Below are positions 1-64,000 of a stretch of DNA of 64,000 nucleotides, one piece after another. Within the stretch, counting starts at the first letter, position 1. Every line of letters starts with the position of its first letter. The stretch is from a virus. A model generated the notes under the pieces. It was not told the DNA's origin and searched no databases. It saw nothing but the letters and a program-made list of their open reading frames with translations. Both the position numbers and the translations under genes were made by a program. The stretch covers positions 33,581 to 97,580 of the IMG/VR virus record IMGVR_UViG_3300017917_002969, one strand, 5' to 3'.

Positions 1-143
1 CCTTTTGGTACGACAATGATTAATTCATCTGGTTTTACAGTTTGTTCTTTAACGCTTTGTACAGCATTAGGGAAAAATTGTTTTGTATCATTAGTCAATT
101 CATGAACTGGAATGATAATAGAGATATTTGAGTTTGTAGTCAT
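1..143 (-). CDS. Glycosyltransferase family 2, N-terminal fragment
   Basis: Only the first 47 codons are in the window; the gene runs off the left edge. The ATG is at 141-143 on the minus strand. The protein begins with a short polar stretch and then ISIIIPVHEL and a later PDELIIVVPK, which is the first beta-strand and second strand of a GT-A fold family 2 glycosyltransferase. It lies directly downstream of another glycosyltransferase (15-nt gap), so it is probably in the same operon. The donor sugar cannot be judged from this fragment. Confidence 0.6.
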   Translation of the reverse strand, partial: MTTNSNISIIIPVHELTNDTKQFFPNAVQSVKEQTVKPDELIIVVPK

Positions 144-158
144 TTTTTAACTATTTAA

Positions 159-1313
159 TTATTTGTTAGTTTCTTCAAGTGTAGCCAATTGTTTTTCCAT
201 ATTTGAAACAATATTGGTTAATTCAGTTTGTCTATTTGAGAATAGTTGGGAATAAACTGATGATAAAATTTCTTTTTGTTTTTCTTCAGTATATTGACCT
301 TGACTTGTTTTAATACTTTCCATTAAGTCAGTTGGTACTGAATCTTCAAACCAAAGTTTCATGTATGTTGCAATTAATTCTGGAATATTCAAACTAGTGT
401 TGGTCCAAACACCATTATTTTTAATAACTTTATTTCCTTCTTCATCTTTACCTTCCATCCATTCTGGAATAAGGTTAGGAATTTTACCAATTACTGGTGT
501 GTTAGTTTCAATAGCTTCTAACGGGAATGTACCAAAACCTGATTGGTCATCGACCCAAACAGCCAAACAAGATTTAGCCAACTCGCTAGCAAATTGTTTT
601 CTTGGTAGTCCTCTAAGTTCTTTGAAGGTAACCCATTTATAAAGTGGATATTGTAGATAAAACATTTTAGCTATTTTAGCAGCATCTCCTTGGTTTCTAG
701 TTAAGATAGCGATAATTGGTTGTTTTGGTTTATCACTAGGTTTAAAATAGCTAGGAATTGATACTGGGACAACATGTGTTTTAATTGATGGAAATATTGT
801 TTTAAGGTAGTTAGCTTGATATTCGCTAGTAGTGATAACATCATTAAAACCATAATCAGTATTCCATCTTTTACCAATTGGTAAAAGTTCCAACAAATAA
901 TCATAACTTTGAGATAACACAACTTTTTTACAAGGAAATCCTTTTACTTGGTCCATGATATTTGAAAAGATTTCTGGGATGATAATGAAATCAGCTGGAC
1001 TAATGCTAAGTTCTTGTTTTTCGATTGAAACGTGAGGTAATGAAGCATATTCTTCACCTAACCATTCAGCAATACCTTGTCCGTTTGCATCACCTCTTAG
1101 TTTATAATCATTCTTTTCATGTAAAATAGCTGCTTTGTATCCTAGCTCATTAAGTAATTTTACATGTTCATAAATGTTTGCAATACCAGCAGTTGGGTTT
1201 CCTTTGGTATCTAGTGTGAAAAAATACAAGGTAAAATCTTTATTATTAATTCTTTCGATAACGGACTTACCCTGATTGATTTGTTCTTCAAATTGTTTTT
1301 TGTTAACTTGCAT
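159..1313 (-). CDS. Glycosyltransferase, GT4-like (GT-B fold)
   Basis: A 384-aa protein with the layout of a GT-B glycosyltransferase. The N-terminal half has a Rossmann-like strand (TLYFFTLDT) followed by a glycine-containing helix start (PTAGIANIYEHVKLLNELGY), typical of the acceptor domain. The C-terminal half has the nucleotide-sugar signature GFGTFPLEAIETNTPVIG, matching the E-x7-E region of family 4 enzymes. The last 40 residues look helical and could form a short coiled coil. It sits between the GT2 fragment and a 122-aa unknown gene on the same strand. Substrate is unknown. Confidence 0.7.
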   Translation of the reverse strand: MQVNKKQFEEQINQGKSVIERINNKDFTLYFFTLDTKGNPTAGIANIYEHVKLLNELGYKAAILHEKNDYKLRGDANGQGIAEWLGEEYASLPHVSIEKQELSISPADFIIIPEIFSNIMDQVKGFPCKKVVLSQSYDYLLELLPIGKRWNTDYGFNDVITTSEYQANYLKTIFPSIKTHVVPVSIPSYFKPSDKPKQPIIAILTRNQGDAAKIAKMFYLQYPLYKWVTFKELRGLPRKQFASELAKSCLAVWVDDQSGFGTFPLEAIETNTPVIGKIPNLIPEWMEGKDEEGNKVIKNNGVWTNTSLNIPELIATYMKLWFEDSVPTDLMESIKTSQGQYTEEKQKEILSSVYSQLFSNRQTELTNIVSNMEKQLATLEETNK

Positions 1314-1334
1314 TTTTAGTTATTTTATTTATTG

Positions 1335-1703
1335 TTATTCCTTTTCTTTTAAAATACCATAAGCGTATAAGGTATTAAAGGCTAATTGAAAAGAGAGAGG
1401 TTTTTTTGATAGGACTCTTTCAACACCTAATGACATATCTTCTGAGTCATCATCATCAATATTATCTATTAAGACATCTATCATTGTCCTGATTATTTCA
1501 TATTTTGGACCATCGATTTCTTTTGGTCTAGTTGTAAATTCGACAGTTTCTTCTTTACCAGTAACCGAACCTTCTTCATCGTAATATGTTTTTACATAGG
1601 TTGTTTCAACTTTATCGGTTAGCTTATAGTGTGTTTTGGGTGTCAAAGCTTTATCTAGAGCATTTAAATCGATATAAAAAATAGTTCCACCAAATTCAAT
1701 CAT
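1335..1703 (-). CDS. Unknown acidic protein, 122 aa
   Basis: I do not recognise this family. The protein is small and acidic, with a DDDDSED patch near residue 85 and a basic C-terminus. It starts MIEFGGTIFYIDLNALDKAL. The stop of the upstream gene (1706) is only 2 nt from this ATG, so the two are probably translated from one message. No signal peptide or membrane segment is visible. Confidence 0.6.
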   Translation of the reverse strand: MIEFGGTIFYIDLNALDKALTPKTHYKLTDKVETTYVKTYYDEEGSVTGKEETVEFTTRPKEIDGPKYEIIRTMIDVLIDNIDDDDSEDMSLGVERVLSKKPLSFQLAFNTLYAYGILKEKE

Positions 1704-1705
1704 AA

Positions 1706-2311
1706 TTAAATTTCTTCATATGTTGTTGTTATTGTTTGACTCAATATTTTATTTCTGAGTTCTTCATTTCTTATAAAATCTAAAATAGAATCTATTTCAT
1801 AATCAGCAAAAGTTTTTGTGTTGTAATTTGTTTTTACCTTTACACTAATTTTACCTTTTGGTTTAGCTTCTAGAGCTCTAGGATTTGCTGTGATTAGTAT
1901 ATCAATACCATCCCATTTATCTTCATACTTTGTAACAAATCTAATTTTTTTTGCTTTACAACCAGTTTTCGATAGAAAAAACAAAGTAGATGGGATTGCT
2001 TTATTTACTTCTCGACTAACAATTTCAATTTCATGTTCACCTTCATAATCAATTTCATTTAAAAAATCATTAAATTGATTCATCAATCCGTCAGATAGTT
2101 GGTCAGCATGACCAAAAATTTCTAGAGGAGCTTCCAAATACATAAAAGAATTTAACTTATCTATATTATCAAACTTAAAATAGTTTAATAAATCAAAATC
2201 AGTTATGTCTTTTTCAGTAATATTTGTTTCGGCAATATATTTGTTATACGTATAAGCAAATTGGCCGATGAAGTCCCTTAATACTTCATTTAAAGTTATA
2301 CCTATTTTCAT
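1706..2311 (-). CDS. Degenerate HAD-like protein
   Basis: A 201-aa protein whose strand pattern resembles the HAD family of 5'(3')-deoxyribonucleotidases, but whose catalytic residues are missing. The start IGITLNEVLRDFIG occupies the place of motif I (normally DxDxT/V), with Thr and Asn instead of the two Asp. The segment ILITANPRALEAKPKGKIS, followed by KTNYN, resembles the family's later motif where two acidic residues bind Mg2+; here they are Thr-Ala. This reading is by eye and uncertain. If right, the protein is unlikely to be a phosphatase and may be structural or regulatory. It lies between PhoH and the 122-aa unknown. Confidence 0.45.
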   Translation of the reverse strand: MKIGITLNEVLRDFIGQFAYTYNKYIAETNITEKDITDFDLLNYFKFDNIDKLNSFMYLEAPLEIFGHADQLSDGLMNQFNDFLNEIDYEGEHEIEIVSREVNKAIPSTLFFLSKTGCKAKKIRFVTKYEDKWDGIDILITANPRALEAKPKGKISVKVKTNYNTKTFADYEIDSILDFIRNEELRNKILSQTITTTYEEI

Positions 2312-2364
2312 AAGCCCAATCTAAGAGCAAAATCTTAATAAGTAAAGTAAAATTAAAACAATTA

Positions 2365-3174
2365 CTAAAAAATTTTTTTAACTTGTTCAAGAAGTGTTTG
2401 TTTTTCTTGTTTTGGCACTATTTGCTGTTTTGGTTTTTCAGATTCTTTAAAGATTCCTATAAAATAACTAGTTAATCTATGTCTTACGATTTCAGATTCA
2501 CTAAATTCTATTACTTCAACTCCTTCTGTTGGTGAATTTTTGACATTTGTAATTAAGCGTTCTAATGAACTATCTTCTTTGTGTTTTAAATCAATTTGTC
2601 CACTATCACCTAAGACTATTGTTTTAGTATCATTTGAAAATCTAGTTAGGAAAGTTTTAGCATTGTCGTGAGTTATATTTTGAAATTCATCCACGATTAG
2701 AATGGTATTTTCCCATGACCTACCACGAATTTGTCCAAATACTTCAAATTCAATTAAACCAGCTTCTATAAGTTTATTTGTATTTGTCTCACCAATTAAT
2801 TTATAAAACGCATCCATAAATGACATCATATAGAATTTAAGTTTTTCTTTCTCATCACCAGGTAATATACCCAATTCTTCGTTTCTTAGTTGAACGACAG
2901 ATTTGACCAACTTAATTTTCTTGTAAATATTTGGTTTACTCTTTAATAGTATTAGGGCTTCAGCTACACTTAACAACGTTTTACCAGTACCAGCTGGGCC
3001 AGAACATATTGTAACGTCATTGTTTTTAATTGAGTTTGTGAGCTTTTTTTGGGTTTCGTTTTTGTGTTTTATGTCAACTTTAATTTTTGACAAGAGGCCG
3101 TTATTAAATCCTGTAAATATGTCTTGTACAATTTCGTCCTCATCCTTTTTTTTAACAACACTTTTTTTTGCCAT
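2365..3174 (-). CDS. phoH: PhoH-like ATPase
   Basis: A 269-aa P-loop ATPase of the PhoH family, which is common in phages and related to the helicase domain of superfamily 1. Walker A is GPAGTGKT at residues 59-66 and Walker B is TILIVDEF at 157-164, followed by QNITHDNAKTFLTR and the VLGDSGQID motif that is characteristic of PhoH. The N-terminus is Lys/Asp-rich, and about 30 C-terminal residues are low complexity. An ATATTTAT motif lies 15 nt upstream of the ATG, so this gene probably starts its own transcript within the glycan module. The role in phage growth is unknown. Confidence 0.9.
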   Translation of the reverse strand: MAKKSVVKKKDEDEIVQDIFTGFNNGLLSKIKVDIKHKNETQKKLTNSIKNNDVTICSGPAGTGKTLLSVAEALILLKSKPNIYKKIKLVKSVVQLRNEELGILPGDEKEKLKFYMMSFMDAFYKLIGETNTNKLIEAGLIEFEVFGQIRGRSWENTILIVDEFQNITHDNAKTFLTRFSNDTKTIVLGDSGQIDLKHKEDSSLERLITNVKNSPTEGVEVIEFSESEIVRHRLTSYFIGIFKESEKPKQQIVPKQEKQTLLEQVKKIF

Positions 3175-3189
3175 GCAACTGTTTTATTA

Positions 3190-3197
3190 ATAAATAT
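3190..3197 (-). promoter_or_regulatory. ATATTTAT motif upstream of phoH
   Basis: Sense-strand octamer ATATTTAT, 15 nt before the ATG of phoH. It is the same motif found ahead of most virion genes in the window and is interpreted as a phage late promoter core. Confidence 0.4.
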
Positions 3198-3198
3198 C

Positions 3199-4134
3199 TC
3201 AACTTCTAACGTTCGGATAATTTTTAACAAACCAATCAATAGTTTTTTTAATTCCAACATCAAATGGAGTGAATTTATAGTCTGGCAAAAAAGTCTTAAG
3301 TTTACTATTATCACTTGGTTTTCTGAATTGACCATCTGGTTTAGTATCATCAAAAATTATTTCACCTTTAAAATCCATATACTCAACTATAGTTTCAACG
3401 GCTTTTTTTATTGAAATTTCTTCAGAATTTGAGATAATTATTGGTTCATTTTCATTATAACCATTCAAAATAGATAAAGAAATCTTAGCAACATCTTCTG
3501 AATAAATGAATTCTCTTAGTGGGTTTCCAGAACCCCATACAACCAATGGTGTATTGTCTCTTTTTGCTAAATAACACTTATGAATTAATGATGGTATCAC
3601 ATGACCATTTTTTAAATTAAAATTATCATTTGGGCCATAAATATTAGTTGGTATAACGCAAGTATAATTTAAACCATATTGTTCTTTATAAGCTCTAACT
3701 TGTACTTCAGCCATTCTTTTAGCATAAGCATAAGCATCATTAGAATAGTGTGGTGGTCCTAAATGTATTTTATTTTCAGTTAAAGGGTAATCTATTTTAT
3801 CTGGAAAAACACATGTAGATAAAAAAACAATTAACTTTTTAATATCATATTTTCTACAAGCTTCTATAACATTTGTATTAATCATAATATTATCATAAAA
3901 AAACTCAGCTTTATGATTCATATTACCACCAAGACCACCAACTTTTGCGGCTGTGTGTATAACCTTATCAACAACATTTTCTTTTTCTATATTTTTATCT
4001 GTATAAAAAGAAAAAATTTCATCAACAGATTTTTTATCTCTAAGGTCACAAGTATTGGTGTTGAGACTTACTAAATCTCCTTTAAATTGTGAACCAACTA
4101 AGCCATTTCCTCCAGTTATTAAAAGTCTACCCAT
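3199..4134 (-). CDS. fcl: GDP-L-fucose synthase
   Basis: A 311-aa extended short-chain dehydrogenase of the GDP-4-keto-6-deoxymannose epimerase/reductase family, which makes GDP-L-fucose from the product of Gmd. The NADP-binding GGNGLVG lies at residues 8-14, the catalytic STC at 106-108, and the YxxxK pair is Tyr135-Lys139. The later NGHVIPSL supplies the expected catalytic His. Length matches the bacterial family. The start codon lies inside the end of gmd (16-nt overlap), so the two are translationally linked and form a complete GDP-mannose to GDP-fucose route. Confidence 0.93.
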   Translation of the reverse strand: MGRLLITGGNGLVGSQFKGDLVSLNTNTCDLRDKKSVDEIFSFYTDKNIEKENVVDKVIHTAAKVGGLGGNMNHKAEFFYDNIMINTNVIEACRKYDIKKLIVFLSTCVFPDKIDYPLTENKIHLGPPHYSNDAYAYAKRMAEVQVRAYKEQYGLNYTCVIPTNIYGPNDNFNLKNGHVIPSLIHKCYLAKRDNTPLVVWGSGNPLREFIYSEDVAKISLSILNGYNENEPIIISNSEEISIKKAVETIVEYMDFKGEIIFDDTKPDGQFRKPSDNSKLKTFLPDYKFTPFDVGIKKTIDWFVKNYPNVRS

Positions 4135-5129
4135 GATAATTCTTTTTTATCAACTAGTTTATCTAACCAAAATTCTATCATTTCATCTAACATAGTCTCA
4201 AAATTATATTCTAATTCCCAACCTAAAATTGTTTTAGCTTTTGTAGCATCTCCTCTCAAATAATGAAGCTCTTCTGCTCTTTCAAATTTTTTATCTGTTT
4301 TAACATACTTTTCCACATCTAATTCTAGTTTATTAAAAACATATTTTACCAAGTCATAAACACTTTTTGACTCACCAGTAGCTAAAACATAATCATCTGG
4401 TTTATCTTGTTGTAGCATCAACCACATTCCTTTAACATAATCTTTAGCATGTCCCCAGTCTCTTTTAGCGTTTAAATTACCTAAAACCAATTCATCGGAC
4501 ATACCTAATTTAATCTTAACTGCTTCCAATACAACTTTATTAGTTACAAAGTTTATACCTCTTCTTGGACTTTCATGATTAAATAAAATTCCTGAGCAAA
4601 TAAACATATCATAAGCATTTCTATAATTATGGCATAAGCTATGCGCATATAATTTACTACATCCATATGGTGAAACAGGAACCATTGGTGTTGTTTCTCT
4701 TTGAAACATATCTTTATCACATGAGTTACCAAACATTTCAGAAGTAGCTGCGTGATATACTTTTGATTTTGGTGAAAATTTTCTAACAGCTTCAAGCACA
4801 GCTAAGGTACCACCAGAATTAACATCAAGCGTGTACTTTGGTAATTCAAAACTTATTTGAACGTGACTTTGGGCTGCTAAATGGTAAATTTCGTCTGGTT
4901 TCAACTCACTTATAATAGATTCAACACTAATAGGGTCTGTTAAATCCATGTAGTGTAACGTTATTAATTCTTTTGAACGTAGATGTTCAATTCTGGTAGT
5001 TTGTGATTCTGGAACTGAATTTCGTCTTATTGTTCCGTGGACAATATATTTTTTCTCAATTAATAATTCAGCCAAATATGAAGCATCTTGACCATTTGCA
5101 CCTACAATCAACGCTATTTTTTTCATCAT
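4119..5129 (-). CDS. gmd: GDP-mannose 4,6-dehydratase
   Basis: A 336-aa enzyme converting GDP-mannose to GDP-4-keto-6-deoxymannose. The nucleotide-binding loop is GANGQDA at residues 10-16, a slight variant of the usual GxTGQDG. RRNSVPESQTTRIEHL, TSEMFG (129-134) and the YxxxK pair Tyr155-Lys159 are typical of Gmd, as is FNHESPRRG. The supply of GDP-mannose is presumably from the host. It overlaps the methyltransferase gene upstream by 4 nt and fcl downstream by 16 nt. Confidence 0.93.
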   Translation of the reverse strand: MMKKIALIVGANGQDASYLAELLIEKKYIVHGTIRRNSVPESQTTRIEHLRSKELITLHYMDLTDPISVESIISELKPDEIYHLAAQSHVQISFELPKYTLDVNSGGTLAVLEAVRKFSPKSKVYHAATSEMFGNSCDKDMFQRETTPMVPVSPYGCSKLYAHSLCHNYRNAYDMFICSGILFNHESPRRGINFVTNKVVLEAVKIKLGMSDELVLGNLNAKRDWGHAKDYVKGMWLMLQQDKPDDYVLATGESKSVYDLVKYVFNKLELDVEKYVKTDKKFERAEELHYLRGDATKAKTILGWELEYNFETMLDEMIEFWLDKLVDKKELSWVDF

Positions 5130-5719
5130 AAAAATTTTTCTTTAAATACATCAACAGATATTAAATTTAAAGCTTCAACTCTACGTTTTTCTAAAAAACC
5201 ATATTCATAAATATTTTCATTTTCGTTAACTTTTAATAATTCTTGTTTACCTTTTTTAATAACACCACAACCCTCATCAGTATCAACCGTGTAAATTTCA
5301 ATATCTGAGTTTTCACTTCTTAATTGCACAATCGCTTTCCAAACATCTCCATGCCAAGCATTTGATACTCGTTCTCTTCTTTGTGTTATTTCAGTAATTG
5401 GGTTACAATCGTGAACAACAATAACACCATTTTCATTTAGATTGTTTAAAGAATTTATGATATCTCTATAAACTTGTTCGTGTAAATGTAAACCATCAAC
5501 AAAAACAATATCGTATTTTTGTGTGATATGTTTTTCAAAAAAATCATCCGATGTCATTTTATATGTTGTTTCAACATTTGGGTCAACACCATGTTTGGTT
5601 TGTATTTTTACCCCAACCCAGTTATATCCTGGTTGTGCTGGTGTGTTAACACCGATTTCTAAATAAGAAGTGTAATTGTTTTTTTCAATTAAACCATTGA
5701 TTATTTCTGTTCTAGTCAT
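5126..5719 (-). CDS. Class I SAM-dependent methyltransferase
   Basis: A 197-aa methyltransferase of the type often found in polysaccharide clusters (Methyltransf_24-like). Motif I is SYLEIGV near residue 20, followed by an acidic strand end, then DIVFVDGLHLHEQV and GVIVVHDCNP, the usual order for this group. The natural substrate is likely a sugar or sugar nucleotide, given the neighbours gmd and fcl downstream. It overlaps gmd by 4 nt. Confidence 0.75.
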   Translation of the reverse strand: MTRTEIINGLIEKNNYTSYLEIGVNTPAQPGYNWVGVKIQTKHGVDPNVETTYKMTSDDFFEKHITQKYDIVFVDGLHLHEQVYRDIINSLNNLNENGVIVVHDCNPITEITQRRERVSNAWHGDVWKAIVQLRSENSDIEIYTVDTDEGCGVIKKGKQELLKVNENENIYEYGFLEKRRVEALNLISVDVFKEKFL

Positions 5720-5723
5720 AATT

Positions 5724-6530
5724 TTAATTTGTTATTTTTGAATATCTTTCTAAAATGTTAGTGTTATCTAATATTAATCTTTGTGGTGAAAAAGCGTAGT
5801 GAACAAATAAAGATTCACCAAAAATAATGTTTGGCATGTTTAATTCTTTTGGTTTGTCACTAGATAACCAAATTTCTTCTGCTGAGCCAACATCACCATT
5901 AAATGTTTTAAAAGTTTTACCTAACCAAGAAATACTATTGATTGAACATCTTTCAAAATTAGATAAAACCCAATTTTCTATAAAAAAATCAGTTGTTTTA
6001 TTTTGTTCTTGTTTTTTTAAAAATACATCGTGAAGATTTGCAGCAAAACCACCACTTCTCCAACCATTTTCATCTTCACAGTTGTAACTTACAGGTGCTA
6101 AACCAGACACAATGTTTTTTAATTGGTAGATGTGGGTTAATAATGCATTGTTAAGAATATTACCATAAACTAAAAAATATTGTTCGTTTTCTATTCTAAA
6201 TTCAAATAGGTTTTTTATAGAACCTTTTTCAATATAAACAACATCATCGTCTAAACGCAAATAAACTGTATTTTCATCAATACAATTTTTAAAAAATCTA
6301 CATATAGTTGCCGTATGACTACCATTAGGGTCTACTGGTACATCTGAATATTGTAACTTTATGTAGTCATAATGATTAGATAGAGTTTCTATATAATTAA
6401 TATCTTCTTGATTGTCAGTATTTACCCAAATCACCCATTCGTCAAATTCATCTTTACATTTATAAAGATTTTTGTGTAAAACTTCTAGGTATTTTTTTCT
6501 ACCAGCTGGTGTTACAATTATTTTTTTCAT
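5724..6530 (-). CDS. Putative GT-A glycosyltransferase
   Basis: A 268-aa protein with features of a GT-A glycosyltransferase. NTVYLRLDDDVVYIE near residue 92 supplies the acidic DDD in place of a DxD metal-binding motif. WRSGGFAANLHD may be part of the acceptor region. It cannot be put in a CAZy family with confidence. Its start codon overlaps the stop of glf by one base (TAATG), so they are probably coupled. Confidence 0.55.
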   Translation of the reverse strand: MKKIIVTPAGRKKYLEVLHKNLYKCKDEFDEWVIWVNTDNQEDINYIETLSNHYDYIKLQYSDVPVDPNGSHTATICRFFKNCIDENTVYLRLDDDVVYIEKGSIKNLFEFRIENEQYFLVYGNILNNALLTHIYQLKNIVSGLAPVSYNCEDENGWRSGGFAANLHDVFLKKQEQNKTTDFFIENWVLSNFERCSINSISWLGKTFKTFNGDVGSAEEIWLSSDKPKELNMPNIIFGESLFVHYAFSPQRLILDNTNILERYSKITN

Positions 6531-7621
6531 TATATAAAGTTTTTTGATTTTATTATTGCGGATGCTATTATCTGATGCATGTCATAATATTTATATTCAG
6601 CTAATCTACCACCAAATATAATATTTGGGAATGATTCTGATAGATTTTTATATTTAAGATATATTTCATTATTTTTATCGTCATTAATTGGGTAGAAAGG
6701 TATATCACCTCTTTTGTAATCTTTTGAATATTCTTTACTAATCCAAGTAACGTTGCTTTTAGCACCATCAAAATGTTTATGTTCTGTTATTCTAGTATAA
6801 GGAACTTCATAGTCGGTGTAGTTTACAATAGAACACCCTTGATAATCATCCATTTCGTGTTTTTCCATTATAAATTCCAAAGACCTATATTCTAATTCTC
6901 CAAACTTATAGTCAAAAAATTCATCAATTTTACCAGTAAAAACTATCTTATCAGCCATAGAATCCCATTTTTCCTTTTCACTAAAATAATCAACATCTAG
7001 TATAATGTCAATACCATTTAACATGTTTTCAAATAATTTCGTATAACCATTTATTGGCATACCTTGATATTTATCAAAAAAATAATTATTGTCAAAATTG
7101 GTTCTTATTGGAAGTCTTTTTATTATACTACTAGGTAAATTTTTAGGGTCCTTGTTCCACTGTTTCATTGTATATCCTTTAATGAATATTTCATAAATAT
7201 CAGAACCAACTTGTGATAAAACCCATTCCTCAAAATTTTTTGGGTCGTTATTTACAGTGACAACTTCTTTTAATTTTAGTTTAGCCTCTTCTGGTGTAGT
7301 AACACCCCATAATTGCTGCAATGTTAATAAGTTTATAGGAAAAGAAAAAATTTTTCCTTTGTAATTTACCATTGGTGAGTGTTTATAATTATTAAATTCA
7401 CCAAATTGTTGAATCCAATCCCAAATTTTCTTATCGTTTGTGTGAAAAATATGTGGGCCGTATGTGTGTATGTTTATATTGTCAATATTTTCAGTATAAC
7501 AATTTCCACCAATATGTTTACGTTTATCAATAACCAAACATTTTTTACCAGCCTTTGTTACTTCGTGTGCAAATGCGGCTCCAAATAAACCAGCACCAAC
7601 TATTAAAAAATCATATTTCAT
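6530..7621 (-). CDS. glf: UDP-galactopyranose mutase
   Basis: A 363-aa flavoprotein that interconverts UDP-galactopyranose and UDP-galactofuranose. The FAD-binding GAGLFG is at residues 9-14, followed by the family hallmarks IDKRKHIGGNCY, YGPHIFHTND and a C-terminal NIIFGGRLAEYKYYDMHQ. Length fits bacterial Glf (about 370). Presence of glf implies that at least one neighbouring glycosyltransferase uses UDP-galactofuranose, although which one is not clear. The ATG lies 11 nt inside the end of the upstream gene. Confidence 0.95.
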   Translation of the reverse strand: MKYDFLIVGAGLFGAAFAHEVTKAGKKCLVIDKRKHIGGNCYTENIDNINIHTYGPHIFHTNDKKIWDWIQQFGEFNNYKHSPMVNYKGKIFSFPINLLTLQQLWGVTTPEEAKLKLKEVVTVNNDPKNFEEWVLSQVGSDIYEIFIKGYTMKQWNKDPKNLPSSIIKRLPIRTNFDNNYFFDKYQGMPINGYTKLFENMLNGIDIILDVDYFSEKEKWDSMADKIVFTGKIDEFFDYKFGELEYRSLEFIMEKHEMDDYQGCSIVNYTDYEVPYTRITEHKHFDGAKSNVTWISKEYSKDYKRGDIPFYPINDDKNNEIYLKYKNLSESFPNIIFGGRLAEYKYYDMHQIIASAIIKSKNFI

Positions 7622-8573
7622 CTCTAAAAATTATTTTTTTTATTTGTTCTAATTTTATATTGCTATATTCTACATTGTGAAATTTTTGGTAACCACTGCC
7701 AGATTTAAAATGTAAAATAGGTGCATCATTAATTGAGTGGTTTAAAAGTTGAATAATATCAATATGCACTGGGTCTTGAAAATGGTATGGGTCTACAAAT
7801 GTTTCTTTTAATTTTAACACCTTATCTACTAAATAATCAGAATAATTTTGATTTATTAATTCATAAGGGAATGACCTATCACCCATTTGAATAGTTTCTT
7901 TTATTTTTTTAGATGATAGTTCAAAAGAATAATTTATATTACCGTTCAAAACAAATTGGACCAAGTCATTTGTACAATTATAATAATTCCACATTTCAAA
8001 ATAACCATAATCCATTGGGTTTATTTTTTTAAGTAAATCTATTGTTTGACCTCCAACATCACTTATCCCATGAATATAGTCCCAATTAAAATACTGCGTT
8101 AAATTGTTACTGTTTAAAAACTCGTTATCAAACAATAAAACACCATCCCACATGTAGTAATAGTTGAAATTACCTTCATTTATTCTATGTATAGGTGTAT
8201 CTCTGTATTGTGGAGTAAAATAAAGTTTTTTTTCGTTCATTAAACCATTATAATCAATTTTGTTTATGAAAAACATATCTGAATGTATTAACATAAAATA
8301 ATCATTAGATGTTGCTTGAAAAATGTCTCTGAACCAATTAAGTTGTTCTACATAATATCTAGAAAATGGTACGTTTCTAGGCCCAGTATAATTAATACAC
8401 GTTATTTTATTTTCATAACAAATATTTTTTATTGTTTGAGCATGTTCGTTTGATGCATTTATTATTATAAATTCAGTTTCAGAATCAAACATATGTTTTT
8501 TATATGAATCTATTTGTAATTGAAGATACTCTGGATTTTTGTCTGGAAATGAAAATATTTTTAATTTTTTCAT
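7611..8573 (-). CDS. Putative glycosyltransferase, GT-A-like
   Basis: A 320-aa protein. YFMLIHSDMFFIN near residue 95 has the hydrophobic-strand-plus-HSD arrangement seen in divergent GT-A enzymes, where one Asp of the DxD is retained. The C-terminal PILHFKSGSGYQKFH also resembles the acceptor or leaving-group side of such enzymes. Family is not recognised. It starts downstream of a 161-nt non-coding gap and overlaps glf by 11 nt. Confidence 0.5.
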   Translation of the reverse strand: MKKLKIFSFPDKNPEYLQLQIDSYKKHMFDSETEFIIINASNEHAQTIKNICYENKITCINYTGPRNVPFSRYYVEQLNWFRDIFQATSNDYFMLIHSDMFFINKIDYNGLMNEKKLYFTPQYRDTPIHRINEGNFNYYYMWDGVLLFDNEFLNSNNLTQYFNWDYIHGISDVGGQTIDLLKKINPMDYGYFEMWNYYNCTNDLVQFVLNGNINYSFELSSKKIKETIQMGDRSFPYELINQNYSDYLVDKVLKLKETFVDPYHFQDPVHIDIIQLLNHSINDAPILHFKSGSGYQKFHNVEYSNIKLEQIKKIIFRDEI

Positions 8574-8734
8574 ATTTTAAAATAAAATTTTATATATAGC
8601 TATTATTTTCTTATTTTTTTAGTGAGTAAATTATGTTATTTAAAATGTATAACCATACTGAAAGAATTTTGTTTATTTGGTTGCAATTAATTATTAATTA
8701 AAAATAATGTTTTACATAATATTGTGTAAAGAAA
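8574..8734. other. AT-rich intergenic spacer in the glycan module
   Basis: A 161-nt gap, the longest in the glycan module. It is strongly AT-rich. I see no ATATTTAT motif, no TAnnTTTG box and no GC-rich terminator hairpin in the sense orientation. It is a plausible place for a promoter or leader of the glf-gmd-fcl segment, but nothing specific is recognisable. Confidence 0.3.
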
Positions 8735-9574
8735 CTATTTTATTAAGTGTTTATATTTTTCTTTATTATCAATTATAAAATTTGGTAACAAAGAATTATT
8801 TATTTTTATAGAATAACCTCTACCAAAAACATCAAGACTGTTATTTATTTTAGTTTCTATAGTATTCTTTATAAAATCATTATTAAACTCTTGGTGTCCA
8901 TAAGATTCAATTTTTTCCCTAACCATTTTTTCACCGCCTTGGAATGTGAAATGCCAACCAGCATTTTCAACTAGTTTATACTGATTTCTATTAGGTGTTC
9001 TAATGTGATTTATACTATAGTTTTTTATATTTTTATATTTTGTACCTACAGTTCCATACCAATGTTCTGAAGATTCTAAGTTTAAATAATATGTAAAAAC
9101 TTTTTGATTTAATCTTAAATTACCATCAAAATTAAATTCATAATTTATATTTGGGTCCCATATTTCATCTAAATCAGACACAAAAACAAAATCATCATCA
9201 TTAGCTTCTATCAAACCTTTTTTAATACATTCTTTCTGATAAAATTCTCTTAACCAATGAACTTCATGTTTAGGAACATTAGGTGTTGTTAAACAATCAT
9301 CAATAATAGAATCTTGTAAAACATTTCCGTTTTTCATACTAGATAAATCAAAAGAATCTGGCATATCACTAACAATAATGTGTATTATTTTATGATTAAA
9401 CTTTTCGAATCTTTTTTTATTTTCTAAATAATATAAAGGTTTATGTTTTCCAGTAAATGTTTTAGTTGCTTCAACTAAAACAAAATAATCAACATAATCG
9501 TTAAGTATATTTAATCTAATCTCTAACAAATCTAGTTCGTTAAAAAAAATAAAAGTATCATAAATTTTTAGCAT
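8735..9574 (-). CDS. Glycosyltransferase family 17-like
   Basis: A 279-aa protein matching the GT17 pattern (relatives of beta-1,4-mannosyl-glycoprotein N-acetylglucosaminyltransferase). It begins IYDTFIFFNELDLLEIRL and continues VDYFVLVEATKTFTGKHKPL, the usual opening of the family. DDFVFVSDLDEIWDP provides the DxD metal site and WHFTFQGG lies in the C-terminal half. In bacteria these enzymes often occur in polysaccharide clusters with variable specificity. The preceding gene ends one base upstream, indicating a shared transcript. Confidence 0.75.
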   Translation of the reverse strand: MLKIYDTFIFFNELDLLEIRLNILNDYVDYFVLVEATKTFTGKHKPLYYLENKKRFEKFNHKIIHIIVSDMPDSFDLSSMKNGNVLQDSIIDDCLTTPNVPKHEVHWLREFYQKECIKKGLIEANDDDFVFVSDLDEIWDPNINYEFNFDGNLRLNQKVFTYYLNLESSEHWYGTVGTKYKNIKNYSINHIRTPNRNQYKLVENAGWHFTFQGGEKMVREKIESYGHQEFNNDFIKNTIETKINNSLDVFGRGYSIKINNSLLPNFIIDNKEKYKHLIK

Positions 9575-9575
9575 T

Positions 9576-10280
9576 TTAAAATGATTTATGTATATAATAA
9601 GAGTTGTTTTTGATTATACCCCTATATTTTTTATTGGTAATTAAATAATTGGTTAAGCGATATTCAAACGAATTAACCCCATATTGTGGAAAATTATGTA
9701 ATGGGCTATCGTTGGTGAAATCAACTGACATACCTTTATTTTTTGATATAAAGTAAACTTGGTCACTAAAAATTTTAGATAAATAAAAATCATCGTGTTT
9801 TTTATCTATTGTTGCTTCTTCATGTTTTATTGTTTCAGGTAAAAAATTTAAGTCAGCCCAAAATAATGTGGTTGATATTATATCATCGTCATTATCAAAG
9901 GTTTTTATCGATTTTTTAAAAAAATCACTTAAATCTTCGGAATGAATTTCACAATCAGGACCAACATAAAAAATATGTTTTGTTTTACTTAACAGTAACC
10001 CACAATAATGTTGTACTGAGTAATAATATGATTTTTCATTTTGATTTACGTTCAAGTTAAAACGCTCATTAATCTCATCCAAATATTGGTTAGTATAATA
10101 GAAATCAAAATGTTTGTTAAATTTTTCTTTTAACAAATTAAATCTATCTAAACTTTCTATATTATTTATTAAGACTATTTTTTTAGTAATTAAATCATGA
10201 GAATAATTAAAAAACCAACCATCAAAATTTAAAACATGTTCAAAATCTTTTTCGTAAACTGTAGTAATTAAAGTAATCAT
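9576..10280 (-). CDS. Putative GT-A glycosyltransferase
   Basis: A 234-aa protein beginning MITLITTVYEKDFEHVL, a first strand typical of GT-A folds. HIFYVGPDCEIHSEDL near residue 110 replaces a DxD with PDC, so metal coordination would be atypical. The end of the protein is rich in Tyr, Asn and Lys. Its role is inferred mainly from context between GT17-like and GT11-like genes. Confidence 0.45.
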   Translation of the reverse strand: MITLITTVYEKDFEHVLNFDGWFFNYSHDLITKKIVLINNIESLDRFNLLKEKFNKHFDFYYTNQYLDEINERFNLNVNQNEKSYYYSVQHYCGLLLSKTKHIFYVGPDCEIHSEDLSDFFKKSIKTFDNDDDIISTTLFWADLNFLPETIKHEEATIDKKHDDFYLSKIFSDQVYFISKNKGMSVDFTNDSPLHNFPQYGVNSFEYRLTNYLITNKKYRGIIKNNSYYIHKSF

Positions 10281-10349
10281 CGTATTTCTTTTTTTACACG
10301 TTTCATAATCTCTAATAAAGCTAATTCACTAAAGACAATAAACGTATTA

Positions 10350-11243
10350 TTAATTTTTACCATATTGTTTTAATTTATATTCATTATGTTCTAACAAACA
10401 CTCATCATAATTATATAAAATATTATCTCTACCTAACCAATGTATGTTTCTATAGATATTATAACCACAACTCCAAAAACCATCTGAAATATTGTGCCTA
10501 GCCCAATATTTTGGTCCAATTACAAATTTTAAAGACTCACTAGTAAAAACTGGAAAAAATGCAAACGAACTATTAGACATAATTAAGTAGTTAGCATTTT
10601 TTATTATCGAATAGTCTTTAGCTATATCAAAATGATAAACTTCTAGATTTGGAAAATAATTTTTAGCAGAAGAAACGTCATCAGTTATAACCACAAATCT
10701 AAAATTTTTATTTATTTTTAACATATGTTTCATTGCGTTATACCAATATTCTTTATTTAAAAATAAATCAGCTACATTTCTGTATTCACCACCCCTAAAA
10801 TTAATTATACATATGTTTTCATTAGAAAAATCATAACATTCTTTTTCTGGTTTAATTTTAAACCATTTTTTTATCTCTTCTTTTCTATGGTAAAAATAAT
10901 TTTCAGATTGCATAACACCATCTATTTTCGTATTATCTTTAATGTCAATTAAATTTTTATCATATTCTCTTATATCACATTTAAAAATTGGATGGTATAA
11001 ATTTTTTTCAACATAATAGTTAACTATTTCATTAGGTAGTTCTATTGGTGGCCCACCTTCTGGACCGTATCCACCAATAACTTCACAACCCATATCTAAA
11101 TCCATAAAATCTAAACACTTGAATTTATCACCATTAATTATTCCAAATTGGTAATTATTATCTAAAGCAATTGTTCTGGTCGTAGCATAACAAAATAATT
11201 GATTTCCTAACCCTTGACCATTGTAAATTTCTGTAACTATCAT
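10350..11243 (-). CDS. Divergent GT11-like fucosyltransferase
   Basis: A 297-aa protein similar in layout to alpha-1,2-fucosyltransferases of GT11. The N-terminal NGQGLGNQLFCYATTRTIAL matches the family's glycine-rich opening. The GDP-binding motif, normally HxRRGDY or close to it, reads INFRGGEYRN, so the second Arg is Gly and the Asp is Glu. YLIMSNSSFAFFPVF and KFVIGPKYWARHN correspond to the family's C-terminal motifs. The enzyme may use a different donor or be weakened. Gmd and Fcl in the same module could provide GDP-fucose. Confidence 0.65.
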   Translation of the reverse strand: MIVTEIYNGQGLGNQLFCYATTRTIALDNNYQFGIINGDKFKCLDFMDLDMGCEVIGGYGPEGGPPIELPNEIVNYYVEKNLYHPIFKCDIREYDKNLIDIKDNTKIDGVMQSENYFYHRKEEIKKWFKIKPEKECYDFSNENICIINFRGGEYRNVADLFLNKEYWYNAMKHMLKINKNFRFVVITDDVSSAKNYFPNLEVYHFDIAKDYSIIKNANYLIMSNSSFAFFPVFTSESLKFVIGPKYWARHNISDGFWSCGYNIYRNIHWLGRDNILYNYDECLLEHNEYKLKQYGKN

Positions 11244-11250
11244 ATTTTTT

Positions 11251-11871
11251 TTATTTTTTTATTATATTAACTCCATTATTACCACAGTCTAATAAGCCAG
11301 AGCCAGTCATATGACCAATTTCTGTTAAATCATGTTTCACCCATTTTAATGAATTCCACCAATTTAACATATTGTGATGTGAAGGTGAAAAAACATCATC
11401 ACATAGTATGTAACCATTATAATTCATTTTTTCAATTAAATTTGAGAATAAATTTTCATGTATGCCATCGTGCACAGTATCAAAAAAAATAAATTTACTA
11501 GCTAAAAATATTTCTTCTGATTCAGTTAATATATCTTTATTTTTAAATGATAAATTTGGATAATCTAACCCAAAAGGCGTGTGTTGATTTTCCCATAATA
11601 AACCGTTAAGGTTTTTATCCTCAATATCATAGGTTATCACCTTATTATTTTTGTTTTGGGCTAAGCATAATGCTGAAATACCTTGATGGGTACCAGCGTC
11701 AATTATTAAAGTATTATCAAACTTGTATGATAAATATGTTAATAATTTATAGTGTTGTAATGACGGTAATGTATTATTTTGTGCTGTTTGTATATGTCCA
11801 ATATTATCATAATATTTTAACAAAAAACTAACATCAGTGTTTAAAACATCGTTGTAATTAATTTCTATCAT
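11251..11871 (-). CDS. Class I SAM-dependent methyltransferase
   Basis: A 206-aa protein with motif I as LIIDAGTHQGISALCLA and the following acidic strand KVITYDI. KFIFFDTVHDGIHENLF and GYILCDDVFSP fit later motifs of sugar or small-molecule methyltransferases. The second methyltransferase of the module; the two are not close in sequence. It lies between a DUF5672-type gene and the divergent GT11 gene with gaps of only a few bases. Confidence 0.7.
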   Translation of the reverse strand: MIEINYNDVLNTDVSFLLKYYDNIGHIQTAQNNTLPSLQHYKLLTYLSYKFDNTLIIDAGTHQGISALCLAQNKNNKVITYDIEDKNLNGLLWENQHTPFGLDYPNLSFKNKDILTESEEIFLASKFIFFDTVHDGIHENLFSNLIEKMNYNGYILCDDVFSPSHHNMLNWWNSLKWVKHDLTEIGHMTGSGLLDCGNNGVNIIKK

Positions 11872-11874
11872 ATT

Positions 11875-12498
11875 TTATTTTTTATATTTGTGAAAACCAA
11901 AAGGTTCGTCAACATCTTCATCACAATTTGTTTCATGGCTGAACATTGCTGCTATTTCAGGTGTCGCAAATTTAACCCCATAATTTTCTAATTCTCTTCT
12001 GTAATAGTTACATAAAACACCATCTTCATTATAGAAGCCAGTTCCATTATCTGTAAATGGTAAATTTAAATCGTTTAAACAATTCATTAACTTTTTGCTT
12101 CTTAGAGTAAAACCACCGTTACCTACTCTAATATTCAAATCCCCATTGAAATGAACATTTTTAGGCCACGGTGCGCCAATGTAATCATAATTTAAAAACT
12201 CATCAATCCATTTATGTGGTCTTAAAACATAACCATCATATTGAACTACTAGAGCAAAATCACTTTTTATGAAGTTAGCTAGGTCAAATAACATGAACTT
12301 ACTATACTCGTCAATATTATTTATTTTAGGACAATAAATAAATGTGATGTTATCTGGTAAGTTATTTGGTTTTTCATGACTTATGAACAACGCTTCATAA
12401 AATTCAATCCCTTCCATAGATTTTTGAAGAGCGTTGATAGTTTCTTGAATTTTAACCGAACTAACAGATACCAAAGTTACATTACTTAATTTAATCAT
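11875..12498 (-). CDS. DUF5672-like glycosyltransferase
   Basis: A 207-aa protein matching the DUF5672 pattern that is common in capsule and LPS clusters. Recognisable pieces in order are LSNVTLVSVSSVK, YSKFMLFDLANFIKSDFALV, VQYDGYVLRPHKW, YIGAPWPK, RVGNGGFTLRSKK and NEDGVLCNYYRRELE. These indicate a GT-A-type enzyme with the Asp of YDG in the metal-site position. It overlaps the upstream GT2 gene by 4 nt. Confidence 0.7.
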   Translation of the reverse strand: MIKLSNVTLVSVSSVKIQETINALQKSMEGIEFYEALFISHEKPNNLPDNITFIYCPKINNIDEYSKFMLFDLANFIKSDFALVVQYDGYVLRPHKWIDEFLNYDYIGAPWPKNVHFNGDLNIRVGNGGFTLRSKKLMNCLNDLNLPFTDNGTGFYNEDGVLCNYYRRELENYGVKFATPEIAAMFSHETNCDEDVDEPFGFHKYKK

Positions 12499-13187
12499 TT
12501 AAATTTATTTTTAACATAATTTAATTCTTTATTCATTAAATTTGCATTGACTAGTGTATTTGAAACTTGGTGACTTCCAGTTCTATTAACAACCGTAATA
12601 ATATCTAATATTTTTGGTTCTCCAAATTTTTCAAAACATCTTTTGTAATATTCACAATCCATTAACCAAATTAAATTTTCATCAAATAGAAAAGGGTTTT
12701 TATTTAATATAGTTAATACAGATGGTGAGCTTATTGTGTTTATACCTAAATGTATGTCTTCATTGTAAATAGGTTTAAAATCACGATAAAATGTAAAACC
12801 ATCATTTGAATGTTCGCACCTAGATACAAGCCATTTATCTTTTTTTAAGTCAAAATTATTTACCGTATTAAATAAACTATTATTGTCGTATAAAAAATCA
12901 TCTTGAAATAAAACCTTGATTAACTCACCATTAGAATTTAAAATACAATTATTTATGTTTGCCGATGAACTACCTACATTATTTAGGTTTTTTAAATATT
13001 TTATATTTAATACACTTTTGAAACTTTCACACGTTTTTTGTATTTCATCATTATATGAGTGGTCTGATACAACAATTTCAAAATCTTTAAATGTTTGATT
13101 AGTCAATATTTTTAAACTATGTTCTAAAAATATAGACCCATTACTCTTCATTTCATATGCTGGAATACAGATGCTTAAATAACTCAT
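12495..13187 (-). CDS. Glycosyltransferase family 2
   Basis: A 230-aa GT2 enzyme. LSICIPAYEMKSNGS is the first strand, DFEIVVSDHSYNDE gives the D-x-S/D of the nucleotide site, and LIKVLFQDDFLYDNN supplies the DD metal site near residue 95. The protein is somewhat short, and lacks an obvious C-terminal membrane segment, so it should be soluble. It lies between the second GT11 gene and the DUF5672-like gene. Confidence 0.8.
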   Translation of the reverse strand: MSYLSICIPAYEMKSNGSIFLEHSLKILTNQTFKDFEIVVSDHSYNDEIQKTCESFKSVLNIKYLKNLNNVGSSSANINNCILNSNGELIKVLFQDDFLYDNNSLFNTVNNFDLKKDKWLVSRCEHSNDGFTFYRDFKPIYNEDIHLGINTISSPSVLTILNKNPFLFDENLIWLMDCEYYKRCFEKFGEPKILDIITVVNRTGSHQVSNTLVNANLMNKELNYVKNKFK

Positions 13188-13206
13188 ATTTAATTATAAT
13201 TATTCA

Positions 13207-13995
13207 TTAGTTATTGTCAATAGTTAACCAATTTTTTTGTATTACGTCATGATAATCTTTTGGTCCTAAAGGTCCAAACCATTTTTTTGGACCTATTTTA
13301 ATAGAATCAGGTGTTGTATTTAGATAAGCACCCCACCAACTAAAAGTACTGTTAGATAAAATGTTATTATTACACATTGTCATAATTGTTATATCTAATA
13401 TTTCATTTTTTAAATCTGGGAAAATATAATTTTCATCACTATGAAAACTATTTTTAACCCATTCCATATCATCAGACATAAAGATAAAATATGAATCACC
13501 AATAATTTCCATAGCATTTTTAAAATAATTAATTGAACAAACAGTATGATATTCAGAATTTTTTAGATAATCACCCCTTCTAATATTAATAGATGTTATT
13601 GGTTTTTGTTGAGTTTTAAAAATAGGTATTATTTCAGTTATAAGTTTTTTATCATCTTCAGATATATAAAACAAGTCACGTATTTCTTTTTCATAACCAA
13701 TAAAATATTTTTCACTTTGAAAAAACCCATTCAATAATATGTTTTTTTGATATACTAATTCTTTGTAACTAAATGTTGGTTCTGTATATATTATTGATGG
13801 TGTAAAATCATTTATTGTATTTATTTTTTTAAAAATATTATCTTTATATTTACTAGATACATAACCTTGATTTGGTGTGTGACATTGATTAAAATTAAAA
13901 ACGGACACATCATCATTATTAAGTGCTAATGCATGTGCTGCTGAAATTTGAAACATTTGGTTTCCTAAACCACCTTGTAATCTACAACTTACCAT
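13207..13995 (-). CDS. Alpha-1,2-fucosyltransferase, GT11
   Basis: A 262-aa GT11 enzyme with intact motifs: VSCRLQGGLGNQMFQISAAH at the N-terminus, SINIRRGDYLKN (GDP-fucose binding), and ILSNSTFSWWGAYLN plus IKIGPKKWFGP near the C-terminus. It should transfer L-fucose from GDP-fucose made by Gmd and Fcl encoded 8-10 kb downstream in the same module. It overlaps the upstream GT2 gene by 14 nt. Confidence 0.88.
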   Translation of the reverse strand: MVSCRLQGGLGNQMFQISAAHALALNNDDVSVFNFNQCHTPNQGYVSSKYKDNIFKKINTINDFTPSIIYTEPTFSYKELVYQKNILLNGFFQSEKYFIGYEKEIRDLFYISEDDKKLITEIIPIFKTQQKPITSINIRRGDYLKNSEYHTVCSINYFKNAMEIIGDSYFIFMSDDMEWVKNSFHSDENYIFPDLKNEILDITIMTMCNNNILSNSTFSWWGAYLNTTPDSIKIGPKKWFGPLGPKDYHDVIQKNWLTIDNN

Positions 13996-14695
13996 ATTTT
14001 TGTTTGTTTCTGATTTTTATTGCAATTTCATTTACCAAAGTTAAATCAACCTTGTGGTCGTTTAGAGGGTTTTCTTCATTATAGATATAATTTATTTCAT
14101 TCATAAAATAATATCTTTCTTCACCAGCCATTTCAAGCATAGGAAACATAAAAGATAAATCACCAGTTACTTTCCAATAAACACCAGTTTCATCTTTTAA
14201 ATCTTCTTGTTTAATTTTTCTCCATAAAAAAGCCCTCCATGTTCTTATATGTGAAGCTGTGAATCTAGAAGCTCTTAAGTTATCAAAATTAGTCTGTCTA
14301 GACGAAAAACCAATGCTTCCATTTGAATAACGAAAACTACCGTTAGCTATCCAAATATTTGGGTTTGAATATACTTTATTAATTCTAGATAATGTATTAC
14401 CATCTGGTAACCAATCATCACCATCAACCTCTATTATTATTTCATTATCAGATATTTTATCATTATTTCTGATTACTTGGTCATAGTTACCTGGTTGGTA
14501 AAATTTTGTTTTGTTTTCTATTAGAATAAATCTGTCATCACCTTGAATCATTTCTTTGATGATTTTTACAGTATTATCTGTTGACATATCGTCAGTAATG
14601 TAACACGTAAAATCACAAAACGTTTGACCCATAAGTGAACCAATACACTTTTCAATATAATTGGCACAGTTATATGCTGTTGTAAGTATAACCAT
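13982..14695 (-). CDS. Glycosyltransferase family 2
   Basis: A 237-aa GT2 enzyme. It begins MVILTTAYNCANYIEKCIGSL, followed by FTCYITDDMSTDNTV and IIIEVDGDDWLPDG, where DGDD gives the metal site near residue 94. The ATG overlaps the stop of the preceding gene by one base (TAATG), a common coupling pattern in this module. Acceptor and donor are unknown. Confidence 0.85.
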   Translation of the reverse strand: MVILTTAYNCANYIEKCIGSLMGQTFCDFTCYITDDMSTDNTVKIIKEMIQGDDRFILIENKTKFYQPGNYDQVIRNNDKISDNEIIIEVDGDDWLPDGNTLSRINKVYSNPNIWIANGSFRYSNGSIGFSSRQTNFDNLRASRFTASHIRTWRAFLWRKIKQEDLKDETGVYWKVTGDLSFMFPMLEMAGEERYYFMNEINYIYNEENPLNDHKVDLTLVNEIAIKIRNKQKYGKL

Positions 14696-15444
14696 TATTT
14701 TAAAATTTGAATTCTTTTATTTAAGTATGTTTTATAATCAGCTTTTTGTTCGTCAACATTGAATAAATAATATAAACCAAAACCGTTTTGTATGTTAAAT
14801 TGACTTAACCTTTCACCTCTTATTTTATGTTTTAGCATATGATTTTCAATACCCAAAAATTTAAAATGTAACATTTTTAAAGATGGGTCTGTTGATAAAA
14901 TAACTTCACCTTGTGGTTGTGCTGAGTGACACCCAAAACCATAGTTTATATTGGTTATTTTATTACAATCAAACATCATAGGTTTATCCAACACATTTGT
15001 TTTAACACCAAACTTTACTTTTTCAAAAATGTTATCATTTGGTTTTAAATTTAAATCTTCGTCACCAACCATATGATAACCTTCTGGTTTAAATATTGTT
15101 ATACCATTTTCTTTTGATTTTATTAAAAAATCAACCATATTTTCATGGTATAAGAATTCATCAGCATCACCTAAAATGACATAATCAGCATACCCAACAC
15201 TAGATTTCCAAACATGGTTTTTTAACTTAATGTGCACACCATCATGAAATTCTTCATTAGAATCAAAAGGAATTATTTCAGTATTGGGGAATGATTCAAT
15301 AATTTCACAACTTTTATCGGTTGAATTATTGTCCAATATAATAATTTTTTCACAAAAACTAGAATAATATTTTAATAGATGTGGTAATATATTTTCTTCA
15401 TTATAACAAATAAAAAAAGCATGTACTATTGGTTTTTCAATCAT
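14695..15444 (-). CDS. GT2/GT92-like glycosyltransferase
   Basis: A 249-aa protein with the opening VHAFFICYNEENILPHLLKY and KIIILDNNSTDKSCEI, as in the Glyco_tranf_2_4 type of GT-A enzymes. YVILGDADEFLYHEN has the DxD site. MLHFKFLGIENHMLKHKIRG in the C-terminal part fits the acceptor-side helix. It overlaps the upstream unknown gene by 4 nt. Confidence 0.8.
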   Translation of the reverse strand: MIEKPIVHAFFICYNEENILPHLLKYYSSFCEKIIILDNNSTDKSCEIIESFPNTEIIPFDSNEEFHDGVHIKLKNHVWKSSVGYADYVILGDADEFLYHENMVDFLIKSKENGITIFKPEGYHMVGDEDLNLKPNDNIFEKVKFGVKTNVLDKPMMFDCNKITNINYGFGCHSAQPQGEVILSTDPSLKMLHFKFLGIENHMLKHKIRGERLSQFNIQNGFGLYYLFNVDEQKADYKTYLNKRIQILK

Positions 15445-16403
15445 TTTTTTTCTTTTTTTTCGTATTTTTTATCTAATTCTTTTTGTCTATATTTTTCAAA
15501 AATATCTTCACCATTTATCTCAACTTTAGCTTTAAATTTAATAACATAATTTCCATCAAATTCGATTATCTTATCAAACAATAAATCAGTGTATTTGTAA
15601 AAATAAAAATCATCAACACCAACTGCACCATCTGTAATAAAAGATACAGTAGATATATCTAACATATTTACCAACATAGGATTTTTAATAGCTTTTTTGA
15701 TTTCTTTTATAAAAAACACACTAGTTTTATTATAATCTTTTGGGTACTTACTGACATAAAATTCTAATAACCTTGTATCATTATCAATATATCTAACAGT
15801 TAATTTTTTGGTGTATGCCTCAATATCAAATTTAGGTACAAATTTTCTCTCAACAATAATATGTCTTTTTGATTTATAAGTTGAATAATATTTGTCACCA
15901 GAAATAATCCCTAACGTAGTCGTACCGCTTTTTGTGTGTAGATTTTCTTCCTTTTCTTCAATACAATTATTTGATAGCGTATCACTAACACTTAATGTTA
16001 TTTCGTCATTATTAACACACATTTCTAACGGGTAAGTGTCATACTCGTCTAATTTTATATTTTCAAGTTCTTTGGTTTTATTTTTTGTATATGTTCTGGT
16101 TATTGGATAACCATCTTCATCATACCCAATTATTTCAGTTATATGACCAGAACTTTCCTTAAGAATTTTGTATGTTCTCCATCTTAAATTTCTTACTTCT
16201 TCACTGACTTCTCCTTGTATTAATGAATCAGCTAATTGACCTTGTGTATTTCTTCTTACGTAATTTACATCATCAGCTAAAGTTTCAGTTTTTTGTCCTA
16301 GTGCATTTTTTTCTACATTTGCTAAAGACAATGATAACTTAACCACATTTTTTTGAATTAATTTTTTTAACTTTTTAATCACAATTCTAAAATTTTTATC
16401 CAC
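15441..16403 (-). CDS. Unknown protein, 320 aa, within the glycan module
   Basis: I do not recognise this family and it does not look like a glycosyltransferase. The N-terminal 70 residues are Lys-rich and then read LADSLIQGEVSEEVRNLRWR, which suggests helices. The middle has ITEIIGYDEDGYPITRTY. The C-terminal half alternates strands and ends in a very Lys-rich tail. It could be a virion or scaffold protein that has been caught between sugar genes. Its start overlaps the end of the large bifunctional glycosyltransferase by 25 nt. Confidence 0.6.
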   Translation of the reverse strand: MDKNFRIVIKKLKKLIQKNVVKLSLSLANVEKNALGQKTETLADDVNYVRRNTQGQLADSLIQGEVSEEVRNLRWRTYKILKESSGHITEIIGYDEDGYPITRTYTKNKTKELENIKLDEYDTYPLEMCVNNDEITLSVSDTLSNNCIEEKEENLHTKSGTTTLGIISGDKYYSTYKSKRHIIVERKFVPKFDIEAYTKKLTVRYIDNDTRLLEFYVSKYPKDYNKTSVFFIKEIKKAIKNPMLVNMLDISTVSFITDGAVGVDDFYFYKYTDLLFDKIIEFDGNYVIKFKAKVEINGEDIFEKYRQKELDKKYEKKEKK

Positions 16404-18385
16404 TCTTTTAAGATGTCGTTATTGCTAATATCTATATTATCATATTCGGTAGATTCATTACCATAAAAAGACACACCAGTTGATAAACATTCGTCTTTGA
16501 CTAAACAAGCAACTTCACTTTTAGATGAGTGATAAACTCGACCAATCATGTCATACATTTGTTGTTTATTCTCATAAAAACCCATTACAATTACTTTATC
16601 GCTTAACAGCGGTTTAACAAAATTATCATAATAAACACCGCCTATTTCACCGAATAAGTATATTTTTTCACAACCATCAACTAAGGCTCTATTTATCGAC
16701 ACATGTGTTTGTTTATTCTCATCAAAAGAGCCTATAACACCAGCAATTTTATCTAAACCAGTTTTGTCTCTTCTAATAAATTCTTGTTTAAAATTAGGTA
16801 TTATTTGATACGGGCCATTATAATCGCTATGGTATTTTCTATGTTTTTCGTTTAAGAAAACAACTTCATCCCAATATTTAGTTATTTTACCAACCTCGAA
16901 TAAGTTTTTTTCATGACATGATAACACTACTTTACCAGCATTTGGTCTTTTTGGTAAATTTATAAAGTGAGTTATTAACCTATCATTTGGTTTTACACTA
17001 AAAGTTTCATCTAGCACTCCGCTTTTACATTTATCCAAATGCCATTTATGAGGTCCATAAAACGTAGCATCGTATCCAGCGTTATTTAATTCTTTAGTAA
17101 GTCTTATTAAAGCAAAGGTAGAACCTCCTTTATCAGACCAACCACTAACTATTTTTATAGGGCCTTTAATATATTTGTTCAATTTTTTTCTAGTTACAAC
17201 TTTAGGTTCAAACATTTTTATATTATTGCTATCAATAGAAAACTTAGTTATTAAATTATTTTTAATAACATCATCTTTTGCAAAATAGCTAATAACCAAA
17301 GGGTCGGTAATTGGAGTGTTTTCAGGAGAACTTTCTACCGATACAAAATCAAAATCACCATAAAGCTTTTTAAAATGTTCAAATAATTGAGGATTTGTGA
17401 TGTATATCAAATCAAAGCTAGGTTCATTTATTTTATATAGATTATTTTCTTTGGATAATACGTAACCATTATCAGTATTAAAACCCCATTTACCGTCACC
17501 TAATTTAAACCCAGGTGGTTCTAATAAATTAGCAACTTTAATGTTGTTATTCTTGAACATTAATTCTTGCTTTTTATTTATCTTAGACATAACAGTCACT
17601 GAATGATTATTTTCTTTCAATTTTTTTATTATATTCAAAAAGTAAGTTTCGTTTTCACTATCATTTTCCAATGACATCGCTATGAATAAAATTTTTAATT
17701 TTTCATTTTTTCTTGTCTTTTTGTCTATTGTTACTGGTAATTTATCTTTAAACTTATCAACAAATTTTTGTCTATTGACTTCCCACTGTTCGTTAGTCAT
17801 ACCAACAGATTGGTGGTTAACCCTAATGATAGTTGTAACACCAATTTTAACACCTTCTAAAAAGTTTTCAAAACAAAAAGTAACATCATAGAAATGAAAA
17901 CCTTCAACATCTTCGTTAAAAGTCTTTTTTAACTTGGTTTTATCAACAGCAAAGAATAAACCATCAACTAATACCGTTTCTTCAATCTCTTTTCCTAAAT
18001 CATCAGAATAACTAGATAACCATGTCTTACCTTCATGAGTATGTTGAACTCTTCCATACATTTTTTTAGGATTCTCCCACCATTTTCCACTTTGTGAAAG
18101 ATATTTGGTCCCAGCAACACCTATGATTCCATATTCTTGGTTGTTGGACATCAGCTTTAATAACTTATGTCCCCATTGTTTGGTTTCAATCGTAATATCA
18201 TCATGACAAAACACAACAATATCATTTGTTGCTTGTTGTAAACCTCTATTGTAAGCCTTTGTTAACGCCTCTCCATTGTTTACAATTTCAATTATTTCTA
18301 AATGTTTATGTAACCCAGACGTTTTGATTAAATGTTCTTTATGTTCTGGTTTTGACTCTCTGGTGCAATATACTATTGTTAACAT
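16379..18385 (-). CDS. Two-domain glycosyltransferase, GT2 plus GT-B
   Basis: A 668-aa fusion. Residues 1 to about 215 are a GT2-like domain: MLTIVYCTRESKPEHKEHL, AYNRGLQQATNDIVVFCHDDI (the HDD metal site), GVAGTKYL and a later VDGLFFAVDK. From about residue 228 a second domain begins with KLKILFIAMSLENDSENETY, a GT-B N-terminal strand, and continues to a C-terminal domain with IKIVSGWSDKGGSTFALIRL and KIYLFGEIGG. The two domains may add successive sugars. The gene follows the C-terminal intein ORF with a one-base overlap. Confidence 0.72.
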   Translation of the reverse strand: MLTIVYCTRESKPEHKEHLIKTSGLHKHLEIIEIVNNGEALTKAYNRGLQQATNDIVVFCHDDITIETKQWGHKLLKLMSNNQEYGIIGVAGTKYLSQSGKWWENPKKMYGRVQHTHEGKTWLSSYSDDLGKEIEETVLVDGLFFAVDKTKLKKTFNEDVEGFHFYDVTFCFENFLEGVKIGVTTIIRVNHQSVGMTNEQWEVNRQKFVDKFKDKLPVTIDKKTRKNEKLKILFIAMSLENDSENETYFLNIIKKLKENNHSVTVMSKINKKQELMFKNNNIKVANLLEPPGFKLGDGKWGFNTDNGYVLSKENNLYKINEPSFDLIYITNPQLFEHFKKLYGDFDFVSVESSPENTPITDPLVISYFAKDDVIKNNLITKFSIDSNNIKMFEPKVVTRKKLNKYIKGPIKIVSGWSDKGGSTFALIRLTKELNNAGYDATFYGPHKWHLDKCKSGVLDETFSVKPNDRLITHFINLPKRPNAGKVVLSCHEKNLFEVGKITKYWDEVVFLNEKHRKYHSDYNGPYQIIPNFKQEFIRRDKTGLDKIAGVIGSFDENKQTHVSINRALVDGCEKIYLFGEIGGVYYDNFVKPLLSDKVIVMGFYENKQQMYDMIGRVYHSSKSEVACLVKDECLSTGVSFYGNESTEYDNIDISNNDILKEWIKILEL

Positions 18386-19053
18386 TACTTTTTAAATCTA
18401 TTATATGCGTTATCAGTTATTCTAATGATATTTGCTTGACCTATAAATTCATCCAAATTAAGCGCATTAGAATAACTCATTGCTGAACGTAGATAAGCCT
18501 CAAAGTTTTCAACCCATTGTGCTAACCTATATTCAACTTTTCTAAATCTAATAACACCTTCTGAAGTTGTCAATACTTCTTTACCCCATTTTTTCTGAAC
18601 TTCTTTGGTGCTCATACCTCTGAATTTTTTAGTAACTGGTATCTTATTGTTATAAGCCCATTCAGCTATCTTTTGATTTACCTTAAGTTTACCCCACAAA
18701 TAGTTTTCACCACACGATTCTATTGCTTTGTTAAATAAGCTTCCAACCATTACATAATCAGCACCAAGGGCCAAAGCTTTAATAATGTCACTGTATGTTT
18801 GCATACCACCATCAGCCACAATCTTTGCAGGTTTATCTAACCACAAAGAAGTATTATAACATTCTTGAATTAAAGATGCCATAGGATAACCAACACCAGT
18901 ATGAACGGTTGTACTACAATTATGTACGATATGTTTATTAACATGGTACGAATGATTTTCATTAACAGTAATATCATATAACATATTATATGATTCTGTC
19001 TTAAAAGGCTCAATACTTTCTATTTCTTTTAGTTTATATTTTTTTAGTTTCAT
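18385..19053 (-). CDS. Split intein C-half fused to IMPDH/GMP reductase C-terminal half
   Basis: A 222-aa ORF. Residues 1-45 are an IntC segment: YNMLYDITVNENHSYHV is intein block F and IVHN is block G with the His-Asn that cyclises. Cys46 is the +1 extein residue and also the catalytic cysteine of the IMPDH/GMP reductase barrel (CSTTVHTGVGYP, canonical CTTR...TGVG). Residues 46-222 complete the barrel (IVADGGMQTYSDIIKALALG, ADYVMVGSLF). No CBS domain is present. Spliced with the N-half it would give 331 aa, right for a CBS-free enzyme. The ATG lies inside the end of the endonuclease gene (20-nt overlap), suggesting coupled translation. Confidence 0.88.
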   Translation of the reverse strand: MKLKKYKLKEIESIEPFKTESYNMLYDITVNENHSYHVNKHIVHNCSTTVHTGVGYPMASLIQECYNTSLWLDKPAKIVADGGMQTYSDIIKALALGADYVMVGSLFNKAIESCGENYLWGKLKVNQKIAEWAYNNKIPVTKKFRGMSTKEVQKKWGKEVLTTSEGVIRFRKVEYRLAQWVENFEAYLRSAMSYSNALNLDEFIGQANIIRITDNAYNRFKK

Positions 19054-20065
19054 CGTATATTTTTTTTAATTTATTTATGAAATTTAAAGATTTAACATGT
19101 TTATCGCTAACTCTAATTAATATAAAGTTATTTAATTTAGCTATTTTATTTTTTAATATATCATTAGTTTTAGCCTCATCTGATGAATGCCAAAACTCAC
19201 CATCTAATTCAATTAATATTTTCCCACCTAATTTATAATCAAAAACTTTTCCACCTAATTCAAAAGAACTTGAAACTGATTTACCAAAATAAAATTTTAA
19301 AACATTATAAAAATCAATTTCAATTTGGCTATGTTTAACAAATTTAACTTTTTTTAATTCATCAAATGTTAAATTTTCTTTTAAAAACCAACCAAGATAA
19401 TTTTTATTAATATCTAACCCAACGACTGTTATTATTTGATTAAATGTAACCTTATCGTTTTCTTTTAATAGTTCTTTAATTATTGGTAACGAATTATTTA
19501 AAAATTCAATAACATTATTATTAGGTGTTATTGGTTTATTTAACCATTTTGTTTTAGATTTCAAACATATTCGTTTAAAAATTTCTTTATTTTTAACCAA
19601 CCCAGCTTTAAACCAATAACTTTTTAATGTTCTAAAATCAATTGATATGTTTTTAGATAGGACACTGATTGGTTTATTTAAATTTATGAAATCATCATAC
19701 GTTTTTTTTAGTTCATCATATGTTATACCAGTTTTTTCCAATAAAAAGTTTAAATTATCATATTTTTCTTTCGATTTTTTTATTTTTAATAAAACATCAT
19801 TAGACTGAACTACAAAATTTTTATGATTCGAAAAATATTTTAAATATTTACCTTTATGAAATTTAGTTTTATTACCGCAACCGCAAGCGCAAACCCCTTC
19901 GTTATCCTTTAAAAAGTATTTAGTATAATATTCCTCGTTAGTCATATTATGTAACATTTTTAAATGATTACTAAAAGACAAAAAATTTTTATTATCAGTT
20001 TCTTTATCAAAGGTTTGGTTACATTCCAAACAAACACATTTTTCAAGAAAATATTTTTTTAGCAT
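19034..20065 (-). CDS. Free-standing homing endonuclease, Vsr-like
   Basis: A 343-aa protein between the two halves of the fractured gene. The N-terminal part has CVCLECNQTF and later CACGCGNKTKFHKG, a likely zinc-binding region for DNA recognition. The middle is Lys-rich and helical. The C-terminal nuclease domain reads HSQIEIDFYNVLKFYFG, VFDYKLGGKILIELDGEFWH and FILIRVSDKHV, matching the Vsr/DUF559-like PD-(D/E)xK fold reported for endonucleases in fractured split-intein genes. An ATATTTAT motif 13 nt upstream suggests late expression. It is not fused to the intein, so it is a separate polypeptide. Confidence 0.82.
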   Translation of the reverse strand: MLKKYFLEKCVCLECNQTFDKETDNKNFLSFSNHLKMLHNMTNEEYYTKYFLKDNEGVCACGCGNKTKFHKGKYLKYFSNHKNFVVQSNDVLLKIKKSKEKYDNLNFLLEKTGITYDELKKTYDDFINLNKPISVLSKNISIDFRTLKSYWFKAGLVKNKEIFKRICLKSKTKWLNKPITPNNNVIEFLNNSLPIIKELLKENDKVTFNQIITVVGLDINKNYLGWFLKENLTFDELKKVKFVKHSQIEIDFYNVLKFYFGKSVSSSFELGGKVFDYKLGGKILIELDGEFWHSSDEAKTNDILKNKIAKLNNFILIRVSDKHVKSLNFINKLKKIYDETKKI

Positions 20066-20078
20066 ATCTAGTTTTGTT

Positions 20079-20086
20079 ATAAATAT
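20079..20086 (-). promoter_or_regulatory. ATATTTAT motif upstream of the endonuclease
   Basis: Sense-strand ATATTTAT, 13 nt before the endonuclease ATG and inside an intergenic gap of 39 nt. It is the only copy in the nucleotide operon, which suggests that the endonuclease and the C-half ORF behind it receive a late transcript of their own. Confidence 0.42.
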
Positions 20087-20104
20087 GTCGAACTTATTAA
20101 AAAG

Positions 20105-20878
20105 TTAAACATTTTCCACATATTCCAATAAAAAATACTCGTTTGTTAAATTTTCAGCTTTAACCCACTCAGCATAATTATGAATATTATCATCATTAAT
20201 CAAATCAATATGTTTTTTACTCACAACATAATATTCATGCGTTTTTGTTGAAACCGAATCATTAATTTTAATTAATTCTTCTCTACTAGGATATGCAATA
20301 GTGCTAATAACTTCTTTGTATTCACCAGTATGTGTCAAAACAAAATCACCTATTATAACATCTTGAATCGATTTATTACCCGATTTTGTTGTTACAATGG
20401 AATTTTCTAAAAAACAACCACCACCATTTCCAATACCAACTCTAATATAATCTGCTCCAGCATCTGATAACTCACCATAAGTTTTTGGGTTAGCTATATT
20501 ACCAACCATCAGTGTTAAATTATTGTATTGTTTTTTTATTTTTTTGGTTGTCTCCAAAAGAGTATCCATGTGTCCATTGGCAATATCAATCAAATAAAAC
20601 CCATTTTTATCTAAGTCATCACTTAAATATTTTTCCCACATTTCTTGTAACGAATATGATTCAAAACCTATGTTAGTTTTTTCACCTCTAGGTAAACAAA
20701 CATTTATTTTTTGGTTGTAAAAAATTTGTTCATTACCAGAATTAATTACCATATCCATAGGTGCTGTTATCAAAGGTAAAAACCCATTATAATAAGGATT
20801 GATATCCTTTCGGCTATTTATTTTAGAAACTATCGCTGGTTCAATTAAAATATCGTTAAAATCAAATTTTTCAGTCAT
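20105..20878 (-). CDS. IMPDH/GMP reductase N-terminal half fused to split intein N-half
   Basis: A 257-aa ORF. Residues 1-154 are the first half of an IMPDH/GMP-reductase TIM barrel (FDFNDILIEPA, LITAPMDMV, GNIANPKTYGELSDAGADYI, RVGIGNGGG). Residues 155-257 are IntN: CFLENSIVTTKSGNKSIQDV is block A and STKTHEYYVVSKKH contains the block B Thr-x-x-His. It stops after 103 intein residues, so no endonuclease domain is present in the intein. The match is to the trans-splicing IMPDH-1 type known from marine metagenomes (recalled, not searched). Whether the mature enzyme is IMPDH or GMP reductase is not settled. Confidence 0.88.
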   Translation of the reverse strand: MTEKFDFNDILIEPAIVSKINSRKDINPYYNGFLPLITAPMDMVINSGNEQIFYNQKINVCLPRGEKTNIGFESYSLQEMWEKYLSDDLDKNGFYLIDIANGHMDTLLETTKKIKKQYNNLTLMVGNIANPKTYGELSDAGADYIRVGIGNGGGCFLENSIVTTKSGNKSIQDVIIGDFVLTHTGEYKEVISTIAYPSREELIKINDSVSTKTHEYYVVSKKHIDLINDDNIHNYAEWVKAENLTNEYFLLEYVENV

Positions 20879-20899
20879 TTTTTATTTTTTGTATGTTAA

Positions 20900-21481
20900 T
20901 TAATTTTTTCCAGTGCTACCAAAACCACCAGAACCTCTTTCTGTAGATGAATTAATATTATCAAGCTTTTCTAACTTAATAATATTCTTTGCTGTTACGG
21001 TAGCTATAACACCTTGAGCTACTCTATCACCATGATTGATAACAAAATCTTCTTCACCTAAATTGATAAGTATAATCTTTATTTCGCCACGGTAATCTGA
21101 ATCAACCGTTCCTGGTGTATTTAACACAGTAACACCGTTTTTAGCAGCCAAACCACTTCTCGGACGGACTTGGATTTCAAATCCATCTGGCAATTCAAAA
21201 AATAAACCAGTTGGTACCAAGGCTCTTTTGCCAGCCTTAATTGTCATTGGTTCAGAAAGATTTGCTCTAAAATCAAAACCAGATGAACCAGCTGTTGCAT
21301 ATTCTGGGTCTGGGTTGGTTGATTTATTTGCAAAACCTACTTTTAATTTAAAATAATCTGGGTCATAGAAAATTTCTGTTGGATAAGAAAATTCTCTGTC
21401 AAAGTCTTCTTGACTATATGAGTCATTTGGGTCAGATATTTGTAGGATTCTAGCCCTCATCCTTTCAACTAAATCGTTCAT
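20900..21481 (-). CDS. dut: dUTPase
   Basis: A 193-aa trimeric-type dUTP diphosphatase, which lowers dUTP and supplies dUMP for thymidylate. All five motifs are present in order: AGSSGFDFRA, PRSGLAAKNGV, GTVDSDYRGEIK, GDRVAQGVI and the C-terminal RGSGGFGSTG that closes over the site. About 45 extra N-terminal residues precede the core. It lies between the HD-fold gene and the fractured IMPDH gene, on one transcript. Confidence 0.95.
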   Translation of the reverse strand: MNDLVERMRARILQISDPNDSYSQEDFDREFSYPTEIFYDPDYFKLKVGFANKSTNPDPEYATAGSSGFDFRANLSEPMTIKAGKRALVPTGLFFELPDGFEIQVRPRSGLAAKNGVTVLNTPGTVDSDYRGEIKIILINLGEEDFVINHGDRVAQGVIATVTAKNIIKLEKLDNINSSTERGSGGFGSTGKN

Positions 21482-21486
21482 TATTT

Positions 21487-22050
21487 TTATTTTTTTATTT
21501 TTGAGCTTTTAATAGCTAGCATACTACCCATCTTAAGTAGTTCACCAACCATTGAATTATGGTAATCCGACATTTTATCATCAACTTTATCAAAGAAAAG
21601 AATTGCAGAATATTCCTCTTCAGTTAATTCAATTCCATGTGAAAGAATATAATAAGCACTTCTTTCACCTACTCTCATAGATACAAGGTCATCGTTAAAC
21701 TCATACATCTTACCTTGGTTCTTACGGTGCCATTCAGAGGTACATGGTTTATATAATTTAGCTTTACCAATGCCATGTAAAAGACATACTTTTAATAAGG
21801 ATGTTTGGTCAACCTTTTCTTCTTCTGGTAATGTGTTATTGATTTTTACAGCATATGAAGCCACTTTGAGTAAATGGTCAATAAGTCCGCCTTCAAAGGC
21901 GTTGTGATAATCAGCCATGCTGCTGGCTGGGGCTTTGATGAAATCTTCACCTAAAAAGGTCATAAGTTCATCATTCATGAAACCGTTTTTGGTCGCAGTT
22001 TCAAAGTATTTTTTAGTATTTGCAACTATTTTAGCTTGGTCTAAAGACAT
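21487..22050 (-). CDS. HD-fold protein with altered HD motif
   Basis: A 187-aa protein resembling the HD domain of YhaM-like 3'-5' exonucleases or phosphohydrolases. YHNAFEGGLIDHLLKVASYA contains the first His ligands. The defining His-Asp pair is LLHGIGKAKLY, where Asp is replaced by Gly. Since that Asp normally bridges two metals, the protein may be inactive or use a single metal. It is the first gene of the nucleotide operon behind a host-type promoter, followed by dut at a 5-nt gap. Confidence 0.7.
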   Translation of the reverse strand: MSLDQAKIVANTKKYFETATKNGFMNDELMTFLGEDFIKAPASSMADYHNAFEGGLIDHLLKVASYAVKINNTLPEEEKVDQTSLLKVCLLHGIGKAKLYKPCTSEWHRKNQGKMYEFNDDLVSMRVGERSAYYILSHGIELTEEEYSAILFFDKVDDKMSDYHNSMVGELLKMGSMLAIKSSKIKK

Positions 22051-22053
22051 AAT

Positions 22054-22110
22054 GCTAGTTTAGAAACTTCGTTATTTTATGCAAATATACAAAAAGTTTT
22101 CTAAACTAGC
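22054..22110. repeat. Inverted repeat around the nucleotide-operon promoter
   Basis: Two 13-bp perfect arms, GCTAGTTTAGAAA at 22054-22066 and its complement TTTCTAAACTAGC at 22098-22110, lie about 44 bp apart centre to centre. The -7 element sits between them and the -33 element touches the outer arm. The spacing is close to four helical turns, as expected for a repressor or activator contacting two half-sites. An mRNA hairpin is less likely because one arm lies upstream of the predicted start site. Confidence 0.5.
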
Positions 22111-22113
22111 AAG
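22082..22113 (-). promoter_or_regulatory. Host-type promoter of the nucleotide operon
   Basis: On the minus strand the sequence reads CTTG (22113-22110), 20 nt, TATATTTG (22089-22082). This matches the Bacteroidota primary sigma factor pattern TTTG, 19-21 nt, TAnnTTTG with one mismatch in the first box. It would drive the HD-fold gene, dut and the fractured IMPDH gene. The predicted start of transcription is near 22075, giving a leader of about 25 nt. Confidence 0.55.
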
Positions 22114-22120
22114 TAAATCT

Positions 22121-22756
22121 TTATCTTTTTAAAACACTCTTAAGGTTATTAATCAATTTTTCATGTTTTAACCTTTCTTCTTCCGAATCCCATTCTCTAA
22201 GTTGGTTTAAACTGACAATATTCACAATATTATCAACTGTATCAAAAAAATCCCCATCAGTTACAGTTTTTTTGTTTGATTTAGGTATTGTATCTGTAGT
22301 CCCTCCTACTTTTTTTTCTTGATTTTTAAGAGAATGTATAACCAAGTTATTTTCATCCATTATTATTCGATGAATACTTTTATTTTTTAAATGTAAGGTT
22401 TCATTATGGATATCGCAAATTTCTGGTTCATAAAAAAACGGTGTTTTAACAAGAAATTTAGACATGTTATTAACATTTTTACGACCTTCTATCAATTTTT
22501 GGTTTAAATAATTAACTTTAGGTTCGTTTTCATGATAGACTTTTTCGTGAAACATAATATCTTTTATTCTTTGAATACTTACTTTTTGTTTTTCTTCAAA
22601 TTCTTTTTTTTGTTTAGCAATTTTAATAGCATGTTCCCTTTTTAATCTAGGTTCAACGATTAAGCCATAGTAAAAAGGTTTTTTTACATAGTCAAACCAA
22701 AGGTTACTAAGATAAATCTTAATTTTTTTAATAATTGTTAACTGATTATTTTTCAT
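22121..22756 (-). CDS. Unknown basic protein, 211 aa
   Basis: I do not recognise this family. The start at 22756 is preferred to an in-frame ATG at 22783, because the latter lies inside the preceding glycosyltransferase gene and 22756 follows its stop (22761) with an AT-rich leader. The N-terminal third is basic (KLKREHAIKIAKQKKEFEEKQK) and may form a helix or coiled coil. A short aromatic stretch YVKKPFYYGLIVEP lies near residue 25. It probably shares the transcript of the GT4-like gene. Confidence 0.6.
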   Translation of the reverse strand: MKNNQLTIIKKIKIYLSNLWFDYVKKPFYYGLIVEPRLKREHAIKIAKQKKEFEEKQKVSIQRIKDIMFHEKVYHENEPKVNYLNQKLIEGRKNVNNMSKFLVKTPFFYEPEICDIHNETLHLKNKSIHRIIMDENNLVIHSLKNQEKKVGGTTDTIPKSNKKTVTDGDFFDTVDNIVNIVSLNQLREWDSEEERLKHEKLINNLKSVLKR

Positions 22757-22760
22757 AATT

Positions 22761-24026
22761 TTATACTGTTTTATATAGTTCAACTTTATTTTCTAATTCA
22801 CTCTTTTTAACAAGATTCAAATAAAGTTCTCTTCTTTTTTCCGTAACTTTATTTATTGAATAAGTATCTTTAACCGTATCAAAAAGGTTATTTTGAAGGG
22901 TTGTAATCATTTCTGGGTTGTTTACAAGCTTTTTAATTGCTCCAAACCAATCCTTATGGTTTTTAGTGCTATCAACCAAAATTGCATTAGCAGATGTATC
23001 AAATTCACCACCAAATTTAATGGCATGGTTCAAATCAATTTGATATGGGCCGTAGTTTTGAGCAATCAACGCTTTTTTATGGAACCCAGCTTCAATCACT
23101 TTTAATTGACTCTTAACCTTATTAAAGATGTTTTCTTCAAGAGGTGCAAGAGAAACATCAAATAAATTATAGTTGGTTGCATAGGTTGAAATATGCTTGG
23201 TCCAAACTCTACGATAAGGTTCATTAGCAACATTAGGAAATTCCGATTGTTCAAATTTTAACAAGAATTCTTTATATTCTGGACTAATAGATTTGTAATC
23301 ATCAGTAAAGATTCTTTCATACTGATACCAAACGCTTTCTTTTGGTAGAATATTTCTAACACGTTGCTGTTTTGTTACTGGGTCAATTTCTGTAAATTGT
23401 CCTCTTAAATCAAACCCACACAACACAAATTGCACTTTATCAAGAAAACCAGCTGTTTGAATTCTATTTACCAAACCTTCAAGTATTTTTAAATCATGTA
23501 AGTGTGACGAACCGCCAAGCCAACCAATCCTAATTCTATCAGAAGGTTCTAATTTTGGTCTAAATTGAGGTTCAGATGGGTCAATTGCATTTGGTAATAC
23601 AAATACATTCTTGTTAATCTTTTTGATTTCATCTGCAAAAACACTTGTTGTTGTTGTTACATAATTAGCAACCCTAACATTGTTTTTAATTTTCTCATCC
23701 AACTTTGCATTCTTGATTAAAAGATAGGCAGGGTGGTGTGGACCTGGAGCCCAATAGTCATCAATGTCCATTATTGATATAATACCCATTCTATCTAATT
23801 TTTTAGACAGTAGTTCCATTTCTTCATATGAACCAACAGTTCTATGATAATGGATAATATCGTATTGTTTTAACCAATCATCATTGTTTAGTTGTGGTTC
23901 GTAATCAATATGAACCATAAATTCTTCTGGATAATTATTTTCTAACGCAAGGTGAGGGTTTATTGACCGAAATGAACCCACACCAGTTCTATCGGATGGT
24001 ACTACTAAAATATTAAGTTTTCTCAT
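22761..24026 (-). CDS. Glycosyltransferase, GT4-like
   Basis: A 421-aa GT-B enzyme. KLNILVVPSDRTGVGSFRS opens the N-terminal domain, followed by QYDIIHYHRTVGSYEEM and MDIDDYW. NVFVLPNAIDPS marks the linker between domains, and IRIGWLGGSSHLHDL starts the donor-binding domain. The expected C-terminal E-x7-E is degenerate (LKVIEAGFHKKALIAQNYGP). It is 3.7 kb upstream of the main glycan module and separated from it by the nucleotide operon. A terminator-like hairpin lies just upstream. Confidence 0.75.
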   Translation of the reverse strand: MRKLNILVVPSDRTGVGSFRSINPHLALENNYPEEFMVHIDYEPQLNNDDWLKQYDIIHYHRTVGSYEEMELLSKKLDRMGIISIMDIDDYWAPGPHHPAYLLIKNAKLDEKIKNNVRVANYVTTTTSVFADEIKKINKNVFVLPNAIDPSEPQFRPKLEPSDRIRIGWLGGSSHLHDLKILEGLVNRIQTAGFLDKVQFVLCGFDLRGQFTEIDPVTKQQRVRNILPKESVWYQYERIFTDDYKSISPEYKEFLLKFEQSEFPNVANEPYRRVWTKHISTYATNYNLFDVSLAPLEENIFNKVKSQLKVIEAGFHKKALIAQNYGPYQIDLNHAIKFGGEFDTSANAILVDSTKNHKDWFGAIKKLVNNPEMITTLQNNLFDTVKDTYSINKVTEKRRELYLNLVKKSELENKVELYKTV

Positions 24027-24089
24027 TTATTTGTTTTAAAACAGTATTATGAATACACCAATATAGACTTTTTAAAACATTTGTAAATA

Positions 24090-24115
24090 AAAAAAGGGCC
24101 TTTCAGCCCTTTTTT
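24090..24115. terminator. Rho-independent terminator hairpin
   Basis: Six A, GGGC, a 6-nt loop, GCCC and six T form a 10-bp stem that works on either strand. In the minus direction it ends the 26501-24122 transcription unit before the GT4-like gene. Confidence 0.75.
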
Positions 24116-24121
24116 CTTTAT

Positions 24122-24730
24122 TTATTTTTTCTTTACATTTAATTTTCCTTCATTTATTAAAGTATTAACTGTTTTCTTTACCGTTTGTTCTGTTAGTGTT
24201 TTTACAAACATCTTAGCAATCACTTCATTAACTCTTTTATCAATCATTTCGTTTAGTTCATCGACACTAATTGTAACCATACCAGACCCCCAATCTTGTT
24301 TTCTTGCACTTTCATTGATTTGTCTTGGTTGTTGAGTTGGTCTTTGAGCTGGTTTTTCAACCAAATCTTCTAACCCATCAAGACTAAACTTAGAAAATGA
24401 CAATGAAGCTTTTGGAATTGGTTTTTTAAGCATAGCTTCTTTTACAATAGGTGGTAATTTAGAATTCATTACATCTTCCTCAGTATAATCTCTAACATTT
24501 TGTTCTTCATGCAAAGCATATTTAGACATGTCTGGTGTGTGATATTCTGGCTCACGTTCGTCTCTTTCATCATAAATAGGTGTAGATGGTGCATATGTTG
24601 AGGACAATCCTTCAGTAACCCTATTAGCTTTTTTTTCTGGGAATTTCTCGTCCGCAGCTTTCATTATCTTTTTGGCATTACCTAAGATTGATTTAAGTTT
24701 ATTAATATCTACTGGTGCTGGTGTATCCAT
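24122..24730 (-). CDS. Unknown protein, 202 aa, possible virion component
   Basis: I do not recognise this family. The protein has a helical N-terminus, a proline- and glutamine-rich middle (KPAQRPTQQPRQINE) that looks disordered, and a helical C-terminal part starting VTISVDELNEMIDKRVNEVI that may form a coiled coil, ending in KVNK-type basic residues. It is the last gene of a five-gene minus-strand unit that begins with an ATATTTAT motif. That promoter class suggests a late, perhaps structural, role. Confidence 0.6.
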   Translation of the reverse strand: MDTPAPVDINKLKSILGNAKKIMKAADEKFPEKKANRVTEGLSSTYAPSTPIYDERDEREPEYHTPDMSKYALHEEQNVRDYTEEDVMNSKLPPIVKEAMLKKPIPKASLSFSKFSLDGLEDLVEKPAQRPTQQPRQINESARKQDWGSGMVTISVDELNEMIDKRVNEVIAKMFVKTLTEQTVKKTVNTLINEGKLNVKKK

Positions 24731-24731
24731 A

Positions 24732-25181
24732 TTATATATTTGGTTTTTGTGGTGATTGTGTTTGATTTACGTTCACTTTTTTCAAAACTTGTGAAAAACT
24801 ATTATCACCATCTTTATTATATTTTGGCAAATTTGCGTCAAAATCAGAAACTGGTCTAGCCCATCTAGCTTTTGTTGGGAACCACCCTTCTATTCTATCA
24901 AGTCTGAATATTTTCCAACCGTAACTTTCACCTTTTTTAGAAGCACCAAATATTTGATACGCTCTAATTGCTCTGTTACCAGCTTTAGTATATCCGTATT
25001 GATAAACTTGAATATATCTCTTGCTGGGTGGAACCCCTTCAAAATCTCGATATAGGATGTTAACATTATACTTTCCATCTATCGCAGCCTTAACCTTGTC
25101 TTCAGAAACGCTTTCAAAAAGAAAACGATTTCTTTCAACTTCTTCCAATATAAGTTCTTCGTATAGATTGTAAAGTTTCAT
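24732..25181 (-). CDS. WYL-like small protein
   Basis: A 149-aa protein. Residues 28 to about 100 have the strand order and key residues of a WYL-type SH3-like fold: VKAAIDGKYNVNILYRDFEG, KRYIQVYQYGYTKAGNRAIR, AYQIFGASKKG, and GWKIFRLDRIEGW. The RLDRI end is characteristic. WYL domains bind ligands or nucleic acids in transcription regulators, and no helix-turn-helix is present here. The assignment is by eye. It overlaps no neighbour and ends 1 nt before the 202-aa gene. Confidence 0.5.
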   Translation of the reverse strand: MKLYNLYEELILEEVERNRFLFESVSEDKVKAAIDGKYNVNILYRDFEGVPPSKRYIQVYQYGYTKAGNRAIRAYQIFGASKKGESYGWKIFRLDRIEGWFPTKARWARPVSDFDANLPKYNKDGDNSFSQVLKKVNVNQTQSPQKPNI

Positions 25182-25187
25182 TTAAAA

Positions 25188-25571
25188 TTATATTACTACT
25201 TGACCAATGTTTAATGATGTGTTTGGATGTGTGTAGTCACTTCCAGCTATCTGTGAAGGACCATAACCCCACAAACCAGCATTAAGAATGATTTCTGGAT
25301 TTCTACCAGAACCTCCATATAGTGCTTGGTTACCATTTATATCATAATCACCACCTACACCACGATAATTGTAGATATCTAGATATTGTCCAGAACCCTT
25401 ACCATAAACTGGTGTTGTTTGGTCAGATAACGCTCTTGTATGGGTAGCTGAATATTCGTTGGCTTGAGCAAAATTGTTATAAATGTTAGTTGGAATTAAG
25501 AATGCTCTTTGAGCGATAGCGGCTGCTTCCAAAGGTGTTTGTCCACCGTTATAAGGTACTCCTACTGGCAT
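25188..25571 (-). CDS. Small Gly/Tyr-rich protein, possible virion component
   Basis: I do not recognise this 127-aa protein. It is rich in Gly, Tyr, Asn and Pro (YGKGSGQYLDIYNYRGVGGD), with few charged residues and no membrane segment, as in minor virion or decoration proteins. It sits third in the ATATTTAT-driven unit. Confidence 0.5.
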   Translation of the reverse strand: MPVGVPYNGGQTPLEAAAIAQRAFLIPTNIYNNFAQANEYSATHTRALSDQTTPVYGKGSGQYLDIYNYRGVGGDYDINGNQALYGGSGRNPEIILNAGLWGYGPSQIAGSDYTHPNTSLNIGQVVI

Positions 25572-25573
25572 GG

Positions 25574-26023
25574 TTATAAATTTTGTTTTTTGTTGTTATT
25601 CATGTATTCTATTAAATATCTAATTTCAGAAATTTCTTTTGTTAACCCCTCATTGTAAACTTCTTTATTAGACATTATTTTACGATTTATACTACCTTTT
25701 GTAATCTTAGGAACACCACCAACTTTTGTTGGGTTGGCATTATCTTTATCTTTTTGGTGAGTTTTTATGAATTGATTTTCTCTTCCAGCATCCATACCAA
25801 TCTTTTTTTGTCTATAATTGGCTTCTTTGGCTGTTTTAACAAGATTTTCAACTTCTTTAAGTCTATTTTCACCACCTAATCGGTTATATTCTTCACAACC
25901 ATTATTTGTTTCACAAGTTTCTTTGGCTTTTTTAAGTCTAGATAATTCCATAGCAAAAGCTTGGTGATTTTTCTCTTCACCATCTTTGGTTTTATGGATA
26001 TCTTTGCTTATTTGTGAGTTCAT
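25574..26023 (-). CDS. Unknown highly charged protein, 149 aa
   Basis: I do not recognise this family. It is highly charged (Lys, Glu, Asn) with two Cys in KETCETNNGCEEY, and predicted to be mostly helical. Gaps of 1-2 nt link it to its neighbours. Composition could fit a scaffold or chaperone. Confidence 0.5.
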   Translation of the reverse strand: MNSQISKDIHKTKDGEEKNHQAFAMELSRLKKAKETCETNNGCEEYNRLGGENRLKEVENLVKTAKEANYRQKKIGMDAGRENQFIKTHQKDKDNANPTKVGGVPKITKGSINRKIMSNKEVYNEGLTKEISEIRYLIEYMNNNKKQNL

Positions 26024-26024
26024 G

Positions 26025-26501
26025 TTAGATTTTTTTACTAGCTTGTTTTGCTTGAATGGCTTTTTTAAGTTCTTCTAGTTGTTTTTCTGTTAATTCAGCA
26101 TCTGTTATAGTATCCAATAATTTAGCAACTTTAGGATTGTAGTCTTTTGAAGTTACTTCAGAAGTTTTGCTTTTTTTAACTAGGTCTTCTATTTTTTCTT
26201 CAACAGCTTTTTTTGTCATTATATTACCTTTTTTCTCAGATTCAAATGTTACGATACCACCTTGGCTTCTTCTACCACCATAACTATAAACAGCAAACCA
26301 AGGAATATTTTGTCTATAAAGACCAAAAACTACGTCTGAGGTTGTTGAAACACCTTTTTCATAGTCTGAATAGTCATTGTATGCTTTTTGTACTGGCCCT
26401 GTTTCAATTTCTGAATTACCATTATATGGTTTATCATTACCCGTGGTATTGATATCTCCTCCAACAAGTTCTTCTAATTGTTTTTTATTCATTGTAGCCA
26501 T
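26025..26501 (-). CDS. Unknown protein, 158 aa
   Basis: I do not recognise this family. Residues 55-85 contain VVFGLYRQNIPWFAVYSYGG, a short beta-rich stretch, followed by a Lys/Glu helix (KKAVEEKIEDLVKKS) and a C-terminal Gln/Ala/Lys helix. It is the first gene of its unit, behind an ATATTTAT motif that is back to back with the promoter of the plus-strand fibre genes. Confidence 0.55.
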   Translation of the reverse strand: MATMNKKQLEELVGGDINTTGNDKPYNGNSEIETGPVQKAYNDYSDYEKGVSTTSDVVFGLYRQNIPWFAVYSYGGRRSQGGIVTFESEKKGNIMTKKAVEEKIEDLVKKSKTSEVTSKDYNPKVAKLLDTITDAELTEKQLEELKKAIQAKQASKKI

Positions 26502-26515
26502 AAATCGTTTTTCTT

Positions 26516-26523
26516 ATAAATAT
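26516..26523 (-). promoter_or_regulatory. ATATTTAT motif, leftward unit 26501-24122
   Basis: Sense ATATTTAT, 14 nt before the ATG at 26501. It is separated by only 14 bp from the oppositely oriented copy at 26538, forming a divergent promoter pair. Confidence 0.45.
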
Positions 26524-26537
26524 ATTCAAAACGTAGA

Positions 26538-26545
26538 ATATTTAT
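26538..26545 (+). promoter_or_regulatory. ATATTTAT motif, first fibre gene
   Basis: Sense ATATTTAT within AGAATATTTATAAG, 17 nt before the ATG at 26563. The rightward partner of the divergent pair. Confidence 0.5.
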
Positions 26546-26562
26546 AAGTAAACTCAGAAAAC

Positions 26563-28383
26563 ATGTCATTTATAACCAAATTAGACTTTTCAAGCAATAG
26601 ACAAGTTAAACAATTCCCAGAAACCTTCACCGTTCTATCTGGTGGTACAAAATTTGGAGTACCATATAGTGGTTTGGCTACTGGACCAGACTTAACAACA
26701 ACTGCTGTTACTCAAACATATACAAACTTAGTAAGCACATTTTCTGGTAATACTGGAACAACAGTATTTTCTTGGTACGACCCTAACATGGCTTTAGGTG
26801 AACCTTACTTATCCGCAATTACACCATCAACCAGTGCTATAACCCAAAATACTGGGGTAATCTTTACCGCAAATACATTAGGAACTACGATTGACGGCTA
26901 TACCTATGCTATAGATTATAGTGGGGTTAGCTTTGACCTTGTTGGTTTGGCTATGATTGATTTAGGTGGTGGTAACTATAGTGGTAGTGTTCATACAAAT
27001 ACTTTAGAATATTATTCTGCTGGAACCATAGATTATAGTGGAAGAACAATATGGGTTGATGTATCTGGAATAACAAGAACTGAAGATTTGATAATTACAA
27101 ATTCGCCAGTAGTTGGTTATGTTTGGAAATGTGTTGATGGTGAAGGTAAAGGAGCTTGGGCTCCAGATGCATCAGGGAATACAACTTATTGGACGGCTGG
27201 AACACTTACAAATTCAATCATACCAATAAATAATTCTTCTAAAAACAATAAATTAGGTATAAATATTGACCCTCAAACAGCCTTTGATTTGATGGCTACT
27301 GACGGTAGTGTACGATTATTGCTTTCTGAATCAATTGCTAGTAATGGTTTTACAACCAGTGGAACAACTTCTGGTTATACACAGATTGGTGTTACAACCA
27401 AATCAAACAATACTGGTGGGTTTGGTTTGTCTATTGGTAGTATAGGTAGTGAAGCGTCTATACCAACTTATGGGCAAACTGGAACAACTTTTATTTTTTC
27501 AAGCGGAGAAAGCAACGGGTTAAATATTATCAAAAATTCTGGGGCTCCATATACTAATAACGATAATTATATAAGATTTTATGCTGGTGGAAACGTTAGT
27601 ACTATTATTAATGCGCACATGCATATTCAAGGTAGTGGTATTACTCAAGGGTATATTGGTCTCAATACATTAACACCAACACAAAGAATTGATGTGAATG
27701 GTAGTGCAAGATTTAGAAGTGTTCAATCACTAGGTGGTGGGAGCGTCTCATTATATATTGATACTGATGGAACTTTATCTTTAACAGCATCAGATGAAAG
27801 ATTAAAAGAAAATATAACACCAATAACAAATGCGTTAGAAACCGTAAAATCATTAAAAGGTGTTAATTTTAATTGGAAAAGTAATGGACAACCTTCATTA
27901 GGTTTTATTGCACAAGATGTTAACTTAGTGGAACCAAAATTAGTATTTACCAACGAAAATACTGAAGAAAAATATATGGGTGTTAATTATGAAATAATAA
28001 CAGCCCTTTTGGTAGAAGCCATTAAAGAACTTACATCTGGCTCAACAGTTTCTGGTAATACATATCTTGAAACGCAGAGTATAATAGCTGAGGACAACAA
28101 TATAGATTTAAACTATGGTGGAAACCAACAAACAGCTTTTGAGGGTGGTATCAGAGTATTACATGCATTAGGACAAGATTTATCTGCTGAATTACTTACG
28201 GATGAAGATGGAAATTGGAGAACAAATAATGATTTCAAACCGAAAGCAATTACTATACCAATATTTACACCATTAAATTCAACTGATAAAAGCGGAAACG
28301 TTGGAAATATAACAAGGGATGAGGATTATTTATACGTTAAAACATCCGATGGTTGGAGAAGAAGTCGTTTAGAAAGTTTTTAA
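26563..28383 (+). CDS. Tail fibre protein with internal S74 chaperone domain
   Basis: A 606-aa Gly/Ser/Thr/Asn-rich fibre protein. Residues about 407-490 are a Peptidase_S74 intramolecular chaperone: SDERLKENITPITNALETVK, FNWKSNGQPSLGFIAQDV and MGVNYEIITALLVEAIKEL. S74 domains trimerise fibres and are usually at the very C-terminus, often released by self-cleavage at the Ser before the DERLK motif. Here about 115 residues follow, ending in NVGNITRDEDYLYVKTSDGW, a tag shared with the 921-aa repeat protein downstream. The next fibre gene starts 3 nt after the stop. Confidence 0.8.
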   Translation: MSFITKLDFSSNRQVKQFPETFTVLSGGTKFGVPYSGLATGPDLTTTAVTQTYTNLVSTFSGNTGTTVFSWYDPNMALGEPYLSAITPSTSAITQNTGVIFTANTLGTTIDGYTYAIDYSGVSFDLVGLAMIDLGGGNYSGSVHTNTLEYYSAGTIDYSGRTIWVDVSGITRTEDLIITNSPVVGYVWKCVDGEGKGAWAPDASGNTTYWTAGTLTNSIIPINNSSKNNKLGINIDPQTAFDLMATDGSVRLLLSESIASNGFTTSGTTSGYTQIGVTTKSNNTGGFGLSIGSIGSEASIPTYGQTGTTFIFSSGESNGLNIIKNSGAPYTNNDNYIRFYAGGNVSTIINAHMHIQGSGITQGYIGLNTLTPTQRIDVNGSARFRSVQSLGGGSVSLYIDTDGTLSLTASDERLKENITPITNALETVKSLKGVNFNWKSNGQPSLGFIAQDVNLVEPKLVFTNENTEEKYMGVNYEIITALLVEAIKELTSGSTVSGNTYLETQSIIAEDNNIDLNYGGNQQTAFEGGIRVLHALGQDLSAELLTDEDGNWRTNNDFKPKAITIPIFTPLNSTDKSGNVGNITRDEDYLYVKTSDGWRRSRLESF

Positions 28384-28386
28384 TAT

Positions 28387-31359
28387 ATGTCATTAATACG
28401 TGAAACCAAATTAAATCCTGTACCAATACAAACTGGATATGGTGTCCCATCACACATATCACCAGCTGGTTCTTTTTATTTTGACTTTAATACTGGTATT
28501 GAATATCAAAATAAAGACGGTGTTAATAATTGGGTTCAATTTTTTGATGGTACAAATAGGGCTACAGATGTGTATGTTACAGGTGGTACGTATTCGTCTG
28601 GTTCGGCCACATTTACCAATAACACAGGTGGCACATTTAGTGTTACTGGATTTACAACTTCTGCTAGTCTTTTAGGTTCTTATTTACCACTTAGTGGTGG
28701 AACTGTAACTGGTAATACAATATTCACATCTGGTTTAACGGCAAATACGCTAAACATAACTAATTATATTGATTTTAACACAGGTACAACAAACCCAACA
28801 CCATTAGGTGGTAGAGTATTTTTTGATAATGGCACAAAGGCTTTAAGTTATTATGACATATTAGGAAGCAACGTACCGATTGCAATGGGACAACAGTTAT
28901 ATACTAGAGTTTATAACGCAACTGGTTCACAAATAGATAAAGGTAAGGTAATTTCAATTACTGGTACATCAAATGGTTTACCTAGTGCTACGCTAGCTGT
29001 TAACACACATGCCATAAATTCTGCAAAACCAATTGGTTTGGCGGCAGAAAATATAGCTAACAATTCAGAAGGTTTGGTTTTAAATAATGGTATTTTAAGT
29101 GGTATCACGTTAAACACCTTTTCAAATGGTGATACATTGTATTTATCGGATACGGTACCTGGTGGTTATGTATCTACAACATCATCCTTGGCATTTACTG
29201 CAAGAACTAACGAAATTGGTTATGTTATCCAAACAGGAACAACTACTGGTAAGATTTATGTTAACATCAACAATGAAGATAGCAATCTTAGTTTAACTGA
29301 TATTGAAAGAAATATTCTTGAGGGTAATGTCATATCAACTGGGACATATGCATTTACTGGTTTAACAAGAGTATCAAATACATTATTTTCTATTGCCACA
29401 ATGAGTGGTTGGGTTGTTAAGAATACGAATGGGTATGCTACATTACCAGAGGTTATAAACGTTATTTATAGTGGTACAACTGGTATAACAACACCATATC
29501 TAACCACAGCTGACGCAACATATGTTTTGATAACAAGTGCAGCAACTGTAACATTACAATCAACTTTTCCAACTCCACAAGAAAGAAGACAAAACATATA
29601 TTTGGGTAAAGTAGTACATCCAAATAGAAGTACTATTCTAAATGTAAACAACACGGTAGATTTTGACGTTAGTCCGATGTCAGCACTTCGTGATATGTGG
29701 ACATCATTTAAACTTATTAATGTTGGTATTATACCTAGCGCAAATGGTGCAAACTTAAATATAAACACGTCAGCTGGTACACTTTGGGGTAACGGAATTG
29801 GATGGGTCACAAATCAGCTTAATCCTAATAGTGTTAGTTTATCTGGAAAATCACCAGCATCGTTTGCATATAGAACACAAACAGGTGGTACAGGAACAGA
29901 AACCACCACAATTGATACTTTAAATTATGATGTTGGTGGAGTTATTACAAATGTTCCAGGTGCTGGTAACTTTACAACGCAAAGAATTTATCAATTCCCG
30001 ACTGGATTGGTGAGGATACAATATGGTCAACATTATTATCCAACGTTAGCAAAAGCATTGGCTGAATTGCCAAATGAAACATTTGTTGAATACTCAAACA
30101 ACAGAGATAATGGTATTCTTATTGGTTATTTAACAGTAAAAGATGGAACAACAGATTTGTCAAATACCAACGATGCTATTTTTACATTTGTTTCTAAATT
30201 TGGTGAGGCTTTAGGTGGTACAGCTGGTTTGTCAACAACAACACTTCAGCAAGCGTATGATAATAGTACAACACCAGAAATCATTATAAATGCAGCCTTA
30301 GATGGTTTAACCATAAAAAACGGTACTGGAAATCCAGACGCAACAACACATTTATTGGAAGGGCAAAATACCGCTGGGGCTGTAACATCATTTATTACAG
30401 CTGCTGGCGGTTTTAGTGGTTCTAGCGTATCCGCAATTACAATTACAACACCTAGTTTTACAGCTAATGCAAATGGTTTGACGGCTAGTACAATATCAGC
30501 TACAACATATCAAAATTTACCAATAGATATACGCACAAGTGGAGCCACATATTCAAATAATACTTTTACATTTACCAATAATACTGGAGGTACATTTAAT
30601 GTGTTATTTAATACTTTAACTGGTTTAACTGTAAATGGTAGTTTATTAGTAACTGGTACAACATATCTTGGTAACGGAACATTTACAAAAGCAGGTAATG
30701 CTACTGGTGATATTCTTCTAGATAATAGTGCAACAGACACTCCTGGTATTTTGTTTTATTACGCAAATAATTCAAACTACGGTATTGATAGTTGGAATGG
30801 GTCATATGATGTACTAAGCGGTCAGTTATTACGTTTTACAAATAAATTAAATGAAACAGGTGGGGCTGTAAAGGCGGCAATAGATACTTCAGGTAATATG
30901 GCAGTTGGTGGTTTTATAAAAGCAAATGCGTGGAGAGCTGGTCAAGTAGTAAACGATATTATGTTAAGTAATACTGAAGTAACTATTAGCACAACAACTA
31001 TTGCAACTAGTACTTCGGATACTGATTTTTTAACATACAGTTACACACCAGTAAGCTCTACAAGTTATTTGGTTATTCATTATCATTTGGCAGATTATAG
31101 GTTTGATAGTGGAACTGGTAATGATTCATATTTTTCTAGAATAAAGGTAGATGGTGCTGAAATTACATATTCAAGACAAAGTACTGTTAACGGAAACCGT
31201 TCTGGAGTTCTTTTCCCTCTAACTGGAAGGTATACAAATTCTAGCACAACCGCTAAATCAATAGTTGTTGCATGTCGTAGAGATTCTGCCGATGATAATA
31301 TAACAATAACAAATTCATCTAGTTCAATGTGGTTGAGGATAACAGAAATAGCTAGATAA
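28387..31359 (+). CDS. Large fibre protein, 990 aa
   Basis: A 990-aa protein dominated by Thr, Gly, Asn and Ser in short beta repeats. Early residues read SYLPLSGGTVTGNTIFTSGL, and near residue 700 there is GLTASTISATTYQNLPIDI; both blocks recur in two other fibre genes in the window. Residues about 880-990 (TDFLTYSYTPVSSTSYLVIH, YFSRIKVDGAEI, WLRITEIAR) look like a C-terminal jelly-roll or TNF-like tip. Likely a trimeric receptor-binding fibre. No signal peptide. Confidence 0.75.
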   Translation: MSLIRETKLNPVPIQTGYGVPSHISPAGSFYFDFNTGIEYQNKDGVNNWVQFFDGTNRATDVYVTGGTYSSGSATFTNNTGGTFSVTGFTTSASLLGSYLPLSGGTVTGNTIFTSGLTANTLNITNYIDFNTGTTNPTPLGGRVFFDNGTKALSYYDILGSNVPIAMGQQLYTRVYNATGSQIDKGKVISITGTSNGLPSATLAVNTHAINSAKPIGLAAENIANNSEGLVLNNGILSGITLNTFSNGDTLYLSDTVPGGYVSTTSSLAFTARTNEIGYVIQTGTTTGKIYVNINNEDSNLSLTDIERNILEGNVISTGTYAFTGLTRVSNTLFSIATMSGWVVKNTNGYATLPEVINVIYSGTTGITTPYLTTADATYVLITSAATVTLQSTFPTPQERRQNIYLGKVVHPNRSTILNVNNTVDFDVSPMSALRDMWTSFKLINVGIIPSANGANLNINTSAGTLWGNGIGWVTNQLNPNSVSLSGKSPASFAYRTQTGGTGTETTTIDTLNYDVGGVITNVPGAGNFTTQRIYQFPTGLVRIQYGQHYYPTLAKALAELPNETFVEYSNNRDNGILIGYLTVKDGTTDLSNTNDAIFTFVSKFGEALGGTAGLSTTTLQQAYDNSTTPEIIINAALDGLTIKNGTGNPDATTHLLEGQNTAGAVTSFITAAGGFSGSSVSAITITTPSFTANANGLTASTISATTYQNLPIDIRTSGATYSNNTFTFTNNTGGTFNVLFNTLTGLTVNGSLLVTGTTYLGNGTFTKAGNATGDILLDNSATDTPGILFYYANNSNYGIDSWNGSYDVLSGQLLRFTNKLNETGGAVKAAIDTSGNMAVGGFIKANAWRAGQVVNDIMLSNTEVTISTTTIATSTSDTDFLTYSYTPVSSTSYLVIHYHLADYRFDSGTGNDSYFSRIKVDGAEITYSRQSTVNGNRSGVLFPLTGRYTNSSTTAKSIVVACRRDSADDNITITNSSSSMWLRITEIAR

Positions 31360-31391
31360 TCTTCAGATTAACAAACTAAAGAATAAGTAGA

Positions 31392-31399
31392 ATATTTAT
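31392..31399 (+). promoter_or_regulatory. ATATTTAT motif, 648-aa structural gene
   Basis: Sense ATATTTAT within GTAGAATATTTATTAG, 13 nt before the ATG at 31413. The flanks closely match the copy at 26538. Confidence 0.5.
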
Positions 31400-31412
31400 T
31401 AGGAAACATTAA

Positions 31413-33359
31413 ATGGGTAACATAAAAAACTTTAATTTTAATAAACTACGTGTAAGGTTGTCAAATAGCGACTTTTGGGATTTCTTTTTAGCGGCAGATG
31501 ACAGTCCTTTACAAGGTAGTGGTCCCGTATCATCTGGTGATTGTTTTGTTGTCCATTATGATTTTAACAATGTTTCTATTTACCCAGATAGTGCAACAAC
31601 TGCTTCTACTATATATAGTCTAGTTAGTTGGTCTGGAGCAACCAATACTGGTTATACTTTTAGTTCAATTGGTTTAACTGGTATCGATAACGGACTTATT
31701 ACATTTGAAAAAGACCCATTAGACCCGACAAATCAGAATTTGGTTGAGGCTTTGACTGGTTCTACGTTGATAATACCGTCTGGTGATACAAGATTAATGA
31801 TGCATTTGGTCACTGGTACAACTGGTGATTATGTTTATCCAACAGAAAGGATTAGCAACCCAACTGGCTCTAGTGGTGATTATGTTCAATTTTGTGGTGG
31901 ATTCTATCAAGGATTTTATAAGATTGATGGAAGTTCATATGAAGTATTACCAACGAGGGTAAATCAAGGGTGGGTTGCTGAATTTTGGGTTAATAAACAA
32001 AACATATGTGGTCAAATAACTGGAACAACACTTAATGATGAATATCCCAATAATAAAGGGTTTTTCTTTTATATGGGAACACGTGCTGAAAATAAGTTCT
32101 GGAATCAGTTTTATGGTAATAATACTGGTTGTACTAGTGCTTGTACCGTAAATACAGCTACTACGGAATGTAGTGGATTTACTGGTAGTGCAACAACATG
32201 GTGTACAATACCAAAAGAAAAAGACATTACACTAATTGGTGATTATGGTTTTGGAATCCCATTAAATCCTCCTAGAGTGGACATAACATTAGTAACTAAC
32301 CCATTCTTGATATACGGCAGAGCATATGATTCAAGCGCTCCAAGATTAAGTGGTGTTACAGATAGTATAATACCATCTGGAATCACAAACACTAGTTCTG
32401 ATAACGCTGGTTGTGGTTCTACAAACATATACAGTTATATGTTTAGTACTAATGGATGTGATTTATCAAGCAATGATGGTCTTGGTACTAAAACAGTGTG
32501 TTCATATAGTGGTGGTGGGATTTCAGTTGGTAGAACAAGAGAAGTATCAATTAGCGACCAAAATCCATTTTTAATATATGGTAGAGGTTCTGGTGCTATT
32601 AGTGGTTGTTCATGTAGCGCATGTTGTGGTCCACTTGATGGGTTAGGAAGTGAAACTGTATGTTCTTATGGTCGTGGAAAAACTGAAGAGGTTGAAATAG
32701 ATTATAATTTGGATATAATTGACAATGCGATTGGTTTTAGAATAACAGATGATGGTAGAATTGGTTATAGAATGCTTACAGTAACTGGAACTTGCTATAC
32801 TGCGGCTACAGGTCAAAGACTATATACTAGCGGTGTTACGATTCAAGAGGGTTATTCATCAGCAAATACGGTAAATCCAAATGAATGGACATACATAGCT
32901 ATTAGATATAAAACAAACTACGAGGATAATTGCACACTTAAGTTACCAAAACACAGAAAGGGTAAGTTGATGTTTTATGTTAATGCTAAATTAAAATATA
33001 CCATAAACGAATTTCCAGAATTTATCGCTAGAAAACTAGATGAATATAAAGGAAAGCAAGTAGGGGTACCTTTTAATTTTAGTTTAGGAGGTGGAAGTCA
33101 AGGGCTTATTGATAGTCAAACATTTGACGGACCAGATATGGAAGATAGAGGTTTACCCATAGAAGAAAACTTTGCTGGTACGTTTATTGGTGGAATTTCT
33201 CAATTTAAATTCAATATTTGTGATTTAAGTTATGCCCAAATACAATATAATTATTTGTCAGATTTTTCAAGATATTACCCATCAACCACAAACCTTCTTT
33301 TAACAGAAAGCGCATATCTTTTATTACAAGAAAATGCATTTGGTATTATTTGGTTGTAA
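31413..33359 (+). CDS. Cys-containing virion surface protein, lectin-like
   Basis: A 648-aa protein with many Cys for a phage fibre. GWVAEFWVNKQNICG, FFFYMGTR and a late WTYIAIRYKTNYED, LMFYVNAKLKYTINEF resemble a LamG/concanavalin-A-like fold. A segment is duplicated in the middle: NPFLIYGR occurs twice, and DGLGTKTVCSYSGGG is repeated as DGLGSETVCSYGRGK. The last 60 residues include IGGISQFKFNICDLSYAQIQ. It could bind surface glycans of the host. The assignment of fold is by pattern only. Confidence 0.6.
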   Translation: MGNIKNFNFNKLRVRLSNSDFWDFFLAADDSPLQGSGPVSSGDCFVVHYDFNNVSIYPDSATTASTIYSLVSWSGATNTGYTFSSIGLTGIDNGLITFEKDPLDPTNQNLVEALTGSTLIIPSGDTRLMMHLVTGTTGDYVYPTERISNPTGSSGDYVQFCGGFYQGFYKIDGSSYEVLPTRVNQGWVAEFWVNKQNICGQITGTTLNDEYPNNKGFFFYMGTRAENKFWNQFYGNNTGCTSACTVNTATTECSGFTGSATTWCTIPKEKDITLIGDYGFGIPLNPPRVDITLVTNPFLIYGRAYDSSAPRLSGVTDSIIPSGITNTSSDNAGCGSTNIYSYMFSTNGCDLSSNDGLGTKTVCSYSGGGISVGRTREVSISDQNPFLIYGRGSGAISGCSCSACCGPLDGLGSETVCSYGRGKTEEVEIDYNLDIIDNAIGFRITDDGRIGYRMLTVTGTCYTAATGQRLYTSGVTIQEGYSSANTVNPNEWTYIAIRYKTNYEDNCTLKLPKHRKGKLMFYVNAKLKYTINEFPEFIARKLDEYKGKQVGVPFNFSLGGGSQGLIDSQTFDGPDMEDRGLPIEENFAGTFIGGISQFKFNICDLSYAQIQYNYLSDFSRYYPSTTNLLLTESAYLLLQENAFGIIWL

Positions 33360-33398
33360 AAATAAGTCCAAATGATTTATATTTTTATTTTATGTTTG

Positions 33399-33406
33399 AT
33401 ATTTAT
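33399..33406 (+). promoter_or_regulatory. ATATTTAT motif, 97-aa and repeat-protein genes
   Basis: Sense ATATTTAT within TTGATATTTATTAT, 17 nt before the ATG at 33424. The next two genes have no motif of their own and are probably on this transcript. Confidence 0.48.
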
Positions 33407-33423
33407 TATAAATTAACTTTAAA

Positions 33424-33717
33424 ATGTCAAATAAGAAAATATCACAACTTAATGTCAATTCAAACCCAACACCTTCGGATGCGTTTGCCATTGTAAATAG
33501 TGGAGAAACAAAACAAATTTCATTAAGTGCTGTAACCGAATATGTTAATTTTCAAAGTTTGGCAAATTTGGGGTTTATTATTAGACCAAGACCAATTAAT
33601 CAAGATGTTACTCTACCAGAAAATTCTGAAGTGTTATATTTTGACCTTCTTGAAATGGGAAATGGAAGTACATTAAGTATTCCAAATACAACTATAATAA
33701 AAATAAAAACAGAATAA
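33424..33717 (+). CDS. Small fibre-associated protein, 97 aa
   Basis: A short protein starting SNKKISQLNVNSNPTPSDAF, then AIVNSGETKQISLSAVTEYV. This opening (KISQL, then a D-x-F/L-x-I-V motif and a T-K-x-I-S segment) is a recurrent N-terminal module of phage fibre proteins. Here it is a stand-alone protein, perhaps an adaptor between baseplate and the repeat fibre encoded 13 nt downstream. The rest is a short beta-rich domain. Confidence 0.6.
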   Translation: MSNKKISQLNVNSNPTPSDAFAIVNSGETKQISLSAVTEYVNFQSLANLGFIIRPRPINQDVTLPENSEVLYFDLLEMGNGSTLSIPNTTIIKIKTE

Positions 33718-33730
33718 AAGTAAAATAAAA

Positions 33731-35275
33731 ATGAGTCAACTTTTAGTAAATAATATAAACCCATACAGTGGTTCACAATTAACTTTAAATGGTGTTATAA
33801 TAGGCAATGGCACATTGTCAGCAACAACTTATTTAAACGTACCAACAACAACTTTTAGTGGTGGAACTGTTTCTGGTCTAACAGCAACAACAGTTAGTGC
33901 AACAACTTATTTGAACCTACCAGTTAGTAATAGTAATTTTCTACCATTATCTGGAGGTACAGTAACTGGTTCAACTATATTTAATAGTGGGTTAAATTCA
34001 AATAGCATATCAGCTACCACTATATCAGCCACTACATTTTATGGTGATGGTAGCAACCTTACTGGTATTAGTTCTGGAGCTGCATTTACTGGAGGTACAG
34101 TAAGTGGTGCAAGTATATTTACAAATGGATTAACAGCTAGTACTATATCAGCTACTACTTATCAAAATTTACCAACTAGTACTATAGCAACAAGCGGAAG
34201 TACAATTTACACCACATCACCATCCACTAGTAATTTTTCAACAGGCAACAGTATATTTTTTGGTAATAATGCTGGCAATCAAGCAACAAGTGCATCGTTT
34301 TCAAACTTTTTTGGAAGATGGGCTGGGTCTGGCGCAACTAGTGCAAGTGTTTCTAACTTTATTGGTGCTTCTGCTGGTCAAGGGGCAACTAGCGCAAGTA
34401 ATTCAAACTTTTTTGGTTCTGCTGCTGGTTCTCAAGCAATTTTAGCAAGTTATTCTAACTTTTTTGGTGCTGGTGCTGGTCAAGGGGCAACAAGTGCAAG
34501 TAATTCAAACTTTTTTGGTAATCAAGCTGGTTATCAAGCAACTGGTGTAAGTGCTTCTAACTTTATAGGTGCTAGTGCTGGTGCTCAAGCAACTGATGCA
34601 TATGATTCAACGTTTATTGGTACATATGCTGGTTATCAAGCAACTAACGCAAATAGGTCTAATTTTATTGGTTATTATGCTGGTTTTCAAGCAACTAACG
34701 CAAGTGGTTCAAACTTTTTAGGTCTTGATGCTGGTCGGGGAGCAACTAACGCAAATGGTTCTAACTTTATTGGTGGTTCTGCTGGTAATGGGGCAACTGG
34801 CGCTAGTAATTCAATATTTATCGGACCTTTTGCTGGTTATTTTGCTGAAACAGCTAACAGAAGTATATTTATAGGTGTTAATGCTGGTAATAATGATGAT
34901 GTTAATAATAGCGGAGGAAAATGGTCGATACTTATTGGGGCCTCAACTAGCACTGGCGGTTTTTCTAATAGCATTGCATTGGGTGCTAGTGCTACAAATA
35001 CATCTGAAAATCAATTTTTAATTGCTCCATCAATAACTGGAACCGTGACAAATGGTTCTATTGGTGCTGGTGTGTCAGCAATTAATAATTCAGCAGTGTT
35101 ACAAGCGGATTCAACAACCAAGGGTTTCTTGCCTCCAAGAATGACAGGTGCAGAAGCTGAAGCTATTGTAAGTCCAGCAGAAGGTTTAATAGTATATGCT
35201 ACAGTTAGTGGTAGTACTATTACAACTAAAGGATGGTGGGGTTATGATGGTTCAACGTGGGTAAAATTAAATTAA
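33731..35275 (+). CDS. Repeat fibre protein with about 14 copies of a 17-residue repeat
   Basis: A 514-aa protein. Residues 1-170 share fibre modules (LPLSGGTVTGSTIFNSGL, TTFYGDGSNLTGIS, GLTASTISATTYQNLP) with two other fibres. From about residue 174 there are roughly 14 copies of a 17-aa unit of form SNFIGxxAGxxATxAxx, as in YadA-type head repeats of trimeric adhesins that make a left-handed beta-roll. The C-terminal part (SIALGASATN, then GWWGYDGSTWVKLN) is a fibre end domain. Probably a trimeric receptor-binding fibre. Confidence 0.8.
   Translation: MSQLLVNNINPYSGSQLTLNGVIIGNGTLSATTYLNVPTTTFSGGTVSGLTATTVSATTYLNLPVSNSNFLPLSGGTVTGSTIFNSGLNSNSISATTISATTFYGDGSNLTGISSGAAFTGGTVSGASIFTNGLTASTISATTYQNLPTSTIATSGSTIYTTSPSTSNFSTGNSIFFGNNAGNQATSASFSNFFGRWAGSGATSASVSNFIGASAGQGATSASNSNFFGSAAGSQAILASYSNFFGAGAGQGATSASNSNFFGNQAGYQATGVSASNFIGASAGAQATDAYDSTFIGTYAGYQATNANRSNFIGYYAGFQATNASGSNFLGLDAGRGATNANGSNFIGGSAGNGATGASNSIFIGPFAGYFAETANRSIFIGVNAGNNDDVNNSGGKWSILIGASTSTGGFSNSIALGASATNTSENQFLIAPSITGTVTNGSIGAGVSAINNSAVLQADSTTKGFLPPRMTGAEAEAIVSPAEGLIVYATVSGSTITTKGWWGYDGSTWVKLN
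34252..34895 (+). repeat. Tandem 51-bp coding repeats, short array
   Basis: About 13-14 imperfect 51-bp units that encode the 17-residue repeat. Units begin around a TTTATTGGT or TTTTTTGGT core. The degree of identity between units is high enough for slippage or recombination with the longer array 0.8 kb downstream. Confidence 0.8.
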
Positions 35276-35308
35276 AATTAAATAAATGGTAAGTTTAAAT
35301 AAAAACAA

Positions 35309-38074
35309 ATGGCAAATGGTTTAACATTAAGAACATTAATAAGCCCATATGGTGATACAACAAAGGGTAGTGTGTTGAGTCATCAAGAGGTTGATGGAGA
35401 TTTTATATATCTTAAGGGTCAAGTAATATACACATCGACTACAGATACAAATGGAACCATACTTACCAAATACAATGGTGATAATATTAACATATTTGAT
35501 ACACATATTACTGGTGGTACTTTTGATAGCGTAACTGGTATAATTACGTTTAGAAATAATACAGGAAATCCAGCCAATGATTTTGAAGTGACTGGTTTAA
35601 CAGGTTCAACATCACCAATAACCCTTGAATTAAATAACTCTTTATTTTCAACAGCAATTGATGGTGGTTTACAAGCCACAAATGCAACAAATTCAAACTT
35701 TTTTGGTCTTAGTGCTGGTACTCTATCTACCAATGCAAGCGGTTCAACATTTATTGGTTATAAAGCTGGTTATAGCGCACCAGATGCTCCTGATTCAAAT
35801 TTTTTAGGATATGAGGCTGGTTATCAAGCAACAACTGCAAATAATTCAAACTTTTTTGGTAAAAAAGCTGGTTATCAAGCAACTGGTGCAAGTGCTTCTA
35901 ACTTTATCGGACTTAGTGCTGGTTGTGGAGCAACTGACTCAGGTGGGTCAAACTTTATTGGTGTTGGTGCTGGTTTAAATGCTACAAATGCGGCTGGGTC
36001 AAACTTTATTGGTTCTAATGCTGGTTCTCAAGCAACAAATGCATATACTTCAAACTTTATAGGACTTGGTGCTGGTTTTCAAGCAATAAATGCAAATGAC
36101 TCTAATTTTATTGGAAATTCTGCTGGTTATGGAGCAACTGGTGCAAGTATTTCTACATTTATTGGTGCAGAAGCTGGTTTTCAAGCAATAAATGCCAGTG
36201 GTTCAACATTTATTGGTGTTGGTGCTGGTTCTGGAGCAACCAACGCAAGTGATTCTATGTTCTTTGGTACTTCAGCTGGTCAAGGGGCAACCGATGCCAG
36301 TGGTTCAATATTTATTGGTTATGAAAGTGGTTATGAGGCAACTGATGCTTATGTAGGAACATTTATTGGACCACAAGCTGGGTACCAAGCAACAAATGCC
36401 TTTGGTTCAGTATTTATAGGTGGTGTGGCTGGGGGTTTGGCAGCAAACGCCTTTGTTTCAACATTTATTGGTGCATATGCTGGTCAAGGGGCAACTGATG
36501 CAAATAGGTCAACATTTATTGGTTATGAAACTGGTTATGAGGCAACCAATGCAAGCGGTTCAACATTTATTGGTTATCAAACAGGTACTGGAGCTACTAA
36601 CGCTTCATTTTCATTATTTATGGGTTTTAATTCTGGTATTAATGCAATAAATGCAAAAAATTCTGTTTTTCTAGGTACTGGAAGTGGTTCTGGGGCGACT
36701 AATGCTAATAATTCAAACTTTATAGGTATTAATGCTGGTAATTCAGCGTCAGCTGCAACTTATTCAAACTTTATTGGTTCACAAGCTGGTTTAGGGGCTA
36801 TTAGCGGTAGTAGTTCAAACTTTTTTGGTTATAGAGCTGGTGAAGGGGCAACTAATGCTAATAATTCAAACTTTTTAGGTGAAGAGGCTGGTTTTGGAGC
36901 ACTAAGTGCATATAATTCAACATTTATGGGTTATGAAGCTGGTTATAGAGCAATTAATGCTGATTCATCTGTTTTTATAGGATATCAAGCTGGTTTTAAT
37001 GGGTCAGCCCACACCGATTCAAACTTTATTGGTTACCAAGCTGGTTATAGATTAAATTCAACTGGAAGTTCTGCCAACTCAAACTTTTTTGGTTATAGAG
37101 CTGGATACATAACAGGTGCTAATGGAAACATTAATAACTCAAACTTTTTAGGTGAAGAGGCTGGTAGCGGTGCGATTGGTGCAACCAATTCAAACTTTTT
37201 TGGTAATCAGGCTGGTTATTTGGCAACAAGTTCATCTAATTCAAACTTTTTTGGTGATTCTGCTGGTTATGGGGCAACAGGTGCAGATAATTCAAACTTT
37301 TTTGGTAATTCTGCTGGTCTAAATGCTGATAATGCTAATGATTCAAACTTTATTGGTTATAGAGCTGGTTATGGAGCGAATGGTGCAGATAAATCAAACT
37401 TTTTTGGTTATAGAGCTGGTAATCAGGCAACAAATTCAAGCTATTCAAACTTTATTGGAGAAGATGCTGGTTTTGGAGCAACAAATTCAAGCTATTCAAA
37501 CTTTATTGGTCAACAGGCTGGTAATTCAGCGTCAGATTCAACTCATTCAAACTTTATTGGTTATGAAGCTGGTCAAAAGGCAACTGGTTCAACTGGTTCA
37601 AACTTTATTGGTTATCAAGCTGGTTCTAGTGCTGATATAAAAGGATATGGTGACTACAATATAGCGATTGGTTACAAGGCTGGTTATGTTTTTACTGGTC
37701 AAACAAGTATTGGTGATAATAACATCATAATAGGTAACAGTATAACACTTTCTGGTGGTTCACAAAATGGGTTAAACATAGGTGGTGTTATTTTTGGTAC
37801 AGGAATGAATTCACAAACTACAAGTCCTCAAACATCAAATAGTGGTGTGACATCAAATTCGGCTGCAATTGGTATTAGAGTTATATCACCTACCGCAACA
37901 CTTGATGTTAGTGGTACAACTGGTTATAATCAGTTTAGAATGAGAACATCATATACACCTAGTACTAGTGGTGATACAAACGGTAATATTGGTGACATTG
38001 CTTGGGATAATAATTATGTTTATGTTAAAACAAACCTTGGTTGGGGTAGGGCAGCATTAAGTTACGCATTTTAA
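35309..38074 (+). CDS. Giant repeat fibre protein with about 39 copies of a 17-residue repeat
   Basis: A 921-aa protein. The first 125 residues contain a fibre-like start. Residues about 127-790 are about 39 copies of (S/T)NFIGxxAGxxATxAxx, the same unit as in the preceding gene, with occasional insertions of 3-6 residues around copies 26-29. The tail ends in GNIGDIAWDNNYVYVKTNLG, closely related to the tail of the 606-aa S74 fibre. The length suggests a long thin fibre with a beta-roll stalk. It has no ATATTTAT motif and follows the preceding gene by 33 nt. Confidence 0.82.
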   Translation: MANGLTLRTLISPYGDTTKGSVLSHQEVDGDFIYLKGQVIYTSTTDTNGTILTKYNGDNINIFDTHITGGTFDSVTGIITFRNNTGNPANDFEVTGLTGSTSPITLELNNSLFSTAIDGGLQATNATNSNFFGLSAGTLSTNASGSTFIGYKAGYSAPDAPDSNFLGYEAGYQATTANNSNFFGKKAGYQATGASASNFIGLSAGCGATDSGGSNFIGVGAGLNATNAAGSNFIGSNAGSQATNAYTSNFIGLGAGFQAINANDSNFIGNSAGYGATGASISTFIGAEAGFQAINASGSTFIGVGAGSGATNASDSMFFGTSAGQGATDASGSIFIGYESGYEATDAYVGTFIGPQAGYQATNAFGSVFIGGVAGGLAANAFVSTFIGAYAGQGATDANRSTFIGYETGYEATNASGSTFIGYQTGTGATNASFSLFMGFNSGINAINAKNSVFLGTGSGSGATNANNSNFIGINAGNSASAATYSNFIGSQAGLGAISGSSSNFFGYRAGEGATNANNSNFLGEEAGFGALSAYNSTFMGYEAGYRAINADSSVFIGYQAGFNGSAHTDSNFIGYQAGYRLNSTGSSANSNFFGYRAGYITGANGNINNSNFLGEEAGSGAIGATNSNFFGNQAGYLATSSSNSNFFGDSAGYGATGADNSNFFGNSAGLNADNANDSNFIGYRAGYGANGADKSNFFGYRAGNQATNSSYSNFIGEDAGFGATNSSYSNFIGQQAGNSASDSTHSNFIGYEAGQKATGSTGSNFIGYQAGSSADIKGYGDYNIAIGYKAGYVFTGQTSIGDNNIIIGNSITLSGGSQNGLNIGGVIFGTGMNSQTTSPQTSNSGVTSNSAAIGIRVISPTATLDVSGTTGYNQFRMRTSYTPSTSGDTNGNIGDIAWDNNYVYVKTNLGWGRAALSYAF
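35690..37690 (+). repeat. Tandem 51-bp coding repeats, long array
   Basis: About 39 imperfect 51-bp units, 2 kb in length, related to those at 34252. The units stay in frame over the full length, showing selection on the protein. Copy number is likely to differ between isolates. Confidence 0.82.
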
Positions 38075-38083
38075 CTAATAAGA

Positions 38084-38091
38084 ATATTTAT
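38084..38091 (+). promoter_or_regulatory. ATATTTAT motif, 123-aa gene
   Basis: Sense ATATTTAT within AAGAATATTTATATT, 13 nt before the ATG at 38105. Confidence 0.48.
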
Positions 38092-38104
38092 ATTAATAGT
38101 TTGT

Positions 38105-38476
38105 ATGGAATTTTTCATTAATAAAAACGCAACACTCCCTGTTCTAAAACTTGAATTAATTCAGGATGGACGTAATGATTTTAACAATTTTTACGATTTA
38201 ATTCAGAATGCTAGTATTTATTTCACAATGACAGATGTAATAACTGGTGTTAAACGTATTGCTAAGAAATCAACTGGTCTACAACAAGTAATCCCAGAAA
38301 GTTGTGTTGGTGAAGAATTTTACTTGATATATCAGTTTACAGAAAGAGATACAGCAATTGCTGGTAGATATGTAGCTCAGTTTACAATAGAATTTTTAGA
38401 TGGTAGTGGAACCCTTGTGGTCCCTATAAGAGAAGAACTGTTCGTGAATATACTAGATGGTTCAATTAAAAAATGA
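38105..38476 (+). CDS. Small virion protein, baseplate-like
   Basis: A 123-aa beta-rich protein: NATLPVLKLELIQDGRNDF, ASIYFTMTDVITGVKRIAKK and RYVAQFTIEFLDGSGTLVVP. The pattern of a strand, an inserted 'no higher than expected value' loop, and a final strand resembles the N-terminal domain of baseplate upper proteins (BppU/DUF2479-like), but the similarity is weak and by eye. It follows the fibre genes and is likely a virion component, perhaps a fibre attachment protein. Confidence 0.5.
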   Translation: MEFFINKNATLPVLKLELIQDGRNDFNNFYDLIQNASIYFTMTDVITGVKRIAKKSTGLQQVIPESCVGEEFYLIYQFTERDTAIAGRYVAQFTIEFLDGSGTLVVPIREELFVNILDGSIKK

Positions 38477-38482
38477 GATAAA

Positions 38483-38514
38483 TTTGCATTTATCAATTTA
38501 AAATAGTAACTTTG
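38483..38514 (+). promoter_or_regulatory. Host-type promoter P1 of the DNA polymerase
   Basis: TTTG (38483-38486), 20 nt, TAACTTTG (38507-38514), a full match to the Bacteroidota TTTG / TAnnTTTG pattern. Its -7 box overlaps a near-perfect palindrome. It would give a leader of about 80 nt for the polymerase gene. Confidence 0.6.
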
Positions 38515-38530
38515 TAACGGTTACAAAGTT
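38508..38530. promoter_or_regulatory. Palindromic operator candidate
   Basis: Two 11-bp arms, AACTTTGTAAC (38508-38518) and GTTACAAAGTT (38520-38530), are separated by a single G. The left arm overlaps the -7 element of promoter P1, and the predicted start site lies within the right arm. This is a typical position for a repressor. An mRNA hairpin is unlikely because the spacer is only one base. Confidence 0.55.
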
Positions 38531-38553
38531 AAAAAATATTTTCATACAAACTA

Positions 38554-38585
38554 CTTGTCTAATCAAAGGTTAATTCGTACCTTTG
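38554..38585 (+). promoter_or_regulatory. Host-type promoter P2 of the DNA polymerase
   Basis: CTTG (38554-38557), 20 nt, TACCTTTG (38578-38585). The start site would be near 38592, only about 8 nt ahead of the ATG. The -33 variant CTTG is the same as in the nucleotide-operon promoter at 22082. Confidence 0.55.
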
Positions 38586-38599
38586 TATAAATTATATTA

Positions 38600-41500
38600 A
38601 TGAGTGAAGTAAAACAAGGTGTTACAAACGAACAAATTGAACAGTTTTTACAAGGTTCTGACCCACAAAAATACATTGTAGCGGTAGAAGCTGAATTTAA
38701 CACACCAACAGTTACATTGGTTATTAGTGAACCAAATCAAGAAAAAAGACTGGAACAACACAAATATCAACCATTCTTGTGGTTCAAACAAGACGTTGTT
38801 GATAAGTTGTATGGTGGAAAACGGATGAAAATCATGGAGGCTTGCCAAAAGCACGAAGTAAAAATAACCAAATTACGTACTTGGAATGAGGAAGGATATT
38901 CACCTATACGTATGGAAAATGGTTATAAATATTTAGCCAAGTGTAAGCGTTCATACAATGACCTTATAAATTTCTTTAAAGAAGGTGGTGTAGATGTTTT
39001 TAATAAAGAAACATCTAAACTATTTGTTATGTTCAGTCCTACTGAACAATTCTTGATTCAAACAGGTAAACGATTATTTAAAGGAATGGAAGACTATGAC
39101 GATGTTCATAGGTTCCAATTCGACTTGGAAACAGAAGGATTATTTGCGTCAACAAACGCAATCTTTCAAATAGGTTTAAGAGATAATAGAGGTATTGAAC
39201 ATGTATTTGAAACAACTGGTGAAACTCTACAAGAAAGAAGAAATAGTGAAAGAGAAAACATTGAGAAATTCTTTAAAGCAATTGATGTAATTAGACCAGA
39301 TATTATTACTGGTTACAACTCAGAGAACTTTGACTGGCCATATCTATTTGATAGAGCTGAAAGGCTTGGAATGGATATTAGAGATTTAGCAATTACCCTT
39401 AATCGTATATCAAAGATTAAAAGAAAACCAGCAACACTTAAATTAGGTGGTGAAACGGAAGCTTATAACCAAACACATATGTATGGTTATAATATCATAG
39501 ACATTTCACACGCTGTCCGTAGGGCTATGGCAATTAACTCTGAAATAAAAGCTTGGGGTTTGAAATACATAACACAATATTCAGGTATTGCAAAACAAAA
39601 TAGGGTTTACGTTCCAGGTGATAAGATTAATTCTACATGGGCCGATAAAGAAAACAAATACGCATTTAATGATACAAATGGTGATTGGTATAAGATAAGT
39701 GAAAAATACCCACTTAAAGAAGGATATACGACAGTAACTGGCGCATATATTGTTCAGCGTTATCTTTGTGATGACTTGTGGGAAACAGAACAAGTTGATT
39801 ACATATATAACCAAGCATCATTCCTTATCGCAAAGATGTTACCAACGACATTTATGCGTTCATCAACAATGGGTACCGCTGGTCAATGGAAACTTATAAT
39901 GTCTGCATGGTCTTATCAAAATAATTTGGCTATTCCAGAAACACAACCAAAGCGTGATTTCACTGGTGGTCTTTCAAGACTATTGGAAGTGGGTTACGCT
40001 AAGAATGTTGTGAAGCTTGACTTTGCGGCTCTATATCCTAAGACACAATTGACTTGGTTGATATTCCCTGATTTGGATATTAGTGGGGTAATGAAAGGTA
40101 TTTTAACGTATGTTGTAGATACACGTGACCATTTTAAATTCTTGACTGGTACAGAGAAAAAGAAAGCTAAAAAACTACAAGCTAAATTAGACGAGAATAA
40201 AGCAAACATGACAGCAGATGAAATAGCTGCATTGAAAGCTGAAATATCTGAACATAAACGTTTATCTGGGCTTTATGACAAGAAACAGTTACCATTAAAG
40301 ATTCTGGCCAACTCATGGTTTGGTTCTTATGGTGCGCCTTATATTTTTAACTGGGGTGATACTGATTCTGCGGAAGAAACAACTTGCCGTGGTCGTCAAT
40401 CGCTTCGTCTTATGGTTCGTCACTTCACTGAAAAACACGGTTTTAAGCCGCTTGTGGGTGACACTGATGGTTTTAACTTTGCATTCCCAGATAATATAGA
40501 TAATATAAGGTATGTTGCTAAAGGAAATCATTGGAAGACGACTAACGATGCTGGAAAAGAACTTGTTGGCTTGGATGCGGTATTGGCTGAGTTTAACGAA
40601 AACTACATGGAAGGTCGTATGGGTTTGGATATTGATGATGTATGTAATTCAACTATCAACTTTGCACGTAAGAACTACGCTAATGATATTGATGGAAAGA
40701 TTAAACTTGTTGGTAACTCTATCAAGTCTAAGAAGATGTCTGTTTATATCGAAGAATTTTTAGGTAAAGCTATTCGTATGTTATTGGATGGTGATGGTTA
40801 TTCGTTTATAAACCATTATTATGATTATGTGGATAAGATTTACAATTATCAAATACCATTGGTTAAGATTGCTACCAAAGCTAAGGTTAAATCTAACATA
40901 GCTGAATACAAGAAAAAATCAATGATAAAGAATAAGGCAGGTAATCCTATGCCTAAGCAAGCTCACATGGAATTGGCAATTAAAGCTGAGTTAAATGTAA
41001 CACTTGGTGACGTTCTTTATTATGTAAATACTGGTACATCGAAATCACAAGGTGATTTGCAAACCGTTGATAAGAATAAGATGACCAAGAAAGAAAGGGA
41101 AGCTTATTTCAAAGAACATGGCGAGTATCCTAAACCAAATAAGGTTACTGAATTAAATTGTAGATTATTAGATTCACAAGTTGTTGAAAGAGATTTGGAA
41201 GCAGTTAAGGAATTAGAGATGGTTAGGAAAGCAATATTGGTTGAAGACTTAGATGAAGAAAGTAAAGTTTCTTTACAAGCAAGAATTGATGAACTTAATG
41301 AAGGTTTGTTTATCGATGATTATAACGTTGCTCGTTATTTGGAAGCATTTAACAAGAAAGTTAAACCATTGTTGGTTTGTTTTAGACCAGAAATTCGTGA
41401 GAAGATTTTATTAACCATTGTTAAAGAAAAGAACAAACAAACAAAAAAAGTTACCGAAAAACTTAAAGAACGTGTTGTTTTTACAAGAGGTGAATGTGAA

Positions 41501-42313
41501 CTGGTATCTGGTATGCCATTTAAAGATGGTGACCAAGATTCATATGAAGACCTTATGGTTATGGAAGACAAGGAGATTAAATTCTGGGATAAGGTAAACA
41601 AGATACCTAACTATATGGAACCAGAGGAATGGGAAACAATTAGAGCTGATTATCATGTAAGAATGGCTATTGCTAAAGCAGAAGGAATAGAAAATGAAAA
41701 GAAGGCTCTAGATGACATATTTAAGCGTTTAGAACTAAAAGACCTTAAGCTTATTGATAAGGAATTTAAACTACCAATAGAAATATTCATTATCGCTGAC
41801 ATAAGTAATGACATGAGTGGTAATTTGATTTCTAGAAAATGGAATGAAGTTGTTGCTAATGTGGATGATATCTTTAAGTATCAAAAGGAAGCGATTGAAC
41901 GCAACAAATATTATAAGTTGATTGGTATAGAAAACGAAGACAATCGTTATGAACTTTGGTTAGAATACATTACTGAACAAAAAGTATTGAGTGGTGAGAC
42001 AGGTACGTTTGTTGAACAAGAGTTTGTTGAAGTTCTTGATAAACCTAAAGAAGAAATAATTATATTGCTAACTGAACAAGCAAAAGAGGTTGAACTACCA
42101 AAAGAAGAAGTTAAAAAGAAAAAGTTTTCCGAGACTTCTGATGACGATGATGAATTAGAAATCGAGGAAGATGAAGATGGTAATATTACAAGAAATGATG
42201 AGATTCTTAATCTTGACGATGAATTTGATGACACATATGGTGAACGTCCAGATGGATATGTATTTGAAGATAAGGAAGAAAATATTGTAGAAGAGGATGG
42301 ATGGCCATTCTAA
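38600..42313 (+). CDS. Family B DNA polymerase, T4 gp43-like
   Basis: A 1237-aa replicative polymerase. The 3'-5' exonuclease has FDLETEGL near residue 174 (Exo I) and NSENFDWPYLFD (Exo II). Polymerase motif A is KLDFAALYPKTQ near 472 (usual DxxSLYPS), motif B is KILANSWFGSYG near 567, and motif C is VGDTDGFNFAF near 620. A second GDTD at about 590 belongs to a linker, not to the active site. The protein is longer than T4 gp43 (about 900 aa) through a long C-terminal part ending in a very acidic tail. It carries host-type promoters, unlike its virion neighbours. Confidence 0.93.
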   Translation: MSEVKQGVTNEQIEQFLQGSDPQKYIVAVEAEFNTPTVTLVISEPNQEKRLEQHKYQPFLWFKQDVVDKLYGGKRMKIMEACQKHEVKITKLRTWNEEGYSPIRMENGYKYLAKCKRSYNDLINFFKEGGVDVFNKETSKLFVMFSPTEQFLIQTGKRLFKGMEDYDDVHRFQFDLETEGLFASTNAIFQIGLRDNRGIEHVFETTGETLQERRNSERENIEKFFKAIDVIRPDIITGYNSENFDWPYLFDRAERLGMDIRDLAITLNRISKIKRKPATLKLGGETEAYNQTHMYGYNIIDISHAVRRAMAINSEIKAWGLKYITQYSGIAKQNRVYVPGDKINSTWADKENKYAFNDTNGDWYKISEKYPLKEGYTTVTGAYIVQRYLCDDLWETEQVDYIYNQASFLIAKMLPTTFMRSSTMGTAGQWKLIMSAWSYQNNLAIPETQPKRDFTGGLSRLLEVGYAKNVVKLDFAALYPKTQLTWLIFPDLDISGVMKGILTYVVDTRDHFKFLTGTEKKKAKKLQAKLDENKANMTADEIAALKAEISEHKRLSGLYDKKQLPLKILANSWFGSYGAPYIFNWGDTDSAEETTCRGRQSLRLMVRHFTEKHGFKPLVGDTDGFNFAFPDNIDNIRYVAKGNHWKTTNDAGKELVGLDAVLAEFNENYMEGRMGLDIDDVCNSTINFARKNYANDIDGKIKLVGNSIKSKKMSVYIEEFLGKAIRMLLDGDGYSFINHYYDYVDKIYNYQIPLVKIATKAKVKSNIAEYKKKSMIKNKAGNPMPKQAHMELAIKAELNVTLGDVLYYVNTGTSKSQGDLQTVDKNKMTKKEREAYFKEHGEYPKPNKVTELNCRLLDSQVVERDLEAVKELEMVRKAILVEDLDEESKVSLQARIDELNEGLFIDDYNVARYLEAFNKKVKPLLVCFRPEIREKILLTIVKEKNKQTKKVTEKLKERVVFTRGECELVSGMPFKDGDQDSYEDLMVMEDKEIKFWDKVNKIPNYMEPEEWETIRADYHVRMAIAKAEGIENEKKALDDIFKRLELKDLKLIDKEFKLPIEIFIIADISNDMSGNLISRKWNEVVANVDDIFKYQKEAIERNKYYKLIGIENEDNRYELWLEYITEQKVLSGETGTFVEQEFVEVLDKPKEEIIILLTEQAKEVELPKEEVKKKKFSETSDDDDELEIEEDEDGNITRNDEILNLDDEFDDTYGERPDGYVFEDKEENIVEEDGWPF

Positions 42314-42317
42314 AAAC

Positions 42318-42344
42318 AAAAGGGACCAATCGGTCCCTTTTTTT
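42318..42344. terminator. Bidirectional terminator hairpin
   Basis: AAAAGGGACC, a 4-nt loop, GGTCCCTTTT and more T. It lies between the convergent polymerase and neck-protein genes and can end transcription from both sides. Confidence 0.8.
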
Positions 42345-42345
42345 A

Positions 42346-43488
42346 TTAATACACCCAAAAACCTAGCGGGTGGTGTTTTAGGTTTCTGTTTAGATATTCT
42401 GCCTCGTTTGCTGCACGTTCTAATTGTGATGTACTAGATAAACGAACTAGTCTAGCATCAAGTCTTTCAAGAACCAGTTTTTTTTCTTCATTACCTTCAC
42501 TTAATAGTGTATCGTAATCCATAGTTCTTTCAGCTTCTGGTGGGCCTACAATTCCACCAAATTTACCTCTAACTCTACCTAATGCTCTTTTGCCCTCAGC
42601 AACAAATAATTGACGGATAAGAACCTTGGTAGGTTCATTAAAGTCTGCATAATCTAATTTTGCTAAAGGCACTTGATTTGGTAACTTGATAACATCTGGG
42701 TTATCCAATAAACACTGATTAGGGTCACCTTGTGTTGTATCATAATAAAAATACCAAACTTGGCAACCAGTTAAGTTAATTGAGCTACCAACACCACCAA
42801 TACCTTGACCGAAAGAAAATCTTGAACCTGGGGTGCTTAACAAATGTAATAATTTTGTCCCATCTGGACCAGCAGTAACCTTATAAACCAATTCGCTTCT
42901 GATGATACGGTTTTTAAGGTTCATATCAGCTGCTGTTAATAAAATATCAAATGCTGGTGCAATGTAATAACCCATACGGGCAAAACCTGGACCACCCGTA
43001 CCAGTACCACCACCTACTTGAGCGAAGCCACCACCAAAACCATAATCAATAGCACCATAGTTAGCCAATAACGCTTGGCTAGTTGCAGGTGGAGTTATCC
43101 ATAATACTTCATTGATTTCACGGCCAGCTGGAATTTGATATACTTGACGGCCAGCTTCTAATTCAACATAGTCTTTCTTTAATTCCCATGGACCATTGGT
43201 TTGTAGACCAACTTGTTTTGAATAGGCATAGGTTGCTTTTTGAACATAATCAAGACTCCTAACACTTAAAGCAAAAGCCATGTCAAGAGTTGTTATGTTT
43301 TGACCATATAGTGATTGCCATTGATGTTCTATTAACCATTCTTGCACGTATTGTGCATAGTCTTCAATAGCGATTTCAAGTAGGGTACATAATTGGTCAT
43401 CAGTTAGTTCAATTTGACGGATAGGTGCACCTAACGAATGTCTAAATTGTCTAAATAATTTTTCTCTTTCTTCAATATTTACTGGCAT
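42346..43488 (-). CDS. Neck protein, gp13-like
   Basis: A 380-aa protein. The N-terminal FRHSLGAPIRQIELTDDQLCT, then LLEIAIEDYAQYVQEWLIEH, follows the pattern of T4-type neck protein gp13, where LG.P...VE.TD.QL is followed by a helical D-E-A-x-x-Y motif. The middle is Gly-rich (YGFGGGFAQVGGGTGTGGPG), which is not usual and may form a flexible loop. The C-terminal KHHPLGFWVY is aromatic. It would close the head or connect it to the tail. It has an ATATTTAT motif 17 nt upstream but stands alone on the minus strand. Confidence 0.65.
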   Translation of the reverse strand: MPVNIEEREKLFRQFRHSLGAPIRQIELTDDQLCTLLEIAIEDYAQYVQEWLIEHQWQSLYGQNITTLDMAFALSVRSLDYVQKATYAYSKQVGLQTNGPWELKKDYVELEAGRQVYQIPAGREINEVLWITPPATSQALLANYGAIDYGFGGGFAQVGGGTGTGGPGFARMGYYIAPAFDILLTAADMNLKNRIIRSELVYKVTAGPDGTKLLHLLSTPGSRFSFGQGIGGVGSSINLTGCQVWYFYYDTTQGDPNQCLLDNPDVIKLPNQVPLAKLDYADFNEPTKVLIRQLFVAEGKRALGRVRGKFGGIVGPPEAERTMDYDTLLSEGNEEKKLVLERLDARLVRLSSTSQLERAANEAEYLNRNLKHHPLGFWVY

Positions 43489-43505
43489 AGTTACTCCTTT
43501 TACCT

Positions 43506-43513
43506 ATAAATAT
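43506..43513 (-). promoter_or_regulatory. ATATTTAT motif, neck-protein gene
   Basis: Sense ATATTTAT within ACGATATTTATAGG, 17 nt before the ATG at 43488. The gene is followed by a strong terminator. Confidence 0.48.
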
Positions 43514-43527
43514 CGTAAAAAATTTAA

Positions 43528-43785
43528 TTATGCAATAAGCTTCTTAACTATTTGAGAGGCTTCTAAAATACTTTTAAAACTAACTTCTGGAACAAGTAAT
43601 TGATTACCTACTCTAACGATTGGTACCATTTCAGATTTGGTGATTTCGTGTATTTTTTCGTATTCCTTTTCGTATTCTGGAAGGTTAACGTTAATATCTG
43701 TAAACTCTATACCTTCTTTGGTTAGAATTTCTTTAAGCTCTGAGCAGTATGGGCATTCTGGAATGCTATAAATATACACCATCAT
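43528..43785 (-). CDS. Glutaredoxin
   Basis: An 85-aa thioredoxin-fold protein. The redox motif CPYC is at residues 12-15 (YSIPECPYCSELKEIL), followed by the cis-Pro region MVPIVRVGNQLLVP. Typical of small phage glutaredoxins, which reduce ribonucleotide reductase; no such gene is in the window. The ATG overlaps the stop of the helicase gene by 4 nt, so they share a transcript. Confidence 0.9.
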   Translation of the reverse strand: MMVYIYSIPECPYCSELKEILTKEGIEFTDINVNLPEYEKEYEKIHEITKSEMVPIVRVGNQLLVPEVSFKSILEASQIVKKLIA

Positions 43786-45626
43786 AATTCATCCATTAAT
43801 TTATTTGTCATTATTTCTGTTATTTCTTCTTCAGTTAATTTTTTATCGCCCATTATTGTTGAAATAATATCTTTCTTATTATTAAGTATGTTCCACATTC
43901 TTATTGAAATAGTATCCTCAAAAAGTTGATAATAAACATTAACATCATTCTTTTGGCCAATCCTAAACGCTCTATCTTCTGCTTGTTCGTTGTCGCCTGG
44001 AACCCATGAAAACGAATTAAAGACGACAACAGTGGCTTCTGTTAGTGTAATAGCAACACCAGCTGATTGAATGTTACCAATAAATACTTTCGTTTTAGCA
44101 TTCTTTTGAAAAGCATCTACAGAACGTTGTTTGTCCTTGGCAGACATTGAACCATTATGTCTTACAGCGATTTTACCAAAGTGTTCAGCAAGAATATCTT
44201 GTTCTTCATTGAATGAGGTAAATATAATTACCTTTCTACCCATCTCTATAGCGTTTTCAACCATTTCAATAGTGTGTGGAATAGCAACTTCAGCTATGAA
44301 CTGACGCAATAGTATCAATTCTACAAGGTCTCTTTGTAGGTTACCATTCTTTTTGCCTTCAACTATTCTTTTTTCAAGGTATTCTTCCCATAAAGCCTCA
44401 TATTCTTTCCATTGTTTTGCATCCAATCTGTGATACATAGGTGTAATAACCTTATCTGGCATATCTAAAACATCCGTTTTAAGCCTTCTTAAGATAATAT
44501 TTTTGGTTTTGGCCGCTAATTCGTCCAAATTGCTGGCTCCATCAGTTAACCATATCTGTCTTTTTTGACCATTTTTAAGCGTTCTGTAGAATTTTCTAGC
44601 ATCACAGTATCTAACAGCATAGTGTTTCCAATTTTCGGCCAATGGAGACTTGATTATTTTCAACAAATTAAAGAAGTCCATAGGTCTATTGGCCACTGGG
44701 GTACCAGTTAGCAACCAAACCTTCTGAATACCATGTTTAACGGACAATTCGACCATAATTTTACCACGAATGCTATCATTATTTTTCAAATAATGAGCTT
44801 CATCTATGATTGCAAGGTCAAATTTTGCGTTTGCAAGTTCTCTACTAACTGTTGAAAGTTCTTCTGGGGTTAATTGTCTTTTGTTTTCCACCAAAGTATG
44901 GAAATTCTTAAGAATATCAAAGTTTATGATAGTAAATTTAGCTTGATTCCATCTTCTACCCTCAACAATTGCTGTTTTATCACAGAAAACATTGATTTCA
45001 CGTTCCCAATTTATTTTTGCAGATGATGGGCATACTACAAGTATTTTTTTAGCGCCACTTTCAATAGCAGCAATGATTGATTGGATGCTTTTCCCAAGAC
45101 CCATATCATCTGCCAATATGCAACCATTTCGAGAAAGCAAAAATTTAATACCTTCTTCTTGGTGCTTATACAATTTTTTGCCTTGTTTGGCCAAAACCTT
45201 ATTATATTTCTCAAAGTCTAGTTCTACGTTAATTGGTTCAAAATAAGGGTCATCGGTTACTTGTGTTTTTGGTAACCAATACATCTTAGATTCTTTTTGG
45301 TTTTGTTTTAGCTTACCATATATGTGAAAAGACTTATCAGTTTCGGCTAATATGAATTCTATTAACACTTTTTCTGGTGTAAAAGATAGTTCATCTTGCT
45401 TTTGTAGTTCTTCACCCAAGTACTTTGTAATACCAATTACTCTGTTTATATATTGCGGCTCACGATTATAATTTTCTAAGATATATTTTGATTGATTTTC
45501 AGTTAGCAGAATTTTTTTGTTTTTTAGGTATTCGTTCTTTAATTTCAACAAATACGGATTAATACCGCTATAGTTTTCCAATAGCGATAATGCTGAATGT
45601 CCTTTTAGGTCTTCCAAATTAATCAT
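43782..45626 (-). CDS. SNF2-family DNA helicase
   Basis: A 614-aa superfamily 2 ATPase. KLYKHQEEGIKFLL gives motif Q/I approach, LADDMGLGKS (171-180) is motif I, IIDEAHYLKN is motif II, and WLLTGTPVANRPMDFFNLLK is motif III. The second RecA domain ends with AEDRAFRIGQKNDVNVYYQL, the hallmark of SNF2/SMARCAL1-like enzymes. A role in fork remodelling or recombination is expected. The N-terminal 150 residues are not recognised. Confidence 0.9.
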   Translation of the reverse strand: MINLEDLKGHSALSLLENYSGINPYLLKLKNEYLKNKKILLTENQSKYILENYNREPQYINRVIGITKYLGEELQKQDELSFTPEKVLIEFILAETDKSFHIYGKLKQNQKESKMYWLPKTQVTDDPYFEPINVELDFEKYNKVLAKQGKKLYKHQEEGIKFLLSRNGCILADDMGLGKSIQSIIAAIESGAKKILVVCPSSAKINWEREINVFCDKTAIVEGRRWNQAKFTIINFDILKNFHTLVENKRQLTPEELSTVSRELANAKFDLAIIDEAHYLKNNDSIRGKIMVELSVKHGIQKVWLLTGTPVANRPMDFFNLLKIIKSPLAENWKHYAVRYCDARKFYRTLKNGQKRQIWLTDGASNLDELAAKTKNIILRRLKTDVLDMPDKVITPMYHRLDAKQWKEYEALWEEYLEKRIVEGKKNGNLQRDLVELILLRQFIAEVAIPHTIEMVENAIEMGRKVIIFTSFNEEQDILAEHFGKIAVRHNGSMSAKDKQRSVDAFQKNAKTKVFIGNIQSAGVAITLTEATVVVFNSFSWVPGDNEQAEDRAFRIGQKNDVNVYYQLFEDTISIRMWNILNNKKDIISTIMGDKKLTEEEITEIMTNKLMDEL

Positions 45627-45633
45627 ATACCTG

Positions 45634-45641
45634 GTAAATAT
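45634..45641 (-). promoter_or_regulatory. ATATTTAC variant upstream of helicase
   Basis: Sense ATATTTAC, one base off the motif, 7 nt before the ATG at 45626. Weak evidence; host-type boxes are not seen here. Confidence 0.25.
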
Positions 45642-45694
45642 AGTAAATTTTCTTTAGAAAATCAAGTCTTTATTTTAGATTAATGAAAAGGAAA

Positions 45695-45702
45695 GTATTT
45701 AT
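45695..45702 (+). promoter_or_regulatory. GTATTTAT variant, 173-aa gene
   Basis: Sense GTATTTAT, one base off the motif, 11 nt before the ATG at 45714. Position fits the pattern of the exact copies. Confidence 0.35.
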
Positions 45703-45713
45703 ATAAAAAAGCT

Positions 45714-46235
45714 ATGAAAAACCAGAAATTTACACCAATAACTAGAATAAATAAGTTCTTTTCAGAAGAAGATTTTGAGCTAGAAATTTCTATGGGTAGA
45801 GAAGTGATTGAAGGGGACGGCAATTTTACCGTTATTTTATATAGGATTGATAGGCAACTTACAGAGTATGATGATGTTTATGGTGAAGCTTCAAAAGATG
45901 GTATCAGATTTTTCCCACCAATTGAATTGAAAGTAGTTCCTATTTTGGAAGAACCAGAAAATAAAACATACAACACAAATGGTAGTGCGAGATATTTACA
46001 AGATGGTCCTTTTACCTTTGGTGTGTATCAAAGTCAATTAGATGAATTAGACACTGAAATTAGTTATGGTGACTATATAGGGTATGCTGTTAGTGAGAAT
46101 GAGATTAGGTATTATAGTGTGGTAAATGATGGTGTTAAGAATTTTGACAACAAACATACAATCATGGGATATAAAGGCGCCTTTAGGACTATTAAATGTG
46201 CTGCTGTAGATAATACAGAGTTTCGTGGTGTGTAA
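45714..46235 (+). CDS. Putative connector protein, 173 aa
   Basis: I cannot place this protein in a family with confidence. It is beta-rich: FELEISMGREVIEGDGNFTV, YGEASKDGIRFFPPIELKVV and PILEE, then a C-terminal domain with TIMGYKGAFRTIK. Its size and position ahead of a tail-completion-like gene would fit a gp14-type neck protein or head completion protein. The stop is followed by an ATATTTAT motif and the next virion gene. Confidence 0.5.
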   Translation: MKNQKFTPITRINKFFSEEDFELEISMGREVIEGDGNFTVILYRIDRQLTEYDDVYGEASKDGIRFFPPIELKVVPILEEPENKTYNTNGSARYLQDGPFTFGVYQSQLDELDTEISYGDYIGYAVSENEIRYYSVVNDGVKNFDNKHTIMGYKGAFRTIKCAAVDNTEFRGV

Positions 46236-46240
46236 TTAGG

Positions 46241-46248
46241 ATATTTAT
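46241..46248 (+). promoter_or_regulatory. ATATTTAT motif, 352-aa gene
   Basis: Sense ATATTTAT within TAGGATATTTATAAA, 16 nt before the ATG at 46265. Confidence 0.48.
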
Positions 46249-46264
46249 AAAATAAATGTGAAAT

Positions 46265-47323
46265 ATGGCAATGCCAAAAGGATATAAAACGAACATTAAC
46301 ATTGTTAATGGTAAGATTGGCCCAGAAAGGAGACAAGAAATTCTTGATGGAATAGCTAATCCTGGCACATTTCTACCAAGAGGTGTTTCCATTGAAGATA
46401 TGGACCAAACGTTTATTGAATTTGTAAACTCACCAGAAGGTGTTTCAATATCAATAGACGGAGAAAAAGTACCTGTTTTATTTTTAACAATTCAAAGATG
46501 GAGTGAGTTTACCAAAAATTGGTCATTTACTGACGAATATAAAGACATTCAAATGCCATTTATTACGATAGTTAGAAAGCCAGATGTTCAGCAAGGTCAA
46601 AATCAAGCTGGATTGTGGAATATTCCAGGTCGTAGAACATATACCTATATGAAAGTTCCTACTTGGGACGGTGTTAGACGTGGTGTTGATTTGTATAAGG
46701 TTCCACAACCAACTCCAGTAGATATTACATATGAAGTTAGGTTGTTCACGAATAGGATGAAGGATTTAAATAAGTTTAATAATACAATACAAAGAGCGTT
46801 TCAATCAAGACAATTTTATATCAATGTTAAAGGACATCCTATGCCATTGATTTTGGAATCAATTGGTGATGAAAGTAATATTGATGACTTTGAGAGTAGA
46901 AGGTTTTATGTACAATTGTTTGAAATAAAACTGATGGGTTATATATTAGATGAAGAGGATTTTGAAATTGTACCAACATTTAATAGAACAGTAATGGCGT
47001 TGGAATTGGATGAGAACAGAATTCTTAATCAAGTTATATTCGACCCATATGTTCAAGGTAATCAAGTTGTTTATAATTTTGTATGGAAACCTAGGTCTGA
47101 TTATCAATTCACATTTACAGCTACAAATGATGTTGCATTTACACAATTAACAAACATTGAGAACTTAACTAGAATTGTGATTAATGTTAATAGTGTTGTT
47201 GTATTTGATGGTACGGTTTTAAACAGTCCTTTGGTTTTATATCAAAATGACGTTGTAAAAATAAGGGTTTATAAAAACTTTCTAACACTTGGAAAGTTCA
47301 CATTAATAGGTAGTTTAGCATAA
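46265..47323 (+). CDS. Virion protein, possibly tail completion (gp15-like)
   Basis: A 352-aa protein. WSEFTKNWSFTDEYKDIQMP followed by ITIVRKPDVQQG is a loop-strand structure; TYEVRLFTNRMKDLNKFNNT and then QRAFQSRQFYINVKGHPMPL resemble the connection region of tail sheath stabilisers. The C-terminal 120 residues are strand-rich (VIFDPYVQGNQVVYNFVWKP). Similarity to T4 gp15-type proteins is suggestive only. Its stop overlaps the ATG of the following large fibre gene by one base (TAATG). Confidence 0.42.
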   Translation: MAMPKGYKTNINIVNGKIGPERRQEILDGIANPGTFLPRGVSIEDMDQTFIEFVNSPEGVSISIDGEKVPVLFLTIQRWSEFTKNWSFTDEYKDIQMPFITIVRKPDVQQGQNQAGLWNIPGRRTYTYMKVPTWDGVRRGVDLYKVPQPTPVDITYEVRLFTNRMKDLNKFNNTIQRAFQSRQFYINVKGHPMPLILESIGDESNIDDFESRRFYVQLFEIKLMGYILDEEDFEIVPTFNRTVMALELDENRILNQVIFDPYVQGNQVVYNFVWKPRSDYQFTFTATNDVAFTQLTNIENLTRIVINVNSVVVFDGTVLNSPLVLYQNDVVKIRVYKNFLTLGKFTLIGSLA

Positions 47324-50300
47324 TGAGTCACGTAGGAAGAGGATATGATGTTAATCAAACATTTATTGTAGAGCCACTAGATAATGGTATACCAATATTT
47401 AGTGCTTGTACAGCAATATACGCTAATTTTATCACATCATGTGACGGAAATACTAGTATATCTTTAGATGATGGTATTATAAATTTTGATGGTGTTTTAA
47501 ATACAAATAGTGATTTGAGTGCAAATACTATTTTTGCTTCAACTTATTATGGTGATGGAAGCAACTTAACAAACATTAATTTTGGTACTATTGTTACTGG
47601 ATTAACCATAAATGGAGATTTGACTGTTACTGGTAATACATTATTAAATGGATTGACTGGTAATATTATATCTGCTACTACTATAAGTGCTAATACAATA
47701 TCAGCAACTACAATTAGTGGAATTACTTTTTATGGTGATGGTAGCAACTTAACAAATATTAATTTTGGAACTACTGTTACTGGATTAACCGTCAATGGTG
47801 ATTTAACTGTTACTGGTAATACATTATTAAATGGTTTAACTGCAAATACAATTAGTGCTACTACATATCAAAATTTACCTGTAACAGCAGATACATTTAC
47901 AACAGATTTCACTTATTCAAGCAATACTTTTACAATATTTAGAAATCAAGGTCTTTCTGCACTTACAGCAACAATTGACGTAATGAGTGGTTTAACTATT
48001 AATGGGGACTTAACGGTAACAGGTAATACAACGTTACAATCAATTAGTGCTAATACAATAACTGGTGATACATTTTTTTCAGGTAGCACACCATTAACAA
48101 CAATAATTAATAACATTGCGAGTTTATACTCTGGGTCAAGTAGTGCTGATTATTTGGCTTTATCAGGTGGAACCGTAACTGGTAGTACTACATTTACAAA
48201 TGGTTTAACAGTAAATAATTCATTATTATTATCTGGAGCATCAAACCCTTTAACAATAAAAGGGTTGTTATCATCAAATGATACAACACTAATAAGCATA
48301 GATAATAATGGTATTATTCATACATTACCAACAAGCGCTATTACTGGAACCACATCTATTAGTAATGCTGCTACTGGTGGTACTTATTCTAATGGAACAA
48401 TTAGCTTATCTGGTACTGGAACATTAGGTACAATTACTGGTTTTACTGATTTTTATGTAACTGGTTTTACGTTATCAAATTCTGATTTAATTCTTAAACA
48501 AAATATATCAGATTCATATTCTGCATTTACTGTTAATTTACCATTTTTACCATTAACTGGAGGCACATTGACTGGTTCACTTACTGCACCAACTTATTAT
48601 GGTGATGGAAGCAACTTAACGGGTATATCAAGAGGTGGTTCTGGTGGACAACTTTATTATTTTAATATTTCAAATTTACAATCACCTTACTACGAACTTT
48701 CTACATCTGCAACAACAACATCAGAACAAACAATTTCAGCAACAACAGGTTCGTATGGTACTGTTTTGGTTGGAGGTTTTATGACACCAGTTGGTGTCCC
48801 TAATACAACTAGCATACCTGCTGGTATTTTAAGTTTTTATTTACATTCTTATGATGGTGGTAATAACCATAATTTTAATATTTATTGCCAATTATATAAG
48901 AGAGATACTGGAGGTACAGAAACATTACTATTTACATCAGACCAATCTGCCGTTATTGGTAATGTTGTTTCAATGGTTATTACCGATGGATATTTTTCAG
49001 GTGCAACACTTGACGCATCCGATAGGTTGGTTGTTAAGGTTTATGGTGAAAACTTGACCAATCAAACAAGAACGATTTATTTTGTAAGTGAAGGGTCTCA
49101 ACATTATAGTTTTGCTCTGACAACAATACCAATTTTTTTAGATACATATGTTACAGGTTTTACATATTCAAATAATGTATTCACTATTAAACAAAATAAT
49201 AGTCAACCTGATTTACCATTAACAATAAACTCTGTTACAGGATGGACTGTTAATGGTAATTTAACCGTAACTGGTAATACATCATTAAAAGAATTAACTG
49301 CATCAACAATATCTGCAACAACATATTATAATATTCCATTATTTAGTGGTGGAACCATTACAGGTCTTACAGTAAATGGTAATTTAATTGTAACTGGTGC
49401 TACCAGTTTTACAAATGGTTTAACTGCAAATACAATTAGTGCTACTACATATCAAAATTTACCTGTAACAGCAGATACATTTACAACAGGTTTCACATAT
49501 ACAGCAAATACACTTACAATATTCAGAAATCAAGGTCTTTCTGCACTTACAGCAACAATTGATGTTATGACAGGTTTGACAATTAATGGTAATTTAATTG
49601 TAACTGGTAACACAACATTACAATCATTAAGTTCAACAACAATAAGTGGAAACACTTTTATTTCAGGTAATACTCAGCTAAGCACAGTTATTAATAACAT
49701 TGCAAGCCAATATGACCCATCAGGTAGATTTTTAAACTTATCAGGTGGAACTGTAACTGGTAATACTACATTTATAAATGGATTAAGTGGAAGTAGCATA
49801 ACAGCTACTACTTATTTTTCAGGTTCAACTCCGCTAACCAGTGTTATTGATAATATAGCAAGTCAATATAATCCATCAGGTAGATTCTTATCATTAAGTG
49901 GTGGTACAGTAACTGGTAGTACAAGTTTTACAGCTGGATTGAATGCGAATACAATTAGTGCTACAACATATCAAAACTTACCTGTAACAGCAGATACATT
50001 TACAACAGATTTCACTTATTCAAGCAATACTTTTACAATAAGTAGAAATCAGGGATTATCAGCATTAACAGCATCCATCAACACAATGACTGGTTTAACT
50101 GTGAATGGAACGTTAAATGCTACTACAATATCCGCTACAACAATATCTGCTACCACGTTTTATGGTAATGGAAGTAATTTAACAGGTATTAGTTCTAGTG
50201 GTACATTTACTGGTGGTACGGTAAATGGTAGTACAGTATTTACAAATGGGTTGAGTGCTAATACATTTAATATAACAACAATACCAACAAATAACAATAG

Positions 50301-50415
50301 TAACACTCAAATATTAAGTAGAAATTCAACAACAGGAAATATTGAATATACTGATAGTACTAGTATAGGACTTACTTTTAATAACATTCAAAGAATTGCG
50401 TTTTTAAAGATATGA
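47323..50415 (+). CDS. Large fibre protein, 1030 aa
   Basis: A 1030-aa Thr/Ser/Asn/Gly-rich fibre protein. Modules repeat inside it and in other fibres: GLTVNGDLTVTGNT (several copies), ITFYGDGSNLTNINFGT, TANTISATTYQNLPVTADTF (three times) and ALSGGTVTGSTTFTNGL. Near-identical DNA underlies some copies. A distinct domain with YYFNISNLQSPYYELSTSAT and VGGFMTPVG lies in the middle (residues about 440-600). A virion fibre is the most likely role. The first of three paralogous genes starts at its stop (4-nt overlap). Confidence 0.75.
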   Translation: MSHVGRGYDVNQTFIVEPLDNGIPIFSACTAIYANFITSCDGNTSISLDDGIINFDGVLNTNSDLSANTIFASTYYGDGSNLTNINFGTIVTGLTINGDLTVTGNTLLNGLTGNIISATTISANTISATTISGITFYGDGSNLTNINFGTTVTGLTVNGDLTVTGNTLLNGLTANTISATTYQNLPVTADTFTTDFTYSSNTFTIFRNQGLSALTATIDVMSGLTINGDLTVTGNTTLQSISANTITGDTFFSGSTPLTTIINNIASLYSGSSSADYLALSGGTVTGSTTFTNGLTVNNSLLLSGASNPLTIKGLLSSNDTTLISIDNNGIIHTLPTSAITGTTSISNAATGGTYSNGTISLSGTGTLGTITGFTDFYVTGFTLSNSDLILKQNISDSYSAFTVNLPFLPLTGGTLTGSLTAPTYYGDGSNLTGISRGGSGGQLYYFNISNLQSPYYELSTSATTTSEQTISATTGSYGTVLVGGFMTPVGVPNTTSIPAGILSFYLHSYDGGNNHNFNIYCQLYKRDTGGTETLLFTSDQSAVIGNVVSMVITDGYFSGATLDASDRLVVKVYGENLTNQTRTIYFVSEGSQHYSFALTTIPIFLDTYVTGFTYSNNVFTIKQNNSQPDLPLTINSVTGWTVNGNLTVTGNTSLKELTASTISATTYYNIPLFSGGTITGLTVNGNLIVTGATSFTNGLTANTISATTYQNLPVTADTFTTGFTYTANTLTIFRNQGLSALTATIDVMTGLTINGNLIVTGNTTLQSLSSTTISGNTFISGNTQLSTVINNIASQYDPSGRFLNLSGGTVTGNTTFINGLSGSSITATTYFSGSTPLTSVIDNIASQYNPSGRFLSLSGGTVTGSTSFTAGLNANTISATTYQNLPVTADTFTTDFTYSSNTFTISRNQGLSALTASINTMTGLTVNGTLNATTISATTISATTFYGNGSNLTGISSSGTFTGGTVNGSTVFTNGLSANTFNITTIPTNNNSNTQILSRNSTTGNIEYTDSTSIGLTFNNIQRIAFLKI

Positions 50416-51251
50416 TTATTTTAACAAACACAACGGATAAGATTCAAGTTTCTTTAGGTTCAGCAGTTGCTACAACACAATTAAGATGTTATGCGTCTTA
50501 TAGAGATACAACATCAACTACAATAACACCTAATAGAAATGTTGTTTTAACCAATGGTGTTACCCCTGTAGATTTGGTTGGTTCACCAGCTTCATCAACC
50601 CAAAGAGTTGTTGATTATTTAAGTGTATATAATGCAGATACAGCATCAGCGACTGTTACCGTTAATTTTAATGATAATGGAACTTTATATAATCTTGCTG
50701 TTATAATATTAGGTGTTGGTGAAAAATTGGAGTATCAAGAAGGTGAAGGATTCAAAGTATTATCAACAATAGGTGCTTATAGGATTGCAAGCAACCCATC
50801 AAGTATTACAGAAAAGACTGCATTAAGTTTTGTTTATATGGGTTCAGATTCTACGGGTCCTACTTCAACTAGCTTTATAGATATCACTAATTTAAGTTTT
50901 TCAGTTATTGCGAATAAAACATATTGGTTTAGATTTGTAATACCGTATACCGCAGCAAACCTTACTGTAGGTGCTAAATTTGCAATAAATGGACCTGCTA
51001 ATCCAACATTTTTAATTTATCAAACAGAAAACACCAATGGAACTGGTGTACAAACTTATAATAGAGGTATAATATCATATGATGGTACTACAACATCAGC
51101 TAACGCAGCAACACTAGTTTCTAATTTAGCTATAATAGAAGGGATTATTACCCCATCAGTTAATGGTACAGTAATAGCTAGAATTGGAAGTGAAGCGACA
51201 CAAACATCAACACCAAAAGCTGGTTCTTTTGTAAAATATTTAGAAATTTAA
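50412..51251 (+). CDS. Fibre-tip-like protein, paralogue 1
   Basis: A 279-aa protein, first of three paralogues. The N-terminal half reads TNTTDKIQVSLGSAVATTQL, then RCYASYRDTTSTTITP, followed by VDLVGSPASSTQRVVDYLSV, a block with nearly fixed DNA in all three. KLEYQEGEGFKVLS closes this domain. The C-terminal 130 residues (FIDITNLSFSVIANKTYWFR and later NLAIIEGIITPSVNGTV) resemble a jelly-roll fibre tip. Probably a small spike, fibre tip or decoration protein. Confidence 0.65.
   Translation: MIILTNTTDKIQVSLGSAVATTQLRCYASYRDTTSTTITPNRNVVLTNGVTPVDLVGSPASSTQRVVDYLSVYNADTASATVTVNFNDNGTLYNLAVIILGVGEKLEYQEGEGFKVLSTIGAYRIASNPSSITEKTALSFVYMGSDSTGPTSTSFIDITNLSFSVIANKTYWFRFVIPYTAANLTVGAKFAINGPANPTFLIYQTENTNGTGVQTYNRGIISYDGTTTSANAATLVSNLAIIEGIITPSVNGTVIARIGSEATQTSTPKAGSFVKYLEI
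50568..50624 (+). repeat. 57-bp near-invariant block, copy 1
   Basis: Encodes VDLVGSPASSTQRVVDYLS. Identical at all 57 positions to the copy at 52403 and 2 mismatches to 51549, whereas the flanks differ much more. Confidence 0.8.
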
Positions 51252-51252
51252 T

Positions 51253-51396
51253 ATGAAAGTAGGTGATGTAATATTAATAGATAGACTAGAATGGACAATA
51301 TGGTTAATTGAAGATAATGTTTACCATATAAAAAATAATAAAGGTAATGGTATGTGTGGAGACTTATATTGGTTAAATTCATTAATAGATATATGA
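51253..51396 (+). CDS. Small ORF between paralogues, 47 aa
   Basis: ATG at 51253 opens a 47-codon frame MKVGDVILIDRLEWTIWLIE, then DNVYHIKNNKGNGMCGDLYW, with the stop overlapping the start of the next gene (ATGA). The strand pattern resembles a small SH3-like barrel. The 101 nt between paralogue 1 and 2 otherwise have no role. The tight overlap and the sensible composition support a real gene. Confidence 0.6.
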   Translation: MKVGDVILIDRLEWTIWLIEDNVYHIKNNKGNGMCGDLYWLNSLIDI

Positions 51397-52247
51397 TTAT
51401 TTTATCAAATACAACAGACAAGATTCAGGCGGTATTAACCAATGCTGTGACAACAAATCAATTAAGTTGTCTTGCAGTCTATAGAGACACCACATCTACG
51501 TCTATCACACCATTAAGAAATGTTTTATTAACCAATGGTGTTACTCCTGTAGATTTTGTTGGTTCACCAGCTTCATCAACCCAAAGAGTTATTGATTATT
51601 TAAGTATATTCAATAGAGATACCGCAGTTGCTGAAGTAACAATAAGATTTGTAGATAATGTTACTAACTATCGTTTATTTGTTGTTAGACTAGCCCCAAA
51701 TGAAAAGTTAGAATATCAAGAAGGTTATGGTTTTAAAGTTATTTCTAACGGTTATTCAATAAAACAAACAACAACTTTTGATTCACCGACAACAAATACA
51801 AACCTTAGCATGTTTGTATTAAAAAATGATATAACACTTTCACCAAGTGTTGCAAATGCTTACCTTGATATACCATCATTAACGTTCCCTGTGGTAGCAA
51901 ACAGTAAAGTTTATTTTAAGTTTTTTATAATATATACTACGGACAATACAACTACTGGTACAAGATTTAATATTTTAGGTCCTTCAGCTAGTGGTCTGAT
52001 AACTTATCAAACATTTAATTCTTTAACATCCACATCAATTACTATAGCAACAGGTCAAAATACTTATTTGAACGTTACTAGTAGCAATGCCACATCTGCA
52101 AATAAAGATGGTAACACAGTTAATGTTGAAGGGTATATTTATCCTGATACAAACGGGATTGTTATACCATCATTTGGTTGTGAGGTTTCACTTGGCTCAG
52201 TGACAATAAAATCAAATTCGTTTGTACAATATCATCAAATAGCATAG
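51393..52247 (+). CDS. Fibre-tip-like protein, paralogue 2
   Basis: A 284-aa protein starting MIILSNTTDKIQAVLTNAVT. The ATG at 51393 matches the N-terminus of both paralogues; an in-frame ATG at 51354 would add 13 residues that overlap the 47-aa gene and is not supported. The block VDFVGSPASSTQRVIDYLSI and KLEYQEGYGFKVIS are conserved. The C-terminal half differs from paralogue 1 more than the N-terminal half does. Same proposed role as paralogue 1. Confidence 0.65.
   Translation: MIILSNTTDKIQAVLTNAVTTNQLSCLAVYRDTTSTSITPLRNVLLTNGVTPVDFVGSPASSTQRVIDYLSIFNRDTAVAEVTIRFVDNVTNYRLFVVRLAPNEKLEYQEGYGFKVISNGYSIKQTTTFDSPTTNTNLSMFVLKNDITLSPSVANAYLDIPSLTFPVVANSKVYFKFFIIYTTDNTTTGTRFNILGPSASGLITYQTFNSLTSTSITIATGQNTYLNVTSSNATSANKDGNTVNVEGYIYPDTNGIVIPSFGCEVSLGSVTIKSNSFVQYHQIA
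51549..51605 (+). repeat. 57-bp near-invariant block, copy 2
   Basis: Differs from copy 1 by two bases, changing Leu to Phe and Val to Ile. Confidence 0.78.
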
Positions 52248-52249
52248 TT

Positions 52250-53098
52250 ATGATTATTTTAAATAGCACAGACAAGATTCAAATTAAATTAAGTAGAAAC
52301 ATAGTACTTAATCCATTAGAATGTTACGTTTCATATAGAGATACTACATCATCAACAATAACACCAAGTAGAAACTTTATAACTATAAGCGGTACATCGG
52401 CTGTAGATTTGGTTGGTTCACCAGCTTCATCAACCCAAAGAGTTGTTGATTATTTAAGTATACATAATCCAGATATTTCAGCTAACACTGTTACAGTACA
52501 ATTTGATGTTAGTAGTACACCGTATGAATTAACAGTAACCTCATTGCAAATCGGTGAAAAACTAGAATATCAAGAAGGGGTTGGTTTTAAATCTATTGAT
52601 GACTATGGCGCATTAAAAACAGGTAATAAATTAGGATATAACAACATAGCTGGTTTAAGTTCGGTAACAATAAATTCAGATGTTGTTAATTCAAATGCTG
52701 TTGCAAATACGATTGCTGATATTACTGGATTAAGTTTTTCAGTAACCAGTGGTGCAACTTATTGGTTTAGATTTGTAATACCTTTTACATCAGCGGCTAG
52801 TACCACGGGCTCTAGGTTTTCAATTAGTGGAGCGAGTACTTCAGCATTATATTTTCAAAGCCAATACCCTTCAAGTATTACAGCTCAAGCGACAAATGTG
52901 GGTCTATCCGCATTTGATACTCCAGCTGCCGCTACTACTACTTCACCAACTACGCTGGTCGGACTTGCTATTATTGAGGGTGTTGCAACATTCTCTGCAA
53001 ATGGTACATTAATTGGTAGGTTTTCATCTGAAGTTGCGAACTCAGCGATAACAGTAAAAGCTGGTGCAACCGTTTATTATAAACAACTTAATCCTTAA
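52250..53098 (+). CDS. Fibre-tip-like protein, paralogue 3
   Basis: A 282-aa protein starting MIILNSTDKIQIKLSRNIVL. It has the same VDLVGSPASSTQRVVDYLSI and KLEYQEGVGFKSID segments, and a C-terminal half (ADITGLSFSVTSGATYWFRF, GLAIIEGVATFSANGTLIGR) close to paralogue 1. Only two bases separate it from paralogue 2. It stops at 53098, where a minus-strand gene ends one base later. Confidence 0.65.
   Translation: MIILNSTDKIQIKLSRNIVLNPLECYVSYRDTTSSTITPSRNFITISGTSAVDLVGSPASSTQRVVDYLSIHNPDISANTVTVQFDVSSTPYELTVTSLQIGEKLEYQEGVGFKSIDDYGALKTGNKLGYNNIAGLSSVTINSDVVNSNAVANTIADITGLSFSVTSGATYWFRFVIPFTSAASTTGSRFSISGASTSALYFQSQYPSSITAQATNVGLSAFDTPAAATTTSPTTLVGLAIIEGVATFSANGTLIGRFSSEVANSAITVKAGATVYYKQLNP
52403..52459 (+). 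repeat. 57-bp near-invariant block, copy 3
   Basis: Identical to copy 1 over 57 bases. Confidence 0.8.
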
Positions 53099-53251
53099 TT
53101 AATTTTCACCATACAAATCTTTTTTAGGGGTACAAGCATCCCTAATTAATTTTTCTACAAACGAAAACATTTTAAGACCATTTTGCTCACAATACTTCTT
53201 TAATAATTGATGGGTTTTTTCTGTTATCTTAATGTTTTTATCTCGTTTCAT
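53099..53251 (-). CDS. Ribbon-helix-helix (CopG-like) regulator, 50 aa
   Basis: A 50-aa minus-strand gene that is easily missed. The sequence MKRDKNIKITEKTHQLLKKY is an RHH opening (a basic tail, a short strand KNIKIT, then helix A), and CEQNGLKMFSFVEKLIRDAC gives the turn and helix B. RHH proteins are dimeric DNA-binding regulators that often repress their own gene. It ends immediately after the last paralogue and starts 141 nt from the sheath gene. Three AGTATGA half-sites lie 17-47 nt upstream of its ATG. Confidence 0.72.
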   Translation of the reverse strand: MKRDKNIKITEKTHQLLKKYCEQNGLKMFSFVEKLIRDACTPKKDLYGEN

Positions 53252-53267
53252 AACCTATTTATATATA

Positions 53268-53298
53268 AGTATGATAAAAGTATGATTATTTTCATACT
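53268..53298. promoter_or_regulatory. Operator candidate with three AGTATGA half-sites
   Basis: AGTATGA at 53268-53274 and again at 53279-53285, and inverted TCATACT at 53292-53298. The direct copies are 11 bp apart and the inverted one adds a dyad with a 6-nt spacer. They lie between the start of the RHH gene and the sheath promoter, so the protein could control both. Confidence 0.5.
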
Positions 53299-53345
53299 AA
53301 AATAAATATATCTTAATAACTGGGTCTCTTTTTGAAAAAAAGCTA

Positions 53346-53353
53346 ATATTTAT
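53346..53353 (+). promoter_or_regulatory. ATATTTAT motif, sheath gene
   Basis: Sense ATATTTAT within CTAATATTTATAAT, 39 nt before the ATG at 53393, the longest leader in the set. The longer leader may serve the high expression needed for sheath. Confidence 0.5.
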
Positions 53354-53392
53354 AATAAACTAAACGATAAAGTAAACGTAAAACACAAAAAC

Positions 53393-56242
53393 ATGGCAAA
53401 TTCAGTATTCGTTAGTCCAGGTGTTTATACATCAGAAAGGGATTTATCATTCATTACACGTCAAGTAGGTGTAACAACACTTGGATTGGTTGGTGAGACC
53501 ACTATTGGTCCTGCTTTCCAACCAATATTTGTTAGCAACTATGGTGAATTTCAATCTTTTTTTGGTGGATGCAATGCGACTAAAGTAAAAGACACAGGTG
53601 CTCCTCAGTATGAGTTACCCTATATTGCAAAATCATATTTAAGTCAATCTAATCAATTATTTGTTACCAGAGTATTAGGTTTATCTGGTTATGATGCTGG
53701 ATTAGCTTGGGCAATCACTCTTGATTCAGCAATAAACACATCAAGTTCTGGTACAACTGGAGGTGGTAGTACATATTCACCACTCATAACTTTCTCAGCA
53801 ACATCTGCTGGAACTATAACATCTTTGGTGTCTAATGACCCATTTGTTCAATCATTTATTAATGATGGAACACTAACAGTTGACCTTGCATTCTTAAGTT
53901 CAGCATCAACAGGTGCTACCGCAAATATCGGACCTGTTTTCAGCAAGTCTGGTAGCAACTTTAGTGGTGTTTCTTTCAATCTTTATGTTAATGCTACTAG
54001 TTACACAGGTGCTGGTATGACAGCTCCTATTACTGGTACCACTACTGGTGTTACCGTATATTATTCTGGAAGTTCATATTCTGAAGTTGAAAATAAAGTT
54101 GTTGCATTGCTTCGTTCAAGAGGATATGTTGACGTAACAGACCAATCAGTTGTATTTGAAGTTAGTGCTGCTACAAATGTTAGTATTAGTGGTGCTTATA
54201 CTGGTGCAACTACTGACCCTCTTGGTCTTTTTGCGTTTACTGGTACTTCAACAATTCAAGGTGCATTTGAATACCAAGTTTCTATGGATAGAACTCAGAG
54301 AAACTATTTACCAAAAGTATTAGGTAGAACTGCTCAAGATGGTAACACAGCTATATTTGTTGAAGAACTTTATGATGTAATGTTTAGAGAATATTTAGCT
54401 GAGAACAAGATTAGAGGTATAAAACAATCTCTTATACAATACTATGATGACTTTTCTGATTACCTTAATGAATTTCAACCAGCTGTTACACCATATGTTG
54501 TATCAGAATTGCGTGGTAATAAAGTATTAAGATTATTTAGATTCTGGACTATTTCTGATGGTAATGCTGCTAACGAACAATTTAAGATTTCTATTACAAA
54601 TATCAAACCTGACACAAAAGAATTTGATGTTAGAATTAGAGGTTACTATGACACAGATGCACAACCAGTAATACTTGAATCATTTACACGTTGTTCTATG
54701 GACCCAACTTCTAACAATTACATTGCTAGAAGAATTGGTACTATCGATGGAAATTATGTATCAAGGTCTTCATATGTTTTGGTTGAATTAGATGATACTT
54801 CAGATACTAGCGATGCTTTCCCAGCTGGTTTTATTGGTTATCCAATTCGTAATTACCAAACAAATAGCAATCCAACAGTAGGAGACCCTACTATCATGTA
54901 TAAGACATCTTATGGTGCTTTTGAAAATAAGCGTAAATATTATTTAGGTATTTCTGAAACCGTAGGTATTGATTCTGACTTGTTTGATTATAAGGGTGTT
55001 CCAACAACAAGTAGTCCAGATATTTGGACTGGTTTAACCCATGGTTTCCACATGGATAGCGGAGCTACTCAAGTTACAATTGATAATGTATTTATCACAA
55101 TAAATAATAGTGGTACTACATATAGCCCAACATTCGTGTTTGATACTGGTGATGCTCAGTTTAGAACTGAAGCTGGTTTGATTGGTGGACCTTATGAATA
55201 TGTATATTCTCGTAAATTCACACTTGTTCCTTTCGGTGGTTTTGACGGATGGAATGTGTATAACACAAGAAGAAGCAATACAGATAGATATTTAATCAAT
55301 GGAACATACGGTATAGCTGGTTTGAATAGCGGTTCATTTAAACAAAGAACACTATCAAATGGTGACTTGGGTATCAACTCTGACTACTATGCTTATTTGG
55401 AAGCTATTTGGACATTTAGAAATCCTGAAGCTGTAAACATCAACGTATTTGCCACTCCAGGTATTGATGCGTTTGATAATACAAACTTAATTGAAGCTAC
55501 AATTGATATGATTGAAACTGATAGAGCTGACTCGTTATATATCATGACAACACCTGATTTCTATGATGATTCAATCTTGACAGTGGATGATGTTGCTGAT
55601 AGAATGGCTGATATGTATGATAGCAATTATTCTTGTACTTACTGGCCATGGATTCAAATCAACGACTCTGAAAACAACGTATTGGTTTGGGTTCCACCTA
55701 CAAGAGATGTGGTTAGAAATATCGCTTTAACTGATAACATTGCTTTCCCTTGGTTTGCGGTTGCTGGTATTCAGCGTGGTGATGTTGACGCTATTCAAGC
55801 TCGTAAGAAACTTACTCTTTCTGAGAGAGATACTCTTTACGAAAATAGAATCAACCCAATTGCTACATTTACAAGTGATGGTATCAAAATTTGGGGTAAC
55901 AAAACTCTTCAAGTTAAAGAAACTGCACTAAACAGAATAAACGTTAGAAGACTATTGCTACAAGCTCGTAAGCTTATCTCTGCTGTTGCTATCAGACTCC
56001 TATTTGAACAGAATGATACAGTTGTAAGAAACCAATTCTTGGCACTTGTTAATCCAATATTGGATAACATTAGAACCGAAAGAGGTTTAACTGACTTCCG
56101 TGTTGTTCTTTCAAACGACCCAGAAGACATCGACAGAAATCAATTAACTGGTCAAATCTTCTTGAAACCAACAAGAAGTCTTGAATTCATCCAAATTGAG
56201 TTCGTTATTATGAACACTGGTGCTTCGTTTGATAACATTTAA
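53393..56242 (+). CDS. Tail sheath protein, gp18-like
   Basis: A 949-aa contractile tail sheath protein. It opens MANSVFVSPGVYTSERDLSF, with VSPGVYTSE the sheath hallmark, then GLVGETTIGPAFQPIFVSNY and FVTRVLG. The conserved C-terminal core has TWPW-like YSCTYWPWIQINDS, VWVPPTRDVVRNIAL, WGNKTL and IRTERGLTDFRVVL. The central 500 residues are larger than in T4 gp18 (659 aa) and could be surface domains. It is followed by a strong terminator, as expected for an abundant protein. Confidence 0.92.
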   Translation: MANSVFVSPGVYTSERDLSFITRQVGVTTLGLVGETTIGPAFQPIFVSNYGEFQSFFGGCNATKVKDTGAPQYELPYIAKSYLSQSNQLFVTRVLGLSGYDAGLAWAITLDSAINTSSSGTTGGGSTYSPLITFSATSAGTITSLVSNDPFVQSFINDGTLTVDLAFLSSASTGATANIGPVFSKSGSNFSGVSFNLYVNATSYTGAGMTAPITGTTTGVTVYYSGSSYSEVENKVVALLRSRGYVDVTDQSVVFEVSAATNVSISGAYTGATTDPLGLFAFTGTSTIQGAFEYQVSMDRTQRNYLPKVLGRTAQDGNTAIFVEELYDVMFREYLAENKIRGIKQSLIQYYDDFSDYLNEFQPAVTPYVVSELRGNKVLRLFRFWTISDGNAANEQFKISITNIKPDTKEFDVRIRGYYDTDAQPVILESFTRCSMDPTSNNYIARRIGTIDGNYVSRSSYVLVELDDTSDTSDAFPAGFIGYPIRNYQTNSNPTVGDPTIMYKTSYGAFENKRKYYLGISETVGIDSDLFDYKGVPTTSSPDIWTGLTHGFHMDSGATQVTIDNVFITINNSGTTYSPTFVFDTGDAQFRTEAGLIGGPYEYVYSRKFTLVPFGGFDGWNVYNTRRSNTDRYLINGTYGIAGLNSGSFKQRTLSNGDLGINSDYYAYLEAIWTFRNPEAVNINVFATPGIDAFDNTNLIEATIDMIETDRADSLYIMTTPDFYDDSILTVDDVADRMADMYDSNYSCTYWPWIQINDSENNVLVWVPPTRDVVRNIALTDNIAFPWFAVAGIQRGDVDAIQARKKLTLSERDTLYENRINPIATFTSDGIKIWGNKTLQVKETALNRINVRRLLLQARKLISAVAIRLLFEQNDTVVRNQFLALVNPILDNIRTERGLTDFRVVLSNDPEDIDRNQLTGQIFLKPTRSLEFIQIEFVIMNTGASFDNI

Positions 56243-56260
56243 TAATAACAACAAAAATAT

Positions 56261-56288
56261 AAAAAGGCCCCTATACAGGGGCTTTTTT
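56261..56288 (+). terminator. Terminator after the sheath gene
   Basis: GCCCCT, 4-nt loop, AGGGGC and six T, with an A-run on the 5' side. It ends the sheath transcript. Confidence 0.8.
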
Positions 56289-56299
56289 ATTTTAAAAAG

Positions 56300-56307
56300 A
56301 TATTTAT
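56300..56307 (+). promoter_or_regulatory. ATATTTAT motif, OmpA-like gene
   Basis: Sense ATATTTAT within AAGATATTTATTGT, 13 nt before the ATG at 56321 and just after the sheath terminator. Confidence 0.5.
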
Positions 56308-56320
56308 TGTAAAACTAGTT

Positions 56321-57451
56321 ATGAAAATAAAAATAACAGAACAACAATATAAGAATATTATAATAAAGGAACAAGAAAGCCGTTTAAACGAAGCGTTTAA
56401 CTCCAATGCTGAATTGCTTGAAGAGGGTTGGAAAGAGGTTTTATTAGGTGTTGCAATGTTGTTAGGGGTTGGTCTGTCTGGACCAAATAAATCAATGGCT
56501 AGTAATGCTTTGACTGATGAAGCTACTATGGCTCAGATAAAAGCAACTTTGGAGGATGAAGATAAAACTAAAGAATTAGCAAAAGCTTTTGCTGAAAAAG
56601 GTATGAAAGACCCAAATTCTTTAATGGCAAAGAATGCACAAAAATTAGTTGATAATTTTAACAAATTAGCTAATGAAAACGATTTGACTTATAAAATAAG
56701 TAATAAGGTTGTTAATAATCTAGAAAGTCTTAGTGGTGAACTTGGTGTTGGTTATGCTTTGAAAAAAGCTGATATTAAAACAGACACAATTAAAGGTCAA
56801 GCTAAAACAAAAACCGTAATTGTTAAAGATACTATTGAAATGTCGTTTGGAAATGATAATACATTTATTACAGGTGGTTTTACACTTAGTTCAAATGGTG
56901 TTAATAACATAGTTAAAACCTTAGAAAGTATTAAAAACGCAAATGGTACTATAATTTCAGCTAAAATAGAATCATCAACAGATGCAGAAAGCGTACCAAA
57001 ATACAGAGGTGATGGTGATTTAACTGGTAATATAAAGTTAGCAACTCTTAGAACAAAAAGCATCGCTGATTTGTTACAGAATGTTGATGAGGATATTAAT
57101 ATTACACATAGAGAAATACCTGACAATGGTTCTGATGTAGTTAGTGCAAAACAATTTAAGAATGCAGCTTCAAACCCAGAAGAATTGGAGAAATTAAGAA
57201 AAATGACTGCTGATTTTAGATATGTTAAGTTAACATTAGTTGTTGAGTTTGAACAAAAAGTAGAAGAAGTTACCAAACCAGAAGAAGTTGTTAGAAACTA
57301 TAGATTTGAATTGGTTAAGGTTTTTGATGTTGATAAAGGAGATAATGGTGGAAGTAGTAGAATTAATAAAGGTGGTTTAGGAATTAGATTTCCACATAAA
57401 AAAGTTAGTTGTACTTCAGGCAAAAAAATAAAATGCTTTACTAAGTTTTAG
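56321..57451 (+). CDS. Protein with OmpA-like domain
   Basis: A 376-aa protein. The N-terminal MKIKITEQQYKNIIIKEQES resembles the start of the 338-aa gene downstream. Residues 37-55 (EVLLGVAMLLGVGLSG) are hydrophobic and may be a membrane or packing segment. Residues about 190-265 follow an OmpA-like peptidoglycan-binding pattern: FTLSSNGVNNIVKTLESI, IISAKIESSTDAES, and NIKLATLRTKSIADLL. It could anchor in the cell wall during DNA delivery. It lies between sheath and tube genes. Confidence 0.6.
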   Translation: MKIKITEQQYKNIIIKEQESRLNEAFNSNAELLEEGWKEVLLGVAMLLGVGLSGPNKSMASNALTDEATMAQIKATLEDEDKTKELAKAFAEKGMKDPNSLMAKNAQKLVDNFNKLANENDLTYKISNKVVNNLESLSGELGVGYALKKADIKTDTIKGQAKTKTVIVKDTIEMSFGNDNTFITGGFTLSSNGVNNIVKTLESIKNANGTIISAKIESSTDAESVPKYRGDGDLTGNIKLATLRTKSIADLLQNVDEDINITHREIPDNGSDVVSAKQFKNAASNPEELEKLRKMTADFRYVKLTLVVEFEQKVEEVTKPEEVVRNYRFELVKVFDVDKGDNGGSSRINKGGLGIRFPHKKVSCTSGKKIKCFTKF

Positions 57452-57465
57452 TAAAACGTTATCCA

Positions 57466-57479
57466 GTTCCACGTGGAAC
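57466..57479. promoter_or_regulatory. parS-like palindrome
   Basis: GTTCCACGTGGAAC, perfect 14-bp dyad, in a 34-nt gap between convergent genes. It agrees with the pattern GTTnCACGTGnAAC that ParB proteins recognise on chromosomes and plasmids. It is not followed by a T run, so it is not a normal intrinsic terminator in either direction. No parA or parB gene is in the window. Function is uncertain. Confidence 0.45.
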
Positions 57480-57485
57480 AAATAT

Positions 57486-57773
57486 TTAGAAATTTTTTTC
57501 TATTATGTCGTAAATTAAATTTACGATTTCACAAACACCAAAGGTTAGATTCCATTCACCATCTTTTAAATTCATTGATTCTATTTCTGAAATATATAAT
57601 TCATGAAGTTTATGATTATCTATTTCTAGATTGTTTTTTCTTAAAACTAATGTAATAGTGCTGCAAACTAAATGACTATCTACATATGTAATCCAGTCAC
57701 ATTGTTCAAGAATGTCATTTAATTGAGCATCGTAATGCTTTTTAAGCTCTTCTTTTGATAATGGTAGTTTCAT
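57486..57773 (-). CDS. Unknown small protein, 95 aa
   Basis: I do not recognise this family. The protein is mostly helical and charged (LSKEELKKHYDAQLNDILEQ), with three scattered Cys. It is the only gene on the minus strand between 53251 and the right end. It has an ATATTTAT motif 5 nt before the ATG, so a transcript would be nearly leaderless. Confidence 0.5.
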   Translation of the reverse strand: MKLPLSKEELKKHYDAQLNDILEQCDWITYVDSHLVCSTITLVLRKNNLEIDNHKLHELYISEIESMNLKDGEWNLTFGVCEIVNLIYDIIEKNF

Positions 57774-57778
57774 AATAT

Positions 57779-57786
57779 ATAAATAT
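57779..57786 (-). promoter_or_regulatory. ATATTTAT motif, 95-aa gene
   Basis: Sense ATATTTAT, 5 nt before the ATG at 57773. The closest spacing in the set. Confidence 0.35.
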
Positions 57787-57830
57787 ACTAATTTTTTTTC
57801 AAAAAATCAAGTAAATTTTTGAAATTCACC

Positions 57831-57838
57831 ATATTTAT
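57831..57838 (+). promoter_or_regulatory. ATATTTAT motif, distal copy for tail tube
   Basis: Sense ATATTTAT 50 bp upstream of a second copy and 85 nt before the ATG. It may be a tandem late promoter for the abundant tube protein or a chance match. Confidence 0.35.
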
Positions 57839-57880
57839 TTCATACACAGGGTGGATTATGTAAAAAAAGTAAACACCTGT

Positions 57881-57888
57881 ATATTTAT
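57881..57888 (+). promoter_or_regulatory. ATATTTAT motif, proximal copy for tail tube
   Basis: Sense ATATTTAT within TGTATATTTATTAA, 35 nt before the ATG at 57924. The long leader resembles that of the sheath gene. Confidence 0.5.
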
Positions 57889-57923
57889 TAATAAATAAAT
57901 AAAAAAAATTAAAAAAATAGAAC

Positions 57924-58412
57924 ATGGCTGATTTACTAATGAAAATGCCTTTGCCTTACGAACCTAAAAGAAAGAATCGTTGGCTTATAACATTCCCTTC
58001 TGACCTTGGGATTCAACAATGGTGGTTAGCTTCAGCTTCAAGACCATCAATTACACAAAATGAAACTGAAATTCCATTCCTTAATACATCTACATGGGTT
58101 ATTGGTCGTTTCACTTGGGAATCAATTGATGTGACTTTCCGTGACCCAATCGGTCCTTCTGCTTCTCAAGCAATTATGGAATGGGTACGTCTTCATTCAG
58201 AATCTATCACAGGTCGTCAAGGTTATGCAGCTGGTTACAAGCGTCCAGTAGAACTTGAAATGCTTGACCCAACTGGTGTTGTTGTTGAAAAATGGTTGTT
58301 GGATGGTACAATGCTTACGAACGTAAGTTTCGGTGACCTTTCAATGGATGACGATGCGATTGCGGAAATTACAGCAACGCTTAGGTTTGACCGTGCGATA
58401 CTTTTGTTTTGA
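57924..58412 (+). CDS. Tail tube protein, gp19-like
   Basis: A 162-aa tube subunit. RKNRWLITFPSDLGIQQWWL, then the ASASRPSITQNETEIPFLNT turn, WVIGRFTWESIDVTFRDPIG and MLDPTGVVVEKWLLDG, TMLTNVSFGDLSMDDD follow the gp19 fold order. Length equals that of T4 gp19 (163 aa). Codon usage looks more GC-rich and biased than the neighbours (for example CGT and GGT), which fits high expression. A long hairpin terminator follows. Confidence 0.92.
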   Translation: MADLLMKMPLPYEPKRKNRWLITFPSDLGIQQWWLASASRPSITQNETEIPFLNTSTWVIGRFTWESIDVTFRDPIGPSASQAIMEWVRLHSESITGRQGYAAGYKRPVELEMLDPTGVVVEKWLLDGTMLTNVSFGDLSMDDDAIAEITATLRFDRAILLF

Positions 58413-58450
58413 TTTCTTATTAAAATCGCTTTATCAAATACTTAACTTGT

Positions 58451-58505
58451 AAAGATTCTTTTAATATATTTGTTATTAACAACAAGTATATTAAAAGAAT
58501 TTTTA
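58451..58505 (+). terminator. Long AT-rich hairpin after the tube gene
   Basis: Arms ATTCTTTTAATATA (58455-58468) and TATATTAAAAGAAT (58487-58500) are a perfect 14-bp inverted repeat, with an inner TTGTT/AACAA stem in the loop, followed by a T-rich tail. It could be a terminator and could also protect the 3' end of the abundant tube mRNA. Confidence 0.68.
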
Positions 58506-58538
58506 TTTATGACCATTTACAAAAAAAATAAGAAACTT

Positions 58539-58546
58539 ATATTTAT
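58539..58546 (+). promoter_or_regulatory. ATATTTAT motif, tube paralogue
   Basis: Sense ATATTTAT within CTTATATTTATTGA, 34 nt before the ATG at 58581. Confidence 0.48.
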
Positions 58547-58580
58547 TGATAAAGTTATAACATTTATATAAACGTTTTAT

Positions 58581-59093
58581 ATGGCTAAAAAAAGTTCAAA
58601 TAAATTAGCTGATGCATCTAAAGAGATGTTTAAAAAGACAATAAAACAAGCTAGTGAAATTGGTAAGGGGATTGATGGAAGTATTGGAAAAATATACGAT
58701 AGTGAAGCAAATAAAGATTTAATTTACTACGAACCAAAAAAGAATAATAGATGGGTTCTTGATTTTCCGTCTGAACTTAACATACCAAACTGGGTGGTTA
58801 AAAATATAGATAGACCAGCATATCCCTTTAATAGTGGAGAAATGGTTCATATTTCATTATACGACCCTATTGTTCCATCTACTACTAAATCAATTGTTAA
58901 ATTTTTAGAAAATCAAAAACCATTTACATTTACTTTAAATATATTGGACCCAACTGGTATTGTTGTTGAAAAATGGGAATTTAGTGGATGCTTAATAACA
59001 AATGTTAGGTGGTCAGATTTAGGATATGATGACGATTCCCCAAGCACTTTATTAGTTGGAATAACATATAGCAAAATAAAGATTAATGAATAA
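58581..59093 (+). CDS. Tail tube paralogue, possible gp54-like tube initiator
   Basis: A 170-aa protein with the same fold as the main tube subunit: KKNNRWVLDFPSELNIPNWV, NIDRPAYPFNSGEMVHISLY, LDPTGIVVEKWEFSGCLITN, VRWSDLGYDDDSPST. A basic N-terminal extension of about 48 residues replaces the short start of the tube protein. In T4, gp54 is a tube-like protein that starts tube assembly on the baseplate, and this paralogue is a natural candidate. It overlaps the next gene by 8 nt. Confidence 0.75.
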   Translation: MAKKSSNKLADASKEMFKKTIKQASEIGKGIDGSIGKIYDSEANKDLIYYEPKKNNRWVLDFPSELNIPNWVVKNIDRPAYPFNSGEMVHISLYDPIVPSTTKSIVKFLENQKPFTFTLNILDPTGIVVEKWEFSGCLITNVRWSDLGYDDDSPSTLLVGITYSKIKINE

Positions 59094-60348
59094 TAGACCA
59101 AACGTTATCCCTACAAAGGAACAAAAAGAAGCTGCTGAAGAAAGAAATAAATTAGCAGAATTTGAGGCTGAGAAAGCTCAGGCGACACAAGAAATTTACA
59201 CCAACGCTAAATTTTCACAAGATTTATCAAATAATCATGTGGATGCTGTTGAGTTAATGAGAAGAAGGACAGAAGCACAACTTCAGATGAAAAAAGAAGT
59301 TGGTATTGTTCAAGACCAATTTTATGCTGAACAGAAACCAACAAGACCATTGACAAAAAATGAAGAAGAAATCATTGAGATTAGGAAGAGAGCTGAAGAA
59401 CAAATAAAAGTTCGTGATGAGTTGATGGCCAGAAACGCTGAACAAATACAAAAAAATCAAAAACAAACTGAAGAAGTATCAGTAAAAAAAGAGATACCAA
59501 AATATATGCAAACAACACCAAGTTCACCAAATCAACAACAAAATAAGGTTGTTGAAAATTACGGAAAAAATCCGTCTAATATTAATCCTTATATTGTTGA
59601 ATTAAGTCAACCAAACTTTAATTCTCCATTTGATGTGATACCGTTGCCTTCTGAGGGTAAGCTTTATGGTATGAAAAAACCTAGTGTTAGAGTATCGTTT
59701 ATGACAACTGCTGATGAAAATATCCTTACAAGTCCTAATTTGCTTAAGAGTGGACAATTTTTACCAATTTTAATTAATAGAAAATTGTTAGAACCAGAAA
59801 TAAGATATACTGATTTACATATTGGTGATAGGAATGCAATCATGATTTGGTTAAGGGCTACTGGTTATGGTGAAATGTATCCAGTAACCATGCTTGATGA
59901 AAATAATGAAGTGTTTGAAACTGAAATAAATCTTAATGATTTAAAATACAAGAAATTAGGTGCTGAACCAGATGCTGAAGGATTATTTGATTTCAGATTT
60001 CCATTATGCAAAGCTGTTATTAAATTTAAACTATTAACTTGTGGTGATGTAGATGATATTGAAAGTAGAATTGAGGCTGAAAAGGAAGCTGAATTACCAG
60101 TCAATAATACTTCAACTTATATGTTAGAAAAACAGATTGTAGAAATCAATGGTTCTAGGGATAGAAACATTATCAAAGAATTTGCTAGCAATATCAGAAT
60201 TCGTGATGCAAAAGAATTTAAAGATTATGTTGAACAAATAGAAAGCGGAATCGACTTAAATATCGAGGTTAGGACTCCAGGGGGTGGTTCCATAAAAACC
60301 TTTCTTCCACTTAACATCAACTTTTTTTGGCCTAACTTCGGATTATAA
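59086..60348 (+). CDS. Baseplate or tail-chaperone protein, gp26-like
   Basis: A 420-aa protein. Residues 1-165 are charged and coiled-coil-like (EERNKLAEFEAEKAQATQEI). From about residue 185, FDVIPLPSEGKLYGMKKPSV, RVSFMTTADENILTSPNLLK, LHIGDRNAIMIWLRATGYGE and the terminal PLNINFFWPNFGL match the T4_baseplate type (gp26-like), which occupies the place of tail assembly chaperones in T4-like phages. A poly-T stretch close to the stop opens the possibility of a +1 frameshift into the next ORF. Confidence 0.62.
   Translation: MNNRPNVIPTKEQKEAAEERNKLAEFEAEKAQATQEIYTNAKFSQDLSNNHVDAVELMRRRTEAQLQMKKEVGIVQDQFYAEQKPTRPLTKNEEEIIEIRKRAEEQIKVRDELMARNAEQIQKNQKQTEEVSVKKEIPKYMQTTPSSPNQQQNKVVENYGKNPSNINPYIVELSQPNFNSPFDVIPLPSEGKLYGMKKPSVRVSFMTTADENILTSPNLLKSGQFLPILINRKLLEPEIRYTDLHIGDRNAIMIWLRATGYGEMYPVTMLDENNEVFETEINLNDLKYKKLGAEPDAEGLFDFRFPLCKAVIKFKLLTCGDVDDIESRIEAEKEAELPVNNTSTYMLEKQIVEINGSRDRNIIKEFASNIRIRDAKEFKDYVEQIESGIDLNIEVRTPGGGSIKTFLPLNINFFWPNFGL
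60322..60329 (+). promoter_or_regulatory. Candidate +1 frameshift site
   Basis: The codons TTT TTT TGG near the end of the gp26-like gene form a run of seven T followed by G. A shift of +1 on TTT would give TTT GGC and continue in the frame of the next ORF with FFGLTSDYKIPLLEEIYICM. The position, 20 nt before the stop, is typical of chaperone frameshifts. Not tested. Confidence 0.35.
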
Positions 60349-60355
60349 GATTCCT

Positions 60356-60607
60356 TTGTTAGAGGAAATTTATATCTGTATGCAACACCTTAAAGGGGTT
60401 AGTTATTCAGATGTAATGACAATGCCAACTTATGAAAGAAGATTTTTCTTAGGTTTGCTTACAAAAGATGCAAGAGAGCGAGAGGAAAAAATGGAGGAAA
60501 TGCGTCAGAATTACCAAAATAACAATGCTAGAGGAACCAAAACAACTCGTATAAGTGGTGATGCGCTTAAATCGAGATTTAATAGTGGTGATATATCTCT
60601 TCAGTAA
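60356..60607 (+). CDS. gp51-like small tail chaperone
   Basis: An ORF whose conserved part begins LLEEIYICMQHLKGVSYSDV and continues MTMPTYERRFFLGLLTKDAR. This is like gp51-type baseplate assembly proteins of T4-like phages, which pair with gp26-type proteins. The only codon in front is TTG at 60356; the first ATG (60380) would cut away part of the conserved helix. The frame is open upstream into the end of the gp26-like gene, so it may be made by frameshift or from the TTG. It lies before the tape measure region. Confidence 0.6.
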   Translation: MLEEIYICMQHLKGVSYSDVMTMPTYERRFFLGLLTKDAREREEKMEEMRQNYQNNNARGTKTTRISGDALKSRFNSGDISLQ

Positions 60608-60608
60608 T

Positions 60609-60634
60609 AAAATGCCCATTATTTGGGCATTTTT
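60609..60634 (+). terminator. Terminator after the chaperone pair
   Basis: AATGCCCA, 5-nt loop, TGGGCATT and a T-rich tail. It separates the chaperone pair from the next gene. Confidence 0.75.
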
Positions 60635-60644
60635 CTTTTATTGG

Positions 60645-60652
60645 ATATTTAT
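60645..60652 (+). promoter_or_regulatory. ATATTTAT motif, 338-aa gene
   Basis: Sense ATATTTAT within TTGGATATTTATTTA, 15 nt before the preferred ATG at 60668. Confidence 0.5.
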
Positions 60653-60667
60653 TTAAAAACAAATAAG

Positions 60668-61684
60668 ATGAAAATAATCGTTAACGAACGTCAATATAAT
60701 TTGATTAAAGAGTTTATCGAGGAGGTTAAAAAAAAATCATATCCTAGAGGGGTTATGGTTAAATTGGGTAGACACATTAACAATTTATTGGGGAATATTT
60801 CACAAGGGAAGGAAACTGAATTTATACTAGCTAATAATGTTAAAGTTGTTTTAAAATGTCTTAGTGACGATAATAACATTTATAAATTTCAAGTTATTGA
60901 AGATAAGAATAACATATTTGGTGGAGTAGTTAATTTAGCAATTGAAATAAATCCAGGTAATGGTGACCCAAATAGACCTGAAGATGAATATAATAAAAAT
61001 AGCAAAATAATAAAATCAGGTCAAAATCCAAACAACTATACTTTGGTATTTACTAAATTAGTTGGTTCAAAAAAAACTATTGAGTTACAAAATATTGTAA
61101 GTGCAAAAGTTGTCACAGAACCAGAAGAACCTCAACCAGAAGAACCAGAAGAACCACAAGAGCCTACTGATGATAAAACTAACGAAAAAGATTTAACATA
61201 TGATGCTAAGGCTGCGTATGATAGAATACTTAGTGACCCTAAATTAAAAGACGCTTTTTATAAACAACCAAGTTTTTGGGAATTATTTAAAGCTGAGTTA
61301 ACTGGTAAAAAACCTAAAGGTAGCGGAATAATAACAGCGTTAGATATTCTTGATAAGTATGATTTAAGACGTTATGATGAAACAATAGGTGCTAAATTTA
61401 TTCCAAACCAAAAAGTTACTATTAAATTTTTAGAAGATTATAAAATTAATTTTGATAAGAACAAAACAATTACTTTTGATAAAAATACTGAGTATACTTT
61501 AAAAGTAAGACCAAGAAAAAGCGGAAAACAAATTTTGGATGGTGCAAATTATTACATTGTAGTAAGTGGTGAAGTTAATGATGAAAATCTTCCAGATACT
61601 TTTTACACAGAAAGAGGGAGGATAAAATATAAGTTCACTGTTATAGAAGGAGAAAAATCACCTGGTTATAAACCAAAAATTTAA
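60668..61684 (+). CDS. Unknown virion-region protein, 338 aa
   Basis: The start is set at 60668 because an upstream TTG frame would begin inside the terminator hairpin, while 60668 follows an ATATTTAT motif at the usual distance. The N-terminus MKIIVNERQYNLIKEFIEEV resembles that of the OmpA-like protein upstream. The middle has a Glu/Pro-rich linker (EPEEPQPEEPEEPQEP). The C-terminal half (DPKLKDAFYKQPSFWELFKA, then strands such as KVTIKFLEDYKINFDKNKTI) looks like a small folded domain. Function is not recognised; a tail-associated role is likely. Confidence 0.6.
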   Translation: MKIIVNERQYNLIKEFIEEVKKKSYPRGVMVKLGRHINNLLGNISQGKETEFILANNVKVVLKCLSDDNNIYKFQVIEDKNNIFGGVVNLAIEINPGNGDPNRPEDEYNKNSKIIKSGQNPNNYTLVFTKLVGSKKTIELQNIVSAKVVTEPEEPQPEEPEEPQEPTDDKTNEKDLTYDAKAAYDRILSDPKLKDAFYKQPSFWELFKAELTGKKPKGSGIITALDILDKYDLRRYDETIGAKFIPNQKVTIKFLEDYKINFDKNKTITFDKNTEYTLKVRPRKSGKQILDGANYYIVVSGEVNDENLPDTFYTERGRIKYKFTVIEGEKSPGYKPKI

Positions 61685-61696
61685 ATTTAATAATGT

Positions 61697-64000
61697 ATGG
61701 CATTGTCTGATGAACAAAGGGAAATAATAAAAGCTTTAGAAAGAGAAGCTAAACTAAGAAGAGAAATTTCATCTAGTATTGAAAGCTATGTAGAAGCTGT
61801 TAAAGATTCTAAAAAACTTTCTGAAGAAATTGCAAACCTTAATAGATTAGAAGGCGAATATCAACAAAAAATTACGGCTAGTTTAGCAGCGGGTGACCAT
61901 CAAGCTTATATTGAAAATTTAAAAATAGTCTCAGCGTTACAAGAACAAAGCGCTTTATTAACTAAAAACAAAAAGATTTTAGATGACACCATAAAAAGTG
62001 TTGATAAATATAAGCTTTTAGTTGATAGAGGACTAACAAAAAGCATGATTGGTCTTGGTAAAGCCATATCTAATTTACCAAATATTGTTGAAGGCGGTTT
62101 AAATAAATTAAGAGGGTTTGGTTTGTTTGAAATGGATAAAGCAATTAGAACCACTGCTTTAAATATTGGTTTAGCTGGCAAGCAATCCGATGCATTAAGA
62201 GTTAATATTAAATCAGCAGCAGAGAATTCAATCATGTTTGGTGCTAATATGCAAGAAATTGCACAATATCAAGCGCAATATAGTGAAGAAACAGGTCGTG
62301 CATTAATGCTTGGTCAAAAAAGTTTAGAATCAATAGCTGAAATTGCTAAAGGAACTGGTTTGGGTTCTGAGGGTGCCGCACAAATGGCTGCAAGTTTTGA
62401 GCAACAAGGTATATCAGCTGAAAGAACCAAGGATTTTGTTGAAGCAGCAGTTAATAAGGCTGCAAAAATGGGTCTTAACTCTTCTAAGGTTATTAAGAAC
62501 ATGCAATCCAATATGAAATTATTGAACAGATATAATTTCAAAGGAGGTGTTAAAGGTCTTCAAAGAATGGCTGAGACAACAACCAAATTGGGAATTGATA
62601 TGGATTCTGTTTCTGGAATGGCTGATAAATTATTTGACATTGAAGGTGCTGTTGAAATGTCAGCTCAATTGCAGGTAATGGGTGGAGCATGGGCTCAAAT
62701 GAGCGACCCTTTTAAGTTGATGTATATGGCTCGTAATGATATGGCTGGTCTTACTGAAGAAGTCGCTAAAGCTGCTGCAACAACTGCTACATTTAATAGC
62801 AAAACTGGTGATTTTGATATTTCTGCTATGCAAATGAACATTCTTAGAAAAGTAGCAGAAGCTACTGGTGTATCTCTTGAAACTTTGACTACTGCTGCTA
62901 AGAATGCTGCTAAGTTTACAAAAATAAAAGGTCAAATATCATTTAATGCTGACCCAGAAAGTAAAGAATTTTTAGAGAATACTGCACAACTTGATAAAGA
63001 AGGTAAAGCGTATATTGAAATGGTTGTTGATGGAAAATCAACAAAAAGGTATCTAAATCAATTAGATAATACACAATTAAAAAATTTAATGGCTGAAGAT
63101 AAAAAACTTAAAGAGAGAGCAGAAGCTGCAATGACATTTGATGATACATTAAAAGCAGCAATTGATAGATTTAAAATGGCGTTATTACCATTGATTGAAA
63201 GTTTTGGTAAAGAAGGTGGGTTAATAGATGGTTTACAAAAGTTTATTAAAAAAGCAGAAACAGATGGTTGGTTTAAAAAAATTGGAGAATTTGCTGAAAC
63301 TGTTGGTAAATTAATAAACACAGTTGGTAAGTTTATTTTAGAGTGGCCTAGAGCAACATTAGGTTTATTATTATTACCAAAAGTTCTTGAATTGGCTTTT
63401 GGTGCATATAAGTGGTATGAATATGGTAAAATATTAGGACAAGGTTTTTTATCCACAACTGGTGGTGCTGGTGGTGCTGGTGGTTTTGGAACTAGAAATA
63501 TGTCTGCTATGAATCGAATGGGTTTAGGGACTATGGGTAAATTTGGTGCTAATTTTAAAGGGGCGCTAGGTTCAGCTGGAACAATTGCTGGTGGTGTTTT
63601 ATCTGGTGCTATAGGAGGATATAGTGAATATTCTGAACAAAAAGAAAAGGGTAAAACTACTTCAGAGGCAGTTGGTAGAGGTTTATTAAAAGGCGCTGGA
63701 GCTGGTCTTGGTGCTTGGGGAGGCGCTGCGGCTGGTGCTTCATTGGGGGCTTTTGGTGGGCCTTTAGCACCAGTTACTGTACCGTTAGGTGCATTGATAG
63801 GTGGTGGATTAGGAGCTTTGGGTGGAGGTTATTTTTCTGATTTAGATACATATGGTGTAAAAGACGGTATATTTGGTGGGACACAAAAAAGGGCGATAAT
63901 GCAAGGTGGTAGAATAACACCAATTGATAATAAAGATGACATACTTGCAATGAAACCTGGAGGTATTGTTGATAATATGATGAATAAAAACACTGGTCCA
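61697..64000 (+). CDS. Tape measure-like protein, partial at right edge
   Basis: An open frame of 768 codons to the window end. The ATG at 61697 follows the previous stop by 12 nt; the ATG 4 nt earlier closes at once. The N-terminus is coiled coil (LSDEQREIIKALEREAKLRR). The middle is helical and repetitive, and later come a hydrophobic segment (TLGLLLLPKVLELAFGAYKW), Gly/Ala-rich stretches such as AGLGAWGGAAAGASLGAFGG, and RITPIDNKDDILAMKPGGIV, which is common near the end of tape measure proteins. It probably sets tail length or is a hub protein. Confidence 0.75.
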   Translation, partial: MALSDEQREIIKALEREAKLRREISSSIESYVEAVKDSKKLSEEIANLNRLEGEYQQKITASLAAGDHQAYIENLKIVSALQEQSALLTKNKKILDDTIKSVDKYKLLVDRGLTKSMIGLGKAISNLPNIVEGGLNKLRGFGLFEMDKAIRTTALNIGLAGKQSDALRVNIKSAAENSIMFGANMQEIAQYQAQYSEETGRALMLGQKSLESIAEIAKGTGLGSEGAAQMAASFEQQGISAERTKDFVEAAVNKAAKMGLNSSKVIKNMQSNMKLLNRYNFKGGVKGLQRMAETTTKLGIDMDSVSGMADKLFDIEGAVEMSAQLQVMGGAWAQMSDPFKLMYMARNDMAGLTEEVAKAAATTATFNSKTGDFDISAMQMNILRKVAEATGVSLETLTTAAKNAAKFTKIKGQISFNADPESKEFLENTAQLDKEGKAYIEMVVDGKSTKRYLNQLDNTQLKNLMAEDKKLKERAEAAMTFDDTLKAAIDRFKMALLPLIESFGKEGGLIDGLQKFIKKAETDGWFKKIGEFAETVGKLINTVGKFILEWPRATLGLLLLPKVLELAFGAYKWYEYGKILGQGFLSTTGGAGGAGGFGTRNMSAMNRMGLGTMGKFGANFKGALGSAGTIAGGVLSGAIGGYSEYSEQKEKGKTTSEAVGRGLLKGAGAGLGAWGGAAAGASLGAFGGPLAPVTVPLGALIGGGLGALGGGYFSDLDTYGVKDGIFGGTQKRAIMQGGRITPIDNKDDILAMKPGGIVDNMMNKNTGP

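Follow-up and report, generated by a model that had tools for sequence, protein, structure and literature searches.

Comparative sequence analysis indicates that two overlapping reading frames upstream of a putative tape measure gene very probably form a single tail-assembly-chaperone gene, which would yield a short product and, through +1 slippage at a run of T's (T-run), a long product. The gene lies in the window, the 64,000-base stretch of DNA analysed here, which covers positions 33581 to 97580 of a virus record of 97,580 bases. The gene and its surroundings contain the following features (L-numbers such as L001 and L030, used below, are labels of the loci compared here):

57924..58412, + strand: tail tube protein (phrog_4542, E 9.8e-27)
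58581..59093, + strand: second tail tube-like protein (phrog_4542, E 1e-8)
59086..60348, + strand: gp26-like 0-frame gene, 420 aa, putative short tail assembly chaperone (TAC-N, 'G' product)
59086-59592, + strand: Q/N-rich N-terminal extension of the gp26-like protein, ~170 aa
about 59593-60345, + strand: conserved core of the gp26-like protein
60296..60607, + strand: open +1 frame, 103 aa, overlapping the end of the gp26-like gene at 60296-60345
60322..60330, + strand: putative shift site TTT TTT TGG (T-run 60322-60328), conserved in relatives
60323..60604, + strand: 'T' domain read in the +1 frame (FFGLTSDYKIPLLEEIYICM...), predicted helical (40-sequence alignment, profile comparisons, pN/pS, model)
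60346..60348, + strand: TAA, 0-frame stop of the short product
60356..60358, + strand: TTG, the sole start-like codon in the +1 frame between the slip and ATG 60380
60609..60633, + strand: terminator-like hairpin directly 3' of the T domain, the sole one found in 57400-61800
60623-61684: ORF without clear family, between the T domain and the long ORF
61697..64000, + strand: long ORF that extends beyond the window, a putative tape measure judged from its position and size alone

The two tail tube-like paralogs stand in tandem, and the motif MKI.I.E.QY occurs near the starts of ORFs 56321-57451 and 60623-61684 (in the latter, from an internal ATG). The Q/N-rich extension is common to the window and L001-L004 and is missing in L006-L010. 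The hairpin is weak, because shuffled sequence averages 1.4 such hairpins. Profile searches with the long ORF gave no family match; an annotated tail tape measure gene occupies the equivalent position in L008 and L009, and the gp26-like gene of L009 is flanked by genes annotated as tail tube and tape measure. The gene order in lambda is tail tube, chaperone, tape measure.

The gp26-like gene ends, in the 0 frame, with the codons AAC(60319) TTT(60322) TTT(60325) TGG(60328) CCT AAC TTC GGA TTA TAA. The original prediction placed TTT TTT TGG 20 nt before the stop; the site is present, and the last base of its T-run lies 18 nt before the stop. Other elements of that prediction agree with the sequence as proposed: the frame of the second ORF is open back into the first gene (from 60296, with overlap to 60345), and +1 slippage at the junction gives the product FFGLTSDYKIPLLEEIYICM. 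A conserved helix had also been placed ahead of the first ATG of the +1 frame, and the structural model bears this out. The model of the T domain (60323-60604; pLDDT 79.0, pTM 0.45, moderate) predicts a first helix at residues 6-22, and the first ATG, at 60380, corresponds to residue 20.

According to the reading that we prefer, most ribosomes would terminate at 60346, which yields the short form with the gp26-like core, and a fraction of ribosomes would slip one base forward at UUU UUU UGG (60322-60330). With UGG in the A site, peptidyl-tRNA-Phe in the P site would move off its UUU codon onto the overlapping UUU, and translation would then resume at GGC in the +1 frame. The slip would add 92 residues (60329-60604), and the resulting long form would consist of the core and the T domain. 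On the lambda G/GT analogy, the core would coat the tape measure protein, the T domain would recruit tail tube subunits, and both forms would be absent from the finished tail. The slippage itself, its +1 rather than -2 direction and its rate are inferred.

The T-run and the open frame, whose conservation in relatives had been proposed as a check, are conserved in the close group of the window, in genome contigs and in most of the wider family. The first relatives comprised 5 IMG/VR loci and 8 phage records, of which five were used, the other three being further records of Flavobacterium immuto phages; the +1 frame is open across the gp26 stop in 10/10 of their junctions. An alignment search added 80 further loci, the best 80 of at least 597 confirmed, and TTTTTTT stands in frame in 76 of these 80, the exceptions being L057 (CTTTTTT), L084 (TTCTTTT), L088 (TTTCTTT) and L077 (TTC TTC). 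The contigs of L027, L072, L080 and L081 stop inside the T domain. In the close group of the window (80 loci, 53 distinct junctions), TTTTTTT TGG (TTTTTTTGG) is present in 80/80 loci and the T domain was detected in the +1 frame in 80/80. Genome contigs supplied 11 loci, of which 10 were analysed (L201, cut inside the gene, was left out), and at least seven T's with an open +1 frame were found in 10/10.

Three loci deserve separate mention. L077 (~3254), which lies inside the +1 group, has TTC TTC in place of the T-run and the T domain in the -1 frame. L356, one of the 80 close-group loci (+1 ORF 2674-2856), carries a premature stop 34 codons beyond the gp26 stop, within the T domain, at a junction that is otherwise normal. 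L199 is a gp26-like gene with a +1 T domain in CP070664.1 (locus 3001-3934), a 2.85-Mb record whose title names a candidate division WOR-3 chromosome.

Pooling of the +1 side gave 182 loci and, with the window included, 145 distinct junctions, of which 143 were used (L077 and L081 were dropped). The sequence YTT_T stands at the homologous two codons in 139/143 distinct junctions, 137 of them scored by script at the second codon and two, L087 and L193, in which it stands one codon earlier within a run of eight T's, added by eye; the remaining four (L007, L009, L010 and L011) have TTT_T or TTT_C. The A-site codon in the 137 script-scored junctions is UGG in 113, UAC in 23 and UAU in 1, and on the +1 side it is mostly followed by CCU. 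In the 83 distinct junctions used from the first sets (first relatives plus alignment-search loci), the site begins 5 to 8 codons before the gp26 stop. Both codons of the site are TTT in 135/143 junctions, compared with TTT for 565 of 746 Phe codons elsewhere in these genes, an excess that is not readable as a probability because the sequences are related, and to which dual coding contributes. The site in Microcystis phage Mel-JY01 is TTTTTTTGG, as in the window, and that in Flavobacterium phage immuto is TTTCTTTGG.

The same association was found starting from DNA. The exact 15-mer AACTTTTTTTGGCCT occurs in IMG/VR in at least 120 stretches, and among the 120 matches listed it lies in a gp26-like ORF, in frame 0, in 118. 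The T domain follows in the +1 frame in 116 of these 118, and in the other two the contig ends 6 and 23 bases past the gp26 stop. This search used DNA alone and therefore links the site to the domain without relying on the protein searches, although some contigs are shared. The 15-base signature can also serve as an aid to annotation.

Control ORFs were drawn from the same loci and comprised the other + strand ORFs with a length of 100 aa or more (n=187). An in-frame TTTTTTT within the last 15 codons was found in 71/80 gp26-like genes vs 0/187 control ORFs, and a +1 frame that stays open for 18 nt or more ahead of the stop and for 45 codons or more past it was found in 79/80 gp26-like genes vs 6/187 controls. 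The combination of T-run and open +1 frame is far beyond chance. Over the 135 bases past the gp26 stop, pN/pS in 25 independent pairs (L027, L072 and L080, where contigs end, left out) was 0.164 in the +1 frame, vs 1.99 and 1.44 in the other two frames. The results show that the site is conserved and that the +1 reading is under selection. The original prediction treated stops upstream in the second frame as evidence against a shift. In 22/83 distinct junctions of the first sets the 12 nt ahead of the slip contain a +1-frame stop, yet the frame is open from the slip to beyond the gp26 stop in 83/83. The +1 frame is thus needed only from the T-run onward, and the upstream stops carry the opposite sign from the one assigned to them.

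If the T domain were instead made alone, as a second protein started at TTG 60356 or at a later ATG and coupled to the gp26 stop, usable start codons would have to be present. They are few. Of the 83 junctions of the first sets, the open +1 frame contains no ATG, GTG or TTG ahead of the slip in 32, the first start-like codon after the slip is at least 15 codons away or absent in 72, and both hold in 27; L030 has zero start codons anywhere in the +1 frame. The close group has more: in 18/53 distinct junctions no start precedes the slip, and 8 of those 18 also lack one in the 15 codons that follow it. The window itself has a near start, the TTG 11 codons after the slip, and 9/53 distinct close junctions, the window not among them, have their first start-like codon at the same distance, which favours separate proteins. 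Annotation points the same way in some records, since among five +1-side phages (L006, L008-L011) a small hypothetical ORF is annotated in Mel-JY01, immuto and SP-15, and no feature in LIS04 and GXN1. Against this, no SD-like sequence was found in the 15 bases preceding TTG 60356, and the invariant F2 and near-invariant F1 and L4 of the T domain precede any such start in alignment A5 (40 sequences, hand-picked for spread). TTG 60356 is residue 12 of the modelled T domain, and initiation there would drop FFGLxxxY and cut the first helix. Furthermore, the T domain is fused in frame in T4 gp51. We consider production as two separate proteins exceedingly unlikely.

The remaining alternatives produce the same fusion by other routes. 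Slippage two bases back on the T-run (-2) would enter the identical reading frame and yield the identical fusion plus one extra Phe, and re-pairing by a single tRNA (Phe or Leu) is possible for -2 in 140/143 junctions, the window among them. It is possible for +1 in 143/143; -2 re-pairing fails in L084 (TTC TTT T), L007 and L010, where +1 re-pairs, and -2 requires a two-base move, so that we regard the -2 direction as unlikely. RNA polymerase could itself slip on the seven T's, and mRNA one U shorter or two U's longer would then encode the fusion. Such a run is present in 75/83 distinct junctions of the first sets, as it is in all 80 close-group loci. However, the 8/83 junctions without seven T's (TTTCTTT twice, CTTTTTT, TTCTTTT, TTTCTAT, TTTTTTA, TTCTTTC and TTTTTTC) still hold an open +1 frame, and seven T's are short for efficient polymerase slippage; transcript slippage is therefore very unlikely. 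Finally, homopolymers are error-prone, and a sequencing or assembly error could split one real gene. One instance may be at hand: IME-SM1 (L204, 2101-2400), considered as an independent +1 case, was left uncounted because its record is one base shorter than 14 other matching records, a difference that is probably a sequencing error at the shift region. An error as the general explanation is scarcely credible, given an identical run and frame relation in 80/80 close-group loci and 10/10 genome-bin loci.

No clear frameshift stimulator was found at the +1 site. A stop codon in the A site occurs in none of the 137 script-scored junctions. A conserved fold 3' of the site was not found over 59 loci (mean z -0.68; 15/59 below -2), and no 3' structure was found in the window (z -0.75), L034 or L030. 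Junctions of the -1 group, described below, fold better 3' of the site (mean z -1.76; 25/59 below -2), and cyanophage S-PM2 has a 14-bp hairpin there (z -4.63). Two candidates were rejected. SD-like 4-mers precede the site in 29/145 junctions (20%) vs 9.7% at control positions, a weak excess only. A -1-frame stop just past the T-run seemed selected in the close group and is rarer overall, at 95/143 vs 0.81 at control positions.

The pair is best read, by analogy, as a tail assembly chaperone made as a short form and a frameshifted long form, like lambda G/GT, and we infer the chaperone role on this basis. The original prediction drew the same analogy, which holds, with weak structural support. 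The model of the gp26-like core is confident (pLDDT 90.7). In VIA-align, the HK97 tail assembly chaperone 2ob9 ranked first among the 983 chains that were realigned (Z 4.9, rmsd 4.3, 80 residues), and this score may reflect a common arrangement; that listing holds no T4 gp26 or gp51 chain, an absence that carries no weight. Foldseek against the PDB with the core model gave nothing at E up to 0.001, with the HK97 chaperone at rank 46 (E 4.0). Many of the closest predicted viral structures to the core model are named baseplate hub proteins, that of SP-15 included. Passages of a T4 review list gp26 and gp51 as hub assembly chaperones, describe gp51 as required for assembly and missing from the particle, and cite genetic studies as favouring a place for gp26 in the baseplate hub (PMC3004832); the last of these does not fit well with a chaperone that leaves the tail.

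Homologous junctions occur in the -1 direction. The gp26 protein of S-PM2 ends SFFA*, its gene has T_TTT_TTC, and the -1 frame continues into gp51. T_TTT_TTC with the domain in the -1 frame is present in 80/80 cyanophage-like IMG/VR loci found with S-PM2 gp26, and pN/pS in 25 pairs of this type (L012-L016 left out) was 0.097 in the -1 frame, vs 1.76 and 2.57 in the others. T_TTT_TTY with an open -1 frame was found in 5/5 further cases (RaK2, Atu_ph07, XacN1, RAS14 and LR756511), and T_TTT_TTY with the domain in the -1 frame in 6 of eight more phages (pf16, ACP17, VH7D, OLIVR6, PA5oct and SCTP-2). In VP-1 the site reads GTT TTT CGC and the -1 frame is open; the eighth of these phages is IME-SM1, with its record one base short.

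The T4 genes represent a third arrangement. T4 gp26 ends FFELL*, its -1 frame runs into gene 25, and the T domain is absent from either shifted frame at the gp26 end. T4 gp51 comprises, in a single frame, a gp26-like core and a C-terminal stretch resembling the cyanophage T domain. This agrees with the literature, in which a short and a long chaperone gene are described for some T4-like phages (Vladimirov 2022, via passages of PMC10885494 and PMC12846349). T4 gp26 and gp51 match each other (blastp E 1.7e-6 in a one-to-one comparison; hhalign 96.8), the cyanophage T domain matches the T4 gp51 C-terminus (hhalign 96.7), and the +1 T domain matches the cyanophage -1 T domain (hhalign 96.5). When profiles of the core or T domain of the +1 side were compared directly with T4 gp26 or gp51, the match was not significant (T domain vs gp51 C-terminus, 1.0), and on these sequence comparisons the link between the +1 T domain and the C-terminal part of T4 gp51 runs solely through the cyanophage domain. 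The label 'gp51-like' given to the second ORF in the original prediction therefore suits the C-terminal part of T4 gp51 and not the whole, as gp51 is core plus domain. The window gp26-like protein gave no match to phrog_150 or PF12322; its core is 26-35% identical to +1-side relatives outside the close group, and among six relatives scanned phrog_150 was matched by 6/6 and the cut-off of Pfam PF12322 (T4_baseplate) passed by 5/6 (L019, L034, L009, L014 and L016). The comparisons indicate kinship of the window genes with the gene pair of cyanophages and T4.

A single junction that can be recognised in very divergent phages thus occurs as +1, as -1 and as separate genes (T4), which raises the question of how a translational signal can reverse its direction and still give the same protein outcome. 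In a quick tree built from 53 gp26 cores, hand-picked for spread, with junction columns left out and L077 scored as -1, frameshift direction changed at least three times, only one change being forced by well-supported branches, and several rows were long-branched. The evidence is about evenly balanced on the proposal that frameshift direction in this homologous chaperone gene is an evolvable switch, -1 or +1, on the same Phe-Phe T-run. With equal reserve, we suggest that the switch lies between T_TTT_TTY, often with a 3' hairpin, for -1 in cyanophages and jumbo phages, and YTT_T before UGG or UAC for +1 in a large, mostly uncultured clade. If this is true, the +1 form would represent a new type of shift signal, one that functions in the absence of a stop codon, a strong Shine-Dalgarno sequence and RNA structure.

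The original prediction held a programmed +1 shift to be unusual in a T4-like phage, and this applies to the +1 direction only, because frameshifting of this gene pair is already known in T4-like phages as -1. The abstract of the Vladimirov work reportedly describes frameshifting in several T4-like groups. To our knowledge, few programmed +1 frameshifts have been described in phages and bacteria, and the passages of the literature consulted name RF2, Listeria PSA and archaeal HSTV-2. Tail-chaperone frameshifting has been published for T4-like phages with TAC-N signals as -1 (Vladimirov 2022, via passages of PMC12846349 and PMC10885494). The T4-like chaperone of Vladimirov, Gautam and Davidson 2022 (Virology 566:9-15) shares with the window group its gene family, its place, its short and long products and a T-rich site near the 3' end, and some of those phages have two genes instead, the long gene being core plus C-domain. 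The T4-like TAC-N signals are cited as -1 in a passage of PMC12846349, whereas in the window group the frame relation is +1, with TTTTTTTGG or TTTTTTTAC. Lambda G/GT shifts -1, according to a passage of PMC5009743, whereas the frame relation in the window is +1.

For the archaeal myovirus Halorubrum virus HSTV-2, a passage of PMC5009743 calls the tail-chaperone shift 'very likely +1', and the likeness to the window junction is one of direction. In the site itself there is a likeness to prfB (release factor 2), where the +1 site CUU_UGA involves a YUU_U P-site slip to UUU, as proposed for the window group; RF2 sites are given as CUU_U, with UUU_U in a minority of species, in the same source (passage of PMC5009743). 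The prfB site has an A-site stop codon and an upstream SD, whereas the window group has a sense A-site codon and no strong SD. In the literature searched, which left most subscription papers outside it, no report of a +1 shift in a T4-like tail chaperone was found. We conclude that tail-chaperone frameshifting in T4-like phages is already known, and that its proposed +1 direction, in a large, mostly uncultured clade whose site has neither a stop codon nor a strong Shine-Dalgarno sequence nor a conserved hairpin, appears to be new.
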